From contig NC_010794.1 of assembly GCF_000019665.1 (NCBI RefSeq), positions 1,302,001-1,366,000 of the forward strand: DNA of 64,000 nt. The letters run 5' to 3'. The stretch is from Methylacidiphilum infernorum V4. GTDB lineage: Bacteria > Verrucomicrobiota > Verrucomicrobiia > Methylacidiphilales > Methylacidiphilaceae. A model generated the notes under the pieces. The model saw only the letters and a list, made by a program, of their open reading frames with translations. It had not been told where the DNA came from and did no database searches. Of the stretch, positions 1 through 64,000 are shown in pieces. The translations under genes were made by a program, and so were the position numbers. Each line of letters begins with the position of its first letter. The stretch's first letter is position 1.

Positions 1-2
1 AA

Positions 3-1100
3 AAATTTGATTGCCTCTCTATATTATCTGAAAAGACCATACGCCAAGGAACTCTCCAAGGCACAATTCGCTGCCAGGTTTTATCCATCAAAGAATCCAC
101 ATCTAAAAACGGTTCGGTTTTCCTTGATATAGAGGTTGCAGATCAATCCGGCAACAAAAGAATCAAAATATGGCCTGAGTCTCAAGCTTATTCTGCTTTC
201 CTCTCCTTGCCACAAAACGCTTTCATTGAACTATCCGCGATTTTTCGTTATACCCCTTTCGGCTTACAAGCTTATGCTCATGCTCTAAGAACCCTCAATC
301 TCGAAGAAATAGAAGGATTGTTGAATACAAAGGGGAATATCCAGGTAGAGAAAGACTGGGAATTTCTTCATGCAAAAATAGCTACCCTAAAAGATCCACG
401 CCTGCGAGTTCTCTGCCAGCAATTTCTTTTGCTCTACGGCGAGAAGCTGAGAAGAGCCGCCGCAGCAAGAGAATATCATCATAATTTTCGAGGGGGACTT
501 CTTCGCCATGTTTGTCAAATGATCGAAGCGGCGGATGCCCTGATGCTAGCCTATCCCTCTTATAACTGGGACCTTGTCAAAGCGGGTATACTTTTCCATG
601 ATTGTGGGAAGCTTTGGGAAAACGATTTCCAGGAAAAAGGTTTTGCCATGAAAAGGAATAAGTCCGCGGAACTGATCGGTCATATTCCACTTGGAGTAGA
701 AGTCGTCAATTCATTGTGGAGAAGCTTGCAAAAAAACGAGGAATTTCTCAATAACTCGATTCCTCCCACAGAAGAGGTTCGCATCCATCTTCTTCATTTG
801 ATTATTGCGCACCACGGTCTTAAAGAACACGGTTCTCCGATTACTCCCCGGACTCCCGAAGCTTGGATTATCCATGTACTGGATAATCTTGACGCCAAGT
901 TAGAGATGTTCCGCTGTGCCTATGCTGAAGGAAAAGAAATTTCACCCGGAATCTTTGAAAGGAAGCCTCCTCTTGAAGGAAACCCTGTTGCCCCGCTCGA
1001 CAAGTATTCTTCCTTTTCAACTCCCCCAGAACAATCTAACCCCTTTTTGGACGCCTATGATCTGCCAAAAAAGGCTTCTGAAAAGCCATCAGAAGGATAA
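3..1100 (+). CDS. OB-fold/HD-domain 3'-5' exoribonuclease (YhaM-like), 5' end outside window
   Basis: The reading frame is open from the window edge, so the start lies upstream and only the last 365 residues are visible. The first ~90 visible residues look like an OB-fold nucleic-acid-binding domain (a stretch with VFLDIEVADQSG). After it comes an HD domain: the H of GGLLRHV, the HD pair in FHDCGKL, then IIAHHG and the D of VLDNLDAKLE. OB plus HD in this order is the architecture of YhaM/CBF1-type 3'-5' exonucleases, which trim RNA and single-stranded DNA in the cytoplasm. The C-terminus is a proline-rich tail. An internal TTG at 207 is not a likely start, because the OB fold begins before it. 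The gene is convergent with purC, 9 bases away. Confidence 0.82.
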   Translation, partial: KFDCLSILSEKTIRQGTLQGTIRCQVLSIKESTSKNGSVFLDIEVADQSGNKRIKIWPESQAYSAFLSLPQNAFIELSAIFRYTPFGLQAYAHALRTLNLEEIEGLLNTKGNIQVEKDWEFLHAKIATLKDPRLRVLCQQFLLLYGEKLRRAAAAREYHHNFRGGLLRHVCQMIEAADALMLAYPSYNWDLVKAGILFHDCGKLWENDFQEKGFAMKRNKSAELIGHIPLGVEVVNSLWRSLQKNEEFLNNSIPPTEEVRIHLLHLIIAHHGLKEHGSPITPRTPEAWIIHVLDNLDAKLEMFRCAYAEGKEISPGIFERKPPLEGNPVAPLDKYSSFSTPPEQSNPFLDAYDLPKKASEKPSEG

Positions 1101-1109
1101 GGGAAAGAC

Positions 1110-2003
1110 TTAATCGATCAGCGAAATGACCTTTTCGAACCTTTCCGGGAAAAGTCTCGCCAGCACTTCTTTGTACCTGGCTTGCATTTCTTTTATTATT
1201 TCTTCACTCAACCTCGGGGGAGGAGGTTGTTTATTCCATCCTGTTTTTTCAAGATAATGCCTAAGGATCTGCTTGTCGTAATGTGGGCAACGATCTTTAT
1301 CCCTTTCAAAATCTTCGCGCAGCCAGAAACGAGAACTGTCAGGAGTCATTAGTTCATCGATCAAAAAAATTTTTCCTTCTCTTATTCCAAATTCGAATTT
1401 CGTATCCAAAAGGATAAGACCTTTATTGAAGGCATAACTTTTGCCATGAAGGTAAAGTTCAAGGGTCAGGTTTTTCAGCAATTCGTAGTTTTCGCCAATA
1501 ATTTCTTTTGCCGATTCTTCATCCAGGGGGAGGTCATGCCCTTGCTTCGCTTTTGTTGTGGGTGTAAAAAGAGGTTCTGGCAGTGGACTCCCATAAGTCA
1601 ACCCTCTTGGCAACTTGTAGCCTCCGGCGGTCCCTTTTTCCAAGTATTCCTTCCAAGCTCCTCCCACTACATATCCACGCGCTATAAATTCTACGGGTAA
1701 AGGATCACAGGGTAGAACGCGCATTAGTCTTCCCTCCCATTCGGGAAGGTCAATTTCCAGGGGCAACTCTTCGCTGAGCAAGGCACTTGGACAGATTACA
1801 GATGTTCTCTCGAACCAGCCTAAGGCAATCTGGTTCAAAACTATTCCTTTTGAGGGAATCTCTTCTGCTAAAACACAATCAAAGGCGGATACCCTGTCTG
1901 AAGTGACCATCCAGAGTTCATTTTTCCAGTGATAAAGATCCCTCACTTTACCACTTCTTACTTTTCGAATCCCGTATTTTTCCAAGGTCTTGGATAAAGG
2001 CAT
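1110..2003 (-). CDS. purC: Phosphoribosylaminoimidazole-succinocarboxamide synthase (SAICAR synthase)
   Basis: This enzyme catalyses the ATP-dependent joining of aspartate to CAIR in de novo purine synthesis. The 297-residue protein opens with the family's N-terminal strand and GKVRDLY motif, followed by TSDRVSAFD and the substrate-binding stretch around residues 100-125 (LPVEFIARGYVVGGAW). The C-terminal half has DTKFEFG and LIDELMTPDSSRFW, which bind ATP/Mg and aspartate. The length fits the longer bacterial/yeast-like form (about 300 residues) rather than the 240-residue E. coli form. It stands alone, with no other pur gene nearby, and is convergent with the upstream exonuclease gene. Start is ATG at 2003. 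Confidence 0.95.
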   Translation of the reverse strand: MPLSKTLEKYGIRKVRSGKVRDLYHWKNELWMVTSDRVSAFDCVLAEEIPSKGIVLNQIALGWFERTSVICPSALLSEELPLEIDLPEWEGRLMRVLPCDPLPVEFIARGYVVGGAWKEYLEKGTAGGYKLPRGLTYGSPLPEPLFTPTTKAKQGHDLPLDEESAKEIIGENYELLKNLTLELYLHGKSYAFNKGLILLDTKFEFGIREGKIFLIDELMTPDSSRFWLREDFERDKDRCPHYDKQILRHYLEKTGWNKQPPPPRLSEEIIKEMQARYKEVLARLFPERFEKVISLID

Positions 2004-2091
2004 CTTTTTATTTAAACATTTTGAGTATTTTAGTTATAATATTTTTTTTATATATGTAGTTTTTTATCCCCTGGCAATCACAACATAAATT

Positions 2092-4668
2092 TTGATTAGT
2101 TTTCCCGTGACAACGTCGCCACCTTTTGAATCTCAATTTTTTTCTCAAAGAATAAAAATCCATTCCAAGTTTTTCTACGACAAAGGGAAAAAGTTTTTTA
2201 TCCAGGGAGTAAGCTATGGTCCTTTTAAACCAAGAACCGCTGAATGTTCTTTTTTTCCCCTTCCTGAAGAAGTCAAAGCGGATTTTCTTCTCATGCAGCA
2301 AGCAGGAATCAATACCCTAAGATTATACCATTTTCCCCCAGCTTGGTTTTTAGACTTGGCCAAGGAATTCAATTTGAAAATTTTAATCTCCATTCCCTGG
2401 ATTAACCGGTATGCCTACTTATCCAATCTCCAATCTTTTCAAGATTTTAAAAAGTCCTTAAAAAACAAAATCAAAGCGATTGCCGGTCACGGCACCCTGT
2501 TGGGATATTTTGTAGATAACGAGATGGCTCCGGATTGTATCCGTTTTTACGGCAGGAGAAAAATAGAAAAGCTCTTATCCGATCTTCTTCTCTTTGTAAA
2601 AGAAAACGATCCCGACGCAGCCCTCAGCTATGCAAATTTCCCTCCTACAGAATATCTTCATCCCAAGCCTGTCGATTTTTACAGTTTCAATGTCTATCTT
2701 CATAATCCAAAAGAGCTGGAAAACTATCTCTCCAGGCTTCAGAATATCGCTGGAGAAAAACCTCTTTTAATCAGTGAATTTGGCATGGATTCCTTAAGAC
2801 ATGGAGAAGAAGAACAGGCGAATCTTCTTGAAGAACATATCCGCATCGTTTTCCAATCCGGCCTTGCAGGGACAATCCTTTTCAGTTGGACCGATGAATG
2901 GTTCGCCGGAGGGATGGACGTTGAAGATTGGGCTTTCGGACTTGTAAAAAAGGATAGAAAAGCAAAAAAGAGCTATCATGTAGTCGGCAAACTGTTTCAA
3001 AACTCTTCCCTTCCCTTGTACAAAAGATTTCCCCTCGAGCGCACGCCCAAAGTGTCTGTTATCGTTTGCACCTACAATGGAGCTAAAACCCTGACCGATT
3101 GTCTATCCTCGTTGAAACGCCTTCAGTATCCAGACTATGAAATCATCGTTGTCGATGACGGATCTACGGATCATACGAGGAAAATACTTCACCAATTCCC
3201 CGAAGTGATTGCTTTCCATCAGCCTAATAAAGGACTAAGTGCAGCCAGGAACTTGGGAATTGAAAAGGCTACGGGAGAAATTGTCGCTTTTACCGATTCA
3301 GATTGTATGGCCGATCCCGATTGGCTCTATTTTATGGTCAAAACCTTGCTCAATGACCGCTATGTTGCTTGCGGGGGACCCAACTTTTCGCCCGTTCCCA
3401 GGCAATCGATCCAAGAGATTATATCCTTGGCTCCAGGATCACCCAGCCATGTTTTATTGTCGGATACTCATGCTGAACACATTCCCGGTTGCAACATGGC
3501 CTATTGGAAATGGATATTCGAAAAAATAGGATATTTCGACCCCATTTTCCGCAAGGCCGGAGACGACGTCGATATCTGTTGGAGAATTTTGTCTTCAGGT
3601 TACCAGATCGGGTTCAATCCTTCTGCAGTAATTTGGCATTACCGGAGGTTCACGGTAAAAGACTACCTGAAACAACAGATAGGCTATGGAGAAGCTGAAG
3701 CCTTGCTCCGCTTCAAACATCCCCATTACTTTGGATCCTTGGGAAATGCCCTATGGAAAGGAAGGATATATGAACAGAACCTAAGTTTTTTTTCTTTAAA
3801 AAAATCCTCCCTTTACCAAGGTATTTTTGGGACGGGCTTCTTCCAGTTCCTTTACCCCGAAAAAGAAAGCTCCTGGTCCGCTTTCCTGAAAAGCTTTGAA
3901 TACCTGTTTGTTTCTCCTTTTCTTTCCTTGTTGCTTTCTTGCTTTAAAACAACCAAACCCTTTTTATTTCTTCCCCTGCTTCCTCCTCTTCTTGCCGCTT
4001 TAAACTATACAAACAGAGTTGATAAAGAAAACAAATCCCATTCTTTTCTTTCCAAGTTCCTCCTTTTCTTTCTTGTTCTCCTCCAACCCGTAGCCAGGGG
4101 TTATAAACGCTACAAGACCTGGTTGTTTTCCAGAAAGCTTCCTCTCTCTATCCCACGGGGAATGGGCCCGGCTGACATTCTTAAATCGCTTGTCCAAAAG
4201 CCCGCTTTGCTTTCCTTCTGGTCTAAAACTGGACAGGATAGGCTATTTCTTCTAGGGGCAATATCACGAAAACTGATAAAAACAGCATCTCTATATGCCC
4301 TGGATTCCGGCTGGGATAGTTGGGACATTCATGTCTATGCCGGTCCATTTTGGGACTGTCAATTGCTCACCCTTACGGAGATTTATCCCAAGAATGAAAG
4401 AGTTATAAAAATCAAGATAAGGTTCAAGCGCACTTTCCTAAACAAAATTTCTCTTTTCCTTTTGATCCTTTCTTTATATCTTCTTTTCTTGGGATTTGGT
4501 CAAAATTCCCTTTTATTGACCCTTCCTTTGTCCCTGCTCCTGCTCTCTTTCCTATCTATTCAAAAAACGATAATAGGGATCAAGCTAAAGGAATGGATTA
4601 AGCAAACCGCCCAAGAAGTAGGGCTGGAACCGATCAATGAAGACAACAAATCAAGCAAGCCCCTCTAA
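2092..4668 (+). CDS. Fusion of a glycoside-hydrolase-like TIM barrel and a family 2 glycosyltransferase with membrane segments
   Basis: The 858-residue protein has three parts. Residues ~20-310 resemble a clan-A glycoside hydrolase (GH2/GH5-like barrel): GVSYGPF near the start, a candidate acid/base Glu in VDNEMA (~142) and a candidate nucleophile Glu in ISEFGMD (~228). Residues ~319-535 are a GT2 domain: VSVIVCTYNGA, EIIVVDDGSTD, the metal-binding DSD at ~401, and GDDVD at ~490. The C-terminal ~270 residues hold several hydrophobic segments. No QxxRW motif of processive synthases is evident. The stop overlaps the ABC transporter start by 32 bases, so the two are probably coupled and may build and export a surface glycan or glycolipid (inference). 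The annotated start is TTG; GTG at 2107 is an alternative, and neither has a clear Shine-Dalgarno site. Confidence 0.82.
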   Translation: MISFPVTTSPPFESQFFSQRIKIHSKFFYDKGKKFFIQGVSYGPFKPRTAECSFFPLPEEVKADFLLMQQAGINTLRLYHFPPAWFLDLAKEFNLKILISIPWINRYAYLSNLQSFQDFKKSLKNKIKAIAGHGTLLGYFVDNEMAPDCIRFYGRRKIEKLLSDLLLFVKENDPDAALSYANFPPTEYLHPKPVDFYSFNVYLHNPKELENYLSRLQNIAGEKPLLISEFGMDSLRHGEEEQANLLEEHIRIVFQSGLAGTILFSWTDEWFAGGMDVEDWAFGLVKKDRKAKKSYHVVGKLFQNSSLPLYKRFPLERTPKVSVIVCTYNGAKTLTDCLSSLKRLQYPDYEIIVVDDGSTDHTRKILHQFPEVIAFHQPNKGLSAARNLGIEKATGEIVAFTDSDCMADPDWLYFMVKTLLNDRYVACGGPNFSPVPRQSIQEIISLAPGSPSHVLLSDTHAEHIPGCNMAYWKWIFEKIGYFDPIFRKAGDDVDICWRILSSGYQIGFNPSAVIWHYRRFTVKDYLKQQIGYGEAEALLRFKHPHYFGSLGNALWKGRIYEQNLSFFSLKKSSLYQGIFGTGFFQFLYPEKESSWSAFLKSFEYLFVSPFLSLLLSCFKTTKPFLFLPLLPPLLAALNYTNRVDKENKSHSFLSKFLLFFLVLLQPVARGYKRYKTWLFSRKLPLSIPRGMGPADILKSLVQKPALLSFWSKTGQDRLFLLGAISRKLIKTASLYALDSGWDSWDIHVYAGPFWDCQLLTLTEIYPKNERVIKIKIRFKRTFLNKISLFLLILSLYLLFLGFGQNSLLLTLPLSLLLLSFLSIQKTIIGIKLKEWIKQTAQEVGLEPINEDNKSSKPL

Positions 4669-6508
4669 AAAAAAATCTACCCCAAGCTCCCTTTTCGATT
4701 CTTTTTCCATTTACAAAAGAACTTTACCTTATTACAGGCCGTTCCTATCAAAAATCCTCTTTTGTTTCATATTGGTCGTAATTTCTGTTGGACTCAACCT
4801 ATTAAGACCTTGGCCGGTGAAGTGGCTGATTGACGACGTCCTTTTAAAAGCTTCGAATTCTCACGGAGCTTTTCCTGTCCCGGTGCAAAACATAACGGTG
4901 ATGGTTTTTTTGGGCTGCTTTGCTCTTTTTACGATCTACCTGGTCCACAGCGGGCTGACGCTTATTATCAATTCTCTCCTATACAAGATAGCCCTTCTGG
5001 CTCTGCTTAAACTGCGAACCGACACCTTTTCCTTTCTTCAGTATCTTCCGCTTCGCTTCCACGAATCCACGCAAAGTGGGGACATTATCTATAGGATAGC
5101 CTATGACACGCAATCGATCATGACCTTGTTTATTAGAGGAGTCAGCACTATCTTTAGCTCCCTTCTCCTTCTTGTCGGCACATTGGTAGTGATGTTAAAA
5201 CTCAACTTTTACTTAGCCGTCACGGCCCTAGGAATAGCCCCCTTGTTATGGATTGTCATCGGCGTCAACACTTCAAAGATCAGGCATAAGAGCACGCAGG
5301 TGCAAGAAAAAGAAAGCAGCCTGCTTTCAGAAACTTCGGAAAGAATTTCGGCCATTCGACTCATTCAAGCTTATTCTCAAGAAGAAAAAGCTATAGCTTC
5401 TTTCAAAAATGCAGCATGGAACAGCCTCAATACTAACTATGACTATTTGCTTACGACCAATCGTTATTCTCTGCTCGTTACCCTGATCACGGCTTTGGGA
5501 ACCGCAATTATCCTCTTTATTGGTGCAAAAGAAGTTTTAAATGGCAGGCTTTCCATTGGCCAGCTTTGGATTTTTTTAAGCTACTTGGCTTCCCTCTATC
5601 AACCCATGGAACAGTTGAGTTATACCTCATGGACATTAGAAAGTGCTGCAAGTAGCTTGAAAAGAATTTTTGAGCTGTTCGACATTCCTAACGAACTGCC
5701 CGATCCTCCAAAAGGGATTGAACTTGAGCAGGTCCAAGGAAAAATAGAATTTAGGAATGTCTCATTCCAGTATAACCCTGGAAAGCCTGTTCTCAAAAAC
5801 CTCAACTTTGTCATCAATCCCGGAGAACACGTAGCCATTGTTGGTCCGACAGGATCAGGGAAAACCACTATTCTATCCCTAATTTGTCGGTTCTATGATC
5901 CTATTGAAGGAGAAATATTCATCGATGGCGTAGATATCCGCAAGATGAAGAAAAAATCCCTGCGCCAAAATATTTCTCTTGTTCTGCAAGATACCGTGCT
6001 ATTCAATACCACCGTCGAAGAAAATATCAGGTTTGGTAAAGAGCAAGCCACCCCAAGCCAAATTATCGAATCAGCCCGGAGGGCTTCCGTGGATTCTTTC
6101 ATCTCTCAATTACCCAAGGGCTATCATACGATAGTAGGAGAAAAAGGCGTTTTTTTAAGTGGCGGCCAAAGGCAAAGAGTAGGTTTGGCCAGGGCTTTTT
6201 TGAGAAATGCCCCCATTCTTCTCCTGGATGAACCCACCAGTTCCTTGGACTTAAAAACAGAGCAACAACTGGTCAGTTCCCTCCTTCTCCTTATGCAGAA
6301 CAAAACCACCCTGTTTGTTACCCACCGATTGCACGCAATCCATAACTGGAAAAGAATCCTCGTTGTTGTCGATGGGAAGATATGCGAAGAAGGAAGCGGC
6401 GAAGAACTCTTAAGGAAAAAAGGGGTTTATTACAAGATGTGGATGGCGGGAAACTTTTCTTCACTAACAAACTCTGGCAGTCTCTTTGAAAAAACCGTCC
6501 CCCTTTAA
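4637..6508 (+). CDS. ABC exporter, fused permease and ATPase (MsbA-like)
   Basis: A half-transporter of 623 residues, expected to act as a homodimer in the inner membrane. The N-terminal ~330 residues carry about six hydrophobic segments, with coupling-helix sequence such as ISAIRLIQAYSQEEKA. The nucleotide-binding domain follows: Walker A GPTGSGKTT (~403), Q-loop VLQDTVLF, ABC signature LSGGQRQRV (~505), Walker B ILLLDEP (~527) and H-loop VTHRLH (~562). All ATPase motifs look intact. This fold exports lipids, lipid-linked glycans, peptides or drugs. The 32-base overlap with the upstream GH-GT2 gene suggests a glycolipid or polysaccharide product (inference). Start ATG at 4637. Confidence 0.9.
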   Translation: MKTTNQASPSKKKSTPSSLFDSFSIYKRTLPYYRPFLSKILFCFILVVISVGLNLLRPWPVKWLIDDVLLKASNSHGAFPVPVQNITVMVFLGCFALFTIYLVHSGLTLIINSLLYKIALLALLKLRTDTFSFLQYLPLRFHESTQSGDIIYRIAYDTQSIMTLFIRGVSTIFSSLLLLVGTLVVMLKLNFYLAVTALGIAPLLWIVIGVNTSKIRHKSTQVQEKESSLLSETSERISAIRLIQAYSQEEKAIASFKNAAWNSLNTNYDYLLTTNRYSLLVTLITALGTAIILFIGAKEVLNGRLSIGQLWIFLSYLASLYQPMEQLSYTSWTLESAASSLKRIFELFDIPNELPDPPKGIELEQVQGKIEFRNVSFQYNPGKPVLKNLNFVINPGEHVAIVGPTGSGKTTILSLICRFYDPIEGEIFIDGVDIRKMKKKSLRQNISLVLQDTVLFNTTVEENIRFGKEQATPSQIIESARRASVDSFISQLPKGYHTIVGEKGVFLSGGQRQRVGLARAFLRNAPILLLDEPTSSLDLKTEQQLVSSLLLLMQNKTTLFVTHRLHAIHNWKRILVVVDGKICEEGSGEELLRKKGVYYKMWMAGNFSSLTNSGSLFEKTVPL

Positions 6509-6673
6509 TGGGCAGACCGCAATCTTTTTGTTGGTTGAAACTTTGCCTCCCCATGGGATATGAAGAGCCAAGCCCCAAGAAAGGGTGGGGTAGATCCACC
6601 AAGAAACAACGGCTCTATCAAGCGGGTTGCGGAGAGAGCTGGGAGCAAATCAGAAGAGTTTAAAAAGGAAGAG
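6509..6673. other. Intergenic region between convergent genes
   Basis: This 165-base gap separates the ABC exporter gene and the HTH-PBP regulator gene, which face each other. Short open frames cross it on both strands, but none has a ribosome-binding site or recognisable protein sequence. No strong hairpin followed by a T run was seen. Confidence 0.4.
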
Positions 6674-7834
6674 CTATTGGCTAGAAGACGACGGCTTTTC
6701 TTTGCCATGAATTTCTTTGATTATCTTTCCAAGGGAATCAAAGTTGTAGCCGGGTAGCATGGTCAATTCTTCTTTAAAATCTCCGGATTGGAGAAAATCG
6801 AGGAATTTTTCAACCGGGGGATATAAAGTTAAATCCTTAGGAACCACCAAGCAAAATTCCATCAGATAAAGAGGAATAAAATCCAAGCCTAGGAATTCTG
6901 CACAAGCCCTTGAAGTCAAAGCAACGTCGGCAAAACCATAGGAAACGGCTCGAGCCACTTCAAATGAAGAAGGCAGTTCCACCGTATAACCGTTTAGCTG
7001 ATGAGGAGATATATCCGCTTCCGAAAGGAGATGGTCAAAGAGTATGCGAGAACCCGATCCATGATCCCTGTTCACAAAACGAACCTCTTTGCGGAGAAGA
7101 TCTTCAATTTTATAAATTTTTAAGGGATTTGCTGGCTGCACAGCAAAACCTTCTTCCCACTGGCTGAAAGAAAGGATAAACCCTCCCGTTCCCATTAATG
7201 CTTCAGTACCGCTCTCAACATTGTTCTTCGGGTATTCCTTGGGAAAATGGAATCCGCCTATATGGGCAAAACCGGATTTCATAAACTCTAGAGCCTTCAG
7301 GCTCGACTGCCTAACCCACCAGAGCTTGAAATCCGAATATCGAGATAGGCGGCTCGAAAGTAAGCCTAAGGCAGGATCGCACCCGAGCAAAAAAACCTGT
7401 TTTTCCATTTCAGAATAGGGAAAAAGAAGCCTTAATTGCCTGTTATTATTGACAAGAGAAGGGAGGCGTAAAGCATTTGCTTCGAAAAAGCCCAAGGAGG
7501 TCTCAAGGGAGGTAGACGGCCACGCGATTTTCCGGCCCCTGACCTCTCCCACTACGTACCTAGTGGATATTTTCTGATTTTCATCAACCAGGACATCCGC
7601 TTCGATAAAATCGGGGCTATAGGGAAAAAGAAACTCCACAGTTTTTTCCAAAACCCTGGCCAACCTCAATGCAACGGCCGTATTGGGAACGTAAAGTCCA
7701 TTTTCCATCGCGTGAATAGTCTGCCTACTTACTCCTATTTTTGCAGCCAGTTCTTTTTGAGACAAGCCCTTGCCAATCCTCGCCAATCGGAGAGGACTAC
7801 TCAAGGTATTGTTCAAGAATAATTTTTTGGGCAT
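6674..7834 (-). CDS. One-component regulator: XRE-type HTH plus periplasmic-binding-like sensor domain
   Basis: Residues ~14-68 form an XRE/Cro helix-turn-helix (LSQKELAAKIGVSRQTIHAMENGLYVPN). The remaining ~270 residues resemble the PBP-like domain (COG1910/PF12727) related to molybdate/tungstate-binding proteins: LLGCDPALGLLSSRL, HIGGFHFP, RFVNRDHGSGSRILFDHLL and YGFADVALTSRACAEFLGLDF. No signal peptide is visible, so the sensor domain should act in the cytoplasm and bind a small ligand to control DNA binding. Relatives sit near molybdate transport or molybdopterin genes; none is here. It starts only 12 bases after the ftsZ stop on the same strand, so it could be the last gene of the dcw transcript. 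Confidence 0.85.
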   Translation of the reverse strand: MPKKLFLNNTLSSPLRLARIGKGLSQKELAAKIGVSRQTIHAMENGLYVPNTAVALRLARVLEKTVEFLFPYSPDFIEADVLVDENQKISTRYVVGEVRGRKIAWPSTSLETSLGFFEANALRLPSLVNNNRQLRLLFPYSEMEKQVFLLGCDPALGLLSSRLSRYSDFKLWWVRQSSLKALEFMKSGFAHIGGFHFPKEYPKNNVESGTEALMGTGGFILSFSQWEEGFAVQPANPLKIYKIEDLLRKEVRFVNRDHGSGSRILFDHLLSEADISPHQLNGYTVELPSSFEVARAVSYGFADVALTSRACAEFLGLDFIPLYLMEFCLVVPKDLTLYPPVEKFLDFLQSGDFKEELTMLPGYNFDSLGKIIKEIHGKEKPSSSSQ

Positions 7835-7846
7835 GGATTCAAGCCA

Positions 7847-8971
7847 TCAAATTTTTATAGAAATACCCTTTCTTAAAAATGTGGGCAGATCTAAGTTTTC
7901 CCCTTTATGGATCGTTTTATAGCTTTTTTCAAAAATTCCCGCTGGAAGTTCCTCCTCTTGAATTTTCTTTTCATCAACACCTTCAAAAGACCGGGCATTT
8001 TCTTTTTGGATATTTTCAAAATGATCAAGGTTTTCTTCTGTTTCTTCTCTAAAATAGCCGCTTAATCTAGAACTTCCTACAGCTACAAATCCCGTTTCCT
8101 TGCTTTTTTCTTCTCCTTCAACCAGGGAAACATAAAATTGCTTAAATAAGTTCTTCCCCCTTATTTTCATATCCGCTTTATCAACCTGTTTTCCGGACGG
8201 CGGCAGAAAAAAACAAGCCCATGCCGTTTTTTGATCCAGGGCAGGATCTTGGGCTGATTGGATAAAGGGCTGTATAGAGCTGAAAAGATCTTCTGTGTGC
8301 AGGGAAAAAGTATAAAAATCTTCAATATAAAGAAAGTCGGGAAAACTTTCTCTATCAAAGGAATCTTGCTTGGTTTCTTGAACGAGATTGTACCAACAAG
8401 AAATAGCAGAACCTACCTTTTTATTAAAATTCCTGTAAAGTCGGCGCCGGTCGTCTTCCGGTCCAAATACATTCTGTGCTCTATCATTGGAAAATAATAT
8501 CAATCTCAGATCCGTTTCCTGCAGGGACTGAAGAGTATCCCTCGTTATTTTCTGCCGCAACAATGTTTCTGAAATAAAAGGAAGAAAACCTATACAACTC
8601 ATGATCACCTTTTTTTGCTGAGCCTTCTTGGAAAAAAAACTTAATCCCGCACTTCCCATCCCTCCTCCAAGGCCGCATAAAACAAGCAGATGATCACAAT
8701 TGTCCAAAATCTGCTCGATGAGCTCCGCTTCATCCTCCAGGATAACTTTCGCAAAATCGACGTCCCCTTTAGATCCCTCTCCTTTTGCCCTCGTTTTTCC
8801 AAGGAGAACCCTGTAGTCAGCCAGACTTCCCTCTACACAGCAGTAATCAGAGTCCAGAGCATAAAAAAGACCCCTTTTTTCTTCGGTCAGTATCCATTCA
8901 TCAAGGAGATTTATTCCTGCCCCTCCTATCCCAACGATAACGGTCTTCAACAATACCCTCCCTTCCTTCAT
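7847..8971 (-). CDS. ftsZ: Highly divergent cell-division GTPase FtsZ
   Basis: Position directly after ftsQ-ftsA and the sequence itself support FtsZ. The N-terminal nucleotide loop reads VGIGGAGINLLDEW; the tubulin-signature loop is GLGGGMGSAG (~100-109) instead of the usual GGGTGTG. GFLPF and LILFSND match the T5/T6 regions. The extreme C-terminus, NLDLPTFLRKG, matches the conserved peptide by which FtsZ binds FtsA (E. coli LDIPAFLRK). The T7 catalytic loop (usual NVDFADV) is not recognisable; the equivalent stretch reads SFPDFLYIEDF. GTP hydrolysis may therefore be altered (inference). The ATG at 8971 is used here. A TTG at 8950 has a better Shine-Dalgarno site (GGGAGG, 6 bases upstream) and would remove 7 residues. 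Confidence 0.85.
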   Translation of the reverse strand: MKEGRVLLKTVIVGIGGAGINLLDEWILTEEKRGLFYALDSDYCCVEGSLADYRVLLGKTRAKGEGSKGDVDFAKVILEDEAELIEQILDNCDHLLVLCGLGGGMGSAGLSFFSKKAQQKKVIMSCIGFLPFISETLLRQKITRDTLQSLQETDLRLILFSNDRAQNVFGPEDDRRRLYRNFNKKVGSAISCWYNLVQETKQDSFDRESFPDFLYIEDFYTFSLHTEDLFSSIQPFIQSAQDPALDQKTAWACFFLPPSGKQVDKADMKIRGKNLFKQFYVSLVEGEEKSKETGFVAVGSSRLSGYFREETEENLDHFENIQKENARSFEGVDEKKIQEEELPAGIFEKSYKTIHKGENLDLPTFLRKGISIKI

Positions 8972-8996
8972 TCTCAATTATAAAGGAGTCCTGGAA

Positions 8997-10235
8997 TTAA
9001 TTCAAAAATTTAATATTTCCTAGAATTTTCATTAATGAAGTTCTCATCTTATCCAAAGGACCTGCTTTTATATTTTCGAGTTCAAATACCCGGGCATACC
9101 TCAGTAAGCCAAGAACGGTATAAAGGTCTGGTCGCTGCACGTAGGATTGGTCTCCCTCAAAATGAAGGGGGTCTGCAATCTTCACGGGGTGACCAAAGAT
9201 CTCTTGCGCCAGCTCCACTATCCCCTCGATCATGCTTCCTCCACCCGTAAGATAGATATCTCCAGTAAAATGGGGCCAAAAAGATTGACTTTCCAAATCT
9301 TCCTTAATAATTTCGAATATTTCCCCCTGTCGAGCCTTCAATATTTTTACTATGGTATTATAAGGCACCAGTTTTTCTTCAGAAAGGGATTGGCCGCTTA
9401 AAGCAACCCTTTTTTTTAAATATTCTTTATCGGAACGATAGGATCCAAAATGTCTCTTTATCTCTTCAGCTTGGGGAAACGGTATTCTTAAAGCTAAGGC
9501 TAAATCGTTGGTCAAATGATCCTGTCCCACCCCTATAACCCCTGAATGCACAATAAGTCCCCTGTGATATACGATGTAATCCGAAAGGCCGGCTCCCAGA
9601 TCAATAACGATGGCTCCCCGTTTCTTTTGATCACGTGTCAACACAGCTAGGGCCGTAGCAAAAATGCTCAAGCAATAATGGCGTACGTCTATAGAAAGCT
9701 CCTTTACACATCGAATGGTTGTTTGCAGCCGTGTAGCTATCCCAGAAATTAAATGGTATTCTGCAGCCAACTTTTTTGAAAAAAGCCCTACCGGGTTTTC
9801 TGTTGCCGTTCCATCATCTAGATAATAAGTTTTCAATAAATCGTGCAAAAGAACCTGCCCTGAGGGTAAAGTTTGATACCGAACAAGATCACGAAGCTCG
9901 TTCAAATGCTTTTGATCTATCCGATCCCCCTCCTCTCCAAGGCCAATTACCACTTTAGAATTAAACGAACGAATGTGGGCTCCACTGACGGCTAGGTACA
10001 CTTCTTTGATTTCAACATTAGTTTTTGACTCCGCTTCCAGGAGCGCATCCTGGATCGATTTTTGAGCCAATTCGAAATCAACGATTTCTCCTTTTCTTAC
10101 ATGCAAGGAAGGAGCTTCAGCAATCCCTAGAAGATAAAGTTCACCCTCTTTTTTCAGCTCCGCCACCGAACAAGCTATTTTACTGGTTCCAATTTCCAAA
10201 CCGACAAGAATCGGCCACTCTTTTTTCCAAAACAT
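8997..10235 (-). CDS. ftsA: Cell-division protein FtsA (actin-like membrane tether for FtsZ)
   Basis: A 412-residue actin-fold ATPase that anchors FtsZ to the inner membrane. Phosphate-1 loop: VGLEIGTSKIACSVAEL near residue 11. The 1C subdomain follows (KEVYLAVSGAHIRSFNSKVVIGL). Phosphate-2: GAIVIDLGAGLSDYIVY (~210). Adenosine motif: DIYLTGGGSMIEGIVELA. The last ~16 residues (KMRTSLMKILGNIKFL) form a short basic amphipathic helix typical of the FtsA membrane-targeting sequence. It sits between ftsQ (20-base gap) and ftsZ (25-base gap), the canonical order. Unlike its FtsZ partner it is not notably degenerate. Confidence 0.95.
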   Translation of the reverse strand: MFWKKEWPILVGLEIGTSKIACSVAELKKEGELYLLGIAEAPSLHVRKGEIVDFELAQKSIQDALLEAESKTNVEIKEVYLAVSGAHIRSFNSKVVIGLGEEGDRIDQKHLNELRDLVRYQTLPSGQVLLHDLLKTYYLDDGTATENPVGLFSKKLAAEYHLISGIATRLQTTIRCVKELSIDVRHYCLSIFATALAVLTRDQKKRGAIVIDLGAGLSDYIVYHRGLIVHSGVIGVGQDHLTNDLALALRIPFPQAEEIKRHFGSYRSDKEYLKKRVALSGQSLSEEKLVPYNTIVKILKARQGEIFEIIKEDLESQSFWPHFTGDIYLTGGGSMIEGIVELAQEIFGHPVKIADPLHFEGDQSYVQRPDLYTVLGLLRYARVFELENIKAGPLDKMRTSLMKILGNIKFLN

Positions 10236-10255
10236 TCTCTTTGTTATGAATAAAA

Positions 10256-11125
10256 TTATTGAAAGATCACAGGCACATTCTGATCAGGCGTTAAATCAAC
10301 CATAGAGATCTTTCGCCCATGACTCTGAGAAAAGGAATAAATCTTTTGAAGTCTATTCAGCTGATCCATCAAATGGTCGATCCGAAATGTCAATCTTACC
10401 CCGTCCCGTGTTATTAACCCGATTGTAAATGGTCTTGAAACATCAATGATCTGCGGTTCAAAAGTAAAGTGAAGTGGAGAGTTCCCTAAAATATGAAGAA
10501 GATTAATCGCCGCGGAAACCTCCGGTTCTTCAATCCTTTTTTTCGTTTCTACGGCTTTTAAAGGTATTCCTACCATTTCGGGCAAGGAAAGAATATCCTC
10601 CCTGTTTGCCGTTAAAAAAGGATATCCTTTTTCATCAAGACAATATTTTTGATTGGGTTTTGATTTCATTGCAAGTTTGACAACGGGTTTCCTTTCCCAA
10701 ACTCGAATGAGAATACGATCGGGAAGTTGTCTGCGGATGATAGCCTTATCCACCTCTTGAATAGAGCATATATTCAAAAAAATGTCTTTTAAAGAAATGT
10801 CAAAAATGTTATCTCCCAGCCGTATTTTCGAGGTCTGTATGATTTCTTCCTTGGCAATTCGTCCCGTTCCAATGATCTCTACATCTATCTTTTTAAGCGC
10901 ATAACCGGAACGAACCAAAAGTTTGCTTTTGATATATGACCAAGCTTGAATCCCGCCAACAGCCATTACCCCCATAAGAATCATAAACAACACGGATCGC
11001 AACAAAATCCTGATCTTATTTTTTCTTCGTGAATCTGTTTTTAAAGCTTCAGCATCTAAAACTTCCATTCTGGGCTTTTTAAGCCGGTTCTTTTTTTTCC
11101 TTTTTCCCTTTTTGATCAAGTTCAT
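10256..11125 (-). CDS. ftsQ: Cell-division protein FtsQ/DivIB
   Basis: A bitopic membrane protein of the divisome. A Lys/Arg-rich cytoplasmic tail (~40 residues) precedes one membrane segment (ILLRSVLFMILMGVMAVGGI). A POTRA domain follows (LKKIDVEIIGTGRIAKEEI, then the conserved RRQLPDRILIRVWERKPV), and then the FtsQ beta domain. The start is set at ATG 11125, because AGGGAG lies 8 bases upstream. A longer frame begins at 11170 and would overlap ddl by 19 bases, but it lacks a good ribosome site. FtsQ links FtsL/FtsB-type proteins to the cell-wall synthases FtsW and FtsI, which are encoded upstream in the same cluster. Confidence 0.9.
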   Translation of the reverse strand: MNLIKKGKRKKKNRLKKPRMEVLDAEALKTDSRRKNKIRILLRSVLFMILMGVMAVGGIQAWSYIKSKLLVRSGYALKKIDVEIIGTGRIAKEEIIQTSKIRLGDNIFDISLKDIFLNICSIQEVDKAIIRRQLPDRILIRVWERKPVVKLAMKSKPNQKYCLDEKGYPFLTANREDILSLPEMVGIPLKAVETKKRIEEPEVSAAINLLHILGNSPLHFTFEPQIIDVSRPFTIGLITRDGVRLTFRIDHLMDQLNRLQKIYSFSQSHGRKISMVDLTPDQNVPVIFQ

Positions 11126-11151
11126 CTTTTTTTCTCCCTGTAAATTATCGC

Positions 11152-12063
11152 TTATCCATGGGCTTTCCACCTAAGGTAAGAAATCTCCAGGATTTTTTCG
11201 CAAAGTTGGGCAAAATTCATGCCGGAAGCTTTTGCTGCCATCGGGAATAAGCTTGTTTCGGTCATTCCCGGTATCGTATTGATTTCTAGAACCCAAGGAA
11301 TGCCATTATCAGAGAGGATAATGTCTACTCTTCCATATACAGAGCACCCAAGCACATTGAATGCATCAAGAGCCGTTTTCTGTACCGCCGATGTTTGATC
11401 TACGGTTAAGGGAGCGGGGCAAAAATAGGTTGATGCTCCCTTGGTATACTTATGGTGATAGTCATAAAACCCCTCTTTTGGTTTAATTTCAACAACGGGA
11501 AGGGCTTTTCCATCCAGAATCCCCACGGTTAATTCTTTACCCGTTATCAGCGCTTCAGCCAAGACCACATGGTCGTATTGGGTCGATTTTTTAATGGCTT
11601 GATCCAGCTCTTTAATATCATAAACGAACTCAATGCCTATGCTCGAACCTTGCCGCGAGGGCTTGATCACGTAAGGGGGATCAAAAGGGATTTTTTTTCC
11701 ATCTCCAACGACACAAAAAGGAGGAGTAGGGATACCTCCCTTGATGAAAAGGGTTTTGCTCCAAGCTTTATCAAAAGCTTTTTCGCTCGAGGAAGCATCA
11801 CTTCCCGTAAAAGGAATGCCTCGACGCATTAAAAGCCTCTGTATTTGTCCATCTTCTCCAAATGAGCCATGGATGCATAAAAAGCAGATTTCCGCATCCC
11901 TAGGGATTTCGAACTTTTCAGTTGTCACGTCAATGGAACTGATTTCGTAGCCGAGAGAAGAAAGAGCATCTTCAACGGCCTTTGCGGTTCGAAGAGATAT
12001 TTCCCTTTCTTCTGAAGGTCCTCCTTTTAAAACAGCAATGTGCCTGGGCAAAGCGGGATTCAT
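11152..12063 (-). CDS. ddl: D-alanine--D-alanine ligase
   Basis: An ATP-grasp enzyme of 303 residues that makes the D-Ala-D-Ala dipeptide used by MurF. Visible motifs are the N-terminal KGGPSEEREISLRTAKAV, the glycine-rich ATP loop region KPSRQGSSIGIEFV, and the C-terminal metal/substrate site WVLEINTIPGMTETSLFP. Its start overlaps the murC-murB stop by 4 bases (ATGA). AGGAGA lies just upstream, so translation is probably coupled. The length is normal for the short DdlB type. Confidence 0.96.
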   Translation of the reverse strand: MNPALPRHIAVLKGGPSEEREISLRTAKAVEDALSSLGYEISSIDVTTEKFEIPRDAEICFLCIHGSFGEDGQIQRLLMRRGIPFTGSDASSSEKAFDKAWSKTLFIKGGIPTPPFCVVGDGKKIPFDPPYVIKPSRQGSSIGIEFVYDIKELDQAIKKSTQYDHVVLAEALITGKELTVGILDGKALPVVEIKPKEGFYDYHHKYTKGASTYFCPAPLTVDQTSAVQKTALDAFNVLGCSVYGRVDIILSDNGIPWVLEINTIPGMTETSLFPMAAKASGMNFAQLCEKILEISYLRWKAHG

Positions 12064-14345
12064 CTTTCTTCTCCTAAAATCACCACCTCTGTTTCCAAAT
12101 TTATTCCTCTTTTTTCAAGCGCCACCTTTTGGATCAAAGCAATAAGCTCTAGAATATCTTTAGCCCTAGCCCCTCCATCGTTGACGATAAAATTGCCATG
12201 CTCTTCAGAAACGCGCGCTTTACCTATAGAAACATTTTTCAATCCCAGCTCCTCTATCAATTTTCCAGCCGGAATTTCTTTTGGATTTTTAAAAATACAC
12301 CCCGCACTGGATCCGGCGGGTTGCGTTTCTACGCGTTTTGAAGAAAATTCTTTTAACTGCCTTGCAATGAGCTCCCTGTCCATCGGTGTAGCGATGAGCT
12401 GCGCTGAGAGAGCGATATGGGTTTCAAAAAAAGGGACTTTTCGATAATAAACCTCAAGATTCTCTCGATCAATTTCTCCCCTGTTCCCCTTCAGGTCCAT
12501 AAATCTTACCCGTTTTACCACATCCATGATCGCCCCTCCCATAGCTCCCGCATTCATTCTTAATGCTCCACCTAAACTTCCGGGAATTCCTTCAAGAAAT
12601 GAAAGTCCGCCAAGCCCCTGTTTTTTCGCCTCGTAGACTATTGTCCTCAACTTGGCCCCACTGCCCGCATAGATTGAATTACCGCTAAAATGAATACTAC
12701 AGAAATGGGGATGACCTAGGTGAATGCAAAGTCCTTTTATACCCCCATCGCGCACAAGAAGATTCGTCCCCCTCCCAATCAAAACCACAGGGAGATGATT
12801 TTCAGCGGCAAAACACAAAAGGGTTGAAAGATCCTCTTCTGTTGCCGGTTCTGCCCATATTTCAGCAGGTCCGCCAACCCTCAAAGTCGTATGCCTGCTT
12901 AATGGCTCATTCATCAACAGCTTCGTCTCGGCCGATACCTTTGTCTTGAGTTCTTCAATCATATGCAGATACCTCGCTAATTTTTCCGCCGTTTTATAAA
13001 TATCTCCAGCCCCCAGGGATATAATGGTATCTCCGGGTTGAATAATCGATAGCGTTCTGGAAGCTAGCCGGTCCAGATCTTTTTCAAAAAGAACCGCCGG
13101 ATGTCCCTGTTCCTTTATTTCTTTTGCTAAAGACCATCCATCAATTCCATTTGAGGGTTCTCCAGCCCCAAATATTTCCGTTACAACCACGACATCGGCA
13201 TCATGGAATGCATGGGCAAAAAGGGGTTTCATCGTTTTTATACGACTATACCGATGAGGCTGAAATAGGGCTACCGTCCTTTTCCCTCTGCCTTTTGCCG
13301 ATCTCAACGTGGCTTTTATTTCCGTTGGATGATGGGCATAGTCGTCTATGACCTCGTAATCTTTCCCTTTATATTTCAACTCAAAGCGTCTTTTTAATCC
13401 AAGAAAGCGAGAGAGGCTACTCGACGCAGAAAGGGGAGAAATGCCGATTGAAGTTGCCATTGACAAAGCAGCAAGGGCGTTTTGAACGTTTTGCATGCCT
13501 GGGATTTGAAGCTTTATGTTACATAACCTGTTTTGTTCTCTATACACCGGGTATCCCTGTGAGGCGCCTTGAGAATCAATCCAAAAATCCGGTCCTCTTT
13601 CTTTTAAACTATAGCCAAAGGCTTTTTTATCTGCTCGATAAAGGAGTGTTCTACAGTGAGGATCATCTTGATTAAAAATGACTATATCTTGGGTTCGGGC
13701 GATCATTTCTTTAAAAGCCAAAAGGATAGCATCGATATCCGAATAATAATTGAGATGCTCTTCTTCGATATTCAAAACAACGAGATATTGGGGTGAAAAA
13801 TAAAGGAAACTGCCGTCGCTCTCATCCCCTTCGATAACCATGTATTCACCCCGTCCTAAGTAGGCGCTCCCTCCAGGAGTAAGAGTCTCTGCCCCCACGT
13901 AAAATGAAGGATCCAAACCACAATCTTTTAAAATCCATGCGATCATTCCCGATGTCGTACTTTTACCATGCATCCCCGTCACAAGAATGACTTTTTTGTC
14001 TAAAGCAAGAAGGGATAGAAGAAAAGCCCGCTTGACAAGGGGTATCCCCCGTTGCACGCACGCTCTATATTCGGGATTGTCCAAGGGAATAGCCGAAGAA
14101 AAGCAAACCAAGTCCGTTGAAAGGACATGCCTATGATCGTGATAAGGGTAAAAGTCCATACCCAATTCTATCAATCTCTGCACTTTTTCCGTCGGCTCAC
14201 AGTCTGAACCACTGACGTGATAACCAACTGAAAGCAGTAAATTAGCCAGGGGAGTCATCCCGCTCCCACAGACTCCCAATAAATGAATTTTCGATTCCTT
14301 GTTTTTCAAAATGTTTAAGATTACTTCCTTCTCTTGAAAAGACAT
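12060..14345 (-). CDS. murC/murB: Bifunctional UDP-MurNAc--L-alanine ligase / UDP-MurNAc dehydrogenase (MurC-MurB fusion)
   Basis: One 761-residue chain holds two consecutive cytoplasmic peptidoglycan enzymes. Residues ~17-455 are MurC: HLLGVCGSGMTPLANLL, the ATP loop VTGMHGKSTTSGMIAW, IEGDESDGSF, and the Mur-ligase central and C-terminal domains (VIDDYAHHPTEI, FQPHRYSRIK). Residues ~465-761 are MurB, a FAD-binding reductase: RHTTLRVGGPAEIW, VLIGRGTNLLVRDGG, FLEGIPGSLGGALRMNAGA, YYRKVPFF and AGCIFKNP. MurB (reduction to UDP-MurNAc) acts just before MurC, so the fusion joins successive steps. Both sets of active-site motifs look complete. The frame is unbroken across the junction near residue 460, so this is a true fusion. 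It overlaps murG by 25 bases. Confidence 0.95.
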   Translation of the reverse strand: MSFQEKEVILNILKNKESKIHLLGVCGSGMTPLANLLLSVGYHVSGSDCEPTEKVQRLIELGMDFYPYHDHRHVLSTDLVCFSSAIPLDNPEYRACVQRGIPLVKRAFLLSLLALDKKVILVTGMHGKSTTSGMIAWILKDCGLDPSFYVGAETLTPGGSAYLGRGEYMVIEGDESDGSFLYFSPQYLVVLNIEEEHLNYYSDIDAILLAFKEMIARTQDIVIFNQDDPHCRTLLYRADKKAFGYSLKERGPDFWIDSQGASQGYPVYREQNRLCNIKLQIPGMQNVQNALAALSMATSIGISPLSASSSLSRFLGLKRRFELKYKGKDYEVIDDYAHHPTEIKATLRSAKGRGKRTVALFQPHRYSRIKTMKPLFAHAFHDADVVVVTEIFGAGEPSNGIDGWSLAKEIKEQGHPAVLFEKDLDRLASRTLSIIQPGDTIISLGAGDIYKTAEKLARYLHMIEELKTKVSAETKLLMNEPLSRHTTLRVGGPAEIWAEPATEEDLSTLLCFAAENHLPVVLIGRGTNLLVRDGGIKGLCIHLGHPHFCSIHFSGNSIYAGSGAKLRTIVYEAKKQGLGGLSFLEGIPGSLGGALRMNAGAMGGAIMDVVKRVRFMDLKGNRGEIDRENLEVYYRKVPFFETHIALSAQLIATPMDRELIARQLKEFSSKRVETQPAGSSAGCIFKNPKEIPAGKLIEELGLKNVSIGKARVSEEHGNFIVNDGGARAKDILELIALIQKVALEKRGINLETEVVILGEER

Positions 14346-15436
14346 CGTTCAACTATCTCCACTATTTTATCGGTTGAATTGGGCTCAAACATCACCTGAG
14401 CCCTCCTACCCATTTCTTGGGACAACTGGCGATCATCCAATACCCTCTTTAGAGTTTGAGAGAGAATTTCGGGACTTACTTTTGATTCTTCAAAAACAAA
14501 GGCCGCCTTAGCCTTCTCCAAAACAACCGCATTTTTTTTCTGATGATCGTTTGCCGCATAAGGATAGGGAATAAGAATACTCGGTAAACCAAAAGCACAA
14601 ATTTCAGTCAAAGTCGTTGCACCAGCTCTACTTATCACCAGGTCCGACGAACTGTAATAAGTTGCCATTCTATGTGAAAAGGGTTCTACCAGGGCTTTAT
14701 AGCCAAGATCATTATAACTTCTTAAGCATTCTTCATAATCTTTGGAACCGGTAAGATGAACAAATTGGATTTGGTCTTTTCGCTCGAGTAGAAAAGGAAG
14801 AGTTTTAAGAACAAGTTGATTTAGGCCATGGGCTCCTTGACTGCCTCCGAAAATGAAAAGAGTCTTGCGGGCAGGAGATAAATCCAAGCTACGGCAGGCT
14901 TCTTTTCTATCGCTTTTGACCATCTCCTTTCGCAAAGGAATGCCTGTAAAGATCTTTTTAGAGGGAGAAACGTTTATTTCACACTCTTTCATGCCTAAGA
15001 GAACATATTGAGCAAACCCGCTGAAAAGCTTTGTTACCAATCCAACCGTAGCATTAGCTTCATGGAGAATTAAAGGTAATTTTTGTTGTAATCCCAAATA
15101 CAAGGGTATTGCACTAATAAAACCTCCAAAAGCTAAAATGAGATCTGGATTAAAAGTTAAAAAAATGGAATGACACTTTTTATACCCCCTGAAAAGTTTT
15201 AAAGAAAAGGAAAATATTTTTTTTGAAAAAAACCCAGGCCATCCCATTACAGGTAAAGACTGCCAAGCGATGTTGTTTTTATTTTTTATAGCTTCCTTGT
15301 CGACCTCTTTTTCTGAAAGGATAAGTAAGGGGTTATGCCCTATTTCCATTAGTTTTTCAGCTACGGCGATCCCTGGGAAGAGATGCCCTCCTGTGCCTCC
15401 ACAGGGAATCAAAATATTTCCACCTTTCATAATCAC
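14321..15436 (-). CDS. murG: UDP-GlcNAc--lipid I GlcNAc transferase MurG
   Basis: A peripheral membrane GT28 enzyme that adds GlcNAc to lipid I to give lipid II. The N-terminal glycine-rich loop GGTGGHLFPGIAVAEKL is intact. FIFGGSQGAHGLNQLV and the donor-binding segment DLVISRAGATTLTEICAFGLPSILIPYP (~265-290) are typical of the family. Length 371 is normal. The GTG start shares a 4-base overlap (GTGA) with the ftsW stop; an in-frame ATG at 15430 is an alternative. The 3' end overlaps murC-murB by 25 bases, pointing to tight translational coupling. Confidence 0.95.
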   Translation of the reverse strand: MIMKGGNILIPCGGTGGHLFPGIAVAEKLMEIGHNPLLILSEKEVDKEAIKNKNNIAWQSLPVMGWPGFFSKKIFSFSLKLFRGYKKCHSIFLTFNPDLILAFGGFISAIPLYLGLQQKLPLILHEANATVGLVTKLFSGFAQYVLLGMKECEINVSPSKKIFTGIPLRKEMVKSDRKEACRSLDLSPARKTLFIFGGSQGAHGLNQLVLKTLPFLLERKDQIQFVHLTGSKDYEECLRSYNDLGYKALVEPFSHRMATYYSSSDLVISRAGATTLTEICAFGLPSILIPYPYAANDHQKKNAVVLEKAKAAFVFEESKVSPEILSQTLKRVLDDRQLSQEMGRRAQVMFEPNSTDKIVEIVERCLFKRRK

Positions 15437-16620
15437 AGATTAATAGAACGTTGGGCTCCTTTCTGCTCAATATAAATGCGAAATTCAAAAGAGCGCTGAC
15501 GATGAATATTCAAAAGGATGCCTACTGAAATAAGGCAAAAAAGGAGATTTGAACCTCCGTAGCTTATGAAGGGTAAAGGAAAACCCTTGTTGGGAAGTAA
15601 GCCCGTTACAACCCCTAAATTAAATAGCGCTTGCATTCCTATCAATGAGGTCAGAGCCGTACCTACCATAAGCCCTTCTTTGTCGGGCGCAAACAAAGAA
15701 ATCCAGCCCGCCGTTAAAACAAAAGCAAGATAGAGTCCAACAATCAAGAGAGTGGCGATAAGCCCCAGTTCTTCTCCGATAATGGGGAAAATAAAATCGG
15801 TCGTAGACTCGGGTAAATAAAACATCTTTTGGCGGCTATTACCCAACCCAAGCCCGGTCATTCCCCCAGAACCCAGGGCGATCAGAGACTGCCACAGTTG
15901 GTAGGATTTACCCTGGATGTCTTGATCCATGTTGAGAAATGCCATGAGTCTTGACCTTCTTTCGGGCATGATCAAGCCGACAGCCAGGACAACGAGAATA
16001 CCCGATCCCAAGGTGGGCAAAATAAACTTCAATGGATAGCCATCCAAATAAAGATAGAGAACATAGAGTAAAAGGTAGAGAAAAGCGGACCCCAAGTCGC
16101 CAGAAATCATTAAAAGGCAGATGAACAAAGAGACTACCACAAAAGCTACCAAGTTTGGAGAAGCGAAAAGAAAAACTCCCTGTTTTTTCTTCGCGATCAT
16201 ATGGGCAAGAAAGAGGGAGAGAAAGATTTTAGAAAATTCAGAGGGTTCAAAATTGAGTCCTCCAAGTGAAATCCAGCGAGACGAACCATGGACCCTGTGC
16301 CCGATCCCGGGTACAAAACAGAGCAAAAGAAGAAAAAAACCAAAGCTCAAAAGCAAAAACGAATTGTCGATCAGCCTATGGTAATCAATAAAGCTAAAAA
16401 CAAAACAGAGTATCAACCCCATGGAGATCCACAGAAATTGACGAAACATTAAGCTGGAAACCAGGTTTTCTTTCCCTAGAATGAACTTTCCAGAAACGCT
16501 AAATAAGGCGACAATACCTACAGTAAGCAAAGTCAATGTTAATCCAAAAAGTAAAAATCCAGAAAACTGGCTTATTTTTTTTGTTTTTTGATTGAAAAGG
16601 TCTGATTCTAACCTGTGCAT
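15433..16620 (-). CDS. ftsW: SEDS-family peptidoglycan glycosyltransferase FtsW
   Basis: A polytopic inner-membrane protein of 395 residues with about ten hydrophobic segments, which polymerises lipid II at the septum together with FtsI. SEDS signatures are present: HRVHGSSRWISLGGLNFEPSEFSKI in the first half, GKSYQLWQSLIALGSGGMTGLGLGNS, TTDFIFPIIGEELGLI, and the C-terminal NKGFPLPFISYGGSNLL. The position upstream of murG in a dcw cluster supports FtsW rather than RodA. The gene starts 8 bases after the LysM protein gene ends. Confidence 0.94.
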   Translation of the reverse strand: MHRLESDLFNQKTKKISQFSGFLLFGLTLTLLTVGIVALFSVSGKFILGKENLVSSLMFRQFLWISMGLILCFVFSFIDYHRLIDNSFLLLSFGFFLLLLCFVPGIGHRVHGSSRWISLGGLNFEPSEFSKIFLSLFLAHMIAKKKQGVFLFASPNLVAFVVVSLFICLLMISGDLGSAFLYLLLYVLYLYLDGYPLKFILPTLGSGILVVLAVGLIMPERRSRLMAFLNMDQDIQGKSYQLWQSLIALGSGGMTGLGLGNSRQKMFYLPESTTDFIFPIIGEELGLIATLLIVGLYLAFVLTAGWISLFAPDKEGLMVGTALTSLIGMQALFNLGVVTGLLPNKGFPLPFISYGGSNLLFCLISVGILLNIHRQRSFEFRIYIEQKGAQRSINL

Positions 16621-16628
16621 GCAATATT

Positions 16629-17336
16629 TTAATTCTGCTGGGTGGGATTTTCAGAAGGGCGTGGATTCGAAGGAGGAGGGGCTTGTTTTTCCTGGTTAAC
16701 TTTAGGATAAGGTATGATCAAGTCCTGGCCTATCTTTAGCTTTGTCGGATCTTTGATCTGGTTTGCATCCACAATTTCTTTGACCGAAAGATGGAAGCGC
16801 CTGGCTATTTTCCAAAGGCTGTCCCCTTGCCTTACCGTGTATATCCTTTTGCCTTCAGCTTCCTTGAGAAGAGCTGAAACATCCTCCTGTTCTTTCTCTA
16901 TCACAGGAACAAGTAATTTTTGTCCCGGAACCAAGGAAGCACCTAGATTGGGATTATATTTTTTTATCTCAAAAATACTTACTCTATAACGCCTGGCTAG
17001 ACTCTGCAATGTTTCTCCCTCCTTGACCGTATGCATTGTCGTTTGTATGGGAGAATTTTCCAAGGATTGTTCTTTTTTCTGCTCCTGGTCTTTCTGATGT
17101 TCTTTATCCTCTTCGGAGGCAACTTTCTGCTCTGAAGGAGGAAGAAAATGAGAAGGCTGAACTTTATTTTGATTTAAAACTTTTCCCTTGGAGTGGAGTA
17201 AATAAAAGACAGAAACCAAGCCGATGATCAGCAACTGAAGTCCCAGTATGAAGAATAAAATGGCAACCACCCTCAGTCCAAAGGAAGGCTTTTTAGGAAT
17301 TGACTTTTTTTCTTCCATTTTTTTTAACTTATCCAT
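16629..17336 (-). CDS. Membrane-anchored protein with two LysM domains, in the murD position
   Basis: This 235-residue protein has a short basic N-terminus, one membrane segment (~23-47, VVAILFFILGLQLLIIGLVSVF), and a charged Glu/Gln/Lys-rich linker. Two LysM repeats follow, around residues 102-146 (HTVKEGETLQSLARRYRVSI) and 165-210 (YTVRQGDSLWKIARRFHLSV), and the tail is proline-rich. LysM modules bind GlcNAc-containing glycans, so the protein probably sits in the periplasm bound to peptidoglycan. A Shine-Dalgarno AAAGG lies upstream. It occupies the slot between mraY and ftsW where murD is usually found. Whether it takes part in division is an inference from position. Confidence 0.85.
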   Translation of the reverse strand: MDKLKKMEEKKSIPKKPSFGLRVVAILFFILGLQLLIIGLVSVFYLLHSKGKVLNQNKVQPSHFLPPSEQKVASEEDKEHQKDQEQKKEQSLENSPIQTTMHTVKEGETLQSLARRYRVSIFEIKKYNPNLGASLVPGQKLLVPVIEKEQEDVSALLKEAEGKRIYTVRQGDSLWKIARRFHLSVKEIVDANQIKDPTKLKIGQDLIIPYPKVNQEKQAPPPSNPRPSENPTQQN

Positions 17337-17360
17337 TATACAACCTTTTGAATTTGTAGC

Positions 17361-18461
17361 CTACCTGATTTTCAGGCTCGAGAGGGCAAGCAAACCAAAA
17401 AGCAAACTGAGTATCCAAAACCTCACCGTTACCGCGGTTTCACTCCAACCCTTTAATTCAAAGTGATGGTGAAGAGGGGCCATCGCAAAAAGCCTTTTGC
17501 CCGTTAGCTTGAAAGAAGCCACTTGCAATATTACTGATGTAGCCTCTATAACGAATATGCCTCCGGCAATAACAAGCAGCAATTCTTGGCCAAGAATGAT
17601 TGCAACAACTCCCAGTGCACTGCCGATAGCAAGAGAGCCCGTATCCCCCATGAACACGGCTGCAGGATAACAGTTATACCAGAGAAAACCCATGCATGCA
17701 CCAATGAGGGCAGAACAAAAGATCGTCAACTCCCCTGCCCCTTTTATGTAAGGAAGAAAAAGATAGCCGCTCATGTCCGCCCTGCCAGAAATATAGGAAA
17801 ATACAGCATATACAAAAGCGACTCCTATTGTACAACCTGCAGCCAAGCCGTCCAGCCCATCGGTAAGATTGACCGCGTTTGAACTGCCCATAACGACAAG
17901 GATAAAAAAGGGAATAGCCATCCAACCTATGTCAATGTGCTTGACTTCCTTAAGAAAAGGAATAGTCAGCTTTTGAGCAAGCCTGGATGTTTCCGGATCG
18001 GCTAACAGGACAATCCCAACGACCACCCCCACTATTGCTTGAGCCAAAAGTTTTATTTTTCCAGAAATTCCATAGTGTTTTTTTTGTATCACTTTTTTAA
18101 AATCATCCCAAAAACCTATCCCTCCCATAAAGAGCATACTCAGAAGGGAGAGCCAAAAAAATTTATTCGTAGGAATAACCCATATCAGGCAACTTAGGCT
18201 CACGGCCAAAAGTATGAGTAGCCCTCCCATCGTCGGTGTTCCCGATTTGGATCCATGAAGGGCCGCAAGATCTTTCACTACCTCTTTGCCTCGGATAGGT
18301 TGACCCGCTTTCAACTTTCTTAAAAGGCTAATCATGGGCCTACCCAAAAGCCAACAAAGAACCAAAGAGGTAATAGCCGCTCCCATGGCCCTAAAGGTTA
18401 TATATTTAAAAACATTCAATATCCCTAAATAACCGGAATAGTAATGAAGATAGTAAAGCAT
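17361..18461 (-). CDS. mraY: Phospho-MurNAc-pentapeptide transferase MraY
   Basis: An inner-membrane enzyme of 366 residues that transfers phospho-MurNAc-pentapeptide to undecaprenyl phosphate, forming lipid I. Diagnostic motifs are KSGTPTMGGLLIL, the aspartate pair in FWDDFKK, NAVNLTDGLDGLAAG, FMGDTGSLAIG and the histidine motif MAPLHHHFELKGW. About ten hydrophobic segments are apparent. Start ATG at 18461; the gene follows murF by 10 bases. Confidence 0.97.
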   Translation of the reverse strand: MLYYLHYYSGYLGILNVFKYITFRAMGAAITSLVLCWLLGRPMISLLRKLKAGQPIRGKEVVKDLAALHGSKSGTPTMGGLLILLAVSLSCLIWVIPTNKFFWLSLLSMLFMGGIGFWDDFKKVIQKKHYGISGKIKLLAQAIVGVVVGIVLLADPETSRLAQKLTIPFLKEVKHIDIGWMAIPFFILVVMGSSNAVNLTDGLDGLAAGCTIGVAFVYAVFSYISGRADMSGYLFLPYIKGAGELTIFCSALIGACMGFLWYNCYPAAVFMGDTGSLAIGSALGVVAIILGQELLLVIAGGIFVIEATSVILQVASFKLTGKRLFAMAPLHHHFELKGWSETAVTVRFWILSLLFGLLALSSLKIR

Positions 18462-18471
18462 GATTTCAAGG

Positions 18472-19851
18472 CTAAAGACAAAGAAGCTTTTTGACTATCA
18501 TGTCAAGTTTTAAAAACCTCGAACCTTTTACAAGGACAGTTACATTCCCGTTTAAAAGCTTATGCAGACAAAAAAAGGCTTCTTCCGTGTCCGCTGTTCT
18601 AAAAATACAATCGATAGGGAAAGAAGAACTCCTGAGCCCCTCATAGACATCTTCCCCGTAAGGGCCTACCACAATGACATGCGAAAGGGGTAGTCCTCCG
18701 GCAAAAGATCCTACTTCAAAGTGGGATGCCCTTGCTTTATCTCCCAATTCCCCCATGGAGCCCAATACAACGATCTTTTTGGAGGAGAAAGGATATTCGA
18801 CAAGAGCTCTTAAGGCACTAAGCATAGACTGGGGGTTGGCATTATAGCTGTCGTCCAGGACAAAACCATTTTTAATAGGATGAACAGTCAGCCTTCCCTC
18901 AGGAAAAGAGGTTTTCTCAAGCCCTCTCGTTATTTCTTCGGAAGAAAGGGAAGATAAAAATCCCACAGCTGCAGCAAAAAGAGAATTTTTTGCCATTTCC
19001 CTGGAAACCGTGGGCAGAAAAACTTCAAATTTTTCTTTACGGCGGCAAATCCCGTATCGAATACCCCGTTGCGTGATCCCTATCCGGTCTAGCCAACATA
19101 GTGAATTTTGCCTGTCTCCTACCCATATGACACGTCCGGCGCTGCGGACATGCAGTCGCTTAGACCAAAAGTCATCGGTACCGAGAATCGCAAACCCGCG
19201 GGCCGAAACAAAAGTGAGAAGATCGGTCTTTTCTTGAGCAATGGCCTCAACTGAACCGAAATGGCCTACGTGGGCACTCCCTATATTCGTCACAATAACG
19301 ATGTCGGGCGCGATAATTCGACTTAAAGTTGCAATTTCCCCTGGATGGTTAGTTCCCAGTTCAAAAACTCCATATTCGGTGGTTTTGTCCATCTGCAATA
19401 GAGAAAGAGGTAAGCCGATCTGGTTGTTAAAGTTACCCGAAGTACACACTGTTTTGTATTTCTGGCGCAAGACGCTCCCGACCATTTCCTTGGTGCTTGT
19501 TTTGCCGCTACTTCCTGTAATGGCTATGATCTTTGCCCCGAGTTCTTTCCTGTAAAATAAGGCGATATCTTGCAAGGCCTTCAACGTGTCCTTAACCTTG
19601 ATCACGGGAACAGCTAAAGGGCCGAAACCAGGTTGCATGCGATCAACGATCACAGCAGCGGCTCCTTTGCTCACCGCATCGGGGACAAAATCCACCCCGT
19701 CAAAGTTTTTTCCTTTAAGCGCTACAAAACAATCTCCAGCTTTCAGAACTCTTGAATCCGTGCAGATGGATGAAATCCAACAAGAAGTTTTATCTCCAAT
19801 AAGCTCTCCCCCCGTCCATTTGGCAATTCGCTCTATTGAGATCCTTTCCAT
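18472..19851 (-). CDS. murF: UDP-MurNAc-tripeptide--D-Ala-D-Ala ligase MurF
   Basis: A 459-residue Mur ligase that adds the D-Ala-D-Ala made by Ddl. It has the N-terminal DSRVLKAGDCFVALKG, the ATP-binding loop AITGSSGKTSTKEMV, and NFNNQIGLPLSLL. Also present are FELGTNHPGEI and the C-terminal DDSYNANPQSMLSAL and VLGSMGELG. A Shine-Dalgarno sequence (AGGTAGGA) precedes the ATG. It lies 4 bases after murE. All residues expected for ATP and UDP-MurNAc-tripeptide binding appear present. Confidence 0.96.
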   Translation of the reverse strand: MERISIERIAKWTGGELIGDKTSCWISSICTDSRVLKAGDCFVALKGKNFDGVDFVPDAVSKGAAAVIVDRMQPGFGPLAVPVIKVKDTLKALQDIALFYRKELGAKIIAITGSSGKTSTKEMVGSVLRQKYKTVCTSGNFNNQIGLPLSLLQMDKTTEYGVFELGTNHPGEIATLSRIIAPDIVIVTNIGSAHVGHFGSVEAIAQEKTDLLTFVSARGFAILGTDDFWSKRLHVRSAGRVIWVGDRQNSLCWLDRIGITQRGIRYGICRRKEKFEVFLPTVSREMAKNSLFAAAVGFLSSLSSEEITRGLEKTSFPEGRLTVHPIKNGFVLDDSYNANPQSMLSALRALVEYPFSSKKIVVLGSMGELGDKARASHFEVGSFAGGLPLSHVIVVGPYGEDVYEGLRSSSFPIDCIFRTADTEEAFFCLHKLLNGNVTVLVKGSRFLKLDMIVKKLLCL

Positions 19852-19855
19852 ATTC

Positions 19856-21370
19856 CTACCTTTGCTTCAGATGCTTTTGGACAACAAGCCTGTCACTGAA
19901 AGGATAAAAAACTCCCCCTATCTCTTGATAATCTTCATGCCCTTTACCCGCAATGCATACAATGTCCGTGGAATCAGCCAGGCATAGAGCCTGTTTAATC
20001 GCCTCCTCTCGATCAATAATCCAATGCAGCTTTTTCGATTCTTCAACACCCGCCCTCATGTCATCAAATATTCTTTCTGGAGATTCACTCCGAGGATTAT
20101 CGGAGGTAAAAAAGACGATATCGGCATTTTCGGAAGCAACCTTAGCCATTCTCGGCCTTTTCAACCTATCCCTGTCTCCGCCGCATCCGACGACAAGAAT
20201 AAGACGTTTAGGCTGGAAACATTTCAGTGTATGCAACAGCTTACTTAAGGCATCTTCACTGTGAGCATAATCAATAACGACTAAAAGACCATCTTTAGAA
20301 TAATACTTCTCCATTCTGCCGGGGACTCCCGGAAAAAATTCCAAAAAGCTTATCGACTGTTCTAGCGGAATACCCAGCAAAAGCACCCCACCGAGGGAAA
20401 GCAAGGCATTATCAACATTGAAATAACCCAAGAGGGAACTTTTCACTTTAAAGACTTTCCCAGCCCATTCCAAGACAAATTTCGTTGAAAAGCGATCACA
20501 GGAGATTGAACCGGCCTTGAGATCAGCCTCTTTTCTCCCTTCTGAACTGACGGTGACTATCCTCATCTTTTTTCTTAATTTTTCGGCTAACAGCCTCCAC
20601 TGGGGATCATCCAGATTCAGGACTACCCCTCCATCTCCCTCTTTCCCTCCACGAATATAAGCAATAAAGTTTTCTTTGCTTCTCCGGTATTCTTCCATGG
20701 TGAGGTGATAATCGAGATGATCCTGGGTAAAATTGGTATAAATACCGACTCGAAAATTTGATCCTTCGATTCTCCCCTGATCAAGAGCATGGCTAGATAC
20801 CTCTACAACCGCTGCTCGACACCCTGCTTGAACCATCCGATATAACATGTATTGAAGATCGCTGCCTTCAGGGCAAGTACGGCTGGAAGGAATACAACTC
20901 TCGGTGGTGTCATAACAAACCGTACCAATAAGACCCGCTTTCCAATTTTGTTTTTCTAAAAGATACCTGGTAAGAAAAGAAGTTGTGGTTTTCCCGTTGG
21001 TTCCCGTCACTCCCACAAGAGATAGATGCTGAGATGGATTACCATAATAAAGGCTTGCCGCTTTCCCAAGCGTTCTCCTTGGATCCCTGACTTTAAGAAA
21101 AGTTACTGCTTGAGAAACATACAGGCGAGGAATTTCTGAACAAACAATCGCTCGTGCTCTTTTTTCAATAGCTTCTCCAATATAACAATGTCCATCGGTC
21201 TTTTGCCCTTTCCAAGCAAAGAACATTGAACCTTCGGACACTTTTCTAGAATCATAACTTATAGAAGTTATTTCGCAGTCAACGCTGCCGACAACTTCGA
21301 GAGGTTCCAGTGCGTATAAAAGATTTTTGAGTTTCACAATGAAAAGGAGGTCATTCTCAGTGCATCTCAC
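19856..21370 (-). CDS. murE: UDP-MurNAc-dipeptide--2,6-diaminopimelate ligase MurE
   Basis: A 504-residue Mur ligase adding the third stem-peptide residue. The N-terminal domain has SYDSRKVSEGSMFFAWKG, the ATP loop is GVTGTNGKTTTSFLT, and the central domain has NFTQDHLDYH. The C-terminal substrate selector reads TSDNPRSESP. The DNPR motif marks meso-diaminopimelate specificity rather than lysine, so the cell wall is predicted to be of the mDAP type. The GTG at 21370 is used; a second in-frame GTG at 21337 would begin MKLKNLLYAL and is equally plausible. Neither has a strong ribosome site. Confidence 0.94.
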   Translation of the reverse strand: MRCTENDLLFIVKLKNLLYALEPLEVVGSVDCEITSISYDSRKVSEGSMFFAWKGQKTDGHCYIGEAIEKRARAIVCSEIPRLYVSQAVTFLKVRDPRRTLGKAASLYYGNPSQHLSLVGVTGTNGKTTTSFLTRYLLEKQNWKAGLIGTVCYDTTESCIPSSRTCPEGSDLQYMLYRMVQAGCRAAVVEVSSHALDQGRIEGSNFRVGIYTNFTQDHLDYHLTMEEYRRSKENFIAYIRGGKEGDGGVVLNLDDPQWRLLAEKLRKKMRIVTVSSEGRKEADLKAGSISCDRFSTKFVLEWAGKVFKVKSSLLGYFNVDNALLSLGGVLLLGIPLEQSISFLEFFPGVPGRMEKYYSKDGLLVVIDYAHSEDALSKLLHTLKCFQPKRLILVVGCGGDRDRLKRPRMAKVASENADIVFFTSDNPRSESPERIFDDMRAGVEESKKLHWIIDREEAIKQALCLADSTDIVCIAGKGHEDYQEIGGVFYPFSDRLVVQKHLKQR

Positions 21371-21422
21371 TCACACGCTCTTAGACCAATCGCCTCGCAA
21401 AAATGCAGGGAATTGCCCTCTG

Positions 21423-21647
21423 CTATTTCTCTTGAGAAAACAACCTAACGATCCCTCGAACATGATAAAAGACAGCCTGCATTTTTCTTTTACAAAGTAG
21501 AACAATAATACAACAAAGATGCAAGGCTAATCTATGGATTTTGCTCATAAAGGATAAGGGATAAAAAGCTGCAGAAGTTATTTTTTCCAAGGCCCTTAAC
21601 CGTTCATTCTTTGTCTTTTTCAATTCGTACAGCTTGAGCCGGTACAC
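21423..21647 (-). CDS. Possible small basic protein between ftsI and murE, unrecognised
   Basis: A 74-residue frame rich in Lys/Arg, with one hydrophobic stretch (LALHLCCIIVLLC). It overlaps the 3' end of ftsI by 44 bases and fills an otherwise empty 233-base gap in a tightly packed operon. No family is recognised and no clear ribosome site is visible. It may be a real small membrane protein or a chance frame; the call rests mainly on position. Confidence 0.22.
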   Translation of the reverse strand: MYRLKLYELKKTKNERLRALEKITSAAFYPLSFMSKIHRLALHLCCIIVLLCKRKMQAVFYHVRGIVRLFSQEK

Positions 21648-23418
21648 ATTGGGGAGTTAAATTGAGAGCTTGAGCAATGTCTGTAGCAATAGAACTAAAT
21701 GCAGGAGCTGCTACTGAAGCAGCATAATACTGTGAGCCATGAGGCTCATCCACCATGATCATAAGTACAAATTCCGGATCATCTGCAGGAAGAAAACCGA
21801 TAAATGAAGAAATATATTTGCCCTTTATATAATTGCCATGAATCGCTTTTTGAGCTGTACCCGTTTTACCCGCCACGGTAAAACCTAAGACAGCCGCCTT
21901 GGCTCCCGTTCCCTTTGGAGAAACCACGGAAACGAGAGCTGAAGTAACCAATTTAGCCGTCTTTTCCGAAATTACCCTTCTTAATATATGGGGAGAGAAG
22001 CTCTGAACGATCTTGCCTTGATGATCTCTAATCTCCTTGACGATCAAAGGCTTGACTAAATAGCCATGGTTGGCTATCGCAGCCATGGCTCGAACCATCT
22101 GTATCGGAGTCACCGCAATCTCCTGTCCAATGGGGATTCTCGTTATGGAAAGCTTGGACCATAAGCGTGGTGGATGCAGGATACCCGCAGACTCCCCTTG
22201 TCCAGGTAACATACCGGTCTGCTCGCCAAAACCAAAAGCGCGGGCATACCGATAAAGGCGATTTTCTCCTAGCTCTAATCCCATCTTGGCAAAACCGATA
22301 TTGCTGGACTTCATCACAATTTCTCGAACGCTGAGTATCCCATAGGGATGGCTATCGTGAAGAATTTTTCCTCCATAGAAAAAAGCTCCATTTTCACAAT
22401 TGATATAGCTCTCATCCAAACTAAAAAGTTTTTCTTCAAGAACAGCCGAAAGGGTAACTATTTTGAAAATGGATCCGGGTTCCACCGGATCGGTAAGGCT
22501 TTTATTCTTCAGGGAAATCATATTCCAATTTTGCCTCTTGTTGGGATCAAAAGAGGGTCTTTGAGCCATGGCTAGAATCTCTCCCGTTTTGGGATTCATG
22601 ACTACAGCGACAATGCCATTAGGGGAAAACTCCTTTTCAATTCTATCAATGCCTTCTTCAACAATATGCTGGATAATGCTATCCAGCGTTAGGCTAATGT
22701 TAAGTCCATCTACCGGCTTGACTTCTAATCCCCTATAGGCAGCAATTTCTTTTCCAAAGACGTCTTTTTCGATCCATCTTTCTCCAGGAGTACCTTCTAG
22801 AAAGGAGTTCAAAGCTTTTTCTATCCCCGAAGCTCCCTTCCCGTTTTCATCCAGATAGCCGATGAGTTGTGCCGCCTCCCTGCCACAGGGGTAAATACGG
22901 CTGTATTCTTCTTCGAACGTCAAAAAACGTTGTGCGGGGAGCTTTTTTTTCTTCCATTCTTTTAGTTTTTCTCTTTCGAATTCTTCGAGTCGTTGCATCT
23001 TCTCTTCTTGAATTCCTTTCGCCAAAAGGTAAGCCCTATCCATTCTTCGAAAATTCCGCAGGAGAGCATCTTTTTCCATGCCTAGGATTTGTTCGAGCTC
23101 TTTTATGGTCAGCGGTGGCTCTTGAACGTTCATCCCATCGAGCCGAACACGGTAAGTCAAAAAACTCTGGGCCAGGGGAACATTTTTACAATCTAAAATT
23201 TGTCCTCTTTTTGCAGGAAGGATTTTCCGCAGAGTATGGACGGTGGTTGCCATACTGAGATATTTTTCATGTTCAAAAAGCTGGATGTGAACGAGTCGTA
23301 AGGATATGACGGTAAAACCCAGACCAAGTGCCGCAAAAACCGCCAATGCCCTAAACCGGCAACTATCCTTCGAGGGAGCTTTCTTTATTTCCGGGGTATG
23401 TAAAAAGAGGCTACTCAT
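21604..23418 (-). CDS. ftsI: Septal penicillin-binding protein FtsI (PBP3-type transpeptidase)
   Basis: A 604-residue class B penicillin-binding protein. It has a short cytoplasmic tail, one membrane anchor (~25-45), a pedestal domain starting RGQILDCKNVPLAQS, and a transpeptidase domain. The catalytic Ser316-x-x-Lys319 is in PGSIFKIV, SSN is at 371-373, and KTG is at 518-520 (AGKTGTAQ). All three motifs are intact, so it should crosslink septal peptidoglycan with FtsW. The start ATG overlaps the ftsL stop by 8 bases. There is no C-terminal PASTA domain. Confidence 0.94.
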   Translation of the reverse strand: MSSLFLHTPEIKKAPSKDSCRFRALAVFAALGLGFTVISLRLVHIQLFEHEKYLSMATTVHTLRKILPAKRGQILDCKNVPLAQSFLTYRVRLDGMNVQEPPLTIKELEQILGMEKDALLRNFRRMDRAYLLAKGIQEEKMQRLEEFEREKLKEWKKKKLPAQRFLTFEEEYSRIYPCGREAAQLIGYLDENGKGASGIEKALNSFLEGTPGERWIEKDVFGKEIAAYRGLEVKPVDGLNISLTLDSIIQHIVEEGIDRIEKEFSPNGIVAVVMNPKTGEILAMAQRPSFDPNKRQNWNMISLKNKSLTDPVEPGSIFKIVTLSAVLEEKLFSLDESYINCENGAFFYGGKILHDSHPYGILSVREIVMKSSNIGFAKMGLELGENRLYRYARAFGFGEQTGMLPGQGESAGILHPPRLWSKLSITRIPIGQEIAVTPIQMVRAMAAIANHGYLVKPLIVKEIRDHQGKIVQSFSPHILRRVISEKTAKLVTSALVSVVSPKGTGAKAAVLGFTVAGKTGTAQKAIHGNYIKGKYISSFIGFLPADDPEFVLMIMVDEPHGSQYYAASVAAPAFSSIATDIAQALNLTPQCVPAQAVRIEKDKE

Positions 23419-23749
23419 TGCCGGCGAAGAAATCGAGAGAAGGAGTTTCTTCCATCATAATCACTTCCAATTCCGATATTTTGACCAATCCAATTTTCCA
23501 TTCTTTGAGCCTGTTTTCTAATTCCTGTGGAGAACTTCCCTTGGCAAACATCGCTTCTAGCCGGCCATTTTTCCTTTTTATATCCGCCAGTTCTTCTTCT
23601 TGAAGTTTCATCTCTTCTGAAAGGCGAAGAACCCTGTTTTTCAAATAAAGGAATTCCACTCCGCCTAACATCATGATGAAGAGGGTCATTATCCAAGTAA
23701 ACATCACGGTCAACTTGACCGAATGACGACCTTTAATCCTGTTTTTCAT
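23411..23749 (-). CDS. ftsL: FtsL-like division protein (membrane segment plus coiled coil)
   Basis: A 112-residue bitopic protein with a basic N-terminus, one membrane segment (LTVMFTWIMTLFIMMLGGVEF) and then a heptad-rich Glu/Lys coiled coil (~40-75). FtsL is poorly conserved in sequence; size, topology and position between rsmH and ftsI identify it. A strong ribosome site (AGGAG, 5 bases from the ATG) supports the start. Its stop overlaps the ftsI start. FtsL normally forms a complex with FtsQ and FtsB to activate FtsW-FtsI. Confidence 0.75.
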   Translation of the reverse strand: MKNRIKGRHSVKLTVMFTWIMTLFIMMLGGVEFLYLKNRVLRLSEEMKLQEEELADIKRKNGRLEAMFAKGSSPQELENRLKEWKIGLVKISELEVIMMEETPSLDFFAGNE

Positions 23750-23788
23750 CTTTACTCCTTCTTTTTATTTTTGCGATCGGTTCCTCCT

Positions 23789-24739
23789 CTATAACCCGCT
23801 TTTCTCTTCCAAGGGAATTTTCCAGGCTATCCTTAATCGTGCGCTCCGGGACCGGGGATTGTTTTTTCTTTCCTCTAAAGAAACGAGGACTCGTTCCACT
23901 TTGTAAAAAAACATTTCCCTATGATTTTCTTCCTCAGCAACCCCCTCTCCCTTTTTCGGTAAGCAATGGCTGCGCATAAATTCCTTGACAATCCGATCTT
24001 CAGCCGAATGAAAGCTAATAACGGCAATCCTGCCTCCTCCTTTTAAAAGTTTTGTTCCTTCACGTAGAGCTTTTTCCAGATGCTCTAGTTCTTCATTAAC
24101 CGCGATTCTCAACGCTAAAAAGGGTCTTGTCGCTGCATTGATCTTGCTTTTCAAAAGCCGTGCCCTTGTAACGATTTCTAAAAAATCCCCAACTTTTTTG
24201 ATAGGCCCGGTAGAGCGAAAACGAACGATCTCGTTGGCCAGTTTTTGACTTTCTTTCATGTTGCAAGCCACGGAAAAAAGCTGGACCAACTGTTCTTTAC
24301 TTAAAGTGTTTAACAAAGCCGCACCCGTTCTTTCCCTAGTCCTATCCATTCTCATATCCAAAGGGGCGTCTGGAAACTGAAAACTGAATCCCCTCTTTGG
24401 ATCTTTTAATTGTCCTAGTGAAACTCCAAGATCCAAAAGTATCCCATCAACAGCTGTCCAACCCATTTGAAAACAAGCTTCCGCCATTTCCGAAAAATTC
24501 TTTCGGAAAAAGTAAAATTCTTCCCCTTTTTCTTTCAAAATTTCGGCTCTCTTTTGAGCATCCTCATCCGTATCCAGGGCCAAAACCTTACAGCCTTTGT
24601 CAAGTAGAGCGGTTGTATGCCCACCATATCCAAAAGTTCCGTCAATCCATTGTTCGTCTCTTTTCGGAGAGCAATGTTTCAAGAACTCCTTGAGCATTAC
24701 GGGAATGTGGCTCTCTACTTCTTCGGTTTTCCAGCTCAT
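23789..24739 (-). CDS. rsmH: 16S rRNA (cytosine-1402 N4)-methyltransferase RsmH
   Basis: A SAM-dependent methyltransferase, formerly MraW, of 316 residues. It begins HIPVMLKEFLKHCSP, then DGTFGYGGHTTALLDKG (SAM-binding loop) and ILLDLGVSLGQLKDPKRGFSF. The C-terminal half carries RIAVNEELEHLEKAL and AVISFHSAEDRIVKEFMR, both highly typical. It is the second gene of the dcw operon after mraZ, in canonical order. Confidence 0.97.
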   Translation of the reverse strand: MSWKTEEVESHIPVMLKEFLKHCSPKRDEQWIDGTFGYGGHTTALLDKGCKVLALDTDEDAQKRAEILKEKGEEFYFFRKNFSEMAEACFQMGWTAVDGILLDLGVSLGQLKDPKRGFSFQFPDAPLDMRMDRTRERTGAALLNTLSKEQLVQLFSVACNMKESQKLANEIVRFRSTGPIKKVGDFLEIVTRARLLKSKINAATRPFLALRIAVNEELEHLEKALREGTKLLKGGGRIAVISFHSAEDRIVKEFMRSHCLPKKGEGVAEEENHREMFFYKVERVLVSLEERKNNPRSRSARLRIAWKIPLEEKSGL

Positions 24740-24810
24740 TATATTCTTTTCTTCTCATCAGGCTTAAACTGCAAAAATTTAGTTCTTTCTTTTCATTTTT
24801 GGCTTCGCAT

Positions 24811-25248
24811 TTACAATCCCATGCTCTCTACAGCCTCTTCAAAGGAGGTGATTTTTACTCCGCTCTCTTTCCATTTTTTCTGGTCCCAAATTTCAAAATG
24901 ATCTAGTCTTCCTACCAGAACCGCTTCTTTCTCAATTTGGGCGTGTTTTCTTAATCTCTCTTTGATTGAAATTCTGCCTTGTTGATCCCAACATACCGCT
25001 TGGGATAATTGAGCCAGCAGTTCCAACTGTAATCGATTGGGATCCTGCAACCTCAAAGCTTCTATTTTTTGATGTATTTCTTCCATCCAACTCTCGGGAT
25101 AAACTTTCAAATGGTTAAACTTGGAGGGAAAGACAAATAGCCTGTTGTCGTAACCTTCTTGTCTCCATTCGGAAGGAACGGTTATTCTGCCCTTTTCATC
25201 AAAAGCATGTTCAAAAATATCGGTATACGTTGCCCATTTTTTACCCAT
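24811..25248 (-). CDS. mraZ: Transcriptional regulator MraZ
   Basis: A 145-residue protein with two SpoVT/AbrB-like swapped-hairpin domains, seen as DEKGRITVPSEWR near residue 15 and DQQGRISIKERLRKHA near residue 95. MraZ forms a ring-shaped oligomer that binds short direct repeats upstream of its own gene and controls the dcw operon. It is the first gene of the cluster. Five 10-base repeat units lie directly in front of its ATG (25251-25300), fitting autoregulation. Confidence 0.95.
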   Translation of the reverse strand: MGKKWATYTDIFEHAFDEKGRITVPSEWRQEGYDNRLFVFPSKFNHLKVYPESWMEEIHQKIEALRLQDPNRLQLELLAQLSQAVCWDQQGRISIKERLRKHAQIEKEAVLVGRLDHFEIWDQKKWKESGVKITSFEEAVESMGL

Positions 25249-25250
25249 GC

Positions 25251-25300
25251 TGTCATTTTACTCCATTTTCTTCTATTATTTCCCATTTTCCTCCACTTTA
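25251..25300 (-). promoter_or_regulatory. Candidate MraZ operator: five tandem 10-bp units
   Basis: Reading toward mraZ, the 50 bases upstream of its ATG divide exactly into five 10-base blocks, for example gaaaatggga and gaaaatggag. The shared core is AAAATGG(A/G); the middle block is degenerate. E. coli MraZ binds TGGGN repeats spaced every 10 bp, so the period and the TGG core both match. The last unit ends 2 bases before the ATG. Confidence 0.7.
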
Positions 25301-25301
25301 T

Positions 25302-25307
25302 TATCTA
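25302..25307 (-). promoter_or_regulatory. Possible -10 box of the mraZ/dcw promoter
   Basis: On the minus strand, GATAAT (5 of 6 matches to TATAAT) lies just upstream of the repeat array. A weak -35 (ATGACA) is 19 bases further up. Transcription would begin inside the first repeat units, a sensible place for repression. The -35 and spacing are not ideal. Confidence 0.35.
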
Positions 25308-25479
25308 ACATGACTCCCTTTTTTTGTCATTTCTTTTTTCTATTTTTTTCCTCTCCCAGTTGTTCTTTTATAAGACAACTCTCCAAGATACCGACCGTAG
25401 AGGAGATCCAGGTTAAAAATGCTCCTCTTTTCAAAGAAAAATCTTTAAAGAAAATCGTTGTTCACTCATCATAGTCGCT

Positions 25480-26169
25480 ATGGGAGATCAATCACTTTTG
25501 CCTTTCCATCCCTCTCGTTTTTTTGACCTTTCTCAAACCAGCCATCCTCTTCTGTTCAAAGAAGTTGAAAATGTTTGGCTTGTCCTTGAAAAAATCAAAG
25601 TTTATTTAGAAGAAATTCTCGTTCCCGGTATTCATGGAAACATCCCCGGGAATTGTTACGTCGGTCAAAAGGTTTTTATCGGAAAAGGAACGCGTGTTTA
25701 CCCTGGAGCGGTGATTGAAGGTCCAGCATGGATCGGGGAAAACTGCTCAATAAGAGCGGGTTGTTTTATAAGGCAAAATGTCATTGTAGAGGAAGGCTGT
25801 GTTCTAGGCAATTCCTGTGAATTTAAAAACTCTTTTCTTTTCAAAAATTGCCAAGTTCCTCATTTCAATTATGTCGGAGATTCGATATTGGGACGGCAAG
25901 TCCATTTAGGCGCTGGAGTCATTTTATCCAACCTGAAGCTTAACGGCACCGAAGTCAAAATAAAGCTCGATGATAAAATTTACTCTACGGGTTTAAGAAA
26001 ATTCGGAGCGATCCTTGGAGACGAGACCCAAATAGGGTGCAACGCCGTGCTCAATCCAGGATCGATCATCGGTAAAAAAACGTTGATTTTTCCTGGAGTA
26101 ATCTGGCATGGCATCCTGCTATCGGAAGGCAAAGTCATAAAGAATAAACAGGAACTGGAAATTCTTTAA
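25480..26169 (+). CDS. Left-handed beta-helix (hexapeptide repeat) protein, GlmU C-terminal-like
   Basis: A 229-residue protein. After ~55 N-terminal residues, imperfect hexapeptide repeats run through most of the chain (VFIGKG, VIEGPA, WIGENC, SIRAGC, VIVEEG and later IGCNAV). SFLFKNCQVPHFNYVGDSILGRQVHLGAGVILSN resembles the acetyltransferase region of GlmU. No nucleotidyltransferase domain is present, so it is either a sugar-nucleotide acyltransferase subunit or a GlmU-like paralogue. It is divergent from mraZ, with no other sugar gene beside it. No convincing ribosome site precedes the ATG. Confidence 0.8.
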   Translation: MGDQSLLPFHPSRFFDLSQTSHPLLFKEVENVWLVLEKIKVYLEEILVPGIHGNIPGNCYVGQKVFIGKGTRVYPGAVIEGPAWIGENCSIRAGCFIRQNVIVEEGCVLGNSCEFKNSFLFKNCQVPHFNYVGDSILGRQVHLGAGVILSNLKLNGTEVKIKLDDKIYSTGLRKFGAILGDETQIGCNAVLNPGSIIGKKTLIFPGVIWHGILLSEGKVIKNKQELEIL

Positions 26170-26178
26170 AACTCAATT

Positions 26179-27183
26179 TTATATTCTTTTAGAGAAGATA
26201 AAAGCCAGTAACCAAAAAACCAGTCCAAGGGCCAGGAACAAAGAGAAAAGCTCTTCTTTTTTAGTCACGACTACCGGTTCAAAAGGAATCTTTTTTTGAG
26301 CATCAATAGCCTGAAAAGCTGAAACAATGGCATTGCTGTCCGTGGCTCGAAAATATTCACCTCCCGTTAGTTGGGCTATATTGCGTAAAAGCCCTTCGTC
26401 CACCTCTGAAACAACGGTCTGACTTCCGATCTTTCTTCTTTCTTCATCCATCACGGGCATCGTCACTTCTCCATTTATGCCAGCGCCAATGGTAAAAACA
26501 GGGACAGCGGCATGGGCTGCCAGTCGTGCAGCCTCAATGGGTGTCAGATTCCCACAATTATTGGCCCCATCTGTCAAAAGGATCAAAAAAGATCCGATTT
26601 TTTTTCTTTCTCCGGATTCCTTTTTTCCTTCTAGACGACTCAAAGCCAAACCGAGGGCATCTCCGATAGCCGTGCCATCCTCAATGGTTCCTGCCTGTAA
26701 TTGATCAATTTTTCTCTTTAACCAATTGTGATCAAAAGTGAGTGGGCATACGGTATAAGCCCTTCCTGCAAAAGCAACCAGGCCAATACGGTCGTTTGTT
26801 CTTTTATCCAAAAAAGTTTTTACCACTTCCAAAACAATGTCCAGCCGGCTAACCCTCTTTTGGTCAATTTCATAGTCTTCAGCAAGCATGCTTCCGGAAA
26901 TATCCAGCACCAGGATAATATCGTATCCCTCTTTTCTCAAAGGAACTTTACCTTTTTCCTCTTGAGGGCGAGCCAGGGCTATGACGAAGAACAGAAAAGC
27001 GATATAAATGAAAAACAAGGAAACTCTTTCTGTAATCCCCTTGCTTCCCTTTCCCACCCATTCATAAACAAAGGGAAGCAAAAAGGGATGTTGAGTCCGT
27101 CGCTTGCGCAAGAACCCGATTACGGGCACAATTGCCAGCAACAGGAAAAAGTAGGGATAAGCAAAGGATAAGGAGCCAACCAT
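26179..27183 (-). CDS. Membrane-bound von Willebrand factor A protein (BatA-like)
   Basis: A 334-residue protein with N-terminal membrane segments (~1-25 and ~55-72), a vWA domain (~85-300) and a C-terminal membrane segment. The metal-site motif DISGSM is intact, and the second motif is IVLLTDGANN-like (FLILLTDGANNCG). This is the Aerotolerance/BatA architecture. It follows a DUF58 gene and a MoxR ATPase gene on the same strand, the usual trio, in which the AAA+ ATPase acts as chaperone for vWA proteins. Its exact substrate is unknown. Confidence 0.88.
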   Translation of the reverse strand: MVGSLSFAYPYFFLLLAIVPVIGFLRKRRTQHPFLLPFVYEWVGKGSKGITERVSLFFIYIAFLFFVIALARPQEEKGKVPLRKEGYDIILVLDISGSMLAEDYEIDQKRVSRLDIVLEVVKTFLDKRTNDRIGLVAFAGRAYTVCPLTFDHNWLKRKIDQLQAGTIEDGTAIGDALGLALSRLEGKKESGERKKIGSFLILLTDGANNCGNLTPIEAARLAAHAAVPVFTIGAGINGEVTMPVMDEERRKIGSQTVVSEVDEGLLRNIAQLTGGEYFRATDSNAIVSAFQAIDAQKKIPFEPVVVTKKEELFSLFLALGLVFWLLAFIFSKRI

Positions 27184-27195
27184 CTTTTAAAACCT

Positions 27196-28101
27196 TTAAA
27201 CGATCGATCGCTCTACCAAAAAATGCATCAGTTTTGGGAATAGAGGGGTTCCTAACAGGAAAGAACACCTTGAAAACTTACCGGGGAAAAGACTTTTCCA
27301 ATAATTGTCTTTTTCTAACCTCCATTTTTGTTGCCTTTTTTTGATATCGGGATGAGCTGTATCGACTTTGACAACCCTTCCCGATATCGGGTCAAAAGCT
27401 AAAAAGCTTTCTTTTTGAGGCAAGGCATATTCCCATGGGTCTTCAACTCGAAACCCCAGGATTTCAAAACGCGAAGAGAGGGCGATCCATTCTCGGCAGA
27501 TGGGTCGCGACGGAAAGTCTCCAAGCCAGAACATAACCGTATTTCGGGGCAAAGTTTTCAATAAAAAAGACCATGGAATAGTGAGCTGTTTTAGAGGCCA
27601 TAACGAAGGAGGATCCATTGCAAACAATTTTATCATGCTCGATAGAATTTGTTTTCTTCCTTTTACGGGAGGAATGAAAGAATGACCTCCGGGATATACG
27701 TAAACGATGCAAAGTCTATGGTATAATCCTGTAGCCAAGATCGACAAATAACCGGCAATTTCCATTACCGCATCCCTTTTTGTTAGAGTCCCCGAACCAA
27801 ACAAAAGCGAGGGGCTATCTTCTACAATAAGGGTCAAAATCAATTCTCTTTCTTCGACGAACTTTTTCCTATAAAGAGCACCTAGCCTAGCCGTAACATT
27901 CCAGTCAATATCCCTTATATCATCCCCAAACTCGTAAGCGACTACCTGATCAAATTCTTTACCTTTGCCTTTAAATACCGATCGATATTCTCCAAAAAAA
28001 AGATTGGTAGAAGACCTTTTAACCGTCCATTCGACGCGGTGGAGAAGCCTCATTGCTTCTTTGATCTTCTCTTTTGAAAAAACATAGTGCTTTAGTTGCA
28101 T
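27196..28101 (-). CDS. DUF58 protein
   Basis: A 301-residue protein with the DUF58 signature around residues 50-75 (FKGKGKEFDQVVAYEFGDDIRDIDWNVTARLG), followed by a vWA-like fold (LTLIVEDSPSLLFGS). No membrane segment is apparent, unlike some relatives. It overlaps the moxR-type gene by 10 bases and is followed 12 bases later by the vWA gene, so the three are almost certainly co-transcribed. Biochemical function of the family is not established. Confidence 0.9.
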   Translation of the reverse strand: MQLKHYVFSKEKIKEAMRLLHRVEWTVKRSSTNLFFGEYRSVFKGKGKEFDQVVAYEFGDDIRDIDWNVTARLGALYRKKFVEERELILTLIVEDSPSLLFGSGTLTKRDAVMEIAGYLSILATGLYHRLCIVYVYPGGHSFIPPVKGRKQILSSMIKLFAMDPPSLWPLKQLTIPWSFLLKTLPRNTVMFWLGDFPSRPICREWIALSSRFEILGFRVEDPWEYALPQKESFLAFDPISGRVVKVDTAHPDIKKRQQKWRLEKDNYWKSLFPGKFSRCSFLLGTPLFPKLMHFLVERSIV

Positions 28102-29072
28102 TCTTCGACATTTTCAGTGGGGATAGAAGTATTTTTGAGGATTTCTCCAAGTATATCTTCAACCGTTTTCCCTTCAGCTTCAGACTCATAGCTCAAGCCC
28201 ACCCGGTGTCTTAAGCAGTCCATGTAGACTTCCTGGATGAATTGGGGACTGAGGAAGTCCGATCCCCTGATCCAGGCAAGGGCGCGGCTCGCTTGAAAGA
28301 GAGCTAATGAAGCCCGCGGAGAAGCTCCATAACTGAGCTTTTGCATTCCACCCGCTTGAATCCCGGCAAGTTCCCTGGTTTCTCTGACAAGGGCTAGGAT
28401 ATAACATTCGGTAATAGGGCTAACAAAAATCTTATCGATCTGCTTGCGCAGCTCGCGGATTTCTTCGGGAGAAGAAACCGGACTGACCAGCGGTTCTTCG
28501 GTGAGTTTTCCCCACAGCTTAAGCATTTTTCTTTCCTCTTCTTCCGATGGATAGTTTATAATGACTTTAAACAAGAAGCGGTCGGATTGAGCTTCGGGCA
28601 AAGGATAGGTGCCCTCCTGTTCGATGGGATTCTGGGTTGCCATGACTACAAAAGGATCGGGGAGCTTGTGTGAGGTTCCACCAATGGTTACCTGCTTTTC
28701 TTGCATGGCTTCAAGTAAGGCGCTTTGAACTTTGGCTGGAGCCCTATTGATCTCATCCGCCAAAACAATATTAGCGAAAATGGGACCAAGATGGGGGAAA
28801 AACCTGCCTTCTTTAGGTTGGAAGATCATCGTTCCTACGACGTCACTCGGAAGAAGATCAGGGGTAAATTGAATTCGCTCAAATTTAAGCCCTACGGCCT
28901 TAGCTATGGTTTTGACAAGCAGGGTTTTCGCTAACCCAGGCATACCTTCAATCAAGACATGTCCACCGGTCAGCAAACCAATGAGTAACCTTTCAATGAT
29001 GGTTTGCTGTCCAATAACCGCTTTTTTTATTTCCGACAAAACCCTTTCTGCCCATTCTTGTCCTCGTGTCAT
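28092..29072 (-). CDS. MoxR-family AAA+ ATPase
   Basis: A 326-residue AAA+ ATPase. Walker A-like loop LIEGMPGLAKTLLVKTIAK (~37-55); Walker B/DE in NIVLADEINRAPAKVQSALLEAM (~100-120); sensor FVVMATQNPIEQEGTYPLPEAQSDRF (~145-170); and a C-terminal lid with YGASPRASLAL. MoxR ATPases help mature or activate partner proteins. Here the partners should be the DUF58 and vWA proteins encoded directly downstream. Confidence 0.93.
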   Translation of the reverse strand: MTRGQEWAERVLSEIKKAVIGQQTIIERLLIGLLTGGHVLIEGMPGLAKTLLVKTIAKAVGLKFERIQFTPDLLPSDVVGTMIFQPKEGRFFPHLGPIFANIVLADEINRAPAKVQSALLEAMQEKQVTIGGTSHKLPDPFVVMATQNPIEQEGTYPLPEAQSDRFLFKVIINYPSEEEERKMLKLWGKLTEEPLVSPVSSPEEIRELRKQIDKIFVSPITECYILALVRETRELAGIQAGGMQKLSYGASPRASLALFQASRALAWIRGSDFLSPQFIQEVYMDCLRHRVGLSYESEAEGKTVEDILGEILKNTSIPTENVEECN

Positions 29073-29212
29073 ACCGTTTAACTAACTTAGCGGACAATGC
29101 TGCTCCAATCAAAAGAGTTTTTGGAGTCCGGTTCATAAAACGGAATGAATAGAAAATTAATCCAATACCCGAAGAACTCTCTCATATTTTTCATAGAAAG
29201 TGGCTTAAAAAT

Positions 29213-29220
29213 GCTATACT
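29213..29220 (+). promoter_or_regulatory. Possible extended -10 promoter for ctaA-ctaB
   Basis: TGCTATACT has the TGn extended element plus a 5-of-6 match to TATAAT, about 80 bases upstream of the ctaA start in a 227-base gap between divergent genes. No good -35 is visible, which is acceptable for an extended -10. Confidence 0.35.
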
Positions 29221-29299
29221 AGAAATAGGAGTCTTAATTAAGAAAAGTTCCGGGAAAAAAAGAAATGCAATCAACTCTTTTCTAGGACATTAAAATAGG

Positions 29300-30355
29300 A
29301 TGGATGATGTGAAAAAGAGTATTATTAATGTGTTTTCAGCGATCCTTACTTTTTTTGTTCTTTTACTTATTACCGTCGGAGCGATTGTTACTACGACCAA
29401 TTCAGGAATGGCTGTGCCCGATTGGCCTACAACGTTTGGCTACAATATGTTCAGCTTTCCTTTTTCTCGTTGGATTGGAGGAGTTTTTTACGAGCATAGC
29501 CATAGGCTTGTTGCCTCGGCCGTTGGTTTTATGACTATTATTTTATTTTTACTGCTCCTGTTTAAAGAAAAAAGAACTTGGATCAAGCTTCTAGGAAGCT
29601 TTGCCCTCCTCCTTGTTGTTTTCCAAGGAATACTCGGAGGATTAAGGGTAGTCTGGATGAAGGACCAGATTGGCATTATCCATGCAGCCCTGGCCCAGGC
29701 TTTCTTAGTTCTTGTAGGGATTATATGGCTTGCTACTTCAAGATACTGGGCCTCGGAGAAAATTGATCCCACAGCTCACGAAGACTCTCAGGGCAAAACC
29801 GCTTCTCTGTTATTTCTGTCTCTTTCGCTTATCGTTTATATCCAGCTTTTGCTTGGAGCAGCCATGCGGCATGCCCATCTTGGACTTTCGATAACCGATT
29901 TTCCATTGGCTTATGGTCAAGTTTTTCCTCATATTACTCCCGAAGAACTTTTAAAGATCAATGCAAAAAGAGAAACCCTAGGTCTTCCCCCTACAACTAT
30001 CTCTCAAATTCATCTTCAGCTCGCCCATCGCTTTACCGCATTAATCATTTTTTTGCTTACCGTCTTTTCATTTTTCACACTCAAAAAGAAGGAAAAATCC
30101 GGTTTTATCCTCTTTATGGCTAGACTGTTACACATGCTTGTAGTCTTGCAGATAACACTGGGGGCTTTTGTTATTTGGACCGGTAAAGAAAATCTCGTTA
30201 CTACAGCCCACGTCGTCGTTGGAGCTCTTATACTCCTGTTATCTTCTCTTGTGACAACCTTGATTTACAGAAGACAATGGATCATCCAAGCAAAGCATAA
30301 AGAATTAACCATCCCTTTCTATCCCACCGCCTATCCAGATCATAAAAACGAATAA
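29300..30355 (+). CDS. ctaA: Heme A synthase (COX15/CtaA family)
   Basis: A polytopic membrane protein of 351 residues with about eight hydrophobic segments, which oxidises the methyl group of heme O to form heme A. Family motifs are the N-terminal GAIVTTTNSGMAVPDWPTTFG, the His motif YEHSHRLVAS, GGLRVVW, and in the second half QIHLQLAHRFTALIIF and TTAHVVVGA. These contain the conserved histidines that hold heme. The presence of CtaA predicts an aa3-type (or other heme A) oxidase elsewhere in the genome. It is followed directly by ctaB. Confidence 0.93.
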   Translation: MDDVKKSIINVFSAILTFFVLLLITVGAIVTTTNSGMAVPDWPTTFGYNMFSFPFSRWIGGVFYEHSHRLVASAVGFMTIILFLLLLFKEKRTWIKLLGSFALLLVVFQGILGGLRVVWMKDQIGIIHAALAQAFLVLVGIIWLATSRYWASEKIDPTAHEDSQGKTASLLFLSLSLIVYIQLLLGAAMRHAHLGLSITDFPLAYGQVFPHITPEELLKINAKRETLGLPPTTISQIHLQLAHRFTALIIFLLTVFSFFTLKKKEKSGFILFMARLLHMLVVLQITLGAFVIWTGKENLVTTAHVVVGALILLLSSLVTTLIYRRQWIIQAKHKELTIPFYPTAYPDHKNE

Positions 30356-30376
30356 CGATTGTCATTAACCGTTGTT

Positions 30377-31333
30377 ATGAATATCCCCAAGATTAACAAT
30401 CCAGAAAGATTTCCCGGGAAAAGAGAAAATACATCCGCCTCTTTGCCTGCTCTCCAACCCCGTTCTCATACCCTGCTCAAAGATATCGCTCAATTGATCA
30501 AGTTTCGACTTACTCTATTGGTTCTTACCACTACTTTTTTTGGCTTTGTACTGGGCGCATCTGGACCATTGGATCTTGTAAAAGCGATCCATGTCCTAGT
30601 AGGGACGGCCCTTTTAGCTGCTTCAGCGGCTGTGCTCAATGAAGTACTCGAAAGTAGGCAAGATAGTCAAATGTCAAGGACAAAAGACAGACCCCTACCC
30701 GCTCACCGGTTTGATGCCATTGAAGCGGCCATAATAGCCATCATTGGAGCGGTTATCGGTTTTCTTTACCTTTGGAATTTTTCTAATCTCGTCGCCGCTT
30801 TTATTGCCCTTTTCAGTCTTGTAAGCTATGTATGCATCTACACGCCACTCAAACGCATTAGCCCTTGGAATACATGGATTGGGGCGGTATCTGGAGCTCT
30901 TCCCCCGGTCATTGGCTATGCTGCACAAAATGAGAATTTAGTGCACTCCACCCCACTTTTTCTCTTTTCCATCCTTTTTTTCTGGCAGATGCCCCATTTT
31001 TACGCGATCGCTTGGATTTATAAGAACGATTACAAAAAAGCGGGCTTTAAAATGCTTGTCGTCGTCGATTCTACGGGAAAAAAGTTAACCTCTCAAAGTC
31101 TTCTTTTTTCCTTCTTATTGCTTCCGATTTCCACGATACCCTATTTTACAGGGCACGCTGGAGTAGTTTATCTTGGTGGATCACTCGCTTTGGGACTTGT
31201 ATTCCTTGGCTCTGCTTTTCTACTCCATCTTCACCGGGATTTAAAGTCGGCAAGATTACTTTTCTTTTCTTCCATCGCCTATCTTCCTTTACTCTTTACT
31301 CTTTTGGCCCTCTGCTGGAAAAACAATACCTAG
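30377..31333 (+). CDS. ctaB: Protoheme IX farnesyltransferase (heme O synthase)
   Basis: A UbiA-family membrane enzyme attaching farnesyl to heme B, giving the heme O used by CtaA. It has about nine hydrophobic segments. The first Asp-rich motif region is NEVLESRQDSQMSRTKDRPLPAHR, and the second cytoplasmic motif is IYKNDYKKAGFKML. The start is set at ATG 30377; a TTG at 30359 would add 6 residues. Neither has a strong ribosome site. Length 318 is slightly long because of an N-terminal extension of ~40 residues before the first membrane segment. Confidence 0.94.
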   Translation: MNIPKINNPERFPGKRENTSASLPALQPRSHTLLKDIAQLIKFRLTLLVLTTTFFGFVLGASGPLDLVKAIHVLVGTALLAASAAVLNEVLESRQDSQMSRTKDRPLPAHRFDAIEAAIIAIIGAVIGFLYLWNFSNLVAAFIALFSLVSYVCIYTPLKRISPWNTWIGAVSGALPPVIGYAAQNENLVHSTPLFLFSILFFWQMPHFYAIAWIYKNDYKKAGFKMLVVVDSTGKKLTSQSLLFSFLLLPISTIPYFTGHAGVVYLGGSLALGLVFLGSAFLLHLHRDLKSARLLFFSSIAYLPLLFTLLALCWKNNT

Positions 31334-31376
31334 TGCTGGGTGCGCCAGTATCTGCTCCTCACGATAAACTTCCCTT

Positions 31377-32759
31377 TCAAGGCTTTAACGCTAAAGCCTC
31401 TTCAGGTTTTTCATCCCCATCTTTCTTAGTTTTCAATACCAGCTCCATTTTCTGGAAATCGAAAGTCACGACGAAAGATTTGAAAAAACCATTTCCTACT
31501 ATTGCCCCTATTGGAAACCCCTGCTTGTGATCGATTGATGGAGGAAAATCGTAGTTCTTTCCTATGCTCGCTGCAACATTCTCCATAATCATATTTCCAA
31601 TCTGGATCTTCGGTACGACCGCATAAACAGAAGGATATCTTGCTCCCCGCCGTTGCCCAATAATCCAACCCCCGTAACGGGCTAAATGATATTTATGAAT
31701 CATCCCCTCTGAAACGGTAAAAGTCCTGCCCACGTCCAAGCTATCCACGAGGAAAAAATTTCCTCCCTCCCCGTTGATCTTTCCTTCAATGACGATCTGC
31801 CCGCCCGGGGTCAAGTAAAAGGGAACCTTTGCCAGGACATCTTCCTCTTTATCCCCCTTCTTGGAATATTCTAAAAGAGCATTTTCTCTTTTTCTTAGAA
31901 AAAGCTCCTTTCGGGGATAATCGATGGTTATGATAAACTGGCTCATCCAATCGGTTCCCAACACCCCATTGACTACCTGGGGAACGTGCTGTGGAAAAAG
32001 ATAGGTCCCCTTCCACCGGGCAAGCAAAACAGGCATGTTTTCTATTTTCATGTTGGCTATTTTCATCGTGCTCACAATTCCAGTTCTTGCTCGGATCGAC
32101 CATTTTCCGGCAAAATTAAACCAAAATTGCAGGGCTATGACATCCAGTAGCCTAATATGCTCCAATTTCTTATAGAGATCTCTATCTAGGGCAGAAAAGG
32201 TGGCCCGCGTGTCCAAAAAGAGGGGGACTGTTTTCCTACAGATCGTCGTAGGAATGATAACATAAGGATAGCTCTCATTGAGCTTGACCGAAACAAAATC
32301 TTCGTGGATTTTGAAAGCCTTGGGCTCTAACTGTTCCAAGAGATTCGCCGTCCATTGTTCGCCGATTTCTCTTAGCAGGCCAGCCGCAGCTTCTAAATTT
32401 CCCTCCCTATAATAACAGATGGCCAACAGCCTTTTCATTTCTGTATCGCTGGGATGAAACTGAAGACCTTTCAGAAGAGAATACCGGGCTTTTTCCAGGT
32501 GATTTTTCATCAAGGTAATCCATCCAAGGATTTTCCATGCCCTCCAATTCTGCGGATCCTGTGACGACTCCTCTTGGGCCAAGCGAAGAGCTTCTTCAAT
32601 TTTTCCCTCATGGAAAAGCCTGGCGCTGTCTGCTCCCCTCTCAAGACCGGGGAACGGACTTGAAAAGCCCAGGGATAAAAAAGAGAAAATGAAAACAAAA
32701 ACCAGTCGATATAACTGCCTGCTTCGGATGCCACTTCTGAAAATAAGATCGCTTTTCAA
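31377..32759 (-). CDS. Secreted TPR protein with two degenerate aspartic-protease-like domains
   Basis: A 460-residue protein with a signal peptide (basic start, then LVFVFIFSFLSLGFS), about two TPR-like helical pairs (~45-140), and two copies of a retropepsin-like fold. The first copy has PLFLDTRATFSALD (183-185 DTR) and GVLGTDWMSQFIITIDY. The second has NFFLVDSLDVGRTFTV (339-341 DSL) and AIVGNGFFKSFVVTFDF. Active family members need D-T/S-G. Here the glycine is Arg in one copy and Leu in the other, so catalysis is doubtful and a binding role is possible. It is convergent with ctaB. Confidence 0.75.
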   Translation of the reverse strand: MKSDLIFRSGIRSRQLYRLVFVFIFSFLSLGFSSPFPGLERGADSARLFHEGKIEEALRLAQEESSQDPQNWRAWKILGWITLMKNHLEKARYSLLKGLQFHPSDTEMKRLLAICYYREGNLEAAAGLLREIGEQWTANLLEQLEPKAFKIHEDFVSVKLNESYPYVIIPTTICRKTVPLFLDTRATFSALDRDLYKKLEHIRLLDVIALQFWFNFAGKWSIRARTGIVSTMKIANMKIENMPVLLARWKGTYLFPQHVPQVVNGVLGTDWMSQFIITIDYPRKELFLRKRENALLEYSKKGDKEEDVLAKVPFYLTPGGQIVIEGKINGEGGNFFLVDSLDVGRTFTVSEGMIHKYHLARYGGWIIGQRRGARYPSVYAVVPKIQIGNMIMENVAASIGKNYDFPPSIDHKQGFPIGAIVGNGFFKSFVVTFDFQKMELVLKTKKDGDEKPEEALALKP

Positions 32760-32796
32760 AGGCTAAATAATGTTTATTTTTTTTGCTTTATAATCT

Positions 32797-33801
32797 TCAA
32801 AAAAGCAAATGAAACTTCATGACAAAAGCATTCGAATATTCTTCTTCCACTGTTTTTTTATTGATGGCGATTTGGTAACCAAACCCAAAATAAAGCTTCC
32901 AGTCATCTTTAAATCGAAATCTGCCGATCAACACTTCTGGAGTAATAAAAAGACCGGGAGCCCCGACAAAAACAAGCTGATCAATGCTCGAGGTGGAGTT
33001 AATCTCGATCGTGGGAACCACGACACCGATTTTGTACTGCAAGGCGATATTGTAGAAATAGGGAATTCCAAATTGCTTATTGGCTCCATCAGCCCATTGG
33101 GTTCCTAAATTAACCATGAAATCGAAGTTTCCCCAGCCTTTTCCAAAAAGAACAATAGGATCCCATATCCAGTGGGCCGGGTAATCGGGAAGGGTTTGTC
33201 CCAATGGAGAATGGGCGGCAAGCATAACCGAAAAGACATAGTTTTTTTGGCCCTCGGGGGAGGACATAATCCTATTTTTAATTAAAAAGCTTTCTCCAAG
33301 AAAACCATCCAGTCTTCCTTGGGTTGGGTAATAAACATATTGAGGAAGGGAAAAAGCAAACTCAAGCGTGGGCCCAACAATCAAGTTCACTCCTTTATCC
33401 GCCCCCACATTCCACTTTTTATTCCCACTAGGTAATGTTTCATCATAGACATCGTAGCGGATGCGCTGCTCAAGTCGTGGAGTCTCCGTAACAAGCGGAG
33501 TAAGCCAACGGGTTTGTCGGTTTCTTGTTTCTTCGGTCATTTTTCTCCATTTTCCAAGCCACCCCTTTCCTGCATCCGCTTCATTCATCGTTTCGACTAT
33601 ATCCTGTACGGCTACTTCCTCCCCCGGCCAAAAAACGGTATCGGCTTGTGCTCCCATGATAAAAAAAAAGCTTAAAAGAAGAATGAACCAGGAAAAAAGG
33701 ACAAAAAAGAGGGAAAAATACAAAAAGGCCCCAAAAAAACCTTTTATCTTTTCAAAAGGAATTAAAAAATAAAAAAAATGGAGAAGATAGAAAACTGGCA
33801 C
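32797..33801 (-). CDS. Putative outer-membrane beta-barrel protein
   Basis: A 334-residue protein. The N-terminal ~50 residues are strongly hydrophobic and end FIMGAQADT, like a long signal peptide cleaved after AQA. The mature part alternates short aromatic strands typical of barrels (LIVGPTLEFAFSLPQYVYYP, NFDFMVNLGTQWA, KLYFGFGYQIAINK) and ends in Phe (FVMKFHLLF), the classic outer-membrane insertion signal. It resembles the broad group of putative porins/transporters, but I do not recognise a specific family. The true start may be inside the hydrophobic stretch. It lies 37 bases upstream of the TPR/protease-like gene. Confidence 0.6.
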   Translation of the reverse strand: MPVFYLLHFFYFLIPFEKIKGFFGAFLYFSLFFVLFSWFILLLSFFFIMGAQADTVFWPGEEVAVQDIVETMNEADAGKGWLGKWRKMTEETRNRQTRWLTPLVTETPRLEQRIRYDVYDETLPSGNKKWNVGADKGVNLIVGPTLEFAFSLPQYVYYPTQGRLDGFLGESFLIKNRIMSSPEGQKNYVFSVMLAAHSPLGQTLPDYPAHWIWDPIVLFGKGWGNFDFMVNLGTQWADGANKQFGIPYFYNIALQYKIGVVVPTIEINSTSSIDQLVFVGAPGLFITPEVLIGRFRFKDDWKLYFGFGYQIAINKKTVEEEYSNAFVMKFHLLF

Positions 33802-34088
33802 TTGTTTCTCTAGGATTATTATTACAAAGGATAATATGCTTTTATAACCTTTAAATCTTTCCTTGAAAAAAAAGTTTTATTTAAATCCTCTTCTTCTCTT
33901 AGGTTTTTTCTGGGGATTCGACTTTGAATGATTAAAAAAGCATTCCTGGATTAATTCCATGGGTCAAATCTTCTTTTTTTTCTCTTTAAAACAAAAGAAT
34001 ACCCAAGGTCAGCATTGAAAAACAGCCCCTATCTGTGGGCCCGTCTTTTTTCCCTATCTTCGTTTAACGGCCTAATGCAAAAGCTTGC
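33802..34088. other. Intergenic region, 287 bases
   Basis: The region is AT-rich and lies between the barrel-protein gene and the hydrolase gene, both on the minus strand. A weak hairpin (GCCC...GGGC followed by TGTTTTT on the minus strand, near 34020-34045) could end the hydrolase transcript. The part next to 33801 should hold the barrel-gene promoter, but no clear -35/-10 pair is seen. Confidence 0.3.
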
Positions 34089-34637
34089 TTAGGTTTTCCA
34101 TCTTTCTCTAAGGGATTGAGAGGTGGTCAGTTCAGCCCCATAAAACTTGTGAAGATATTCCAGTGCACTTTCATGTTCCTGGGTACTAAAAGCACAGACG
34201 CAATCTACAGGAATTACAATAGGATAATTCAAAAAAAAGGCATCTGCTGCGGTATGCCTTATACAGAGATGGGTATGAAGACCGACCAATATGAGGCAAT
34301 CGATTTTTAAAGATCTTAAGATCAAGTCTAGGCCCGTTTCCCTAAATCCACTATAAGTTCTTTTCTCTAGAACAATATCTCCCGGCAAAGGGGCTAGTTC
34401 CTTGATCACCGAAGCTCCTTCGGATCCTTTCATGGCATGTTCTCCCCAGATGGCAATTTCTGGATCATGGGGAAAATGGGCGTCACCGACGTAAATCACT
34501 GGCTTCTGCATTGAACGGGCCATGGAGGTTAAATCTCTTATCGGGTCAATAATCTTTAAAGCTTCCCTTGCCGCAAGCTTGCCCCGAACAAAATCTTCAA
34601 GCATGTCTACAACAACTACACATGGGCTTTCCCACAT
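34089..34637 (-). CDS. Isochorismatase-family cysteine hydrolase (nicotinamidase-like)
   Basis: A 182-residue cytoplasmic hydrolase. The catalytic triad is visible: Asp in VVVDMLEDFV (~11), Lys in VLEKRTYSGF, and Cys in GLHTHLCIRHTA (~130). The cis-peptide region is LVGLHTHLCI. Members hydrolyse nicotinamide, isochorismate or N-carbamoyl compounds. Nicotinamidase is a reasonable guess, but the usual metal-binding motif DxH is not clear (YVGDAHFPHD may supply it). It lies 31 bases after typA on the same strand. Confidence 0.85.
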   Translation of the reverse strand: MWESPCVVVVDMLEDFVRGKLAAREALKIIDPIRDLTSMARSMQKPVIYVGDAHFPHDPEIAIWGEHAMKGSEGASVIKELAPLPGDIVLEKRTYSGFRETGLDLILRSLKIDCLILVGLHTHLCIRHTAADAFFLNYPIVIPVDCVCAFSTQEHESALEYLHKFYGAELTTSQSLRERWKT

Positions 34638-34668
34638 GGATTTATACTCCTTTATAAAAAGTCATTTT

Positions 34669-36501
34669 TTAGGAACCAACTTTAAGGGATGCTTTTTTGC
34701 GTTCATGGGCATCCAGTATTTTTTTCCGAATCCGGATCTTAGTAGGAGTCACTTCAACAAGCTCATCACCGTCAATAAATTCGATCGCCTCCTCAAGCCT
34801 AAATCTTCTCGGGGGCTCAAGCCCGATGGCTTTCCCTTCACCTTGGGAACGAATATTTGTCAGATGTTTTGCCTTGCAGGGATTGACGAGAAGGTCATCC
34901 GGCCGCTTATTTTCTCCAACAACCATCCCCTCGTAAACTTCCTCACCCGGACCGATGAAAAGTACTCCTCTTTGCTGGAGATTTTCCAAAGCATAGGTCG
35001 TGGCCACTCCCCTTTCCATCGAAACAAGGACCCCGCTTTCTCTTATTTCTACTTCTCCCTGCTTGGGTCCATATTCATAAAAAAGATGACTGCAGTAACC
35101 CTCTGCCCGAGTCAAATTGATAAATTCTGACTCAAAGCCGATCAATCCTCGAGTAGGAATTAAACACTCGATAAACACCCTACTTTGACTGTTCCTCATC
35201 AGACGAATATTGCCGGCTCTTTTAGAAAGCATCTCCATTACCGCCCCTAAATTCTCCTGGGGAATATCCACTGAAAGGATCTCAAAAGGCTCATAAATAA
35301 TGCCTGAGGGATCCTCTTTATAGATAACTTCCGGTCTACTCACCATCAGCTCGAATCCTTCCCTGCGCATCTGTTCAACCAGCACGGCAATCTGCATCAT
35401 TCCCCTGCCACAAACTTCAAAAGTTCCCGGGATATCCGTTTCCTGAACGCTCAGTCCAACGTTGGTTCTTGCCTCTTTTTGAAGCCTTCCATAGATATGT
35501 CTTGCAGTTAAAAACTTCCCCTCCCTCCCGGCTAAAGGAGAATCGTTAACGACAATCCTCATCCTGACTGTAGGAGGATCTATTTCTATCCTGGGCAGGG
35601 GAACAATCGTTTCTGAATCCGACAAGGTATCCCCTATGTATACCTCTTCCAATCCGGCTATACCCACAATATCTCCAGCCGAAGCTTCATCGAGCTCTAC
35701 TCTCTCCAGGCCTTTGAAACCCAGAATCGCCGTAACATTGCCGCGAACGATTTGAGCCGATTTTTGATGACAAAATAGAGGAGAACCGACCTTAATTTTA
35801 CCTGAAAATATTTTCCCTATGGCTATTCTGCCCAGATAATCACTGTAGTCCAAGTTCGCAACCAAAAGTTTGAATGCCGGGTCAGGATAAACAGTTGGAG
35901 CAGGAATATGGGTAACAATCGCTTCGAAAAGAAGGCTAAAACCGTTTCGTTTGTCTTCATCGGTAATTTCTTTTTTCCACTCCTTCAGGGCAATCCCTTC
36001 TTTGGCTGACACATATAATACCGGAAAATCCAGTTGCTTGTCCGAAGCTTCCAATTCCAGAAATAGTTCGAATATCTGGTCTAATACCTGGATGGGTTGG
36101 GCATTCGCCCTGTCTATTTTATTAATTAGAACAAGCGGGGTGAGATCTCGGGCTATCGCCTTTTTTAAAACGAATTTAGTCTGGGCCTGGGGCCCCTCAA
36201 CCGAATCAACAAGCAACAACACCCCATCCACCATTCCAAGACTCCTCTCTACCTCGCTTCCAAAATCCGCATGACCCGGTGTATCCACAATATTGATCTT
36301 GTAGTCTTTATACTGGAAAGAAGCATTTTTAGCTTTTATGGTTATTCCCTTTTCCTTTTCAAGATCAAGGCTATCCATTATTCTCTCGGCAAGCTGTTGG
36401 TTCTGCCTAAAGGCACCAGACTGTTTCAAAAGCTGGTCCACTAAAGTCGTCTTTCCATGATCGACATGGGCGATAATGGCTATATTTCTCATTTTTTTCA
36501 T
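34669..36501 (-). CDS. typA: Ribosome-associated GTPase TypA/BipA
   Basis: A 610-residue translational GTPase. G1 AHVDHGKTTLVDQLL, G3 DTPGHADFG and G4 NKIDR are intact. Domain II (~200-300), an EF-G-like domain III/V with VCGRGMMQIAVLVEQMRREGFEL, and the TypA-specific C-terminal domain (LTNIRSQGEGKAIGLEPPRRF) follow in order. TypA assists 50S assembly and stress adaptation. Full length, with no anomalies. Confidence 0.97.
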   Translation of the reverse strand: MKKMRNIAIIAHVDHGKTTLVDQLLKQSGAFRQNQQLAERIMDSLDLEKEKGITIKAKNASFQYKDYKINIVDTPGHADFGSEVERSLGMVDGVLLLVDSVEGPQAQTKFVLKKAIARDLTPLVLINKIDRANAQPIQVLDQIFELFLELEASDKQLDFPVLYVSAKEGIALKEWKKEITDEDKRNGFSLLFEAIVTHIPAPTVYPDPAFKLLVANLDYSDYLGRIAIGKIFSGKIKVGSPLFCHQKSAQIVRGNVTAILGFKGLERVELDEASAGDIVGIAGLEEVYIGDTLSDSETIVPLPRIEIDPPTVRMRIVVNDSPLAGREGKFLTARHIYGRLQKEARTNVGLSVQETDIPGTFEVCGRGMMQIAVLVEQMRREGFELMVSRPEVIYKEDPSGIIYEPFEILSVDIPQENLGAVMEMLSKRAGNIRLMRNSQSRVFIECLIPTRGLIGFESEFINLTRAEGYCSHLFYEYGPKQGEVEIRESGVLVSMERGVATTYALENLQQRGVLFIGPGEEVYEGMVVGENKRPDDLLVNPCKAKHLTNIRSQGEGKAIGLEPPRRFRLEEAIEFIDGDELVEVTPTKIRIRKKILDAHERKKASLKVGS

Positions 36502-36545
36502 ATCTACTTAGCAATGTAATAATAAACTCTCTCTCCTTTCTTTCT

Positions 36546-37451
36546 CTAAGGGTGAATTAACAGGGAAGCACCCGATTGAACTTTAAATAATTTTGCCGCC
36601 GATCCCTGATTGGATGCAATCTCAAGATAGCCGCTACTGTTATACAATACTCCAATCTTGCCTAAAGGCAACTCACTATAGGTTCTCACGCAGGGAGCAG
36701 CAAGGGTTATTTTGCCGATCTGGACGCGCACAAGATTCCCTTCTTTGATCCACGGGGCTAGACCCCAAGGAATATTCGTAATGATATTGCCATAATGATC
36801 CACGTAAAGGACCTGGGCAGAGATATTCTGGCCGATAACAGAAGCGGGAGAAAAACTCAAAAAATGGAGGTTGTCCTTGGAAATCTTTGAACCCACGTTT
36901 TGAGGTTTTCCTCCTTTACTCAAAAACGCAGCAACTGGACTGAAAACATCTCTTCCATGAAAAGTAGAGCTAGGCTCTTTGCTTTTCCACATTTCCGGCT
37001 TATCAAGGATCCATACGCTTGTTATTCCCTCCCTATCCATAACAAGACTGAAAATTCCGTTATCCGGACCGATATAAAACTTATGAGCTTTTGATTCCCA
37101 AAGAATGGCTTTTCGATCCGTTCCTACCCCGGGATCGATAACGGCAATAAAGATAGATCCCGGGGGAAATTCCCTGCTTGCTTGATCAACAATAAATGCC
37201 GCTTCTGTCAAGTTAAAAGGATCAATTTCATGGTTGAGATCTATAACCCGAGCATGGGGATCCAACGAAAAGATAACCCCTTTCATTTGCGCCACATAGG
37301 GGTCTTTTGAGCTAAAGTCGGTAATAAGTCCGATGACGGGTTTAGAATTGTTCTTCATTTCCCTTTGCTCTTTTTTGCCACATCCATGCACAATCAATAT
37401 AAGGAACAAAAAAAAGCAATAGCCCTTTCTGGAATGGAAGGTAAAAATCAT
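36546..37451 (-). CDS. SAM hydroxide adenosyltransferase (DUF62) with lipoprotein-like N-terminus
   Basis: The core (~35-301) is the DUF62/SAM hydrolase family. It has GLITDFSSKDPYVAQMKG, a DPGVGTDRKAIL segment with the Asp and Arg of the family triad, and FHGRDVFSPVAAFL with the His. The fluorinase loop insertion is not apparent, so hydrolysis of SAM to adenosine and methionine is likely. The frame is open to 37820, but the longer version would overlap the flippase-like gene heavily. With ATG 37451 the protein begins with a basic n-region, the hydrophobic YCFFLFLILIVHG and then Cys, which resembles a lipoprotein signal. ATG 37358 would give a plain cytosolic enzyme. Confidence 0.82.
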   Translation of the reverse strand: MIFTFHSRKGYCFFLFLILIVHGCGKKEQREMKNNSKPVIGLITDFSSKDPYVAQMKGVIFSLDPHARVIDLNHEIDPFNLTEAAFIVDQASREFPPGSIFIAVIDPGVGTDRKAILWESKAHKFYIGPDNGIFSLVMDREGITSVWILDKPEMWKSKEPSSTFHGRDVFSPVAAFLSKGGKPQNVGSKISKDNLHFLSFSPASVIGQNISAQVLYVDHYGNIITNIPWGLAPWIKEGNLVRVQIGKITLAAPCVRTYSELPLGKIGVLYNSSGYLEIASNQGSAAKLFKVQSGASLLIHP

Positions 37452-37474
37452 AAAAACATATTTTTCCACGCCCT

Positions 37475-38554
37475 TTAATGAAAAGAATATCCCTTTGAGT
37501 TGTCTTTTTTCCATGTTAAAAAGAATACCCCTCCCACCAGGCTCCAGAGAGTCCCAATGGCGAAGGATAAAAGCGAAAAACCGACAGCAAGCTCTGGACT
37601 TATTCCATAGGAACCAAGCAAGAGCAGAACCGATCCCTCTCTCACGCCAAGGCCAGAAATACTGATCGGAAGTGATACCACTAGCGTAATTTCTACCATG
37701 ACTACAATTAAAAGCCACAAAGGCAACTGCATATGGAGAGAGAAGGCAACAAAAACAAACATGAGGATGGCTGCAAGATGAACACCCATAGATAGAATGC
37801 AGGCAAAAAAAACTTTGCAATAGGCATTTTTAAAAGCATCCAAAGCCAGCAAAATCTCTTCAAGGACCGTTTCCAATCCTTTCGTTTTTTTAAAGAAAAA
37901 TCGGGATAGTTTTATACTCCCCTTCAAAGTTATTCTTAAAGAGGCCAAAAAGATAAGCGTTAAAACTGTAAGCAAGAGAAGAAAAAGGACGGCTTTTTGA
38001 ACGAGCGGCTTTTCCGCAAGCTGGTTGTAAAACAACAAGCCAAAGATTGAACCAAGGACAAGAAGAACTACTCCTTCAATGAACCGATCAAAAATAATGG
38101 AAACGGACATGGCCGTCTTTTTACCAGGAAAAAGTTTGAGTGCATAATATATTCTCAGGAGGTCTCCGCTTGTTCCTCCGGGCAAGAGAGCATTAAAAAA
38201 CTTCCCGATCATGGCTAGTTGAAAGGCAGTCCAGATTTTAATTTCAGTATTTAGAGCGGTGAGCAATATTTTCCAACGCAGTGAAGAAAGAAGCGTCTGA
38301 AAAGCACAAAAAAAGAAGGAAAGAAAAAGCATCCAAGGATTTAGAGTTTGGCAATAAGAAAAAAACTTATCCCAGCTGAGTTTCGAACCAAGGTAAAAAA
38401 GAAGGCTAAAGGAAACGAGTCCCTTCAAAATGAGGGCCAAAAAATTCTTTTTCTTTTTTTCTTTAGCTACAGGATCTTCTAAACATTTTAGCCCTGTCGA
38501 ATTTGTAAACAGCCCCTTTGGTTCTTGATTGTTCCCCTTCTTTCTTAACTCCAC
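37475..38554 (-). CDS. Flippase-like membrane protein (lysylphosphatidylglycerol synthase TM/UPF0104 family)
   Basis: A 359-residue polytopic protein with about eight membrane segments. The family pattern is visible in WTAFQLAMIGKFFNALLPGGTSGDLLRIYYALKL (~105-140) and PISISGLGVREGSVLLLLGSYG (~300-320). There is no C-terminal synthase domain, so it is the stand-alone membrane part, often proposed to move lipids or lipid-linked sugars. A strong ribosome site (AGGAGG, 5 bases from GTG) supports the start. The gene overlaps or abuts the downstream SAM hydrolase gene, depending on that gene's start. Confidence 0.87.
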   Translation of the reverse strand: MELRKKGNNQEPKGLFTNSTGLKCLEDPVAKEKKKKNFLALILKGLVSFSLLFYLGSKLSWDKFFSYCQTLNPWMLFLSFFFCAFQTLLSSLRWKILLTALNTEIKIWTAFQLAMIGKFFNALLPGGTSGDLLRIYYALKLFPGKKTAMSVSIIFDRFIEGVVLLVLGSIFGLLFYNQLAEKPLVQKAVLFLLLLTVLTLIFLASLRITLKGSIKLSRFFFKKTKGLETVLEEILLALDAFKNAYCKVFFACILSMGVHLAAILMFVFVAFSLHMQLPLWLLIVVMVEITLVVSLPISISGLGVREGSVLLLLGSYGISPELAVGFSLLSFAIGTLWSLVGGVFFLTWKKDNSKGYSFH

Positions 38555-38868
38555 CTTTTCCTCCTATTTTATTCATTCATATCGGATGAGAATCTTTCTG
38601 AACATATTTTTCGATATTTTATTATTTAGCTGTTGCGATCGCAGAAACGAGCAACTCCCTAGCGGACTGTTCAAAGCTTCTGATTAACCATCCAAGCAGC
38701 CGATTGAATTTCCGCATCGCCTAACCAGCTATGCAAAGAGAGTGGAAACACCGGCGGCAGGCAAGGACCCAGTTGGTTTTGCCGATAGGTTTTACAGCCT
38801 CGTAGCACAAGGATGGAATCATGAAAGTTCTCTCTTGAAAAAACATTCCTTTGGAAGAAAAATGGAGG
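38555..38868. other. Intergenic region between divergent genes, 314 bases
   Basis: This should carry promoters for both the flippase-like gene and rmuC. The flippase ribosome site (AGGAGG) is at 38560-38565 on the minus strand. A GTG-initiated frame at 38742 on the plus strand runs into rmuC out of frame, but it has no ribosome site. No clear promoter boxes or riboswitch-like structure were identified. Confidence 0.35.
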
Positions 38869-40161
38869 ATGAGTTTATTCCTCATCACCGGTTTTCTTTT
38901 CGGGTTGAGCCTAGGGGGTCTTCTAACCTATTTAGCTTTAAAACCTAAAATCGTCCTTTTCAAAACAGAACTGGAAAGACAAAGAAAAGAAAAAGAAGGG
39001 TTAATGCCCTTGGTAGATCAAAACAAAAACTTGCAGCTCAAGATTGCTTCCCTTGAAGCTGAAAAACTTGCCCAGGAAGAAAAAATAACTTGGATAACCA
39101 AGACCCAAGAAACTCTAAAGACAATGTTTCAATCGTTAGCCTCCGAGGTTTTGGAGTCCAACTCCAAGAGTATCTTGGGTCAAGTTACTTTCCATTTTCA
39201 TTCTCTTTTCGAGAATTTGAAAACGGACTGGAGCCTAAAAAAAGAAGAAATTAAAAACATCGTATCACCCCTGGAAAAGGGACTCGAAGCTTTAGACAAC
39301 CAGCTACAGAACCTCGAAAGCAAAAGAGAAGGAGCTTATAGTTCTCTCAGCAGCCATATAACCCTGCTAGCCGAAGCTTACAAGGAACTTCATCGTTCGG
39401 CCACAAGGCTGGAACAATCTCTAAAATCACCCCTTGTGAGAGGTTCATGGGGAGAATACCAACTCCAGCGGCTTGTGGAAATGGCAGGAATGGAAGAACA
39501 TATCAGCTATTTAAATCAACCTTTAACCGAAGATAAAAGGGCCGATATGATTATCTTCATTCCGGGCAATAGAAAGATATTCGTGGATGCCAAAACACCA
39601 ATGCGGGCCTATCTAGAGGCAGTTTCAGCCGATAATGAAATCCTAAGGAAGGAGAAACTCAAAGAACATCTTTCCGCGGTCAAAGAAAGAATAAGAGAGT
39701 TAAGCAAAAAAGAATACGGCCGCACCCAAACTGAAGCTTTTGAATACGTGATCATGTTCTTACCGAGCGAAGGACTTCTATCTTTGTCTTTTGAAGCAGA
39801 TCCGGGCATCTTTCAATATGCTCTTGAAAGAAACGTGCTTTTGGCTTCACCTATCAATTTTCTCGCTTTGCTCAAAGCTATCGCTTTTGGCTGGCAACAA
39901 CAACGGGTGACCGAAGAGGTAGAAAAGATTGCTGAAGAAATCAAAAAACTTTATGATTCTTTTATTGAACTCCTGACAACGTTAACGAAGATGAGAAAAG
40001 CATTCGAAAATACTATCGATCTTTTTAACAAGGCTTCTTCAATCTGCCAGGAAAAAATTATACCCTCAACCCGGAAAATACAATCAACTGGCTCTTTTTC
40101 CAAGGATATTCCAGAGGTAAATCCCATAGAAACAACGCCAAAGAACAGGGATTGCCCCTGA
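38869..40161 (+). CDS. rmuC: RmuC-family DNA recombination protein
   Basis: A 430-residue protein with an N-terminal membrane segment (LITGFLFGLSLGGLLTYLAL), a long Glu/Lys coiled coil (~30-185) and the RmuC nuclease-like domain (~190-390). The domain shows LVRGSWGEYQLQRLVEMAGM, RADMIIFIPGNRKIFVDAKTP, FEYVIMFLPSEGLL and VLLASPINFLALLKAIAFGW. RmuC limits inversions at inverted repeats in E. coli. ATG 38869 is preferred over an in-frame TTG at 38851. The gene is divergent from the flippase-like gene. Confidence 0.92.
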   Translation: MSLFLITGFLFGLSLGGLLTYLALKPKIVLFKTELERQRKEKEGLMPLVDQNKNLQLKIASLEAEKLAQEEKITWITKTQETLKTMFQSLASEVLESNSKSILGQVTFHFHSLFENLKTDWSLKKEEIKNIVSPLEKGLEALDNQLQNLESKREGAYSSLSSHITLLAEAYKELHRSATRLEQSLKSPLVRGSWGEYQLQRLVEMAGMEEHISYLNQPLTEDKRADMIIFIPGNRKIFVDAKTPMRAYLEAVSADNEILRKEKLKEHLSAVKERIRELSKKEYGRTQTEAFEYVIMFLPSEGLLSLSFEADPGIFQYALERNVLLASPINFLALLKAIAFGWQQQRVTEEVEKIAEEIKKLYDSFIELLTTLTKMRKAFENTIDLFNKASSICQEKIIPSTRKIQSTGSFSKDIPEVNPIETTPKNRDCP

Positions 40162-40277
40162 AACATTTTATTGAGAACCCTCTTTAGAGCTCGATAAAAG
40201 AAAACGGAAGAGCGGTCTTCTTTAACTTTCTTTCCTTGAAAGAAGGAAAGACCGGGGTAAAGTTGAAAACGCAGTCA

Positions 40278-42419
40278 ATGATATCCACCTTCAATAAGCC
40301 GGAATATTTTATCAACCGGGAGTTGAGTTGGCTAGAATTCAATGCCCGAGTTCTTGAAGAAGCTGCAGATCCAAAACAACCCTTGCTCGAAAGACTGAGA
40401 TTTCTTTGCATCTTTAGTTCAAACCTGGATGAATTTTTTGAAATTCGCGTTGCCGGTATCAAGCAGCAGATCGAAAATGGCAGTGCTGAACAGACGGCCG
40501 ACGGGCTTACCCCCCTTGAGGTTTTCGAAGGAATAGAAAAAAGAACAAGACAACTCGTTGATACACAATACAAAATATGGGCGGAGGAAATTAATCCCGC
40601 CTTAAAAGAGCAGGGCATATTCCTGTGTAATCACAAGGAACTAACAAAATCCGAACTTGAATGGTGCAAAAACTATTTTGACAAGGAAATATTCCCCGTC
40701 CTGACACCTTTAGCCGTAGATTCCAGTCATCCTTTTCCCCAACTGGTAAACAAATGTCTCAATCTTATTTTGACATTAAAAAGATCCCATAGCCCTCACT
40801 CCTTTAATTTCGGTATTGTCCAAATCCCCAGAATTCTTCCTAGGCTGATCACCCTGCCTGGAAGCAATCTTCAATCCGGATTCAGATTCATTCTTTTAAG
40901 TGAGCTTATTGTTAATTTCTTGGATTCTCTTTTTCCCGGCGATGAAATTCAAGCGGTCAACTTCTTTAGAATAACACGAAACAGCGAGCTCTACATCGAT
41001 GAGGAAGAAGCCGAAAATCTGCTGCAAACTGTTGAAGAAGAACTAAAAAAACGAAACCGCGGCAACGCGGTGAGATTGGAAATCGAATCGAGCTGTTCTA
41101 AAGAGCTGGAAAAAGTGCTTCTAGAAGCTCTTCATCTTGACTATCGAGATTCTTACCGCAACCCAGAGCCTTTAAACTTTCTTCATCTTCTTTCCATTTG
41201 TAATCATGAAGCATTTCCCCATCTAAGGGATAGACCATGGACACCTGTCATTCCGGCGGAACTCAGCGGGAAACCCGATCTTTTTGAAGTTATTCGTAAA
41301 GAGGATATCCTGCTTCATCATCCTTTTGAAAGCTTCGGAATCATTGTCGATCTCCTTCAGAAAGCTGCTGTTGATCCCTCTGTTTTGGGGATCAGAATGA
41401 CTTTATACAGAACAAGTGGAGATTCTCCTATTGTTCATGCCTTGATCCGAGCTGCGCAAAACGGCAAACAAGTGACCGCTCTTGTCGAGATCAAAGCTAG
41501 ATTCGATGAAGAAAATAACATCCTTTGGGCAAAACGCATGGAAGAGGCCGGAATCCATGTGCTTTATGGAATAGTCGGGTTGAAAACCCATTGCAAGATG
41601 CTTGAAATTATACGAAGGGATCCCGATGGAATCAGGCTTTATGTCCATCTCGCTACGGGGAACTATCATCCCAGCACGGCAAGACTTTATACCGATCTGA
41701 GTCTTTTAACTACAAATGTGGAGATCACCAAAGAAGTAGCTACCCTTTTTAATATTCTAACCGGGCTTTCCCGTTTTCACGGTATTGAAAAACTCATCGT
41801 TTCTCCCTTTAACATGGCCAGGAGAATCAAGGAGCTGATTCTAAGAGAAATCGAAAATGCTAAAGAAGGTAAAAAATCAAGGATTATTGCAAAAATCAAT
41901 GCCCTGGTTGACGAAGATATAATCCAACACCTCTATGCGGCTTCAACTGCGGGAGTAAAAATTGATCTAATCGTTAGGGGCATATGCTGCCTAAGACCCG
42001 GAGTGCCCAAAGTCAGTGAAAATATCAGGGTCATAAGCATTGTAGGTCGATTTTTGGAACACAGCCGCATTTTTTATTTTGAAAACGGGGGCAATCCCGA
42101 ATTTTATTCCGGTAGTGCCGATTGGATGCAGAGGAATTTTTACAGGAGAATCGAAATTATTTTTCCCATAGAAGATCCCAAGCTTAAAGAAAAACTCAAC
42201 GAAATCCTCAATGCCTACCTTTCGGATAATGTTAAAGCCCGAGAATTATTGACCAATGGGAAATACAAAAGGTTAAAAGCGGAAAAGGAGCCTTTCCAGG
42301 CCCAGCTCTATTTCAGAGAAAAAGCACGAAAAGAACAACAACAAAGACAATCAAAAGGAAAAGAGGGCACAGAAATTTCCATTTATCCAATCCAATTTTT
42401 AGCTCATCCTAAACAATAA
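40278..42419 (+). CDS. ppk: Polyphosphate kinase 1
   Basis: A 713-residue enzyme polymerising the gamma-phosphate of ATP into polyphosphate. The N-terminal domain begins FINRELSWLEFNARVLEEA, followed by FSSNLDEFFEIRVAG. The two catalytic domains carry ALVEIKARFDEENNILWAKRMEEAG, the histidine segment GLKTHCKM, and HLATGNYHPSTARLYTD. The C-terminal domain has GICCLRPGVP and YSGSADWMQRNFYRRIE. ATG 40278 is chosen; TTG 40236 would add 14 residues with no sequence support. It is convergent with rplQ. Confidence 0.96.
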   Translation: MISTFNKPEYFINRELSWLEFNARVLEEAADPKQPLLERLRFLCIFSSNLDEFFEIRVAGIKQQIENGSAEQTADGLTPLEVFEGIEKRTRQLVDTQYKIWAEEINPALKEQGIFLCNHKELTKSELEWCKNYFDKEIFPVLTPLAVDSSHPFPQLVNKCLNLILTLKRSHSPHSFNFGIVQIPRILPRLITLPGSNLQSGFRFILLSELIVNFLDSLFPGDEIQAVNFFRITRNSELYIDEEEAENLLQTVEEELKKRNRGNAVRLEIESSCSKELEKVLLEALHLDYRDSYRNPEPLNFLHLLSICNHEAFPHLRDRPWTPVIPAELSGKPDLFEVIRKEDILLHHPFESFGIIVDLLQKAAVDPSVLGIRMTLYRTSGDSPIVHALIRAAQNGKQVTALVEIKARFDEENNILWAKRMEEAGIHVLYGIVGLKTHCKMLEIIRRDPDGIRLYVHLATGNYHPSTARLYTDLSLLTTNVEITKEVATLFNILTGLSRFHGIEKLIVSPFNMARRIKELILREIENAKEGKKSRIIAKINALVDEDIIQHLYAASTAGVKIDLIVRGICCLRPGVPKVSENIRVISIVGRFLEHSRIFYFENGGNPEFYSGSADWMQRNFYRRIEIIFPIEDPKLKEKLNEILNAYLSDNVKARELLTNGKYKRLKAEKEPFQAQLYFREKARKEQQQRQSKGKEGTEISIYPIQFLAHPKQ

Positions 42420-42440
42420 ACACTGCTCCTTTTTCAATGC

Positions 42441-42836
42441 TTATTCTGCTTTTTGTGCCTTTTGATTCTCCACGGGAACCTGTCCCTCGGTCCATTCGAT
42501 TAAAGCCATTTTTGCCCCATCAGACAAACGGTTGCCCATCTTGTAAATACGAACGTATCCCCCTATTCTACCCTGCATCTGGGGAGCAATTTCTTTAAAA
42601 AGCAACCGTGCTGCTTTTTTACTATGGATTTTACGAACCACAAGCCTTCGAGCATGCAAAGTTCCTTTCTTGGCTAGAGTAATTAGCTTTTCGGCAAAGG
42701 GACGTAAAGCCTTGGCCTTGATTAAAGTGGTTTTTATTCTTTTGTGTTCGATGAGTTCCTTGGCTAAATTAGCAATGAGTGCAGACCTATGTTGTGTATC
42801 CCTGCCTAATTTATGGGTTCTTTTCTGGTGTCGCAT
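42441..42836 (-). CDS. rplQ: 50S ribosomal protein L17
   Basis: A 131-residue protein starting MRHQKRTHKLGRDTQHRSAL, the classic L17 N-terminus, followed by NLAKELIEHKRIKTTLIKAKALRPFAEKLI. The ~20 C-terminal residues (WTEGQVPVENQKAQKAE) are a lineage-specific tail. It is the last gene of the alpha operon, 24 bases after rpoA. Confidence 0.97.
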   Translation of the reverse strand: MRHQKRTHKLGRDTQHRSALIANLAKELIEHKRIKTTLIKAKALRPFAEKLITLAKKGTLHARRLVVRKIHSKKAARLLFKEIAPQMQGRIGGYVRIYKMGNRLSDGAKMALIEWTEGQVPVENQKAQKAE

Positions 42837-42860
42837 GATGCCTCCTGAGCCAAACGATTT

Positions 42861-43874
42861 TTATTCCTTGAACACTTTTTCCTCGGTTTGATCAAGAAGA
42901 CTGGGATCAAACTTCATCCCCAAAGAAAGGCCAAGGGAAGCGAGTTTTTCTTTAATCTCGTTCAATGATTTTTTCCCGAAGTTCCTGTACTTGAGCATCT
43001 CAGCTTCGGTCTTCATGGCCAACTGTCCAACCGTAGTTATATTGGCATTATTCAGGCAATTGGCCGCTCTTACAGACAGCTCAATTTCATTAACACTCAT
43101 ATTCAGGATCTTACGAAGCCTATTCTCCTCTTCCTTAATCGGGGGCTTCGGTTTTTCAAATTCTACAGGCTCCTTACCGTATTGAACAAAAATATCAAGA
43201 TGATGCTGGAGAATCGCAGCCGACTGAACAAGAGCTTCGTCGGGGCCAATTCGACCATCTGTCCATATCTCAAAAATCAATCTATCATAGTCGGTTCTTT
43301 GCCCTACACGCGTATTTTCAACCGTATATTTGACATGGCGCACAGGAGAAAAAAGACAATCTATCGGAATGACTCCAATGGACTGATCCTGTTTTTTGTT
43401 ATATTCACCCAAAAGGAAGCCCCTACCCACCTTGACTTCAAGCTCCATCAATAAACGCTGCTTTTTGTCTAAAGTACAAATGAGTTGTTCAGGATTGACA
43501 ATTTCTACCCCTGGATCGACTTGAATGTCTCCTGCAGTTACGGCCCCCTCTTTGAAAACATCGACACGAAAAACGCGCGTCTGTCGATCCGGCATTTTGA
43601 TCAACACTTTTTTAAGGTTAAGAACAATGTCCACAACATCCTCAACAACGCCTTCCATAGTCGTAAACTCATGCATGACCCCTTCGATTTTGACCGAAGA
43701 AATGGCCGCTCCTTCCAAAGAGGAGAGAAGAATACGACGCAATGAATTGCCTAAGGTATGACCGTATCCCGATTCAAAAGGTTCTATGATATACTTACCA
43801 AAGGTAGAATTCGAAACCGTTTCATCTTTAACGATGGAACGGGGCATTTCATATCTTCCTAAACGTATAGCCAT
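42861..43874 (-). CDS. rpoA: RNA polymerase alpha subunit
   Basis: A 337-residue protein. The N-terminal domain has FEPFESGYGHTLGNSLRRILLSSLEG-type sequence (TLGNSLRRILLSSLEGAA), for dimerisation and beta/beta' binding. A linker near 240-260 is rich in Pro/Lys/Glu, and the C-terminal domain reads VNEIELSVRAANCLNNANITTVGQL ... KYRNFGKKSLNEIKEKL, which contacts DNA UP elements and activators. Complete and normal in length. It lies between rpsD and rplQ, as in most bacteria. Confidence 0.98.
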   Translation of the reverse strand: MAIRLGRYEMPRSIVKDETVSNSTFGKYIIEPFESGYGHTLGNSLRRILLSSLEGAAISSVKIEGVMHEFTTMEGVVEDVVDIVLNLKKVLIKMPDRQTRVFRVDVFKEGAVTAGDIQVDPGVEIVNPEQLICTLDKKQRLLMELEVKVGRGFLLGEYNKKQDQSIGVIPIDCLFSPVRHVKYTVENTRVGQRTDYDRLIFEIWTDGRIGPDEALVQSAAILQHHLDIFVQYGKEPVEFEKPKPPIKEEENRLRKILNMSVNEIELSVRAANCLNNANITTVGQLAMKTEAEMLKYRNFGKKSLNEIKEKLASLGLSLGMKFDPSLLDQTEEKVFKE

Positions 43875-43924
43875 AACACCCTAAAACTCCTTTACAAAGG
43901 ATATTTAATTGTTTGCTCCCTTGT

Positions 43925-44533
43925 TTACTTCGAATAAAATTCAACAACCAGTTGTTCATTAACTATGGGTTGTATTTCATCACGCGTGGGGACTCTTTTC
44001 ACTACCCCTTTCAGATTATCTGGTTCCAAGGCAAGCCAATCGGGAATTTTAACTCCTTTCATAGCTTCAAGATTACGTAAAGCAAGCTTCCGAGATTGAG
44101 GCTTGGGACAAACTTCAATAACATCACCCGGTTTAGTCCTATAACTAGGAATATTCACCTTTTTACCATTGACATATATATGGCCATGATTAACCAGTTG
44201 CCTGGCTTCCATCCGACTGGTTGCAAAACATAACCTATAAACAACGTTATCCAATCTTTCCTCGAGAATCTGAAGCAGTACTTCCCCCGTTACTCCCTTT
44301 TTTTTATGGGCAATATTAAAATACCTACTGAATTGCCTCTCCGTAATCCCATACATGAACCTCAATTTTTGTTTCTCTCCCAAGGCAATAGCATAATCCG
44401 ATTTCTTTTTCCCCGCCCTTTGACCATGAATACCAGGGGGATAAGGCTTTCGCTCCAATGCCTTATTAGGACCAAACAAGGCAACATTAAAACGCCTAGA
44501 AATTTTTGTTTTTGGACCAATATACTTCGCCAT
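43925..44533 (-). CDS. rpsD: 30S ribosomal protein S4
   Basis: The 202-residue protein begins MAKYIGPKTKISRRFNVALFG. The open frame extends up to 44638, but that part overlaps rpsK and is not S4-like. The S4 RNA-binding domain is clear: LEERLDNVVYRLCFATSRMEARQLVNHGHIYVNGKKVNIPSYRTKPGD. The N-terminal zinc-binding cysteines of some S4 proteins are absent (C-minus type). S4 nucleates 30S assembly and often represses its own operon. Confidence 0.97.
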   Translation of the reverse strand: MAKYIGPKTKISRRFNVALFGPNKALERKPYPPGIHGQRAGKKKSDYAIALGEKQKLRFMYGITERQFSRYFNIAHKKKGVTGEVLLQILEERLDNVVYRLCFATSRMEARQLVNHGHIYVNGKKVNIPSYRTKPGDVIEVCPKPQSRKLALRNLEAMKGVKIPDWLALEPDNLKGVVKRVPTRDEIQPIVNEQLVVEFYSK

Positions 44534-44555
44534 GATTCTATTCCCCGTTAGAAGT

Positions 44556-45098
44556 TCAAACCCTTCGTTGCTTTTTAGGACGACACCCATTGTGAGGTAT
44601 TGGGGTGACATCAAGGATTGAGGTGACTTCCAAGCCAACAGCTTGAAGTGCTCTTATCGCTGACTCTCTGCCCGTTCCAGGACCCTTCACCTTGACAATA
44701 ACCTCCCTCATACCATGCCCCATAGCTTGTCGAGCGGCATCTTGAGCAACGAGCTGCGCCACATAAGCCGTGGATTTTTTTGTTCCTCTAAACCCACATT
44801 TACCCGCACTAGACCAAGCAATCGTTTTTCCCGACATATCGGTTATTGTTACAATAGTATTGTTGAACGTTGCCAAGATGTTGACTATACCGTTATAGAT
44901 CGCCTTCCCCGTACGGACCTTGGGGATTTTTATTTTCTCCTGTTCCTGTTCCCCCAAGACAGGCGAAGAAACAGTTTCTGCTTGGTTTTCTTTCTTTTTC
45001 GTTCCCTGTTTTTTTTCGGCTATATCGCTTGCTCCAGCCGGGGAATTCCCTTCTTCTTTTTTCCCCTTGTGCTTTTTTTCTTGATTGTTTTCCGCCAT
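44556..45098 (-). CDS. rpsK: 30S ribosomal protein S11 with an N-terminal extension
   Basis: Residues ~62-180 are a standard S11: [71 protein letters not shown], ending [14 protein letters not shown]. About 60 residues precede it, rich in Lys, Glu and Gln and without hydrophobic core, where most bacteria have about 10. A good ribosome site (GAGGTG) before ATG 45098 and the lack of an internal start with a site suggest that the extension is translated. It follows rpsM by 58 bases. Confidence 0.95.
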
Positions 45099-45156
45099 TG
45101 CCCACCTCGGTTTGCCTATCGATTTTTTTGTTTAGACTTTCAACGGAGATAAAGTT

Positions 45157-45552
45157 TTAAACCTTTCCTTTCTTGGCTTCTTTTCTCCTCACTACCCCAA
45201 TCGTCTTTCTTGGACCTTTTCTTGTCCGTGCATTTGTGGAAGTTCTCTGTCCTCTTACCGGCAGACCTCGGATATGCCTGATACCCCTATAGCAACGAAT
45301 GGATTGAAGCCTTTTAATATTTTGCTGAATTTCCCGTCTTAAATCGCCTTCTACAACAAACCCGTTTTCTTCGATCACTTGTATAATCCTGTTGATCTGC
45401 TGATTTGTCAAGTCCTTGGCCCTCATTTGAGGATTGAGTTCAGCCTGCTCACAAATGAGTTTAGCTCTTGAGCGCCCAATTCCATAAATGACAGGTAAGG
45501 CTGATATCAACGGCTTGTTTCCCGGTATTTCTACTCCCAAAATCCTAGCCAT
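45157..45552 (-). CDS. rpsM: 30S ribosomal protein S13
   Basis: A 131-residue protein opening [28 protein letters not shown] and closing with the RNA-binding tail [30 protein letters not shown]. Helix-two-turns-helix region [15 protein letters not shown]. It is preceded by rpmJ and followed by rpsK, the conserved alpha-operon order. Confidence 0.98.
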
Positions 45553-45576
45553 GGCTATTACCTTTTAAGCTCGATA

Positions 45577-45693
45577 TTATCCTTGCCTTTGTTTTAACCG
45601 AGGATTTTTCTTGTTTATTATGTAAATTCTTCCTTTTCTTCGAACGACCTGGCAATCCGCCGTTCTTCTTCTTACTGAAGCTCTTACTTTCAT
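45577..45693 (-). CDS. rpmJ: 50S ribosomal protein L36 (C-minus type)
   Basis: A 38-residue frame starting [10 protein letters not shown] and ending NPRLKQRQG, both diagnostic of L36. AGGAG lies 6 bases before the ATG. The usual zinc ligands (three Cys and one His) are reduced to a single Cys (TADCQVV), so this is the zinc-free form. It sits between map and rpsM, where rpmJ normally lies. Confidence 0.95.
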
Positions 45694-45771
45694 TGTCTCT
45701 CCTAGGGTTGTTAATAAATGCAGAAGGTCTTAAATATTCAAAAAAGAAAAAAATTCAAGAGTTTTTTATCT

Positions 45772-46551
45772 TCAATGCGTATAACAATCTAATTCTATAT
45801 CCTTCTCTGACAAAGTCAAAATTTCAGGACCTTTCTTCGTTATCAATACGGTGTGCTCAAAATGGGCCGATCTCTGTCCATCTTCAGTTACAGCGGTCCA
45901 ACCATCCGGGAGCATGACCACCCTACCCGTGCCCCGATTAACCATCGGCTCAATGGCAAGGATCATTCCTGCTTTTAATTTGGGCCCACAACCCGCTTTC
46001 CCAAAATTAGGAACAGGAGGTTCCTCATGAAGCCTACGGCCGACGCCATGGCCGACAAAATCTTTTACCACCTGGTATCCCTGTTCCAACACGTATCTTT
46101 CGATAGCTGAAGAAATATCTCCAACCCTGTTCCCTTCCCTAGCCTGGGCTATCCCAATCATAAGCGCAGTGCTTGTCACCTCCATCAACCTCAAATCTTC
46201 CACGTCCACGGTTCCCACCGGAAAAGTTTTTGCCGTATCCCCAATCCACCCATCAAAGATAATACCGACATCGAGTTTTACCAGGTCACCATAACGGATT
46301 TTGCGCTTTCCGCCAATCCCATGAACGACCTCTTCATTAATCGATATGCAGATATTTCCAGGAAATCCTCTATATCCAAGAAATGCACTTTTAGCTCCAT
46401 AAGACTGGATGAGATGAGCGGCATATTGATCGACTTCGGCTGTTGTAATCCCAGGGGCAAGAATGGCCTTGATTTTCTCGATAATCTCGGTAACCAGCCG
46501 GCAACTACGCCGCATCGCCTCGATTTCTTTGCCTCTTTTAATGGGTATCAC
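45772..46551 (-). CDS. map: Methionine aminopeptidase, type I
   Basis: A 259-residue metalloprotease that removes the initiator Met. The five metal ligands are visible: D of LVKLDVGIIFDGW, D of GDTAKTF, H of FVGHGVGRRLHEEP, E of ILAIEPMVN, and E of SAHFEHTVLI. The catalytic His is in EVVHGIGG. It is the first gene of the alpha-operon segment. The secY, adk and infA genes that commonly surround map are not here. Confidence 0.97.
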   Translation of the reverse strand: MIPIKRGKEIEAMRRSCRLVTEIIEKIKAILAPGITTAEVDQYAAHLIQSYGAKSAFLGYRGFPGNICISINEEVVHGIGGKRKIRYGDLVKLDVGIIFDGWIGDTAKTFPVGTVDVEDLRLMEVTSTALMIGIAQAREGNRVGDISSAIERYVLEQGYQVVKDFVGHGVGRRLHEEPPVPNFGKAGCGPKLKAGMILAIEPMVNRGTGRVVMLPDGWTAVTEDGQRSAHFEHTVLITKKGPEILTLSEKDIELDCYTH

Positions 46552-46615
46552 TGTTAAATGAATTGATTTGAAAATGAATAGACCAGGTATAGCTTAATCC
46601 AATACAACGACGAGA

Positions 46616-46894
46616 TCAAGAGATTCCATCACCGGTTATTTTTTCTATTTTCTCCAACAACCTTCTTTTTTTTCGATTGGCATTATTAGCCACGAGCTTT
46701 TTTCTTTTTACCAATCGATCGAGCAAAGATTGAATTTTGGGGAAAAAAGCTAAGGCTTCTTGCTTTTTTTTGGCTTCGATCAAATCCTTGAGCTGCTTAA
46801 TCTGCTCTTTTAATTCTTTTTTTGCTCTAAGATTAAAAATTCTTTTTCTTTGACTTTTCCGCTGATGCTTTTCAGCCGATTTTGTATTGGGCAT
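46616..46894 (-). CDS. rpsT: 30S ribosomal protein S20
   Basis: A 92-residue, Lys/Arg-rich helical protein. It begins MPNTKSAEKHQRKSQRKRIFN and continues with RLVKRKKLVANNANRKKRRLLEKI, both typical of S20, which binds 16S rRNA early in assembly. It lies 64 bases upstream of map on the same strand and is divergent from argS. Confidence 0.95.
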   Translation of the reverse strand: MPNTKSAEKHQRKSQRKRIFNLRAKKELKEQIKQLKDLIEAKKKQEALAFFPKIQSLLDRLVKRKKLVANNANRKKRRLLEKIEKITGDGIS

Positions 46895-46905
46895 AGGGAA
46901 AATTA

Positions 46906-46932
46906 ATTTTAGAATTTTTTATCTCCTGTCAA
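46906..46932 (-). promoter_or_regulatory. Candidate rpsT promoter
   Basis: On the minus strand a perfect -35 TTGACA (46927-46932) is followed after 15 bases by TAAAAT (46906-46911). The spacer is shorter than the ideal 17. The start point would fall about 5 bases before the rpsT ATG, giving an almost leaderless message, and no Shine-Dalgarno site is visible there. No other promoter is visible in the gap. Confidence 0.4.
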
Positions 46933-47039
46933 GCAAAATAGAAGTTGTTTTAAAATTTTTATATGGCTGCTATTTTCTTTCTGGTCTCATTGATTGAATA
47001 GCTTTAGGCGGATGGAACAATAAAAAGAGAGAGCTTATT

Positions 47040-48782
47040 ATGCAATTTCCTCAAGATTGGATTTTGGACACATTGAAAAACAGTCTTTATCAAAAGTTTG
47101 GTCAAATCCCCTTTACCCCCATTGTTGAACCCTGTACAAATCCTGCTTTCGGAGATTTCCAATCGAATATAGCTTTTATTCTTGCCCAGTCACTCAAAGC
47201 AAATCCAAAGAACCTGGCCGAGGAATTAGCAAGATCCATTGGTGAAAGTCCCTTTATTTTTCCTCCAGAAGTTGGAGGTAGTGGTTTTTTAAATTTCAAA
47301 GTGAAGCCTAAAGCCTATTTAGACACCTTTCTAGCCATACGCTCGGATCCAAGGCTGGGAATCGAGCAGACAAAACAACCTCAAACCATAGTCATCGATT
47401 TTTCCAGTCCGAACATAGCCAAAGAGTTACATGTCGGCCATCTGCGTAGTACAATCCTCGGAGATGTCTTGCGAAAATTAAATCTTTTTTTAGGCCACCG
47501 CGTTATTACCGATAATCACCTGGGGGATTGGGGAACCCAGTTTGGGATGGTTATCCTTGGATATAAAAAATATGGTAGGCCCGAGCTGCTTACCCAAAGA
47601 CCCTTAGAATACCTTGAAGAACTCTACATAAAAATCCAGAAAGAATCCGATGAATCCACTCAAATTAGGGAGGAAGCAAAAAAAGAATTGCAAAAATTAC
47701 AATCTGGAGATCCCGAAAACAGGAGTCTTTGGGAGAGATTCGTTCAGGCTTCTCTAGGAGAATTAGACAAAATCTACCAGAGATTGAATGTTAAATTTGA
47801 TTTTTCTCTTGGAGAGAGTTTTTACAATCCCATGCTTGAAGGAATAGTCGAGCAGCTCCTTCAAAAGGGGATAGCACGATACAGCGAAGGGGCGGTTTGT
47901 GTTTTTTTTGGGAAGAGTTTTCCCGAACTCGAGGACAATCCCCTGCTTATCCGCAAAAGTGACGGAGCTTTTCTTTACGCGACAACGGATATAGCCACTC
48001 TTTTTTTCCGATTCCAAAACTGGGGTGCTCATAGAATCATATATGTTACCGACTCAAGGCAAAAACTGCATTTTAACCAACTCTTTGCCCTTGCTCAAAT
48101 TTTGGCCCTCCCTGTTCGATTAGAACATGTCCATTTTGGCTCCATCCTAGGAGAAGACAAAAAACCCCTAAAAACAAGGGAAGGAACACCTGTAAAGCTC
48201 AGGGAGCTTTTGGACGAGGCAGAAAACAGGGCCTATCAACTCATAGACGCCAAGCGTAAAGATCTATCCCCGGAAAAAAAACAACACATAGCCAGGGCAG
48301 TGGGTATAGGAGCCCTAAAATATGCCGATCTTTCTCAAAATAGAACCCTCGATTATGTTTTCAAATGGGAAAAATTGCTTTCATTCGACGGCAACACCGC
48401 CCCTTATCTCATTAATGCTCATGTGCGAATCCGTTCTATCATGAAAAAAGCTTCACTGCATGGTTACTATTCAACCCTTGGATTTACCTCTTTGAAATTT
48501 GAAACCGAAGCACTCCACCCCCAGGAAATAGAATTATTAAGAACTCTTTTGAGTTTTAAATATGCCCTTTGCCTCGCATCCGAGGAAAACTCTCCTCACC
48601 ATTTATGCAGCTTTCTGTATGCTTTAGCCAAGGTTTTCCATAAGTTTTATGAGCTCTGTCCTGTCCTGGGAGCTCCAACCGAACCTATCCGCCAGCGCAG
48701 AATGGCTTTTTGCGAATGCACCGCCCAAACCTTATCCCTTGGTTTGAATCTCCTGGGTATTGAACCCCTGGATGAAATGTAA
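47040..48782 (+). CDS. argS: Arginyl-tRNA synthetase
   Basis: A class I synthetase of 580 residues charging tRNA-Arg. An N-terminal Add-1 domain (~1-100) precedes the HIGH motif HVGHLRST in SSPNIAKELHVGHLRSTILGD. The catalytic region includes NHLGDWGTQFGM and YATTDIATLFFR. The KMSKS-like loop is replaced by PLKTREG, as usual in ArgS. The C-terminal DALR anticodon-binding domain includes NAHVRIRSIMKKA and RMAFCECTAQTLSLGLNLLGI. Complete, and it stands alone. Confidence 0.97.
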   Translation: MQFPQDWILDTLKNSLYQKFGQIPFTPIVEPCTNPAFGDFQSNIAFILAQSLKANPKNLAEELARSIGESPFIFPPEVGGSGFLNFKVKPKAYLDTFLAIRSDPRLGIEQTKQPQTIVIDFSSPNIAKELHVGHLRSTILGDVLRKLNLFLGHRVITDNHLGDWGTQFGMVILGYKKYGRPELLTQRPLEYLEELYIKIQKESDESTQIREEAKKELQKLQSGDPENRSLWERFVQASLGELDKIYQRLNVKFDFSLGESFYNPMLEGIVEQLLQKGIARYSEGAVCVFFGKSFPELEDNPLLIRKSDGAFLYATTDIATLFFRFQNWGAHRIIYVTDSRQKLHFNQLFALAQILALPVRLEHVHFGSILGEDKKPLKTREGTPVKLRELLDEAENRAYQLIDAKRKDLSPEKKQHIARAVGIGALKYADLSQNRTLDYVFKWEKLLSFDGNTAPYLINAHVRIRSIMKKASLHGYYSTLGFTSLKFETEALHPQEIELLRTLLSFKYALCLASEENSPHHLCSFLYALAKVFHKFYELCPVLGAPTEPIRQRRMAFCECTAQTLSLGLNLLGIEPLDEM

Positions 48783-48809
48783 CCGTTCCGGCAGAGAATT
48801 GTTCATTAC

Positions 48810-49070
48810 CTCCTGGGCTGGAACAAGGCTGACTTCCTGCTTCGCCGAAGCTGGATATAGCGGCACTTACGTGTCTGACCAGGGATCTCCTCTCCACAGG
48901 ATGTCACCGTGGAATCCAGGGCCGTGTCCCTCAAGTCGATCGCGGCTCGAACGCTTACGGTCATGCTCTGCGCCGCAGGGTCTTGCGCCGCGACACCCAG
49001 GAACTCCGCAGCCTTGCGGATGCCGACCATCTTGCGGGGCATGCTCTGAAAGCGAGCATGAATAACCATT
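48810..49070 (-). pseudogene. Frameshifted relic of an IS200/IS605-type TnpB C-terminus
   Basis: Between argS and the sensor kinase lies a block visibly richer in G and C than its flanks. On the minus strand it carries pieces of a TnpB (OrfB) C-terminus in different frames: CGAEHDR (zinc-finger end, 48957-48977), then AAIDLRDTALDSTVTSCGEE in another frame, then ASAKQEVS in a third. In intact TnpB these follow each other (CxxCG..HDRD.NAA.NLRDTA...TACGEE...KQE). Only the last ~60 residues survive, so the copy is dead. The boundaries given are approximate, and no terminal structure of the element was identified. Confidence 0.6.
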
Positions 49071-49203
49071 GACAAGCAATAATTTTTTGAACTACTCAAA
49101 CCCTTTTTCTTTTCTTAGCTTATCCCTAAATGCTCAAAATCGGTCCACTTCCTCTTTCATCAACGCTATGGCTATAATTTTTTTATAAGATCATCATTTT
49201 TTA

Positions 49204-49230
49204 TTGTCTCATACGATTATTGCCTATAAT
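49204..49230 (+). promoter_or_regulatory. Possible promoter of the two-component system
   Basis: A perfect -10 TATAAT at 49225-49230 lies 15 bases after TTGTCT, 43 bases before the kinase start. The spacer is short and the region is AT-rich, so this could be chance. Confidence 0.3.
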
Positions 49231-49272
49231 GTATAAGGTAATTATTTAACAAGTTATACTTATTGCTTAAAG

Positions 49273-50376
49273 ATGGAAAAAAGTTGGATAGATGAGGATA
49301 AAAGATGCAATTTGACTATATCCCAATGCCTTCAACATGAAATCGAACCTTCTTACTGCAGCATAGCGCAATGGATTTTTAATGTCATTCATAATATTGG
49401 AGAAGGGTTGTTGGTTCTAGATAGTGATGGGAATATCAAGCTTTCCAATAAAGCAGCTGAAGAGCTATTTGGATATTATAGAATGGAGCTCTACAAAAAG
49501 CCCTTCGTAGAATTGCTTGCTCCTCCCTATCGTCAGAAATGGATTCGAACCTTCTTATCCAAAAAGAAAAAAAACAAGGCTAACCAGTATGAACTGTTGG
49601 GCCAGAAGAAAGATAAGAGCACTTTTTTCATGGAAATTTCCACCAGTGAAGTGTTTTTGAAAGAAGGTAAAATATTGAGTGTGCTGGTTAGGGATATCCG
49701 GGAGAGAAAGGCGCTAGAAAAAGCAGCCCTAGAAGCAAGTGAACAGGAAAGACAAAGAATCGGCCAGGATATTCATGATAGCCTGTGCCAACTGCTCATC
49801 GGCATCGAGTTTAAAGCACAATTCCTTGCTCAAGAGCTCCATGAAAAGCGAGAAAAAGGGGAAGAACTGGCAACCGAAATAGCCAAATTGGCCAGGGAAG
49901 CAGCTACTTCAGCTCGGGATATTGCAAAGGGGCTTGCTCCCTTGGCAATGACTACCTCAGACTTAATTTCCTCCTTGATTGAGCTTTCACAAAATACTTC
50001 TAAAAACACCCATATCGGCTGCCAATTCCACTTGATTGGAGAACCTATAATTCCCAATCCCTCTTTCATTATACAACTTTACCGCATCGCCCAAGAAGCC
50101 ATAAATAACGCGATTAAACATTCCAAGGCCACACAGATCGATATCACCCTAGGAGAAATGTCTGGAATGATCTTCCTTCAAGTAGAAGATAACGGAGTGG
50201 GCATGAAAATAAGAGAAGGAATGAACAAAGGTTTGGGATTCCGATCGATGCTCTACAGGGCGGGAATGATAGGAGCCAATTTAACAATCGATTCTTTGCC
50301 GGGAAAAGGAACAAAAGTCATCTGCAGTTTGCCTTCTTCTGTAAAATCGAAAACCGAAGTCCAGGAAAAAGTATGA
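49273..50376 (+). CDS. PAS-domain sensor histidine kinase (NarL-type, HisKA_3)
   Basis: A 367-residue cytoplasmic kinase with no membrane segment. A PAS domain spans ~38-150 (NIGEGLLVLDSDGNIKLSNKAAEELFGY, RDIRERKALEKAA). The HisKA_3 dimerisation helix has the phospho-acceptor His168 in QRIGQDIHDSLCQ. The ATPase domain has AQEAINNAIKHSKA (N box), VEDNGVGM (G1) and GKGTKVICSLP. It overlaps the response regulator gene by 4 bases, so they form a pair. The PAS ligand is unknown; a heme, flavin or small molecule is possible. Confidence 0.92.
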   Translation: MEKSWIDEDKRCNLTISQCLQHEIEPSYCSIAQWIFNVIHNIGEGLLVLDSDGNIKLSNKAAEELFGYYRMELYKKPFVELLAPPYRQKWIRTFLSKKKKNKANQYELLGQKKDKSTFFMEISTSEVFLKEGKILSVLVRDIRERKALEKAALEASEQERQRIGQDIHDSLCQLLIGIEFKAQFLAQELHEKREKGEELATEIAKLAREAATSARDIAKGLAPLAMTTSDLISSLIELSQNTSKNTHIGCQFHLIGEPIIPNPSFIIQLYRIAQEAINNAIKHSKATQIDITLGEMSGMIFLQVEDNGVGMKIREGMNKGLGFRSMLYRAGMIGANLTIDSLPGKGTKVICSLPSSVKSKTEVQEKV

Positions 50377-51056
50377 CCGAAAATCTTGCCGAGACCAAAA
50401 AAAGAGGTGTTCTTATCATTGATGATCATGCCGTTCTTAGAGAAGGCATAGCTTATATCATTGGGAGGGATCCTGCTTTAAAGGTGTGTGGAATGGCTGA
50501 AAATGCCCAGAAAGGATTTGAACTCGTAGAAAAACTCAAACCCGATATCGTCTTGGTTGATATTTCGCTTCCGGGAAAAAGTGGTCTTGAGCTCGTCAAG
50601 GATATTCATGCCATCTACCCTGAAATTCCCATCCTTGTTCTATCCATGCACGAAGAATCCCTTTTTGCCGAAAGAATGCTTAGAGCGGGAGCAAGGGGAT
50701 ACCTGATGAAATCTGAAGGGGGAGAAAAACTGCTTCAAGCCATACATCGAATTCTCGAAGGAAGCATATTTGTCAGCGATGAAATCTCTTCGAGGATATT
50801 GGAAGGATTTACAGGCAAAAAGAGTTCTCCATTCAAGACCAGCCCTTTGGGCAAATTAAGCGATCGCGAATTGGAGGTTTTTCAGCTTATTGGCAAGGGG
50901 CTGAGTTCAAGGCAGATTGCCGACCAACTCCACTTAAGTATCAAGACGGTCGAAGCTTATCGAGCCAGTATTAAGCAGAAACTCAAGCTCCAAAGCGGAA
51001 CCGAACTCGTTCATTATGCCATTTCTTGGCACCAAACAAACATTTCTCCAAGCTAG
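50373..51056 (+). CDS. NarL/FixJ-type response regulator
   Basis: A 227-residue protein with a receiver domain (~12-130). The acidic pair is in LIIDDHAVLREG, the phospho-acceptor Asp63 is in IVLVDISLPGKSG, and the switch residues are in LSMHE and GYLMKSEGG. A LuxR-type HTH (~160-215) reads LSDRELEVFQLIGKGLSSRQIADQLHLSIKTVEAYRASI. It is partner to the PAS kinase directly upstream. Target genes are unknown; the membrane-protein gene just downstream is one candidate. Confidence 0.95.
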   Translation: MTENLAETKKRGVLIIDDHAVLREGIAYIIGRDPALKVCGMAENAQKGFELVEKLKPDIVLVDISLPGKSGLELVKDIHAIYPEIPILVLSMHEESLFAERMLRAGARGYLMKSEGGEKLLQAIHRILEGSIFVSDEISSRILEGFTGKKSSPFKTSPLGKLSDRELEVFQLIGKGLSSRQIADQLHLSIKTVEAYRASIKQKLKLQSGTELVHYAISWHQTNISPS

Positions 51057-51063
51057 TATATAC

Positions 51064-51092
51064 TTGGCTTAAGCCCCGGTGCTTGCTATAAA
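51064..51092 (+). promoter_or_regulatory. Candidate promoter for the downstream membrane protein
   Basis: TTGGCT (51064-51069) and TATAAA (51087-51092) are separated by exactly 17 bases. The predicted start point is about 12 bases before the ATG at 51111. This suggests separate transcription from the two-component genes. Confidence 0.5.
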
Positions 51093-51110
51093 AAAAAGGC
51101 CTTAAAATTT

Positions 51111-52577
51111 ATGGCTCCCAAGGATATTTCCTCTTTTTTTATTATTCTCGGTTTTTCATTGGGCATGGGTATATTTTCAAACTTCTTTATTTTGTTCCCA
51201 AAAGTAGTAAAGATCGTGAATGGTGAAGGGATCCCGCTTGAAAAATTCAAAAAGAATATTTTTCTTTTGACTCTCTTTTCTCTTTTCCTCGTTGTAATGG
51301 GTTTTATCGTTCTTAGAACACCTTCCTCCTTTTCCCTAGGCTTGGTTAGCTTACTTTACATTCTTTTTTTCCTCAGAATTTACCGGGGTATTAAAATCAG
51401 AAAGTCTCTAACGGACAGGCTTATTGAACTGGTGATCGGCGTGCTGTTTTTTTCAACCGAAGCCCTGCGTACAGGAGGCCTGGACTCCTTCCCTTCCCAT
51501 TTTTTTTATCCTTTCTGTGGGCTTTTTTGTTTAGAAATAATATCGGGAAGTTATTTGCTCTTTCTTCTTGTTTTTCCCCCTTTTGTAGAAGGAGGCGCTC
51601 ACGGACGAAAACTGCTGAGTTTTTCTTTTGCTTACCTGGGGAAACTTTTAGATTTACCCATGGGGCTTTTTTTCCTTTGCCTTATCTGGTTTTCTTTCGA
51701 GGTTTCTCTTTACTGCTCTTCATTTTTTTCCACCATTCCCTGGTTTTTAATCTTGAGCAGCTTGCCGGTCTTCTTCCGCATTTACCATCAGCTCTTTGCT
51801 GAACCAAGTTCAACGGGCATACTCATGAGATCCCTCGGACCCAACCATTTTTGCTCTTCTTTTATACCCGCCTTTCCCCGTTCAAAAATTTCTTTCTTTT
51901 CCGTTTCCAGTTATGTCTTAGAATGCTGGACGGTCTGGATTTTACTTTTTTTATTATCTTTTCGAGGAACATCTCTTTTTTCTTTTTCTTCTACCCTTCT
52001 GCCCTTTCAAGAACAGGCCACAGGGCAAACCACAGCCGCTTTTTTCTCCTTCAATCCCTTTTCTCCCCTCCCTTTTAAACTCCAATTTATAGATCCTCAA
52101 AAGAGCGCCCCTCACCTACCGGAAAGCCTCGTTATAGTATTAAAAGAGAGAGCAATTGCCTACCATGTCGTTGCTCCTTCCATAAAAAAAGAGAAAAACG
52201 CTACATTTTACTTCTCCGCAAGCAATTTTTCCAACCCGGGAAATTGGGAACTAAAAGTAATGACAAAAACAGAAAAGGAGGGCATTTTTCATCCTGAACT
52301 GGCTTTTACAATAAGACTACCCCCGGGATGGAATCCCCATAAGGATTTAACTTTTCCTTCTTCTTTTCCCTTTGCTTTCTTTTGTTCCCTGGGGTTTATC
52401 TCCCTTTTTCTCTATTTATACCGCTTTAGTTCGCTCTTTACCCAAGCTGCAAAAACTTGGTCAAAGGAGGACTGTGAAGCAAAAATCCTGATTAGTTATC
52501 TAGGACCCAGTTTTAGCAGCCGATTAACCACTTTCTGTTCGGCCCTTTTTATCCTGGGAATCGCTTTTTTATTTTAA
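51111..52577 (+). CDS. Multi-pass membrane protein of unknown function
   Basis: A 488-residue protein, very rich in Phe, Leu and Ser. About eight membrane segments occupy residues 1-290. A soluble, probably extracytoplasmic domain follows (~300-420) with beta-strand-like stretches such as GNWELKVMTKTEKEGIFHPELAFTIRLPPGWN. Two more segments come near the C-terminus, flanking a short loop (KTWSKEDCEAKILISYLGPS). The layout recalls copper-resistance CopD-like proteins with an attached FixH/CopC-like domain, but I see no conserved His/Met metal motif and do not assign a family. It follows a two-component system by 54 bases. Confidence 0.7.
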   Translation: MAPKDISSFFIILGFSLGMGIFSNFFILFPKVVKIVNGEGIPLEKFKKNIFLLTLFSLFLVVMGFIVLRTPSSFSLGLVSLLYILFFLRIYRGIKIRKSLTDRLIELVIGVLFFSTEALRTGGLDSFPSHFFYPFCGLFCLEIISGSYLLFLLVFPPFVEGGAHGRKLLSFSFAYLGKLLDLPMGLFFLCLIWFSFEVSLYCSSFFSTIPWFLILSSLPVFFRIYHQLFAEPSSTGILMRSLGPNHFCSSFIPAFPRSKISFFSVSSYVLECWTVWILLFLLSFRGTSLFSFSSTLLPFQEQATGQTTAAFFSFNPFSPLPFKLQFIDPQKSAPHLPESLVIVLKERAIAYHVVAPSIKKEKNATFYFSASNFSNPGNWELKVMTKTEKEGIFHPELAFTIRLPPGWNPHKDLTFPSSFPFAFFCSLGFISLFLYLYRFSSLFTQAAKTWSKEDCEAKILISYLGPSFSSRLTTFCSALFILGIAFLF

Positions 52578-52663
52578 CCTTGATTTTGTTACCGAATTCG
52601 TATCTTCTTTAATTTTCTTGCGCCGGTCTCTTTTGTCTGCTTTGCTAAGTTTATGGGAAGCTT

Positions 52664-52738
52664 GACCCCATGGTGTAGTGGTCAGCACTCCACCCTTTCA
52701 CGGTGGCAGCACGGGTTCGAATCCCGTTGGGGTCGCCA
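52664..52738 (+). tRNA. tRNA-Glu (anticodon UUC)
   Basis: A cloverleaf folds with acceptor stem GACCCCA/TGGGGTC, D-loop TAGTGGTCAGC, anticodon arm CCACC-CTTTCAC-GGTGG with anticodon TTC, and T-loop GGTTCGAATCC. G follows as discriminator, and an encoded CCA is at 52736-52738. Length is 75 with CCA. The sequence is close to standard bacterial tRNA-Glu. Confidence 0.96.
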
Positions 52739-52747
52739 TTTTCTACC

Positions 52748-53950
52748 ATGAAAAGGAACACCGCTTATCTTCCCTTGCATGATGGCAAGGCTCCCTCTTA
52801 CCTTTTTGAACGCATGGTCAAGCTTTCCGGAGTAATGACAGGTCTTATCGTAGAGGAATACGGAGCTGAAGAAATGCTTCGTAGGCTTTCTGATCCTTGG
52901 TGGTTCCAGGCTTTTGGATGCGTCCTGGGTTTTGACTGGCATTCTTCAGGACTTACCACAGTCTGTTGCGGAGCGTTAAAAGAAGCTCAAAGAAGGTACG
53001 GAGATATCGGCATCTATGTTGCCGGAGGCAAAGGAGGGCAATCGAGGAAAACTCCCCTTGAAATTATCGAGATTTCAGATCGGTTGGGGATTGGTTCTGG
53101 AGAAGATCTTGTTCGTACTTCCAAACTTGTAGCAAAAGTCGACTCCGCTGCCCTCCAGGACGGGTTTTCTCTCTACCATCACTGTTTCTTTTTTACCTCC
53201 TCCGGATCATGGTGCGTTATCCAGCAAGGAATGAACGAGCAAAGTAGCTATGCACGCAGGTACCATTGGCTAGGTGAAACGACCAAGGATTTTGTCTGCA
53301 ACCCTCATGCAGCCATAGAAGATCTAAGGGAAAATCAAGAGAGCTTTTTAGAACAATCTCAAGCTCCCGGACCCTGTTTCCCCTCCCGAAGTTCCCTACT
53401 CAATATGATTTCTCCAGAAGCTGAAAGTTCCAGGCAAACCTGTAGCCTTATAGCACAAGAAAATCCTCAAAAGACTTTAAATCTCATTTCTGAAATTATA
53501 GAAGGCCCCACCCTTTTTGCTCCTTCACGGCACCATCTTTCAGCTTCTGATTTTTATCCCGTAAAACTCAAAATGCTCCGTAAAGCCCTTATCGCCGCCT
53601 ACGAAAGAGAACCGAAAGATTTTCAATCCCTGCTGGAAACGCCCCTCGTTGGCCCCGCCACTATCCGCAGTCTGGCCCTTATCGCCGAACTTATTTTTGG
53701 GGTGCCTTTATGCAGGAAAGATCCCCTCGAAGATTTCTCCAAGCGGGTTGGCGGCCGCAGCTGGGCTGATTATTCTTTTGCCCACGGAGGCAAAGATGGT
53801 ATTCCTTTTCCCATAAACCGTAACCGTTATGATCGAAACATCGAGATTCTCGAAAAAGCCCTTCGAAAGGCAAAAATAGGGTATACAGAAAAAAAAGAAG
53901 CTTTAAAAAGACTCGCTTACATTAGCCAAGGAACTTCTCCACCTACTTAA
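52748..53950 (+). CDS. DUF763 protein
   Basis: A 400-residue protein of the DUF763 family, whose function is unsettled. Typical stretches are NTAYLPLHDGKAPSYLFERM at the start, DWHSSGLTTVCCGALKEA, HCFFFTSSGSWCVIQQGMN, ARRYHW and RSWADYSFAHGGKDGIPFPI. ATG 52748 is chosen, because the longer open frame would begin inside the tRNA. It lies 9 bases after the tRNA. A nuclease or DNA-repair role has been suggested for relatives, but the sequence here does not prove it. Confidence 0.85.
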   Translation: MKRNTAYLPLHDGKAPSYLFERMVKLSGVMTGLIVEEYGAEEMLRRLSDPWWFQAFGCVLGFDWHSSGLTTVCCGALKEAQRRYGDIGIYVAGGKGGQSRKTPLEIIEISDRLGIGSGEDLVRTSKLVAKVDSAALQDGFSLYHHCFFFTSSGSWCVIQQGMNEQSSYARRYHWLGETTKDFVCNPHAAIEDLRENQESFLEQSQAPGPCFPSRSSLLNMISPEAESSRQTCSLIAQENPQKTLNLISEIIEGPTLFAPSRHHLSASDFYPVKLKMLRKALIAAYEREPKDFQSLLETPLVGPATIRSLALIAELIFGVPLCRKDPLEDFSKRVGGRSWADYSFAHGGKDGIPFPINRNRYDRNIEILEKALRKAKIGYTEKKEALKRLAYISQGTSPPT

Positions 53951-55304
53951 GAAACAACTCTTTCCCTAAAAAGAGGATGGAGACAAATACGGTGGGGAGA
54001 AAAGCCATCTGAAAAAGTTTCGTCGAAGACAAGCCATCAGGGAAAAAATCCCTGAGCAAGGATAATCCCGCCAAGTTCGGCGCATTGGCAATGATCGTCA
54101 ACCCGCCTCCAGAAAGGGCTCCCGCTATGATAGCCCTTTTTTTGGGTTCATCCAGCTCGGGAACAATGACTGTTGCCATAGAGGATATGAGCGCATTGTC
54201 ATTCAAGGATGAGAGAAAGATAGAGGACAGGTAGAGAGCTACATAACTTAAAGAGTTTAAAAACCGGTTTAACCACCAAGATTGAAGGTTCCCAAATATT
54301 TGCAGCGAGGCAAGAAAGAATCCCACCAAGCAAGCTTTAAGCCAAGGAACCTCCCCTTGGTAGTCTTTCGTAGCTTCCACAAAGGCCAGGAAAAAAACAA
54401 GCTCTCCCAGCATAAGCACAAAATGTTCCCTTATTCCAACGGCAACCATTAAGAAAGCAAAATTCAGGCCTACAATCCACAAAGGAGTTTCTTCTCTAGG
54501 GATGAAAACCACTGCTTCCTCGGATTCGGCCTTCAGGGTTTCCCTCTCCAATTCCAACCTTTGAAATTCTTTTTTAAAGAAGTAATAATAAGCAAGATTG
54601 GAAAGGACCATGCCCAGGACGAACACTATCCCGAAATGGGTTAAAAGATACAAGCTTCCCCATTGCCATTTATGGGCGACGAGCACTACCGGTGGAGCCG
54701 CAAAATTGGTCAATGTCCCGCCGATCGAGACATTGAAAAAAAGAAGCCCAATCGTGCCATAAGCAAGTGCCGGTTTAGGATTCAAACAAAAAAACTTTCT
54801 GCCGAGCAAAAGTGCACTTAGAGTCATGGCTGAGGCTTCCGTAATAAAAGATCCACAAAGGGGCCCCAGGGTCAGTATCCAAAACCACCATCTGCCCACA
54901 CTCTCCTTTCCTTTCTGGACAAAAAGTCCTATCAGTTTTTTAAAAGTATTCAGAACGGGTTGCGTCGAGGAGATAATCATAAGCAGGGTGACGAACAAAG
55001 CCTCTGGATACTCTTTTTTTAACTCGAGTTTTTCCAAGGCCTTATCCCAACCTGACTGCATAGCTAATAGGACTAAGAGGACTGTTAACCACAATCCAAA
55101 AATGATTTCTACTTCTCCCCCAAGTCGCAGGAGTACCCCCCAAAAATAACTCCACCGGGCAAGGGCATTGTTGTCATTTCTTTTTTGCAGGGCATAATTG
55201 ATCAACGACTTGCCTACATGAAAGGGAAAAGAAGAAAGCAGGGTATGAAGAACGGCTAAGAAAAAACAACCCGTAGCCAGGTAGCTAAAATGGACTCCGG
55301 TCAT
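53943..55304 (-). CDS. Putative Na+/H+ antiporter (PF07399-like)
   Basis: A 453-residue polytopic protein with about eleven membrane segments. The core includes GSFITEASAMTLSALLLGRKFF, LLFFNVSIGGTLTNFAAPPVVLVA and SIFLSSLNDNALISSMA, and later GGGLTIIANAPNLAGLSLL. These two half-repeats with an Asn/Asp-containing broken helix resemble the ion-transporter superfamily. An antiporter would fit an acid-tolerant lifestyle, but the transported ion is an inference. It overlaps the DUF763 stop by 8 bases (convergent) and lies downstream of bioA. Confidence 0.83.
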   Translation of the reverse strand: MTGVHFSYLATGCFFLAVLHTLLSSFPFHVGKSLINYALQKRNDNNALARWSYFWGVLLRLGGEVEIIFGLWLTVLLVLLAMQSGWDKALEKLELKKEYPEALFVTLLMIISSTQPVLNTFKKLIGLFVQKGKESVGRWWFWILTLGPLCGSFITEASAMTLSALLLGRKFFCLNPKPALAYGTIGLLFFNVSIGGTLTNFAAPPVVLVAHKWQWGSLYLLTHFGIVFVLGMVLSNLAYYYFFKKEFQRLELERETLKAESEEAVVFIPREETPLWIVGLNFAFLMVAVGIREHFVLMLGELVFFLAFVEATKDYQGEVPWLKACLVGFFLASLQIFGNLQSWWLNRFLNSLSYVALYLSSIFLSSLNDNALISSMATVIVPELDEPKKRAIIAGALSGGGLTIIANAPNLAGLSLLRDFFPDGLSSTKLFQMAFLPTVFVSILFLGKELFLK

Positions 55305-55351
55305 CTTGGAAAACTAGGATAAAAGAGCCTTCTTTTCAACCGCTAAGGGAT

Positions 55352-56758
55352 TTATGGCAAAGAAGAAAAATACTTTTTTGGCGGTAAAATATCGCTTAGG
55401 GCTTGATAAAGAGCGGAGATCATCCCTTCAATATCCTCCCTGGAAGAGCAGTAAGGAGGAACAACGATCAACACATCTTTGATCGGCCGGGTGATTAGAC
55501 CATAAGCTTTTGCCCTTTCGCTAACCGTCCAACCGATGTCAAAAGAAGGATCACACCTCAAGTTTCTTTTATTTCTTAGAATTTCAATAGCCAATACCGC
55601 TCCTTCTACCCTGACGTCACCCACAAGGGGATGATTCCAAAAAACTTGGGCATAGGATCGGAGGTGTTGGGAAAGGATAGCAATCCGATGAAAAGTGTTT
55701 TCTTCTTCAAAAATTTTTAAATTTTCATCTGCTGCTGCACAGGCCAGGGGGTTAGCCGTATAACTATGCCCGTGAAGAAACGCTTCGGTGTATCCCCCTT
55801 TAAAACTTTCAAATATTTCTTCCCTAACCAGTGTCGCCGCGATAGGAAGTGTTCCTCCCGACAACCCTTTGGCAAAGCAGATGATATCAGCAAAAACATT
55901 TTCTTTGAGCGAGGCCGCAATCTTATCCCCTGCCCTTCCCATCCCGGTAAATACCTCATCAACAATAAAAAAAGCCCCTGACTGTTTCACCAACTCAAAA
56001 GCTTCTTTAATGTAGCCTTCGGGGTGCATCCACATTCCCGATGCTCCCTGGATTCTTGGCTCCATGATCATCGCAGCCAGCCTATGTTTATTCTTGTCGA
56101 GGTTTTTTTTAAGCTCTTCAAGGCATTCCCAAGAGCATTTCCTTGTCAGCCTGGCATCCCCACCCCTTTCCCTTAGCGACCTGTTCCAAGGACAATGGAA
56201 ACAGGAAGGAGCAGCAACGGGCAGGGTATTAAAAAGCAAATCTTTAAAACGGCTTTGAAAAGGAATAGATGATACACTCATTGCTCCCACGGTATCCCCA
56301 TGATAGCTCCCCTTGAGACATAAAATTAAGTTTCGTTGTCTTTCATTTCTTTGTTGCAAAGCTTGCCAGGCTATTTTGATTGCCGCCTCTACCGCTGTAG
56401 ATCCATTATCCGAAAAAAAAACCCTATAATTTACCGGGTTGCCTTTAGAGACCATGGAAACCAGAGTTTGGCCAAGGTTAACCGCCCAAGAATGGGTATT
56501 GCCCAAAAAGGAAACATGATCAAGCTGTTCTAGGCAGTTCACGATGGCTTTTACAAGCCTTGGATGACGATGGCCATGGGTAGTTGTCCAGATTGAAGAA
56601 TTTCCATCCCAATATTTCTTTTTGCTCGCATCATACAGGTAGCATCCTTCTGCTCTTTCCAAAACGAGGGGTTCATAGGAAGGATCAAACCACCTGTCAT
56701 AAGGAGTAAAAGGATGCCAAAGGTATTGCCTGTCTAACCGGTTGATCAGCTGGGTCAT
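55352..56758 (-). CDS. bioA: Adenosylmethionine-8-amino-7-oxononanoate aminotransferase
   Basis: A PLP-dependent enzyme converting KAPA to DAPA, using SAM as amino donor. Visible are YLWHPFTPYDRW at the N-terminus, YWDGNSSIWTTTHGHRHP, FFSDNGSTAVEAAIKIAWQ, GSYHGDTVGAMSV, the Asp motif FFIVDEVFTGMGRAG, and the PLP lysine in CFAKGLSGGTLPIA. An upstream ATG at 56788 would overlap bioF by 7 bases and add 10 residues. MTQLINRLDRQ at 56758 fits the family start better. Confidence 0.95.
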   Translation of the reverse strand: MTQLINRLDRQYLWHPFTPYDRWFDPSYEPLVLERAEGCYLYDASKKKYWDGNSSIWTTTHGHRHPRLVKAIVNCLEQLDHVSFLGNTHSWAVNLGQTLVSMVSKGNPVNYRVFFSDNGSTAVEAAIKIAWQALQQRNERQRNLILCLKGSYHGDTVGAMSVSSIPFQSRFKDLLFNTLPVAAPSCFHCPWNRSLRERGGDARLTRKCSWECLEELKKNLDKNKHRLAAMIMEPRIQGASGMWMHPEGYIKEAFELVKQSGAFFIVDEVFTGMGRAGDKIAASLKENVFADIICFAKGLSGGTLPIAATLVREEIFESFKGGYTEAFLHGHSYTANPLACAAADENLKIFEEENTFHRIAILSQHLRSYAQVFWNHPLVGDVRVEGAVLAIEILRNKRNLRCDPSFDIGWTVSERAKAYGLITRPIKDVLIVVPPYCSSREDIEGMISALYQALSDILPPKKYFSSLP

Positions 56759-56781
56759 AAAAAAATAAAGGGAATCATCCC

Positions 56782-57945
56782 TTAGCAATGCAAATATTTT
56801 TCCAGTGCATTTTTTAAATAATCGATTTGATCGAAATCGTGGAGAGCGGTAAGAGAAATCCTCAACCTGGCCTCTCCCTTGGGAACAGTCGGATAACGAA
56901 TCGGGGGAAGGTAAATTCCTTTTTTTTCCAGGTCAGCCGAAACTCTAACGGCCTTCTCTTCGCTTCCTATTTTTACAGGGATAATAGGGGAGTAATAAAA
57001 AGTAGAGGTTGGAATTCCTTCAAAAAAATAACAAATATTTTCCCTGAGCTTTCTCCTTAGCAAATCTCCTCTCTCCGATCTAATAATATCCAGGGCAGAA
57101 GCAGCCGCAGCCATACATGAGGGGCTCAGGGCCGTCGTAAATATGAAGGATTTAGCGGTATTGATCATCCATTCTATAACCTCCTGGCTGGCCGCGATAT
57201 AACCCCCTTGGGAACCTAAGGCTTTTGAAAACGTCCCTAAAATCACATCAACCTTTTCCGCTAAACCCAATGCCGTAGCTAATCCACCTCCTCCTTCGCC
57301 TAAAAGACCCTCGCCATGGGCATCATCGAGCAGTAGATAGGCTTCGAAACGTTCTTTAAGCTCAACCAGTTCCCTTAAAGGAGCCATGTCCCCATCCATG
57401 GAAAAAAGGGATTCGGTTACGACCAGAATCTTTTCATACTTCAAGGCATATCTTTCCAAAAGCTTTTTGAGATCCTCTATTTCGTTGTGAGCAAATACTC
57501 TAAGGGTAGCGCGACTGAGGCGGGCTCCCTCCCATAAGGATGCGTGGCATAAGCTGTCCATCAAAACCAGATCCGATGTTCCGACAAGAGAAGGTATAGA
57601 GGCCAGGGCCGCCATAAAACCGGAAGGAAAAATCAAAGCTTTTTCCTTGCCTTTCCATCTTGCAAGGGATCTTTCTAGGGCATGAAAAAGAGGATTATTT
57701 CCTGAAATGAGTCGCGAGGCCGAACAGCTCGTTCCATATTCTTTCGTCGCTTCTATAGCCTTTTCGATAACCGAAAGATCCCTTGAGAGACCAAGGTAAT
57801 CATTTGATGAAAAATTAAGGATTTCCTTCCCTTCTAAATCAGCCCTCATGCCTACCGAAGGTTTGAATTCCCTCAGCCTGCGCTCCAAGTTCTTCTCCCT
57901 GAGATCTTGCAGTCTTTTTCCAAAGTCAAAATTCTTTTTTTTCAC
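56782..57945 (-). CDS. bioF: 8-amino-7-oxononanoate synthase (AONS/KBL family)
   Basis: A PLP enzyme condensing pimeloyl thioester with alanine in biotin synthesis. Motifs: NFSSNDYLGLSRD, CSASRLISGNNPLFHALE, SLCHASLWEGARLSRA, LLDDAHGEGLLGEGGGG, and the PLP lysine in GTFSKALGSQGGYIAAS. The open frame runs to a TTG at 57993. GTG 57945 gives 387 residues, the usual length, and removes overlap with the amidohydrolase gene. Pairing with bioA supports BioF over the related glycine acetyltransferase. bioB and bioD are not in this window. Confidence 0.9.
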   Translation of the reverse strand: MKKKNFDFGKRLQDLREKNLERRLREFKPSVGMRADLEGKEILNFSSNDYLGLSRDLSVIEKAIEATKEYGTSCSASRLISGNNPLFHALERSLARWKGKEKALIFPSGFMAALASIPSLVGTSDLVLMDSLCHASLWEGARLSRATLRVFAHNEIEDLKKLLERYALKYEKILVVTESLFSMDGDMAPLRELVELKERFEAYLLLDDAHGEGLLGEGGGGLATALGLAEKVDVILGTFSKALGSQGGYIAASQEVIEWMINTAKSFIFTTALSPSCMAAAASALDIIRSERGDLLRRKLRENICYFFEGIPTSTFYYSPIIPVKIGSEEKAVRVSADLEKKGIYLPPIRYPTVPKGEARLRISLTALHDFDQIDYLKNALEKYLHC

Positions 57946-57955
57946 TTTTTCTTTT

Positions 57956-59179
57956 TTAGAGGGTTTCAAGACAATGCACGATGCGGCCGTCAACGATGAT
58001 CATAAAGGGAGAAGAGTCCCCAAAGAGAAGAAATTCCAAAGGATCCGATGAAGGTTGATCAAAAGGATAGACGGCCAAGTCCGCATAGGCTCCAGGGCTA
58101 ATTACTCCAAGCTTACCAGCCATCCCTATCGCTTTGGCCGGATTCACCGTCACCATCTTCCACCAATCGAGGAGAGGAATAGACGGATAAGAATGGTGGG
58201 CAACTTGGATTTCCTTTCTCATGTCAAGGCTGTCATTGGAGGCAAGGCTGTCGGTGCCCAAAACAATGTTGACGTTTTTTTCCAAAAGAGCAGGCAAGGC
58301 AAAGGGATCATGCCCGAAAAAGGCATGAGATTTCGGGCAATAGACCACAGTCCATGGATTTTTTTCGAGAAGATCGTAATCGGCTCGGTCAAGGTAATTC
58401 AAATGGACAAGCAATGAATTTGGACCTAAGAGTTCTCTTTCGGCAAGGAAGCGCAGGGGAGAAGACGGCGTAAAATCCCTGTAAGAGGGATTCAAACTGG
58501 AGATAAATTCAAAAAGAGCTCCTTTTTTCTCTTTGAACATGCGGTATTCATCCAGTGATTCTGCAACATGGGTCATCAAAAAACCTTTTTCTTTTCTACA
58601 CCAAGCCTTGGAGAGAGTATACAACTCAAGGCTTGCTGTATAAGGGGAGTGAGGGGAAATACCAATGGCTTTGAATGGAAAAGGATCTTGGAAAAAAAGG
58701 AGGGAACCGGCCAGCTTTTCAACGCTCCACCCGGACTTGCCCACATCGATAAGCTCAAGGAAACTATAGATCCTCAGGGGAGAATGGAATTTAAACAAGA
58801 GAATCTCCGGCTTGGAGAGAATATCAAATAAGCAGGTTGTTGCAGAACGTAAGGCTAAGTTTATGCCCGTTTGAAAAGATTCCAAGTACTCCCTTGAAGA
58901 AAAAGTCCTTTTTAGCTGGACCATACCCTTTATCCATTCTACAAACGAGCCTCGAAATGAAGAAAGCTTGCCTTTAAAAAGGGTATATTCCAGATGACAA
59001 TGGGCATTGATCAGTCCCGGAAAGATAATTGCCCTCCCCAAGTCCAAGACTGTCTCCTTGGGCCCGGCCTCCAGGGATCTAGAAACCTCAAGGATTTTGT
59101 TTCCCTGGATCCGCACACAACCCGGACTCAAGATTAAACCCGGCTTGCAGAGAACATGAGAAGCCTTAAGGGTAAGCAT
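57956..59179 (-). CDS. Amidohydrolase (aminodeoxyfutalosine/SAH deaminase-like)
   Basis: A 407-residue metal-dependent hydrolase of the ATZ/TRZ deaminase group. The metal-site HxH is in GLINAHCHLEYTLFKG, the second His is in ISPHSPYTAS, THVAES precedes the active-site Glu, and the late Asp is in VLGTDSLASNDSLDM. A shallow C-terminal beta domain follows (GVISPGAYADLAVYP). Such enzymes deaminate 6-aminodeoxyfutalosine, S-adenosylhomocysteine or related nucleosides. The bioF neighbour does not decide between them. It is the first gene of an apparent four-gene run with bioF, bioA and the antiporter. Confidence 0.82.
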   Translation of the reverse strand: MLTLKASHVLCKPGLILSPGCVRIQGNKILEVSRSLEAGPKETVLDLGRAIIFPGLINAHCHLEYTLFKGKLSSFRGSFVEWIKGMVQLKRTFSSREYLESFQTGINLALRSATTCLFDILSKPEILLFKFHSPLRIYSFLELIDVGKSGWSVEKLAGSLLFFQDPFPFKAIGISPHSPYTASLELYTLSKAWCRKEKGFLMTHVAESLDEYRMFKEKKGALFEFISSLNPSYRDFTPSSPLRFLAERELLGPNSLLVHLNYLDRADYDLLEKNPWTVVYCPKSHAFFGHDPFALPALLEKNVNIVLGTDSLASNDSLDMRKEIQVAHHSYPSIPLLDWWKMVTVNPAKAIGMAGKLGVISPGAYADLAVYPFDQPSSDPLEFLLFGDSSPFMIIVDGRIVHCLETL

Positions 59180-59541
59180 CGCTTTTAAAGTTTACAGAAA
59201 ATCGCCGGTTATGAAAAGAAACTCTAAAGAGCCCTGTTTTCATAACTTTAATTTCATTGGCTGCCCAGGGCCCCTTGTATTGTTTTTACCTTATAAAAGA
59301 GGAGCCTTAGCTTCCGCACTTTTCTCTGCCGATTGCTTTTCTTTTGAAAGGATTGTTTGGCTCATCCCATAACCGAACAGACCCTGGTGGCCGGGTCTTT
59401 CCGATAGATTTAGCGGGCTTGCAAGAAACGGTTTTCCTACTTGAAAATAACTTTATCGTAGGAGAGGGATTGGAATGGATAATGGATCAAAAAGAAAATT
59501 CAATGAGTCGATTGCTCTAAAACAAGAGCCAGCTTGAACAT
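59180..59541. other. Intergenic region with one hairpin, 362 bases
   Basis: No coding frame is supported. A perfect 6-bp inverted repeat, AGACCC/GGGTCT with an 8-base loop, lies at 59379-59398. It is followed by only a short T run, so it is at best a weak terminator. The rest is featureless AT-rich sequence holding the presumed promoter of the amidohydrolase-bio run. Confidence 0.4.
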
Positions 59542-60213
59542 TTAATAGAAATAAGTTTCTCTTGGGCAAGCTCTGTCCTTTTTTATCCGGGGCAGGTGCA
59601 AGGGCAAGGAAGGATACCGGTTATAGAGAGATGGAAAAAGCCTAGCTCCGTGTTTTTCCCACAACCAATGAACAAAGTAAAGGAAAGCATAAGAATAAAC
59701 CAAGGCTATCAGCCAGCCCGCTAAAACATCCGAAGGGTAATGCACTCCCATGTAAATTCTTGAGTAACTCACTAGCAACACCCAAAACCAGATCCAAAGA
59801 GCACCCCTTCCATAGATGGCCGTGAGCATAACCGCCGCAGCCGTGTTATTGGCCGCATGTCCCGAAGGAAATGATCTTCCTCTTGGAGGCTCCTTTGACG
59901 GCGGTGGATTCGAATAGTAGATTCTGTCCGGTTTCTCTACAACTCTTACATTGCGAAGGACTTGAAACGGCCTTGGCCTATGCACCACCTCTTTGATCGT
60001 ATCGGTAATTAACCGATCTCCTCCGATGACGGAAAGAAGCGTCAATATGACAAAAAGTCGTTCTCTAAACTTTCCAAGGTAAAAAAACAAGAAGCCAAAT
60101 ATCCATAAAGGCAAGCTAAAATTTCCTAGGTCGGATATGAAAGGCATGAACCAGTCTAAAAAAGGAGTATGGAGTCCATTGAGAGAATAAAAAAGAACGA
60201 GATCCGGTTGCAT
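59542..60213 (-). CDS. PAP2-family membrane phosphatase
   Basis: A 223-residue protein with about five membrane segments. The tripartite phosphatase signature is complete: KEVVHRPRP (~73), SFPSGHAAN (~115) and SRIYMGVHYPSD (~150). Family members dephosphorylate lipid phosphates, such as undecaprenyl pyrophosphate or phosphatidic acid, on the outer face of the inner membrane. Recycling of undecaprenyl pyrophosphate for wall synthesis is plausible but not shown. It is 27 bases downstream of the copper ATPase gene. Confidence 0.9.
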   Translation of the reverse strand: MQPDLVLFYSLNGLHTPFLDWFMPFISDLGNFSLPLWIFGFLFFYLGKFRERLFVILTLLSVIGGDRLITDTIKEVVHRPRPFQVLRNVRVVEKPDRIYYSNPPPSKEPPRGRSFPSGHAANNTAAAVMLTAIYGRGALWIWFWVLLVSYSRIYMGVHYPSDVLAGWLIALVYSYAFLYFVHWLWEKHGARLFPSLYNRYPSLPLHLPRIKKDRACPRETYFY

Positions 60214-60240
60214 GGCGAAAGCTTTAAGTCATGGAATTGC

Positions 60241-62427
60241 TTATCTTTTATAAAGTCTCAGTGCGTTCCCAATAACAAAAAGATCTGAAAGTCCCATTGC
60301 TCCTGCACAAACCGAAGGAGACATTTTCCCCATCACCGCGAGGGGAATGGCCAAGGTATTGTAAAGAAACGCCCAGAAAAGATTTTCTTTTATGGTTTTA
60401 AGTGTCTTATCGCTAATCTCCAACAAAAGGGGAATAATTTCGATATCCGCGTTGAGCAGTACAATATCCGCAGATTCCTTGGCGATGTCACTGGCGTTGA
60501 GAACGGCAATCCCCAGGTCAGCTTGAGCAAGGGCAGGCCCATCGTTGATTCCATCTCCAATAAAAGCAACCGACCTGCCTTGTTGTTGGAAGCTCCTTAT
60601 TACGTTCGCCTTTTCCTCAGGACGGACTTCGGCGATAACGTGTTCAGGAGCGATCCCTAGCTGAAGACCTAATTGTAGCGCTATTTCCCTTTTATCTCCA
60701 GAAAGGATATATACGGTATATCCCTTGGCGGAAAGCTTTTCGATAACCTGCTTTGCTGTTGGTTTAATGGGTGCGGCTATGGGATAATAAGCAATGAGTT
60801 TGTCGTTCATCGCCAGGCCGACCCCGCTCGAAGAGAGGGATTGCAGATCGCAAGTTTTTATACCCAAGCTTCTTAACCAAGAAAGAGATCCTAATCTTAC
60901 CGTGAAGTCCTGGTAAAGGGCTTGTATGCCTGCACCTGGTTTTTCCTGCCAATCCTTCAAGTTTAGCCGTGAAGAGTCTTTAAATCTTTCGATAATAGCT
61001 CGGCTAGCTGGATGCAAACTCGAACTTGCCAAAGAATAAGCAAGGGTGTCGGCGACCAAGGGATCTATAAAAAAATACTCCGGATTTTCTACTGTTAACT
61101 TTGGCTGGGTCAACGTTCCTGTCTTGTCAAAAATGACTTCTTTTATTTTGCCACATTTTTCAAGGGCGGATCCATCCCGGATCAAAATCCCCAAGGAAGC
61201 TAGGCGGTTTGAGGCAACCATTATGGCAGCTGGCGTGGCAAGCCCCATAGCGCAAGGACAGGCAACAACAAGGACGGAGGCCGCCCTTATTAGGGCTGTC
61301 TCCCACTTTGTTAAGCCCGACAACCCCCATCCTAATGCCGTTATTACGGCTACTCCAATAACAAAAATAACGAATACGCTACTAACCTTGTCTACAAAAT
61401 TCTGTATGTTTGCACGACTTTCTTGTGCTTTGAGAACAACCTCGGCAATATGGGCAAGAACAGTTTTTTCTCCCGCAGCACTAACACGTATGATTAAACG
61501 GGAATGAAGATTAAGAGTTCCTGCAAACACCTTTTCTCCAGGCCATTTTTCAACAGGTTTACTCTCTCCCGTAAGCATGCTTTCGTCAACCAGCCCCCTA
61601 CCCTCCACTACTTCTCCATCAACGGGAATTCTTTCTCCCGGCTTTAAAATCACCTTCTGGCCGATAACAAGTTCAGAAGCACGAACCTTTTTTTCGATGT
61701 TGTTATCCTCCAACACGGTGGCGTAAGCAGGAGCTAATTCTAAGAGCTTTTTCAGCGTCTTGTTGGCTTTTCGAGATACCCTGGCCTCGAGCCAGTGCCC
61801 CGCACTCACCAAGGTTATAATCGCCGCCGCTTCATCAAAATAGTAATGCTCTATAATACCCGGGAAAAAAAGCCCGAAAGTGCTTAAAAGAAAGGCCGAA
61901 GAACTGCCAATGGAAACAAGGGTATCCATATCCAAACGCCCACTGCGAATCTGTCGATAAGCCCCCAAGTAAAACGAATAGCCACTGACGAGTTGAACAG
62001 GAAGAGCTAAAAGAAAAAGGTATAACCCAAAAAAGAAGTTCCACCGAGAATAAAGGATAGCCATCCACGAGGAAGGAACAGAAAGAGCAAAGAGCATATT
62101 CCCCAACCATAAAGGAGGAGAACGTATTAAATACTGGCTTAGATAAAGGATGGTAGTCAAGATAATACCAAGAACCAGGGAACGCGTCCAACGTTTTGAG
62201 GCACTGTCTTCATCTTCTCCTTCAATCAATTTTGCCCCATAACCGGCTTCTTCAACAGCACCAATAAGCTGGGGAACCTGGCACCCTTCCTCGGCAGTCA
62301 CAACAGCCTGCGATTTTTCCAAGTCAACATGAGCGGATAACACCCTGGGCACTCGGCTTAAAGCGTTCCTTACATGTCTAACACAATTATTACATGTCAT
62401 CCCTTCAATACGTAATTTGATTTTCAT
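60241..62427 (-). CDS. copA: Copper-translocating P1B-type ATPase
   Basis: A 728-residue heavy-metal pump. One N-terminal metal-binding domain has GMTCNNC. The core has TGES (MLTGESKPVEKW), the membrane metal motif CPC (VVACPCAMGLATPAA), the phosphorylated Asp in DKTGTLTQ, the HP motif in SSLHPASRA, and GDGINDGPALAQADLG. The late membrane motifs include FLYNTLAIPLA and MGLSDLFVIGNALRL. In CopA the latter is normally MxxSS, and here the second Ser is Asp. The start is ATG 62427; a longer frame starts at 62463 with no ribosome site. It probably exports Cu(I) from the cytoplasm. Confidence 0.93.
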   Translation of the reverse strand: MKIKLRIEGMTCNNCVRHVRNALSRVPRVLSAHVDLEKSQAVVTAEEGCQVPQLIGAVEEAGYGAKLIEGEDEDSASKRWTRSLVLGIILTTILYLSQYLIRSPPLWLGNMLFALSVPSSWMAILYSRWNFFFGLYLFLLALPVQLVSGYSFYLGAYRQIRSGRLDMDTLVSIGSSSAFLLSTFGLFFPGIIEHYYFDEAAAIITLVSAGHWLEARVSRKANKTLKKLLELAPAYATVLEDNNIEKKVRASELVIGQKVILKPGERIPVDGEVVEGRGLVDESMLTGESKPVEKWPGEKVFAGTLNLHSRLIIRVSAAGEKTVLAHIAEVVLKAQESRANIQNFVDKVSSVFVIFVIGVAVITALGWGLSGLTKWETALIRAASVLVVACPCAMGLATPAAIMVASNRLASLGILIRDGSALEKCGKIKEVIFDKTGTLTQPKLTVENPEYFFIDPLVADTLAYSLASSSLHPASRAIIERFKDSSRLNLKDWQEKPGAGIQALYQDFTVRLGSLSWLRSLGIKTCDLQSLSSSGVGLAMNDKLIAYYPIAAPIKPTAKQVIEKLSAKGYTVYILSGDKREIALQLGLQLGIAPEHVIAEVRPEEKANVIRSFQQQGRSVAFIGDGINDGPALAQADLGIAVLNASDIAKESADIVLLNADIEIIPLLLEISDKTLKTIKENLFWAFLYNTLAIPLAVMGKMSPSVCAGAMGLSDLFVIGNALRLYKR

Positions 62428-62548
62428 CTTGAAAATATATGCACAAGAACGGCCGTTACCCAAAAAAATTCGCTAACTCTAGATTAAGATTCAATCTTCG
62501 ATTGAAGGAATCTATTGATACTTAAAACCCTTTTTTTTAGAAATTTTC

Positions 62549-63547
62549 TTAATGGATAAGGGCTTCAAGAATCTGAACAGCATTCCAAGCTGCCCCCTTG
62601 AGAAGTTGGTCCCCGCTTAAAAAGAAAGCGACTGCTCTAGGATGAGACAGATCCTCTCTAATTCTGCCGACCAACACCTCTTTTCTACCGGAAGCTTTAA
62701 TAGGAGTGGGGAAATCCCCATTCTGCGGATCATCTATAACTTCGATTCCTGGAGAAACAGATAAAATTCTTCTCGTCTCCTCCGCTGTAATTTTCCTTTC
62801 CGTTTCAACGACGACCGATTCGCAATGAGCTCTAAAAACTGGAACCCTGATACAGGTGGCGCATACATTCAAGCGAGGTAGGTGAAATATTTTTCTGAGT
62901 TCTTGCATGACCTTGTTTTCTTCCCCGTTGTAGCCATTATCGGCTATAGGGCTGTTATGGGAAAAGACATTAAAAGCAATTTGCTCGGGAAACACCTCAG
63001 CAGTTATAGGTTTACCTTGGACAAAATGCCTAACTTGAGTTTCCAATTCTAACATGGCTTTAGCACCCGCACCGCTCGCTGCTTGGTATGTGGATACGAT
63101 TACCCTTTGAACGGTCGCCGCTTTATGAATAGGCCACAGGGCAACGGAAAGTAGGGCCGTCGTGCAATTGGGATTAGCCACAATTCCTTGGTGAGCGTTG
63201 AGATCTTCACTGTTGATTTCGGGAACAACCAAGGGCACCTCTGGCTTCATTCTAAAAAACGAAGAATTATCGATAACAACGGCTCCACTTTCTTTAGCCT
63301 TGGGAGCATAAAAGGCGGAAATAGAACTTCCTGCACTAAAAAAAACAAAATCAAGATGCTTGAACGCATCGTCCTCAAGTTGCTGTACTCTAAGCTCCTC
63401 TCCCTGGAAACCGATCTTTTTCCCAACTGACCTAGGTGAAGCAAACAAGCGTAGTTCAGAAATGGCGATCTTGCTTTTTTCCAGCAATTTTATAGCTTCA
63501 ATACCGACAGCTCCCGTCGCTCCAACGATGCCAATTCTTAATCCCAT
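62549..63547 (-). CDS. asd: Aspartate-semialdehyde dehydrogenase
   Basis: A 332-residue enzyme making aspartate semialdehyde for Lys/mDAP, Thr and Met synthesis. NADP loop IGIVGATGAVGIEAIKLL at the N-terminus; active-site Cys in IVANPNCTTALLSVAL; YQAASGAGAKAM; substrate Arg/His in CIRVPVFRAHCESVVVE. ATG 63547 is chosen, because GAGGAAG precedes it and the Rossmann strand starts at once. The longer frame from 63637 adds a basic, unstructured stretch. The product feeds the mDAP used by MurE. Confidence 0.95.
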   Translation of the reverse strand: MGLRIGIVGATGAVGIEAIKLLEKSKIAISELRLFASPRSVGKKIGFQGEELRVQQLEDDAFKHLDFVFFSAGSSISAFYAPKAKESGAVVIDNSSFFRMKPEVPLVVPEINSEDLNAHQGIVANPNCTTALLSVALWPIHKAATVQRVIVSTYQAASGAGAKAMLELETQVRHFVQGKPITAEVFPEQIAFNVFSHNSPIADNGYNGEENKVMQELRKIFHLPRLNVCATCIRVPVFRAHCESVVVETERKITAEETRRILSVSPGIEVIDDPQNGDFPTPIKASGRKEVLVGRIREDLSHPRAVAFFLSGDQLLKGAAWNAVQILEALIH

Positions 63548-63718
63548 ACCAACTTCCTCATGGACTATTTTTACTTTACCAAGCCTCCTCTCGGTTCTCC
63601 CTAACCTTTTTTTCTTCCCTTCCAAAGAGGAATGCAAAAATAAATTCTTTTTAAGTTAATTTAAAATAGCGGTCAGGGCCAAAGATAAGTTTTCGAGTTA
63701 ACCCCAGGGAATTCTTCA

Positions 63719-64000
63719 CTATCTGCCCGGTAACTGCTTATCCGGTGATGAGGCAGGCTTCGATTCCGTTGCCTTACTCGGAGAAGGAGATTTCTGGGCA
63801 GAAGATTGTCCTGAAGGTAAATCTTTTTTCTGAGAGGGTTCAGTTTTTACCGAAGGAAGAATTTTAAAAAAGGAGCTAAAATTTGGTTTTTCAATACGGT
63901 CTAAAAGGAGACTTTCAGACCTGCCGACGAATATTGCCCCGGGCTCGATCAAAAGGGAGGAGGTCTTAATATCCCCAAAAACCTTGGAAGTATTAAGGAG
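63719..64000 (-). CDS. Bactofilin-like protein, 5' end outside window
   Basis: The frame is open to the window edge; 93 C-terminal residues are visible. The first ~30 (NTSKVFGDIKTSSLLIEPGAIFVGRSE) have the short repeating beta-strands of bactofilins, polymer-forming cytoskeletal proteins that scaffold wall synthesis and shape. After this comes a low-complexity Ser/Pro/Lys tail (~60 residues), typical of the disordered termini. The apparent start at 63952 is an internal TTG. Confidence 0.7.
   Translation of the reverse strand, partial: LLNTSKVFGDIKTSSLLIEPGAIFVGRSESLLLDRIEKPNFSSFFKILPSVKTEPSQKKDLPSGQSSAQKSPSPSKATESKPASSPDKQLPGR

Follow-up and report, generated by a model that had tools for sequence, protein, structure and literature searches.

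A sole and highly divergent FtsZ in Methylacidiphilum infernorum, with an altered T7 loop, in a phylum where one T7 acid is usually missing

Introduction

The gene that follows ftsA in Methylacidiphilum infernorum V4, a hot-acid methane-eater, raises the question of whether its product is the only FtsZ of the cell and, if so, what has become of its GTP chemistry. The two aspartates of the FtsZ T7 loop are regarded as conserved and required. In S. aureus FtsZ the attacking water is positioned by D210 (E. coli D209), and assembly is lost when any one of three T7 positions is substituted (D210N, D213N or N208L; PMC8936486). Hou et al. 2008 stated, with data not shown, that ftsZ but not ftsA is fast-evolving in M. 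infernorum (PMC2474590), and Rivas-Marin et al. flagged its FtsZ as detected only by an alternative query (PMC5147048). A sequence-only reading of the locus left two explanations standing: a sole FtsZ with unusual GTP chemistry, or a second, degenerate homologue beside another FtsZ. Here, we examine the gene within a window of 64,000 nucleotides (bases 1302001-1366000 of the genome, the whole stretch of DNA analysed), and compare it across the family, the order and the phylum.

Results

The locus and its single FtsZ

The divergent ftsZ (7847..8971, minus strand) is an open reading frame running from 8971 to 7850, with its stop at 7849-7847, and encodes 374 amino acids from the ATG at 8971. Relatives start at the codon matching residue 7, where M. 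infernorum has TTG at 8953 with the Shine-Dalgarno-like GGAAGGGAGGG just upstream; for these reasons the TTG is probably the true start rather than the ATG. The other cluster genes lie on the same strand: ftsA (8997..10235; TIGR01174 300 bits, cut-off 176), ftsQ (10256..11170; Pfam and gene order), ddl (11152..12063; named from its sequence and cluster position) and a murC-murB fusion (12060..14345; gene order), a fusion already reported in Verrucomicrobiota (PMC12283558). The order murCB-ddl-ftsQ-ftsA-ftsZ recurs in those relatives of M. infernorum whose loci are sufficiently complete, and the gene thus occupies the position expected of ftsZ, as first proposed. We also note, downstream of ftsZ and on the same strand, a regulator gene that joins an XRE-type HTH to a PBP-like domain (6674-7834).

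The product matches the tubulin/FtsZ GTPase domain PF00091 at 70 bits (Pfam cut-off 33). With TIGR00065 it scores 78 bits, below the curated equivalog cut-off of 295, which is also missed by 131 of 145 genomes of the phylum and is therefore a poor cut-off for Verrucomicrobiota. FtsZ_C gives no HMM match, and an S7-S10 arrangement is seen, at moderate confidence, in the AlphaFold2 model; PF13809 (Tubulin_2) is absent from the Pfam domains of the protein. These scores agree with its description as a very divergent FtsZ.

A genome search for a second ftsZ, the check suggested by the sequence-only reading, found one PF00091 gene above threshold in the closed single-contig genome (2,287,145 bases), namely the divergent ftsZ itself. 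All 13 family genomes have at most one such gene, so that no second FtsZ was found by PF00091 in M. infernorum or its family. The thirteenth genome (G007) has no match, and its FtsZ is cut by the end of a contig; we considered loss of ftsZ there and dropped it, as a gene at a contig edge is no evidence of loss.

The nucleotide pocket

Most of the pocket formed by the subunit itself is recognisable in the alignment. The T1 loop GIGGAG (residues 14-19, 8915..8932) is kept, as are the T2 Asp and N162 of T6 (SND; 8486..8488), the equivalent of E. coli N165 and kept throughout Methylacidiphilum. Core helix H7 (residues 175-198, 8378..8449; model and alignment) carries N183 at the position of E. coli N186, the guanine-contact Asn. 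R139 (8555..8557), equivalent to E. coli R142 and S. aureus R143, whose role is described in PMC8936486, is retained as well. The T4 loop (residues 102-109, 8645..8668) does not match the FtsZ signature GGGTG[ST]G: it reads GGGMGSAG rather than GGGTGTG, just as the sequence-only reading had it. The Met falls at the position of E. coli Thr108 and is found in all six Methylacidiphilum sequences, with Thr in 30 of 31 controls (taken from two loci recorded under the names of other phyla, and from genomes belonging to the same phylum as one of these loci).

In the sister genus Methylacidimicrobium (L136, L137, L138 and L008-L013), T4 reads GLAGATGAT, the T6 Asn is lost and the guanine-contact Asn is replaced by Gln or His, so that the nucleotide pocket looks eroded. 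Judged from these replacements, that genus may be drifting away from the use of GTP.

The T7 loop and helix H8

The T7 loop ETKQDSFD (residues 199-206, 8354..8377) lacks the NxDxxD motif in every alignment made. A gapless count from N183 (E. coli N186) to E. coli D209 arrives at D206, which is invariant in the six Methylacidiphilum sequences. This best register places S204 (S/P in the genus) at E. coli N207 and S209 (S/N/G) at E. coli D212. HHalign against the control profile supports it; with the order profile, HHalign favours a different register that lays FPD212 on FAD and takes D206 off the catalytic position; residue 212 varies between D, E and S within Methylacidiphilum. On the alignments we infer the register with D206 at D209. 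Either register leaves at most one T7 acid, and an ordinary T7 loop with both acids was found neither by alignment nor in the predicted structure. The claim that the loop cannot be recognised holds for the missing motif and is overstated for D206. A conserved IED was also considered as the catalytic acid and dropped, because it is part of strand S7 and its counterpart in the alignment is the ENCW motif of the order.

Helix H8 appears to be replaced by RESFPD (residues 207-212, 8336..8353; model and alignment). The AlphaFold2 model, built with 44 sequences, has a mean pLDDT of 80 and a pTM of 0.79; pLDDT exceeds 90 over most of the N-terminal domain, is 53-82 in the T7 and C-terminal parts and 61 in block 201-210. 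It aligns with B. subtilis FtsZ 2vxy by VIA-align with Z 27.6 over 290 residues (rmsd 3.1, 16% identity). In the model, H7 (175-198) passes through a short loop directly into S7 (213-223) without H8, and residues 213-300 (8072..8335), the region lacking an FtsZ_C HMM match, are predicted to form a C-terminal domain ordered S7-H9-S8-H10-S9-S10. A control model with the relative L141 as query and the same sequences has a helix in the place of H8 at 225-232 (block pLDDT 88-96), unlike that of M. infernorum. The models thus point to an FtsZ fold from which H8 has been lost.

The C-terminal tail

Following a fast-evolving linker delimited by alignment and model (residues 301-340, 7952..8071), the alignment shows a conserved tail (residues 343-374, 7850..7945) that ends in GIFEKSYKTIHKGENLDLPTFLRKGISIKI and bears the order-wide GENLDLPTFLRK. 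Its columns F347, T353, G357, L360, D361, P363 and R367 are invariant in 25 sequences of the order and reach at least 90% each in 44 sequences. The tail includes LDLPTFLRK (residues 360-368, 7868-7894), a peptide of the FtsA-binding type that is predicted to bind FtsA; it had been described as the end of the protein, and it lies near the end, with GISIKI following. The ftsA product carries at its C-terminus the stretch MRTSLMKILGNIKFLN, which resembles an amphipathic membrane helix. We further note that FtsZ C-termini of the order (window 7850-7961) have a second motif, QEEL followed by GRFEK..T, upstream of LDxPTF, which is possibly a second binding site.

Evolutionary rate

With 80 taxa in each of two matched sets, FtsZ has a mean path of 3.58 between Methylacidiphilum and Methylacidimicrobium and FtsA one of 0.85; among the other taxa the values are 2.49 and 2.01, respectively. 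Identity to Methylacidimicrobium is 56-59% for FtsA and 23-24% for FtsZ. With the nearest species, dN/dS is about 0.23 for ftsZ and 0.03 for ftsA; across Methylacidiphilum and Methylacidimicrobium, ftsZ gives 0.23-0.34, with dS saturated for several of the more distant pairs. Methylacidiphilum FtsZ is far faster-evolving than FtsA, yet under purifying selection. The fast evolution of ftsZ was itself already known, and our figures quantify that statement (PMC2474590).

T7 acids across Verrucomicrobiota

Loss of a T7 acid extends well beyond M. infernorum, a point missed by the sequence-only reading. Both acids are kept in 29 of 31 controls and in 22 of 162 distinct verrucomicrobial FtsZ sequences, a set that leaves out the two divergent genera, Methylacidiphilum and Methylacidimicrobium, mixes genomes with named records, includes a few doubtful record titles and may contain near-duplicates from one genome. 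The remaining 140 lack the complete pair (only D212 in 87, only D209 in 50, neither in 3), and since the 162 sequences are related, their losses are not independent events; the FtsA tree needs at least nine changes of T7 state. A dependence between losing one acid and keeping the other was considered and dropped, as the FtsA tree offers only four independent contrasts, too few for such a comparison. D209 is replaced by G, S, H or T, and D212 by T, A or R. Some sequences with G209 have an acid at 211 (GFDDL) that might stand in for D209. Our literature search found no description of T7 erosion in Verrucomicrobiota, and the tally across the phylum is new here. The ftsZ gene of V. spinosum is reported as essential (PMC12283558).

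Most relatives have SFADV or HLADL at T7; Methylacidiphilum has neither. Relatives within Methylacidiphilales such as L141 resemble M. infernorum in gene order and in the tail motif GRFEK..T...G.NLD.PTF, and already miss one T7 acid. The alignments suggest that a one-acid T7 is the rule in the Verrucomicrobiota examined, with M. infernorum as the extreme case.

Discussion

M. infernorum FtsZ shares with canonical FtsZ (E. coli, B. subtilis and S. aureus) the fold, the position after ftsA, the tail peptide and the guanine-side residues, and differs in the T4 Thr-to-Met change, the lost NxDxxD, the missing H8 and an FtsZ_C domain undetectable by HMM. That it is a single copy in a shared gene order, keeps the tail, evolves quickly under constraint, carries the T4 change and lacks NxDxxD was established by computation. 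The fold and the missing H8 come from the model, and nucleotide binding, polymerisation, FtsA binding and the hydrolysis phenotype are inferred.

We think it probable that the protein is an orthologous FtsZ and the only one in the cell, a GTP-binding, FtsA-tethered and filament-forming protein whose hydrolysis is altered or slow. The PF00091 search bears out the sole copy, and the unusual GTP chemistry proposed from sequence is favoured as an interpretation. The protein would bind guanine nucleotide, form filaments and be tethered to the membrane via FtsA, as FtsZ is elsewhere. Its own pocket half of the active site would be largely retained apart from the T4 change, while the other half, T7 and H8, which an adjoining subunit contributes, would have been rebuilt, with D206 kept at the catalytic position and the second acid, the Asn and H8 gone. 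Such rebuilding would make GTP hydrolysis in the filament probably slow or single-acid, and filament turnover may be less dependent on it. This reading is weakest in its T7 register and its mechanism: model confidence is low at T7, and the order-profile register displaces D206. Moreover, two of the three T7 positions essential for assembly in S. aureus are non-standard in M. infernorum; as the S. aureus mutants lose assembly, by analogy the polymerisation of this FtsZ might not follow the known mode.

A pseudo-GTPase, that is, a nucleotide-stabilised or nucleotide-independent scaffold on FtsA with no turnover driven by hydrolysis, is a less likely reading. The loss of the N207 and D212 equivalents and of H8, together with the genus-wide Met in T4, would fit it, as would the missing T6 and guanine-contact Asn residues of Methylacidimicrobium, but if GTP were not used at all, it would be difficult to account for the retention of T1, R139, N162, N183 and the invariant D206. 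Fast evolution and motif loss could instead mark a decaying ftsZ heading for loss, with division becoming FtsZ-independent as in Planctomycetes and Chlamydiae, and the lineage is reported to have lost Min and FtsEX genes (PMC2474590). We regard such decay as improbable: ftsZ is intact in five of five genus genomes searched and across the family bar the one contig-edge case, dN/dS in both genera indicates constraint, and the tail is still conserved.

That the gene encodes a second, degenerate homologue carried by FtsA, with another FtsZ-like protein dividing the cell, is very unlikely indeed, and we reject this half of the sequence-only reading. The candidate for the other protein is an FtsZl1-type Tubulin_2 gene (G000:C1:1393090-1394112, outside the window), the only PF13809 match of the genome and noted in M. 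infernorum by Makarova and Koonin (PMC2875224). Its product, like M. infernorum FtsZ, belongs to the tubulin superfamily and is encoded in the same genome, but it is of another family and lies at another locus. The gene is found in 11 of 13 family genomes. The closest relative (G008) and G012 both lack it and retain the divergent FtsZ, so it cannot serve the whole family as division protein. The 2010 authors also judged a direct role of FtsZl1 in division unlikely (PMC2875224), and the divergent ftsZ is the one PF00091 gene present.

Mutation of either T7 aspartate costs S. aureus FtsZ its assembly (PMC8936486), in contrast with the Verrucomicrobiota, most of which, among those examined, lack one. 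It is conceivable, though we hold it only tentatively, that most Verrucomicrobiota use filaments with only one T7 acid for division and that turnover in Methylacidiphilaceae is largely uncoupled from GTP hydrolysis. A mostly one-acid phylum, ending in a sole FtsZ that appears to lack H8, offers natural variants for testing whether division needs treadmilling driven by hydrolysis.
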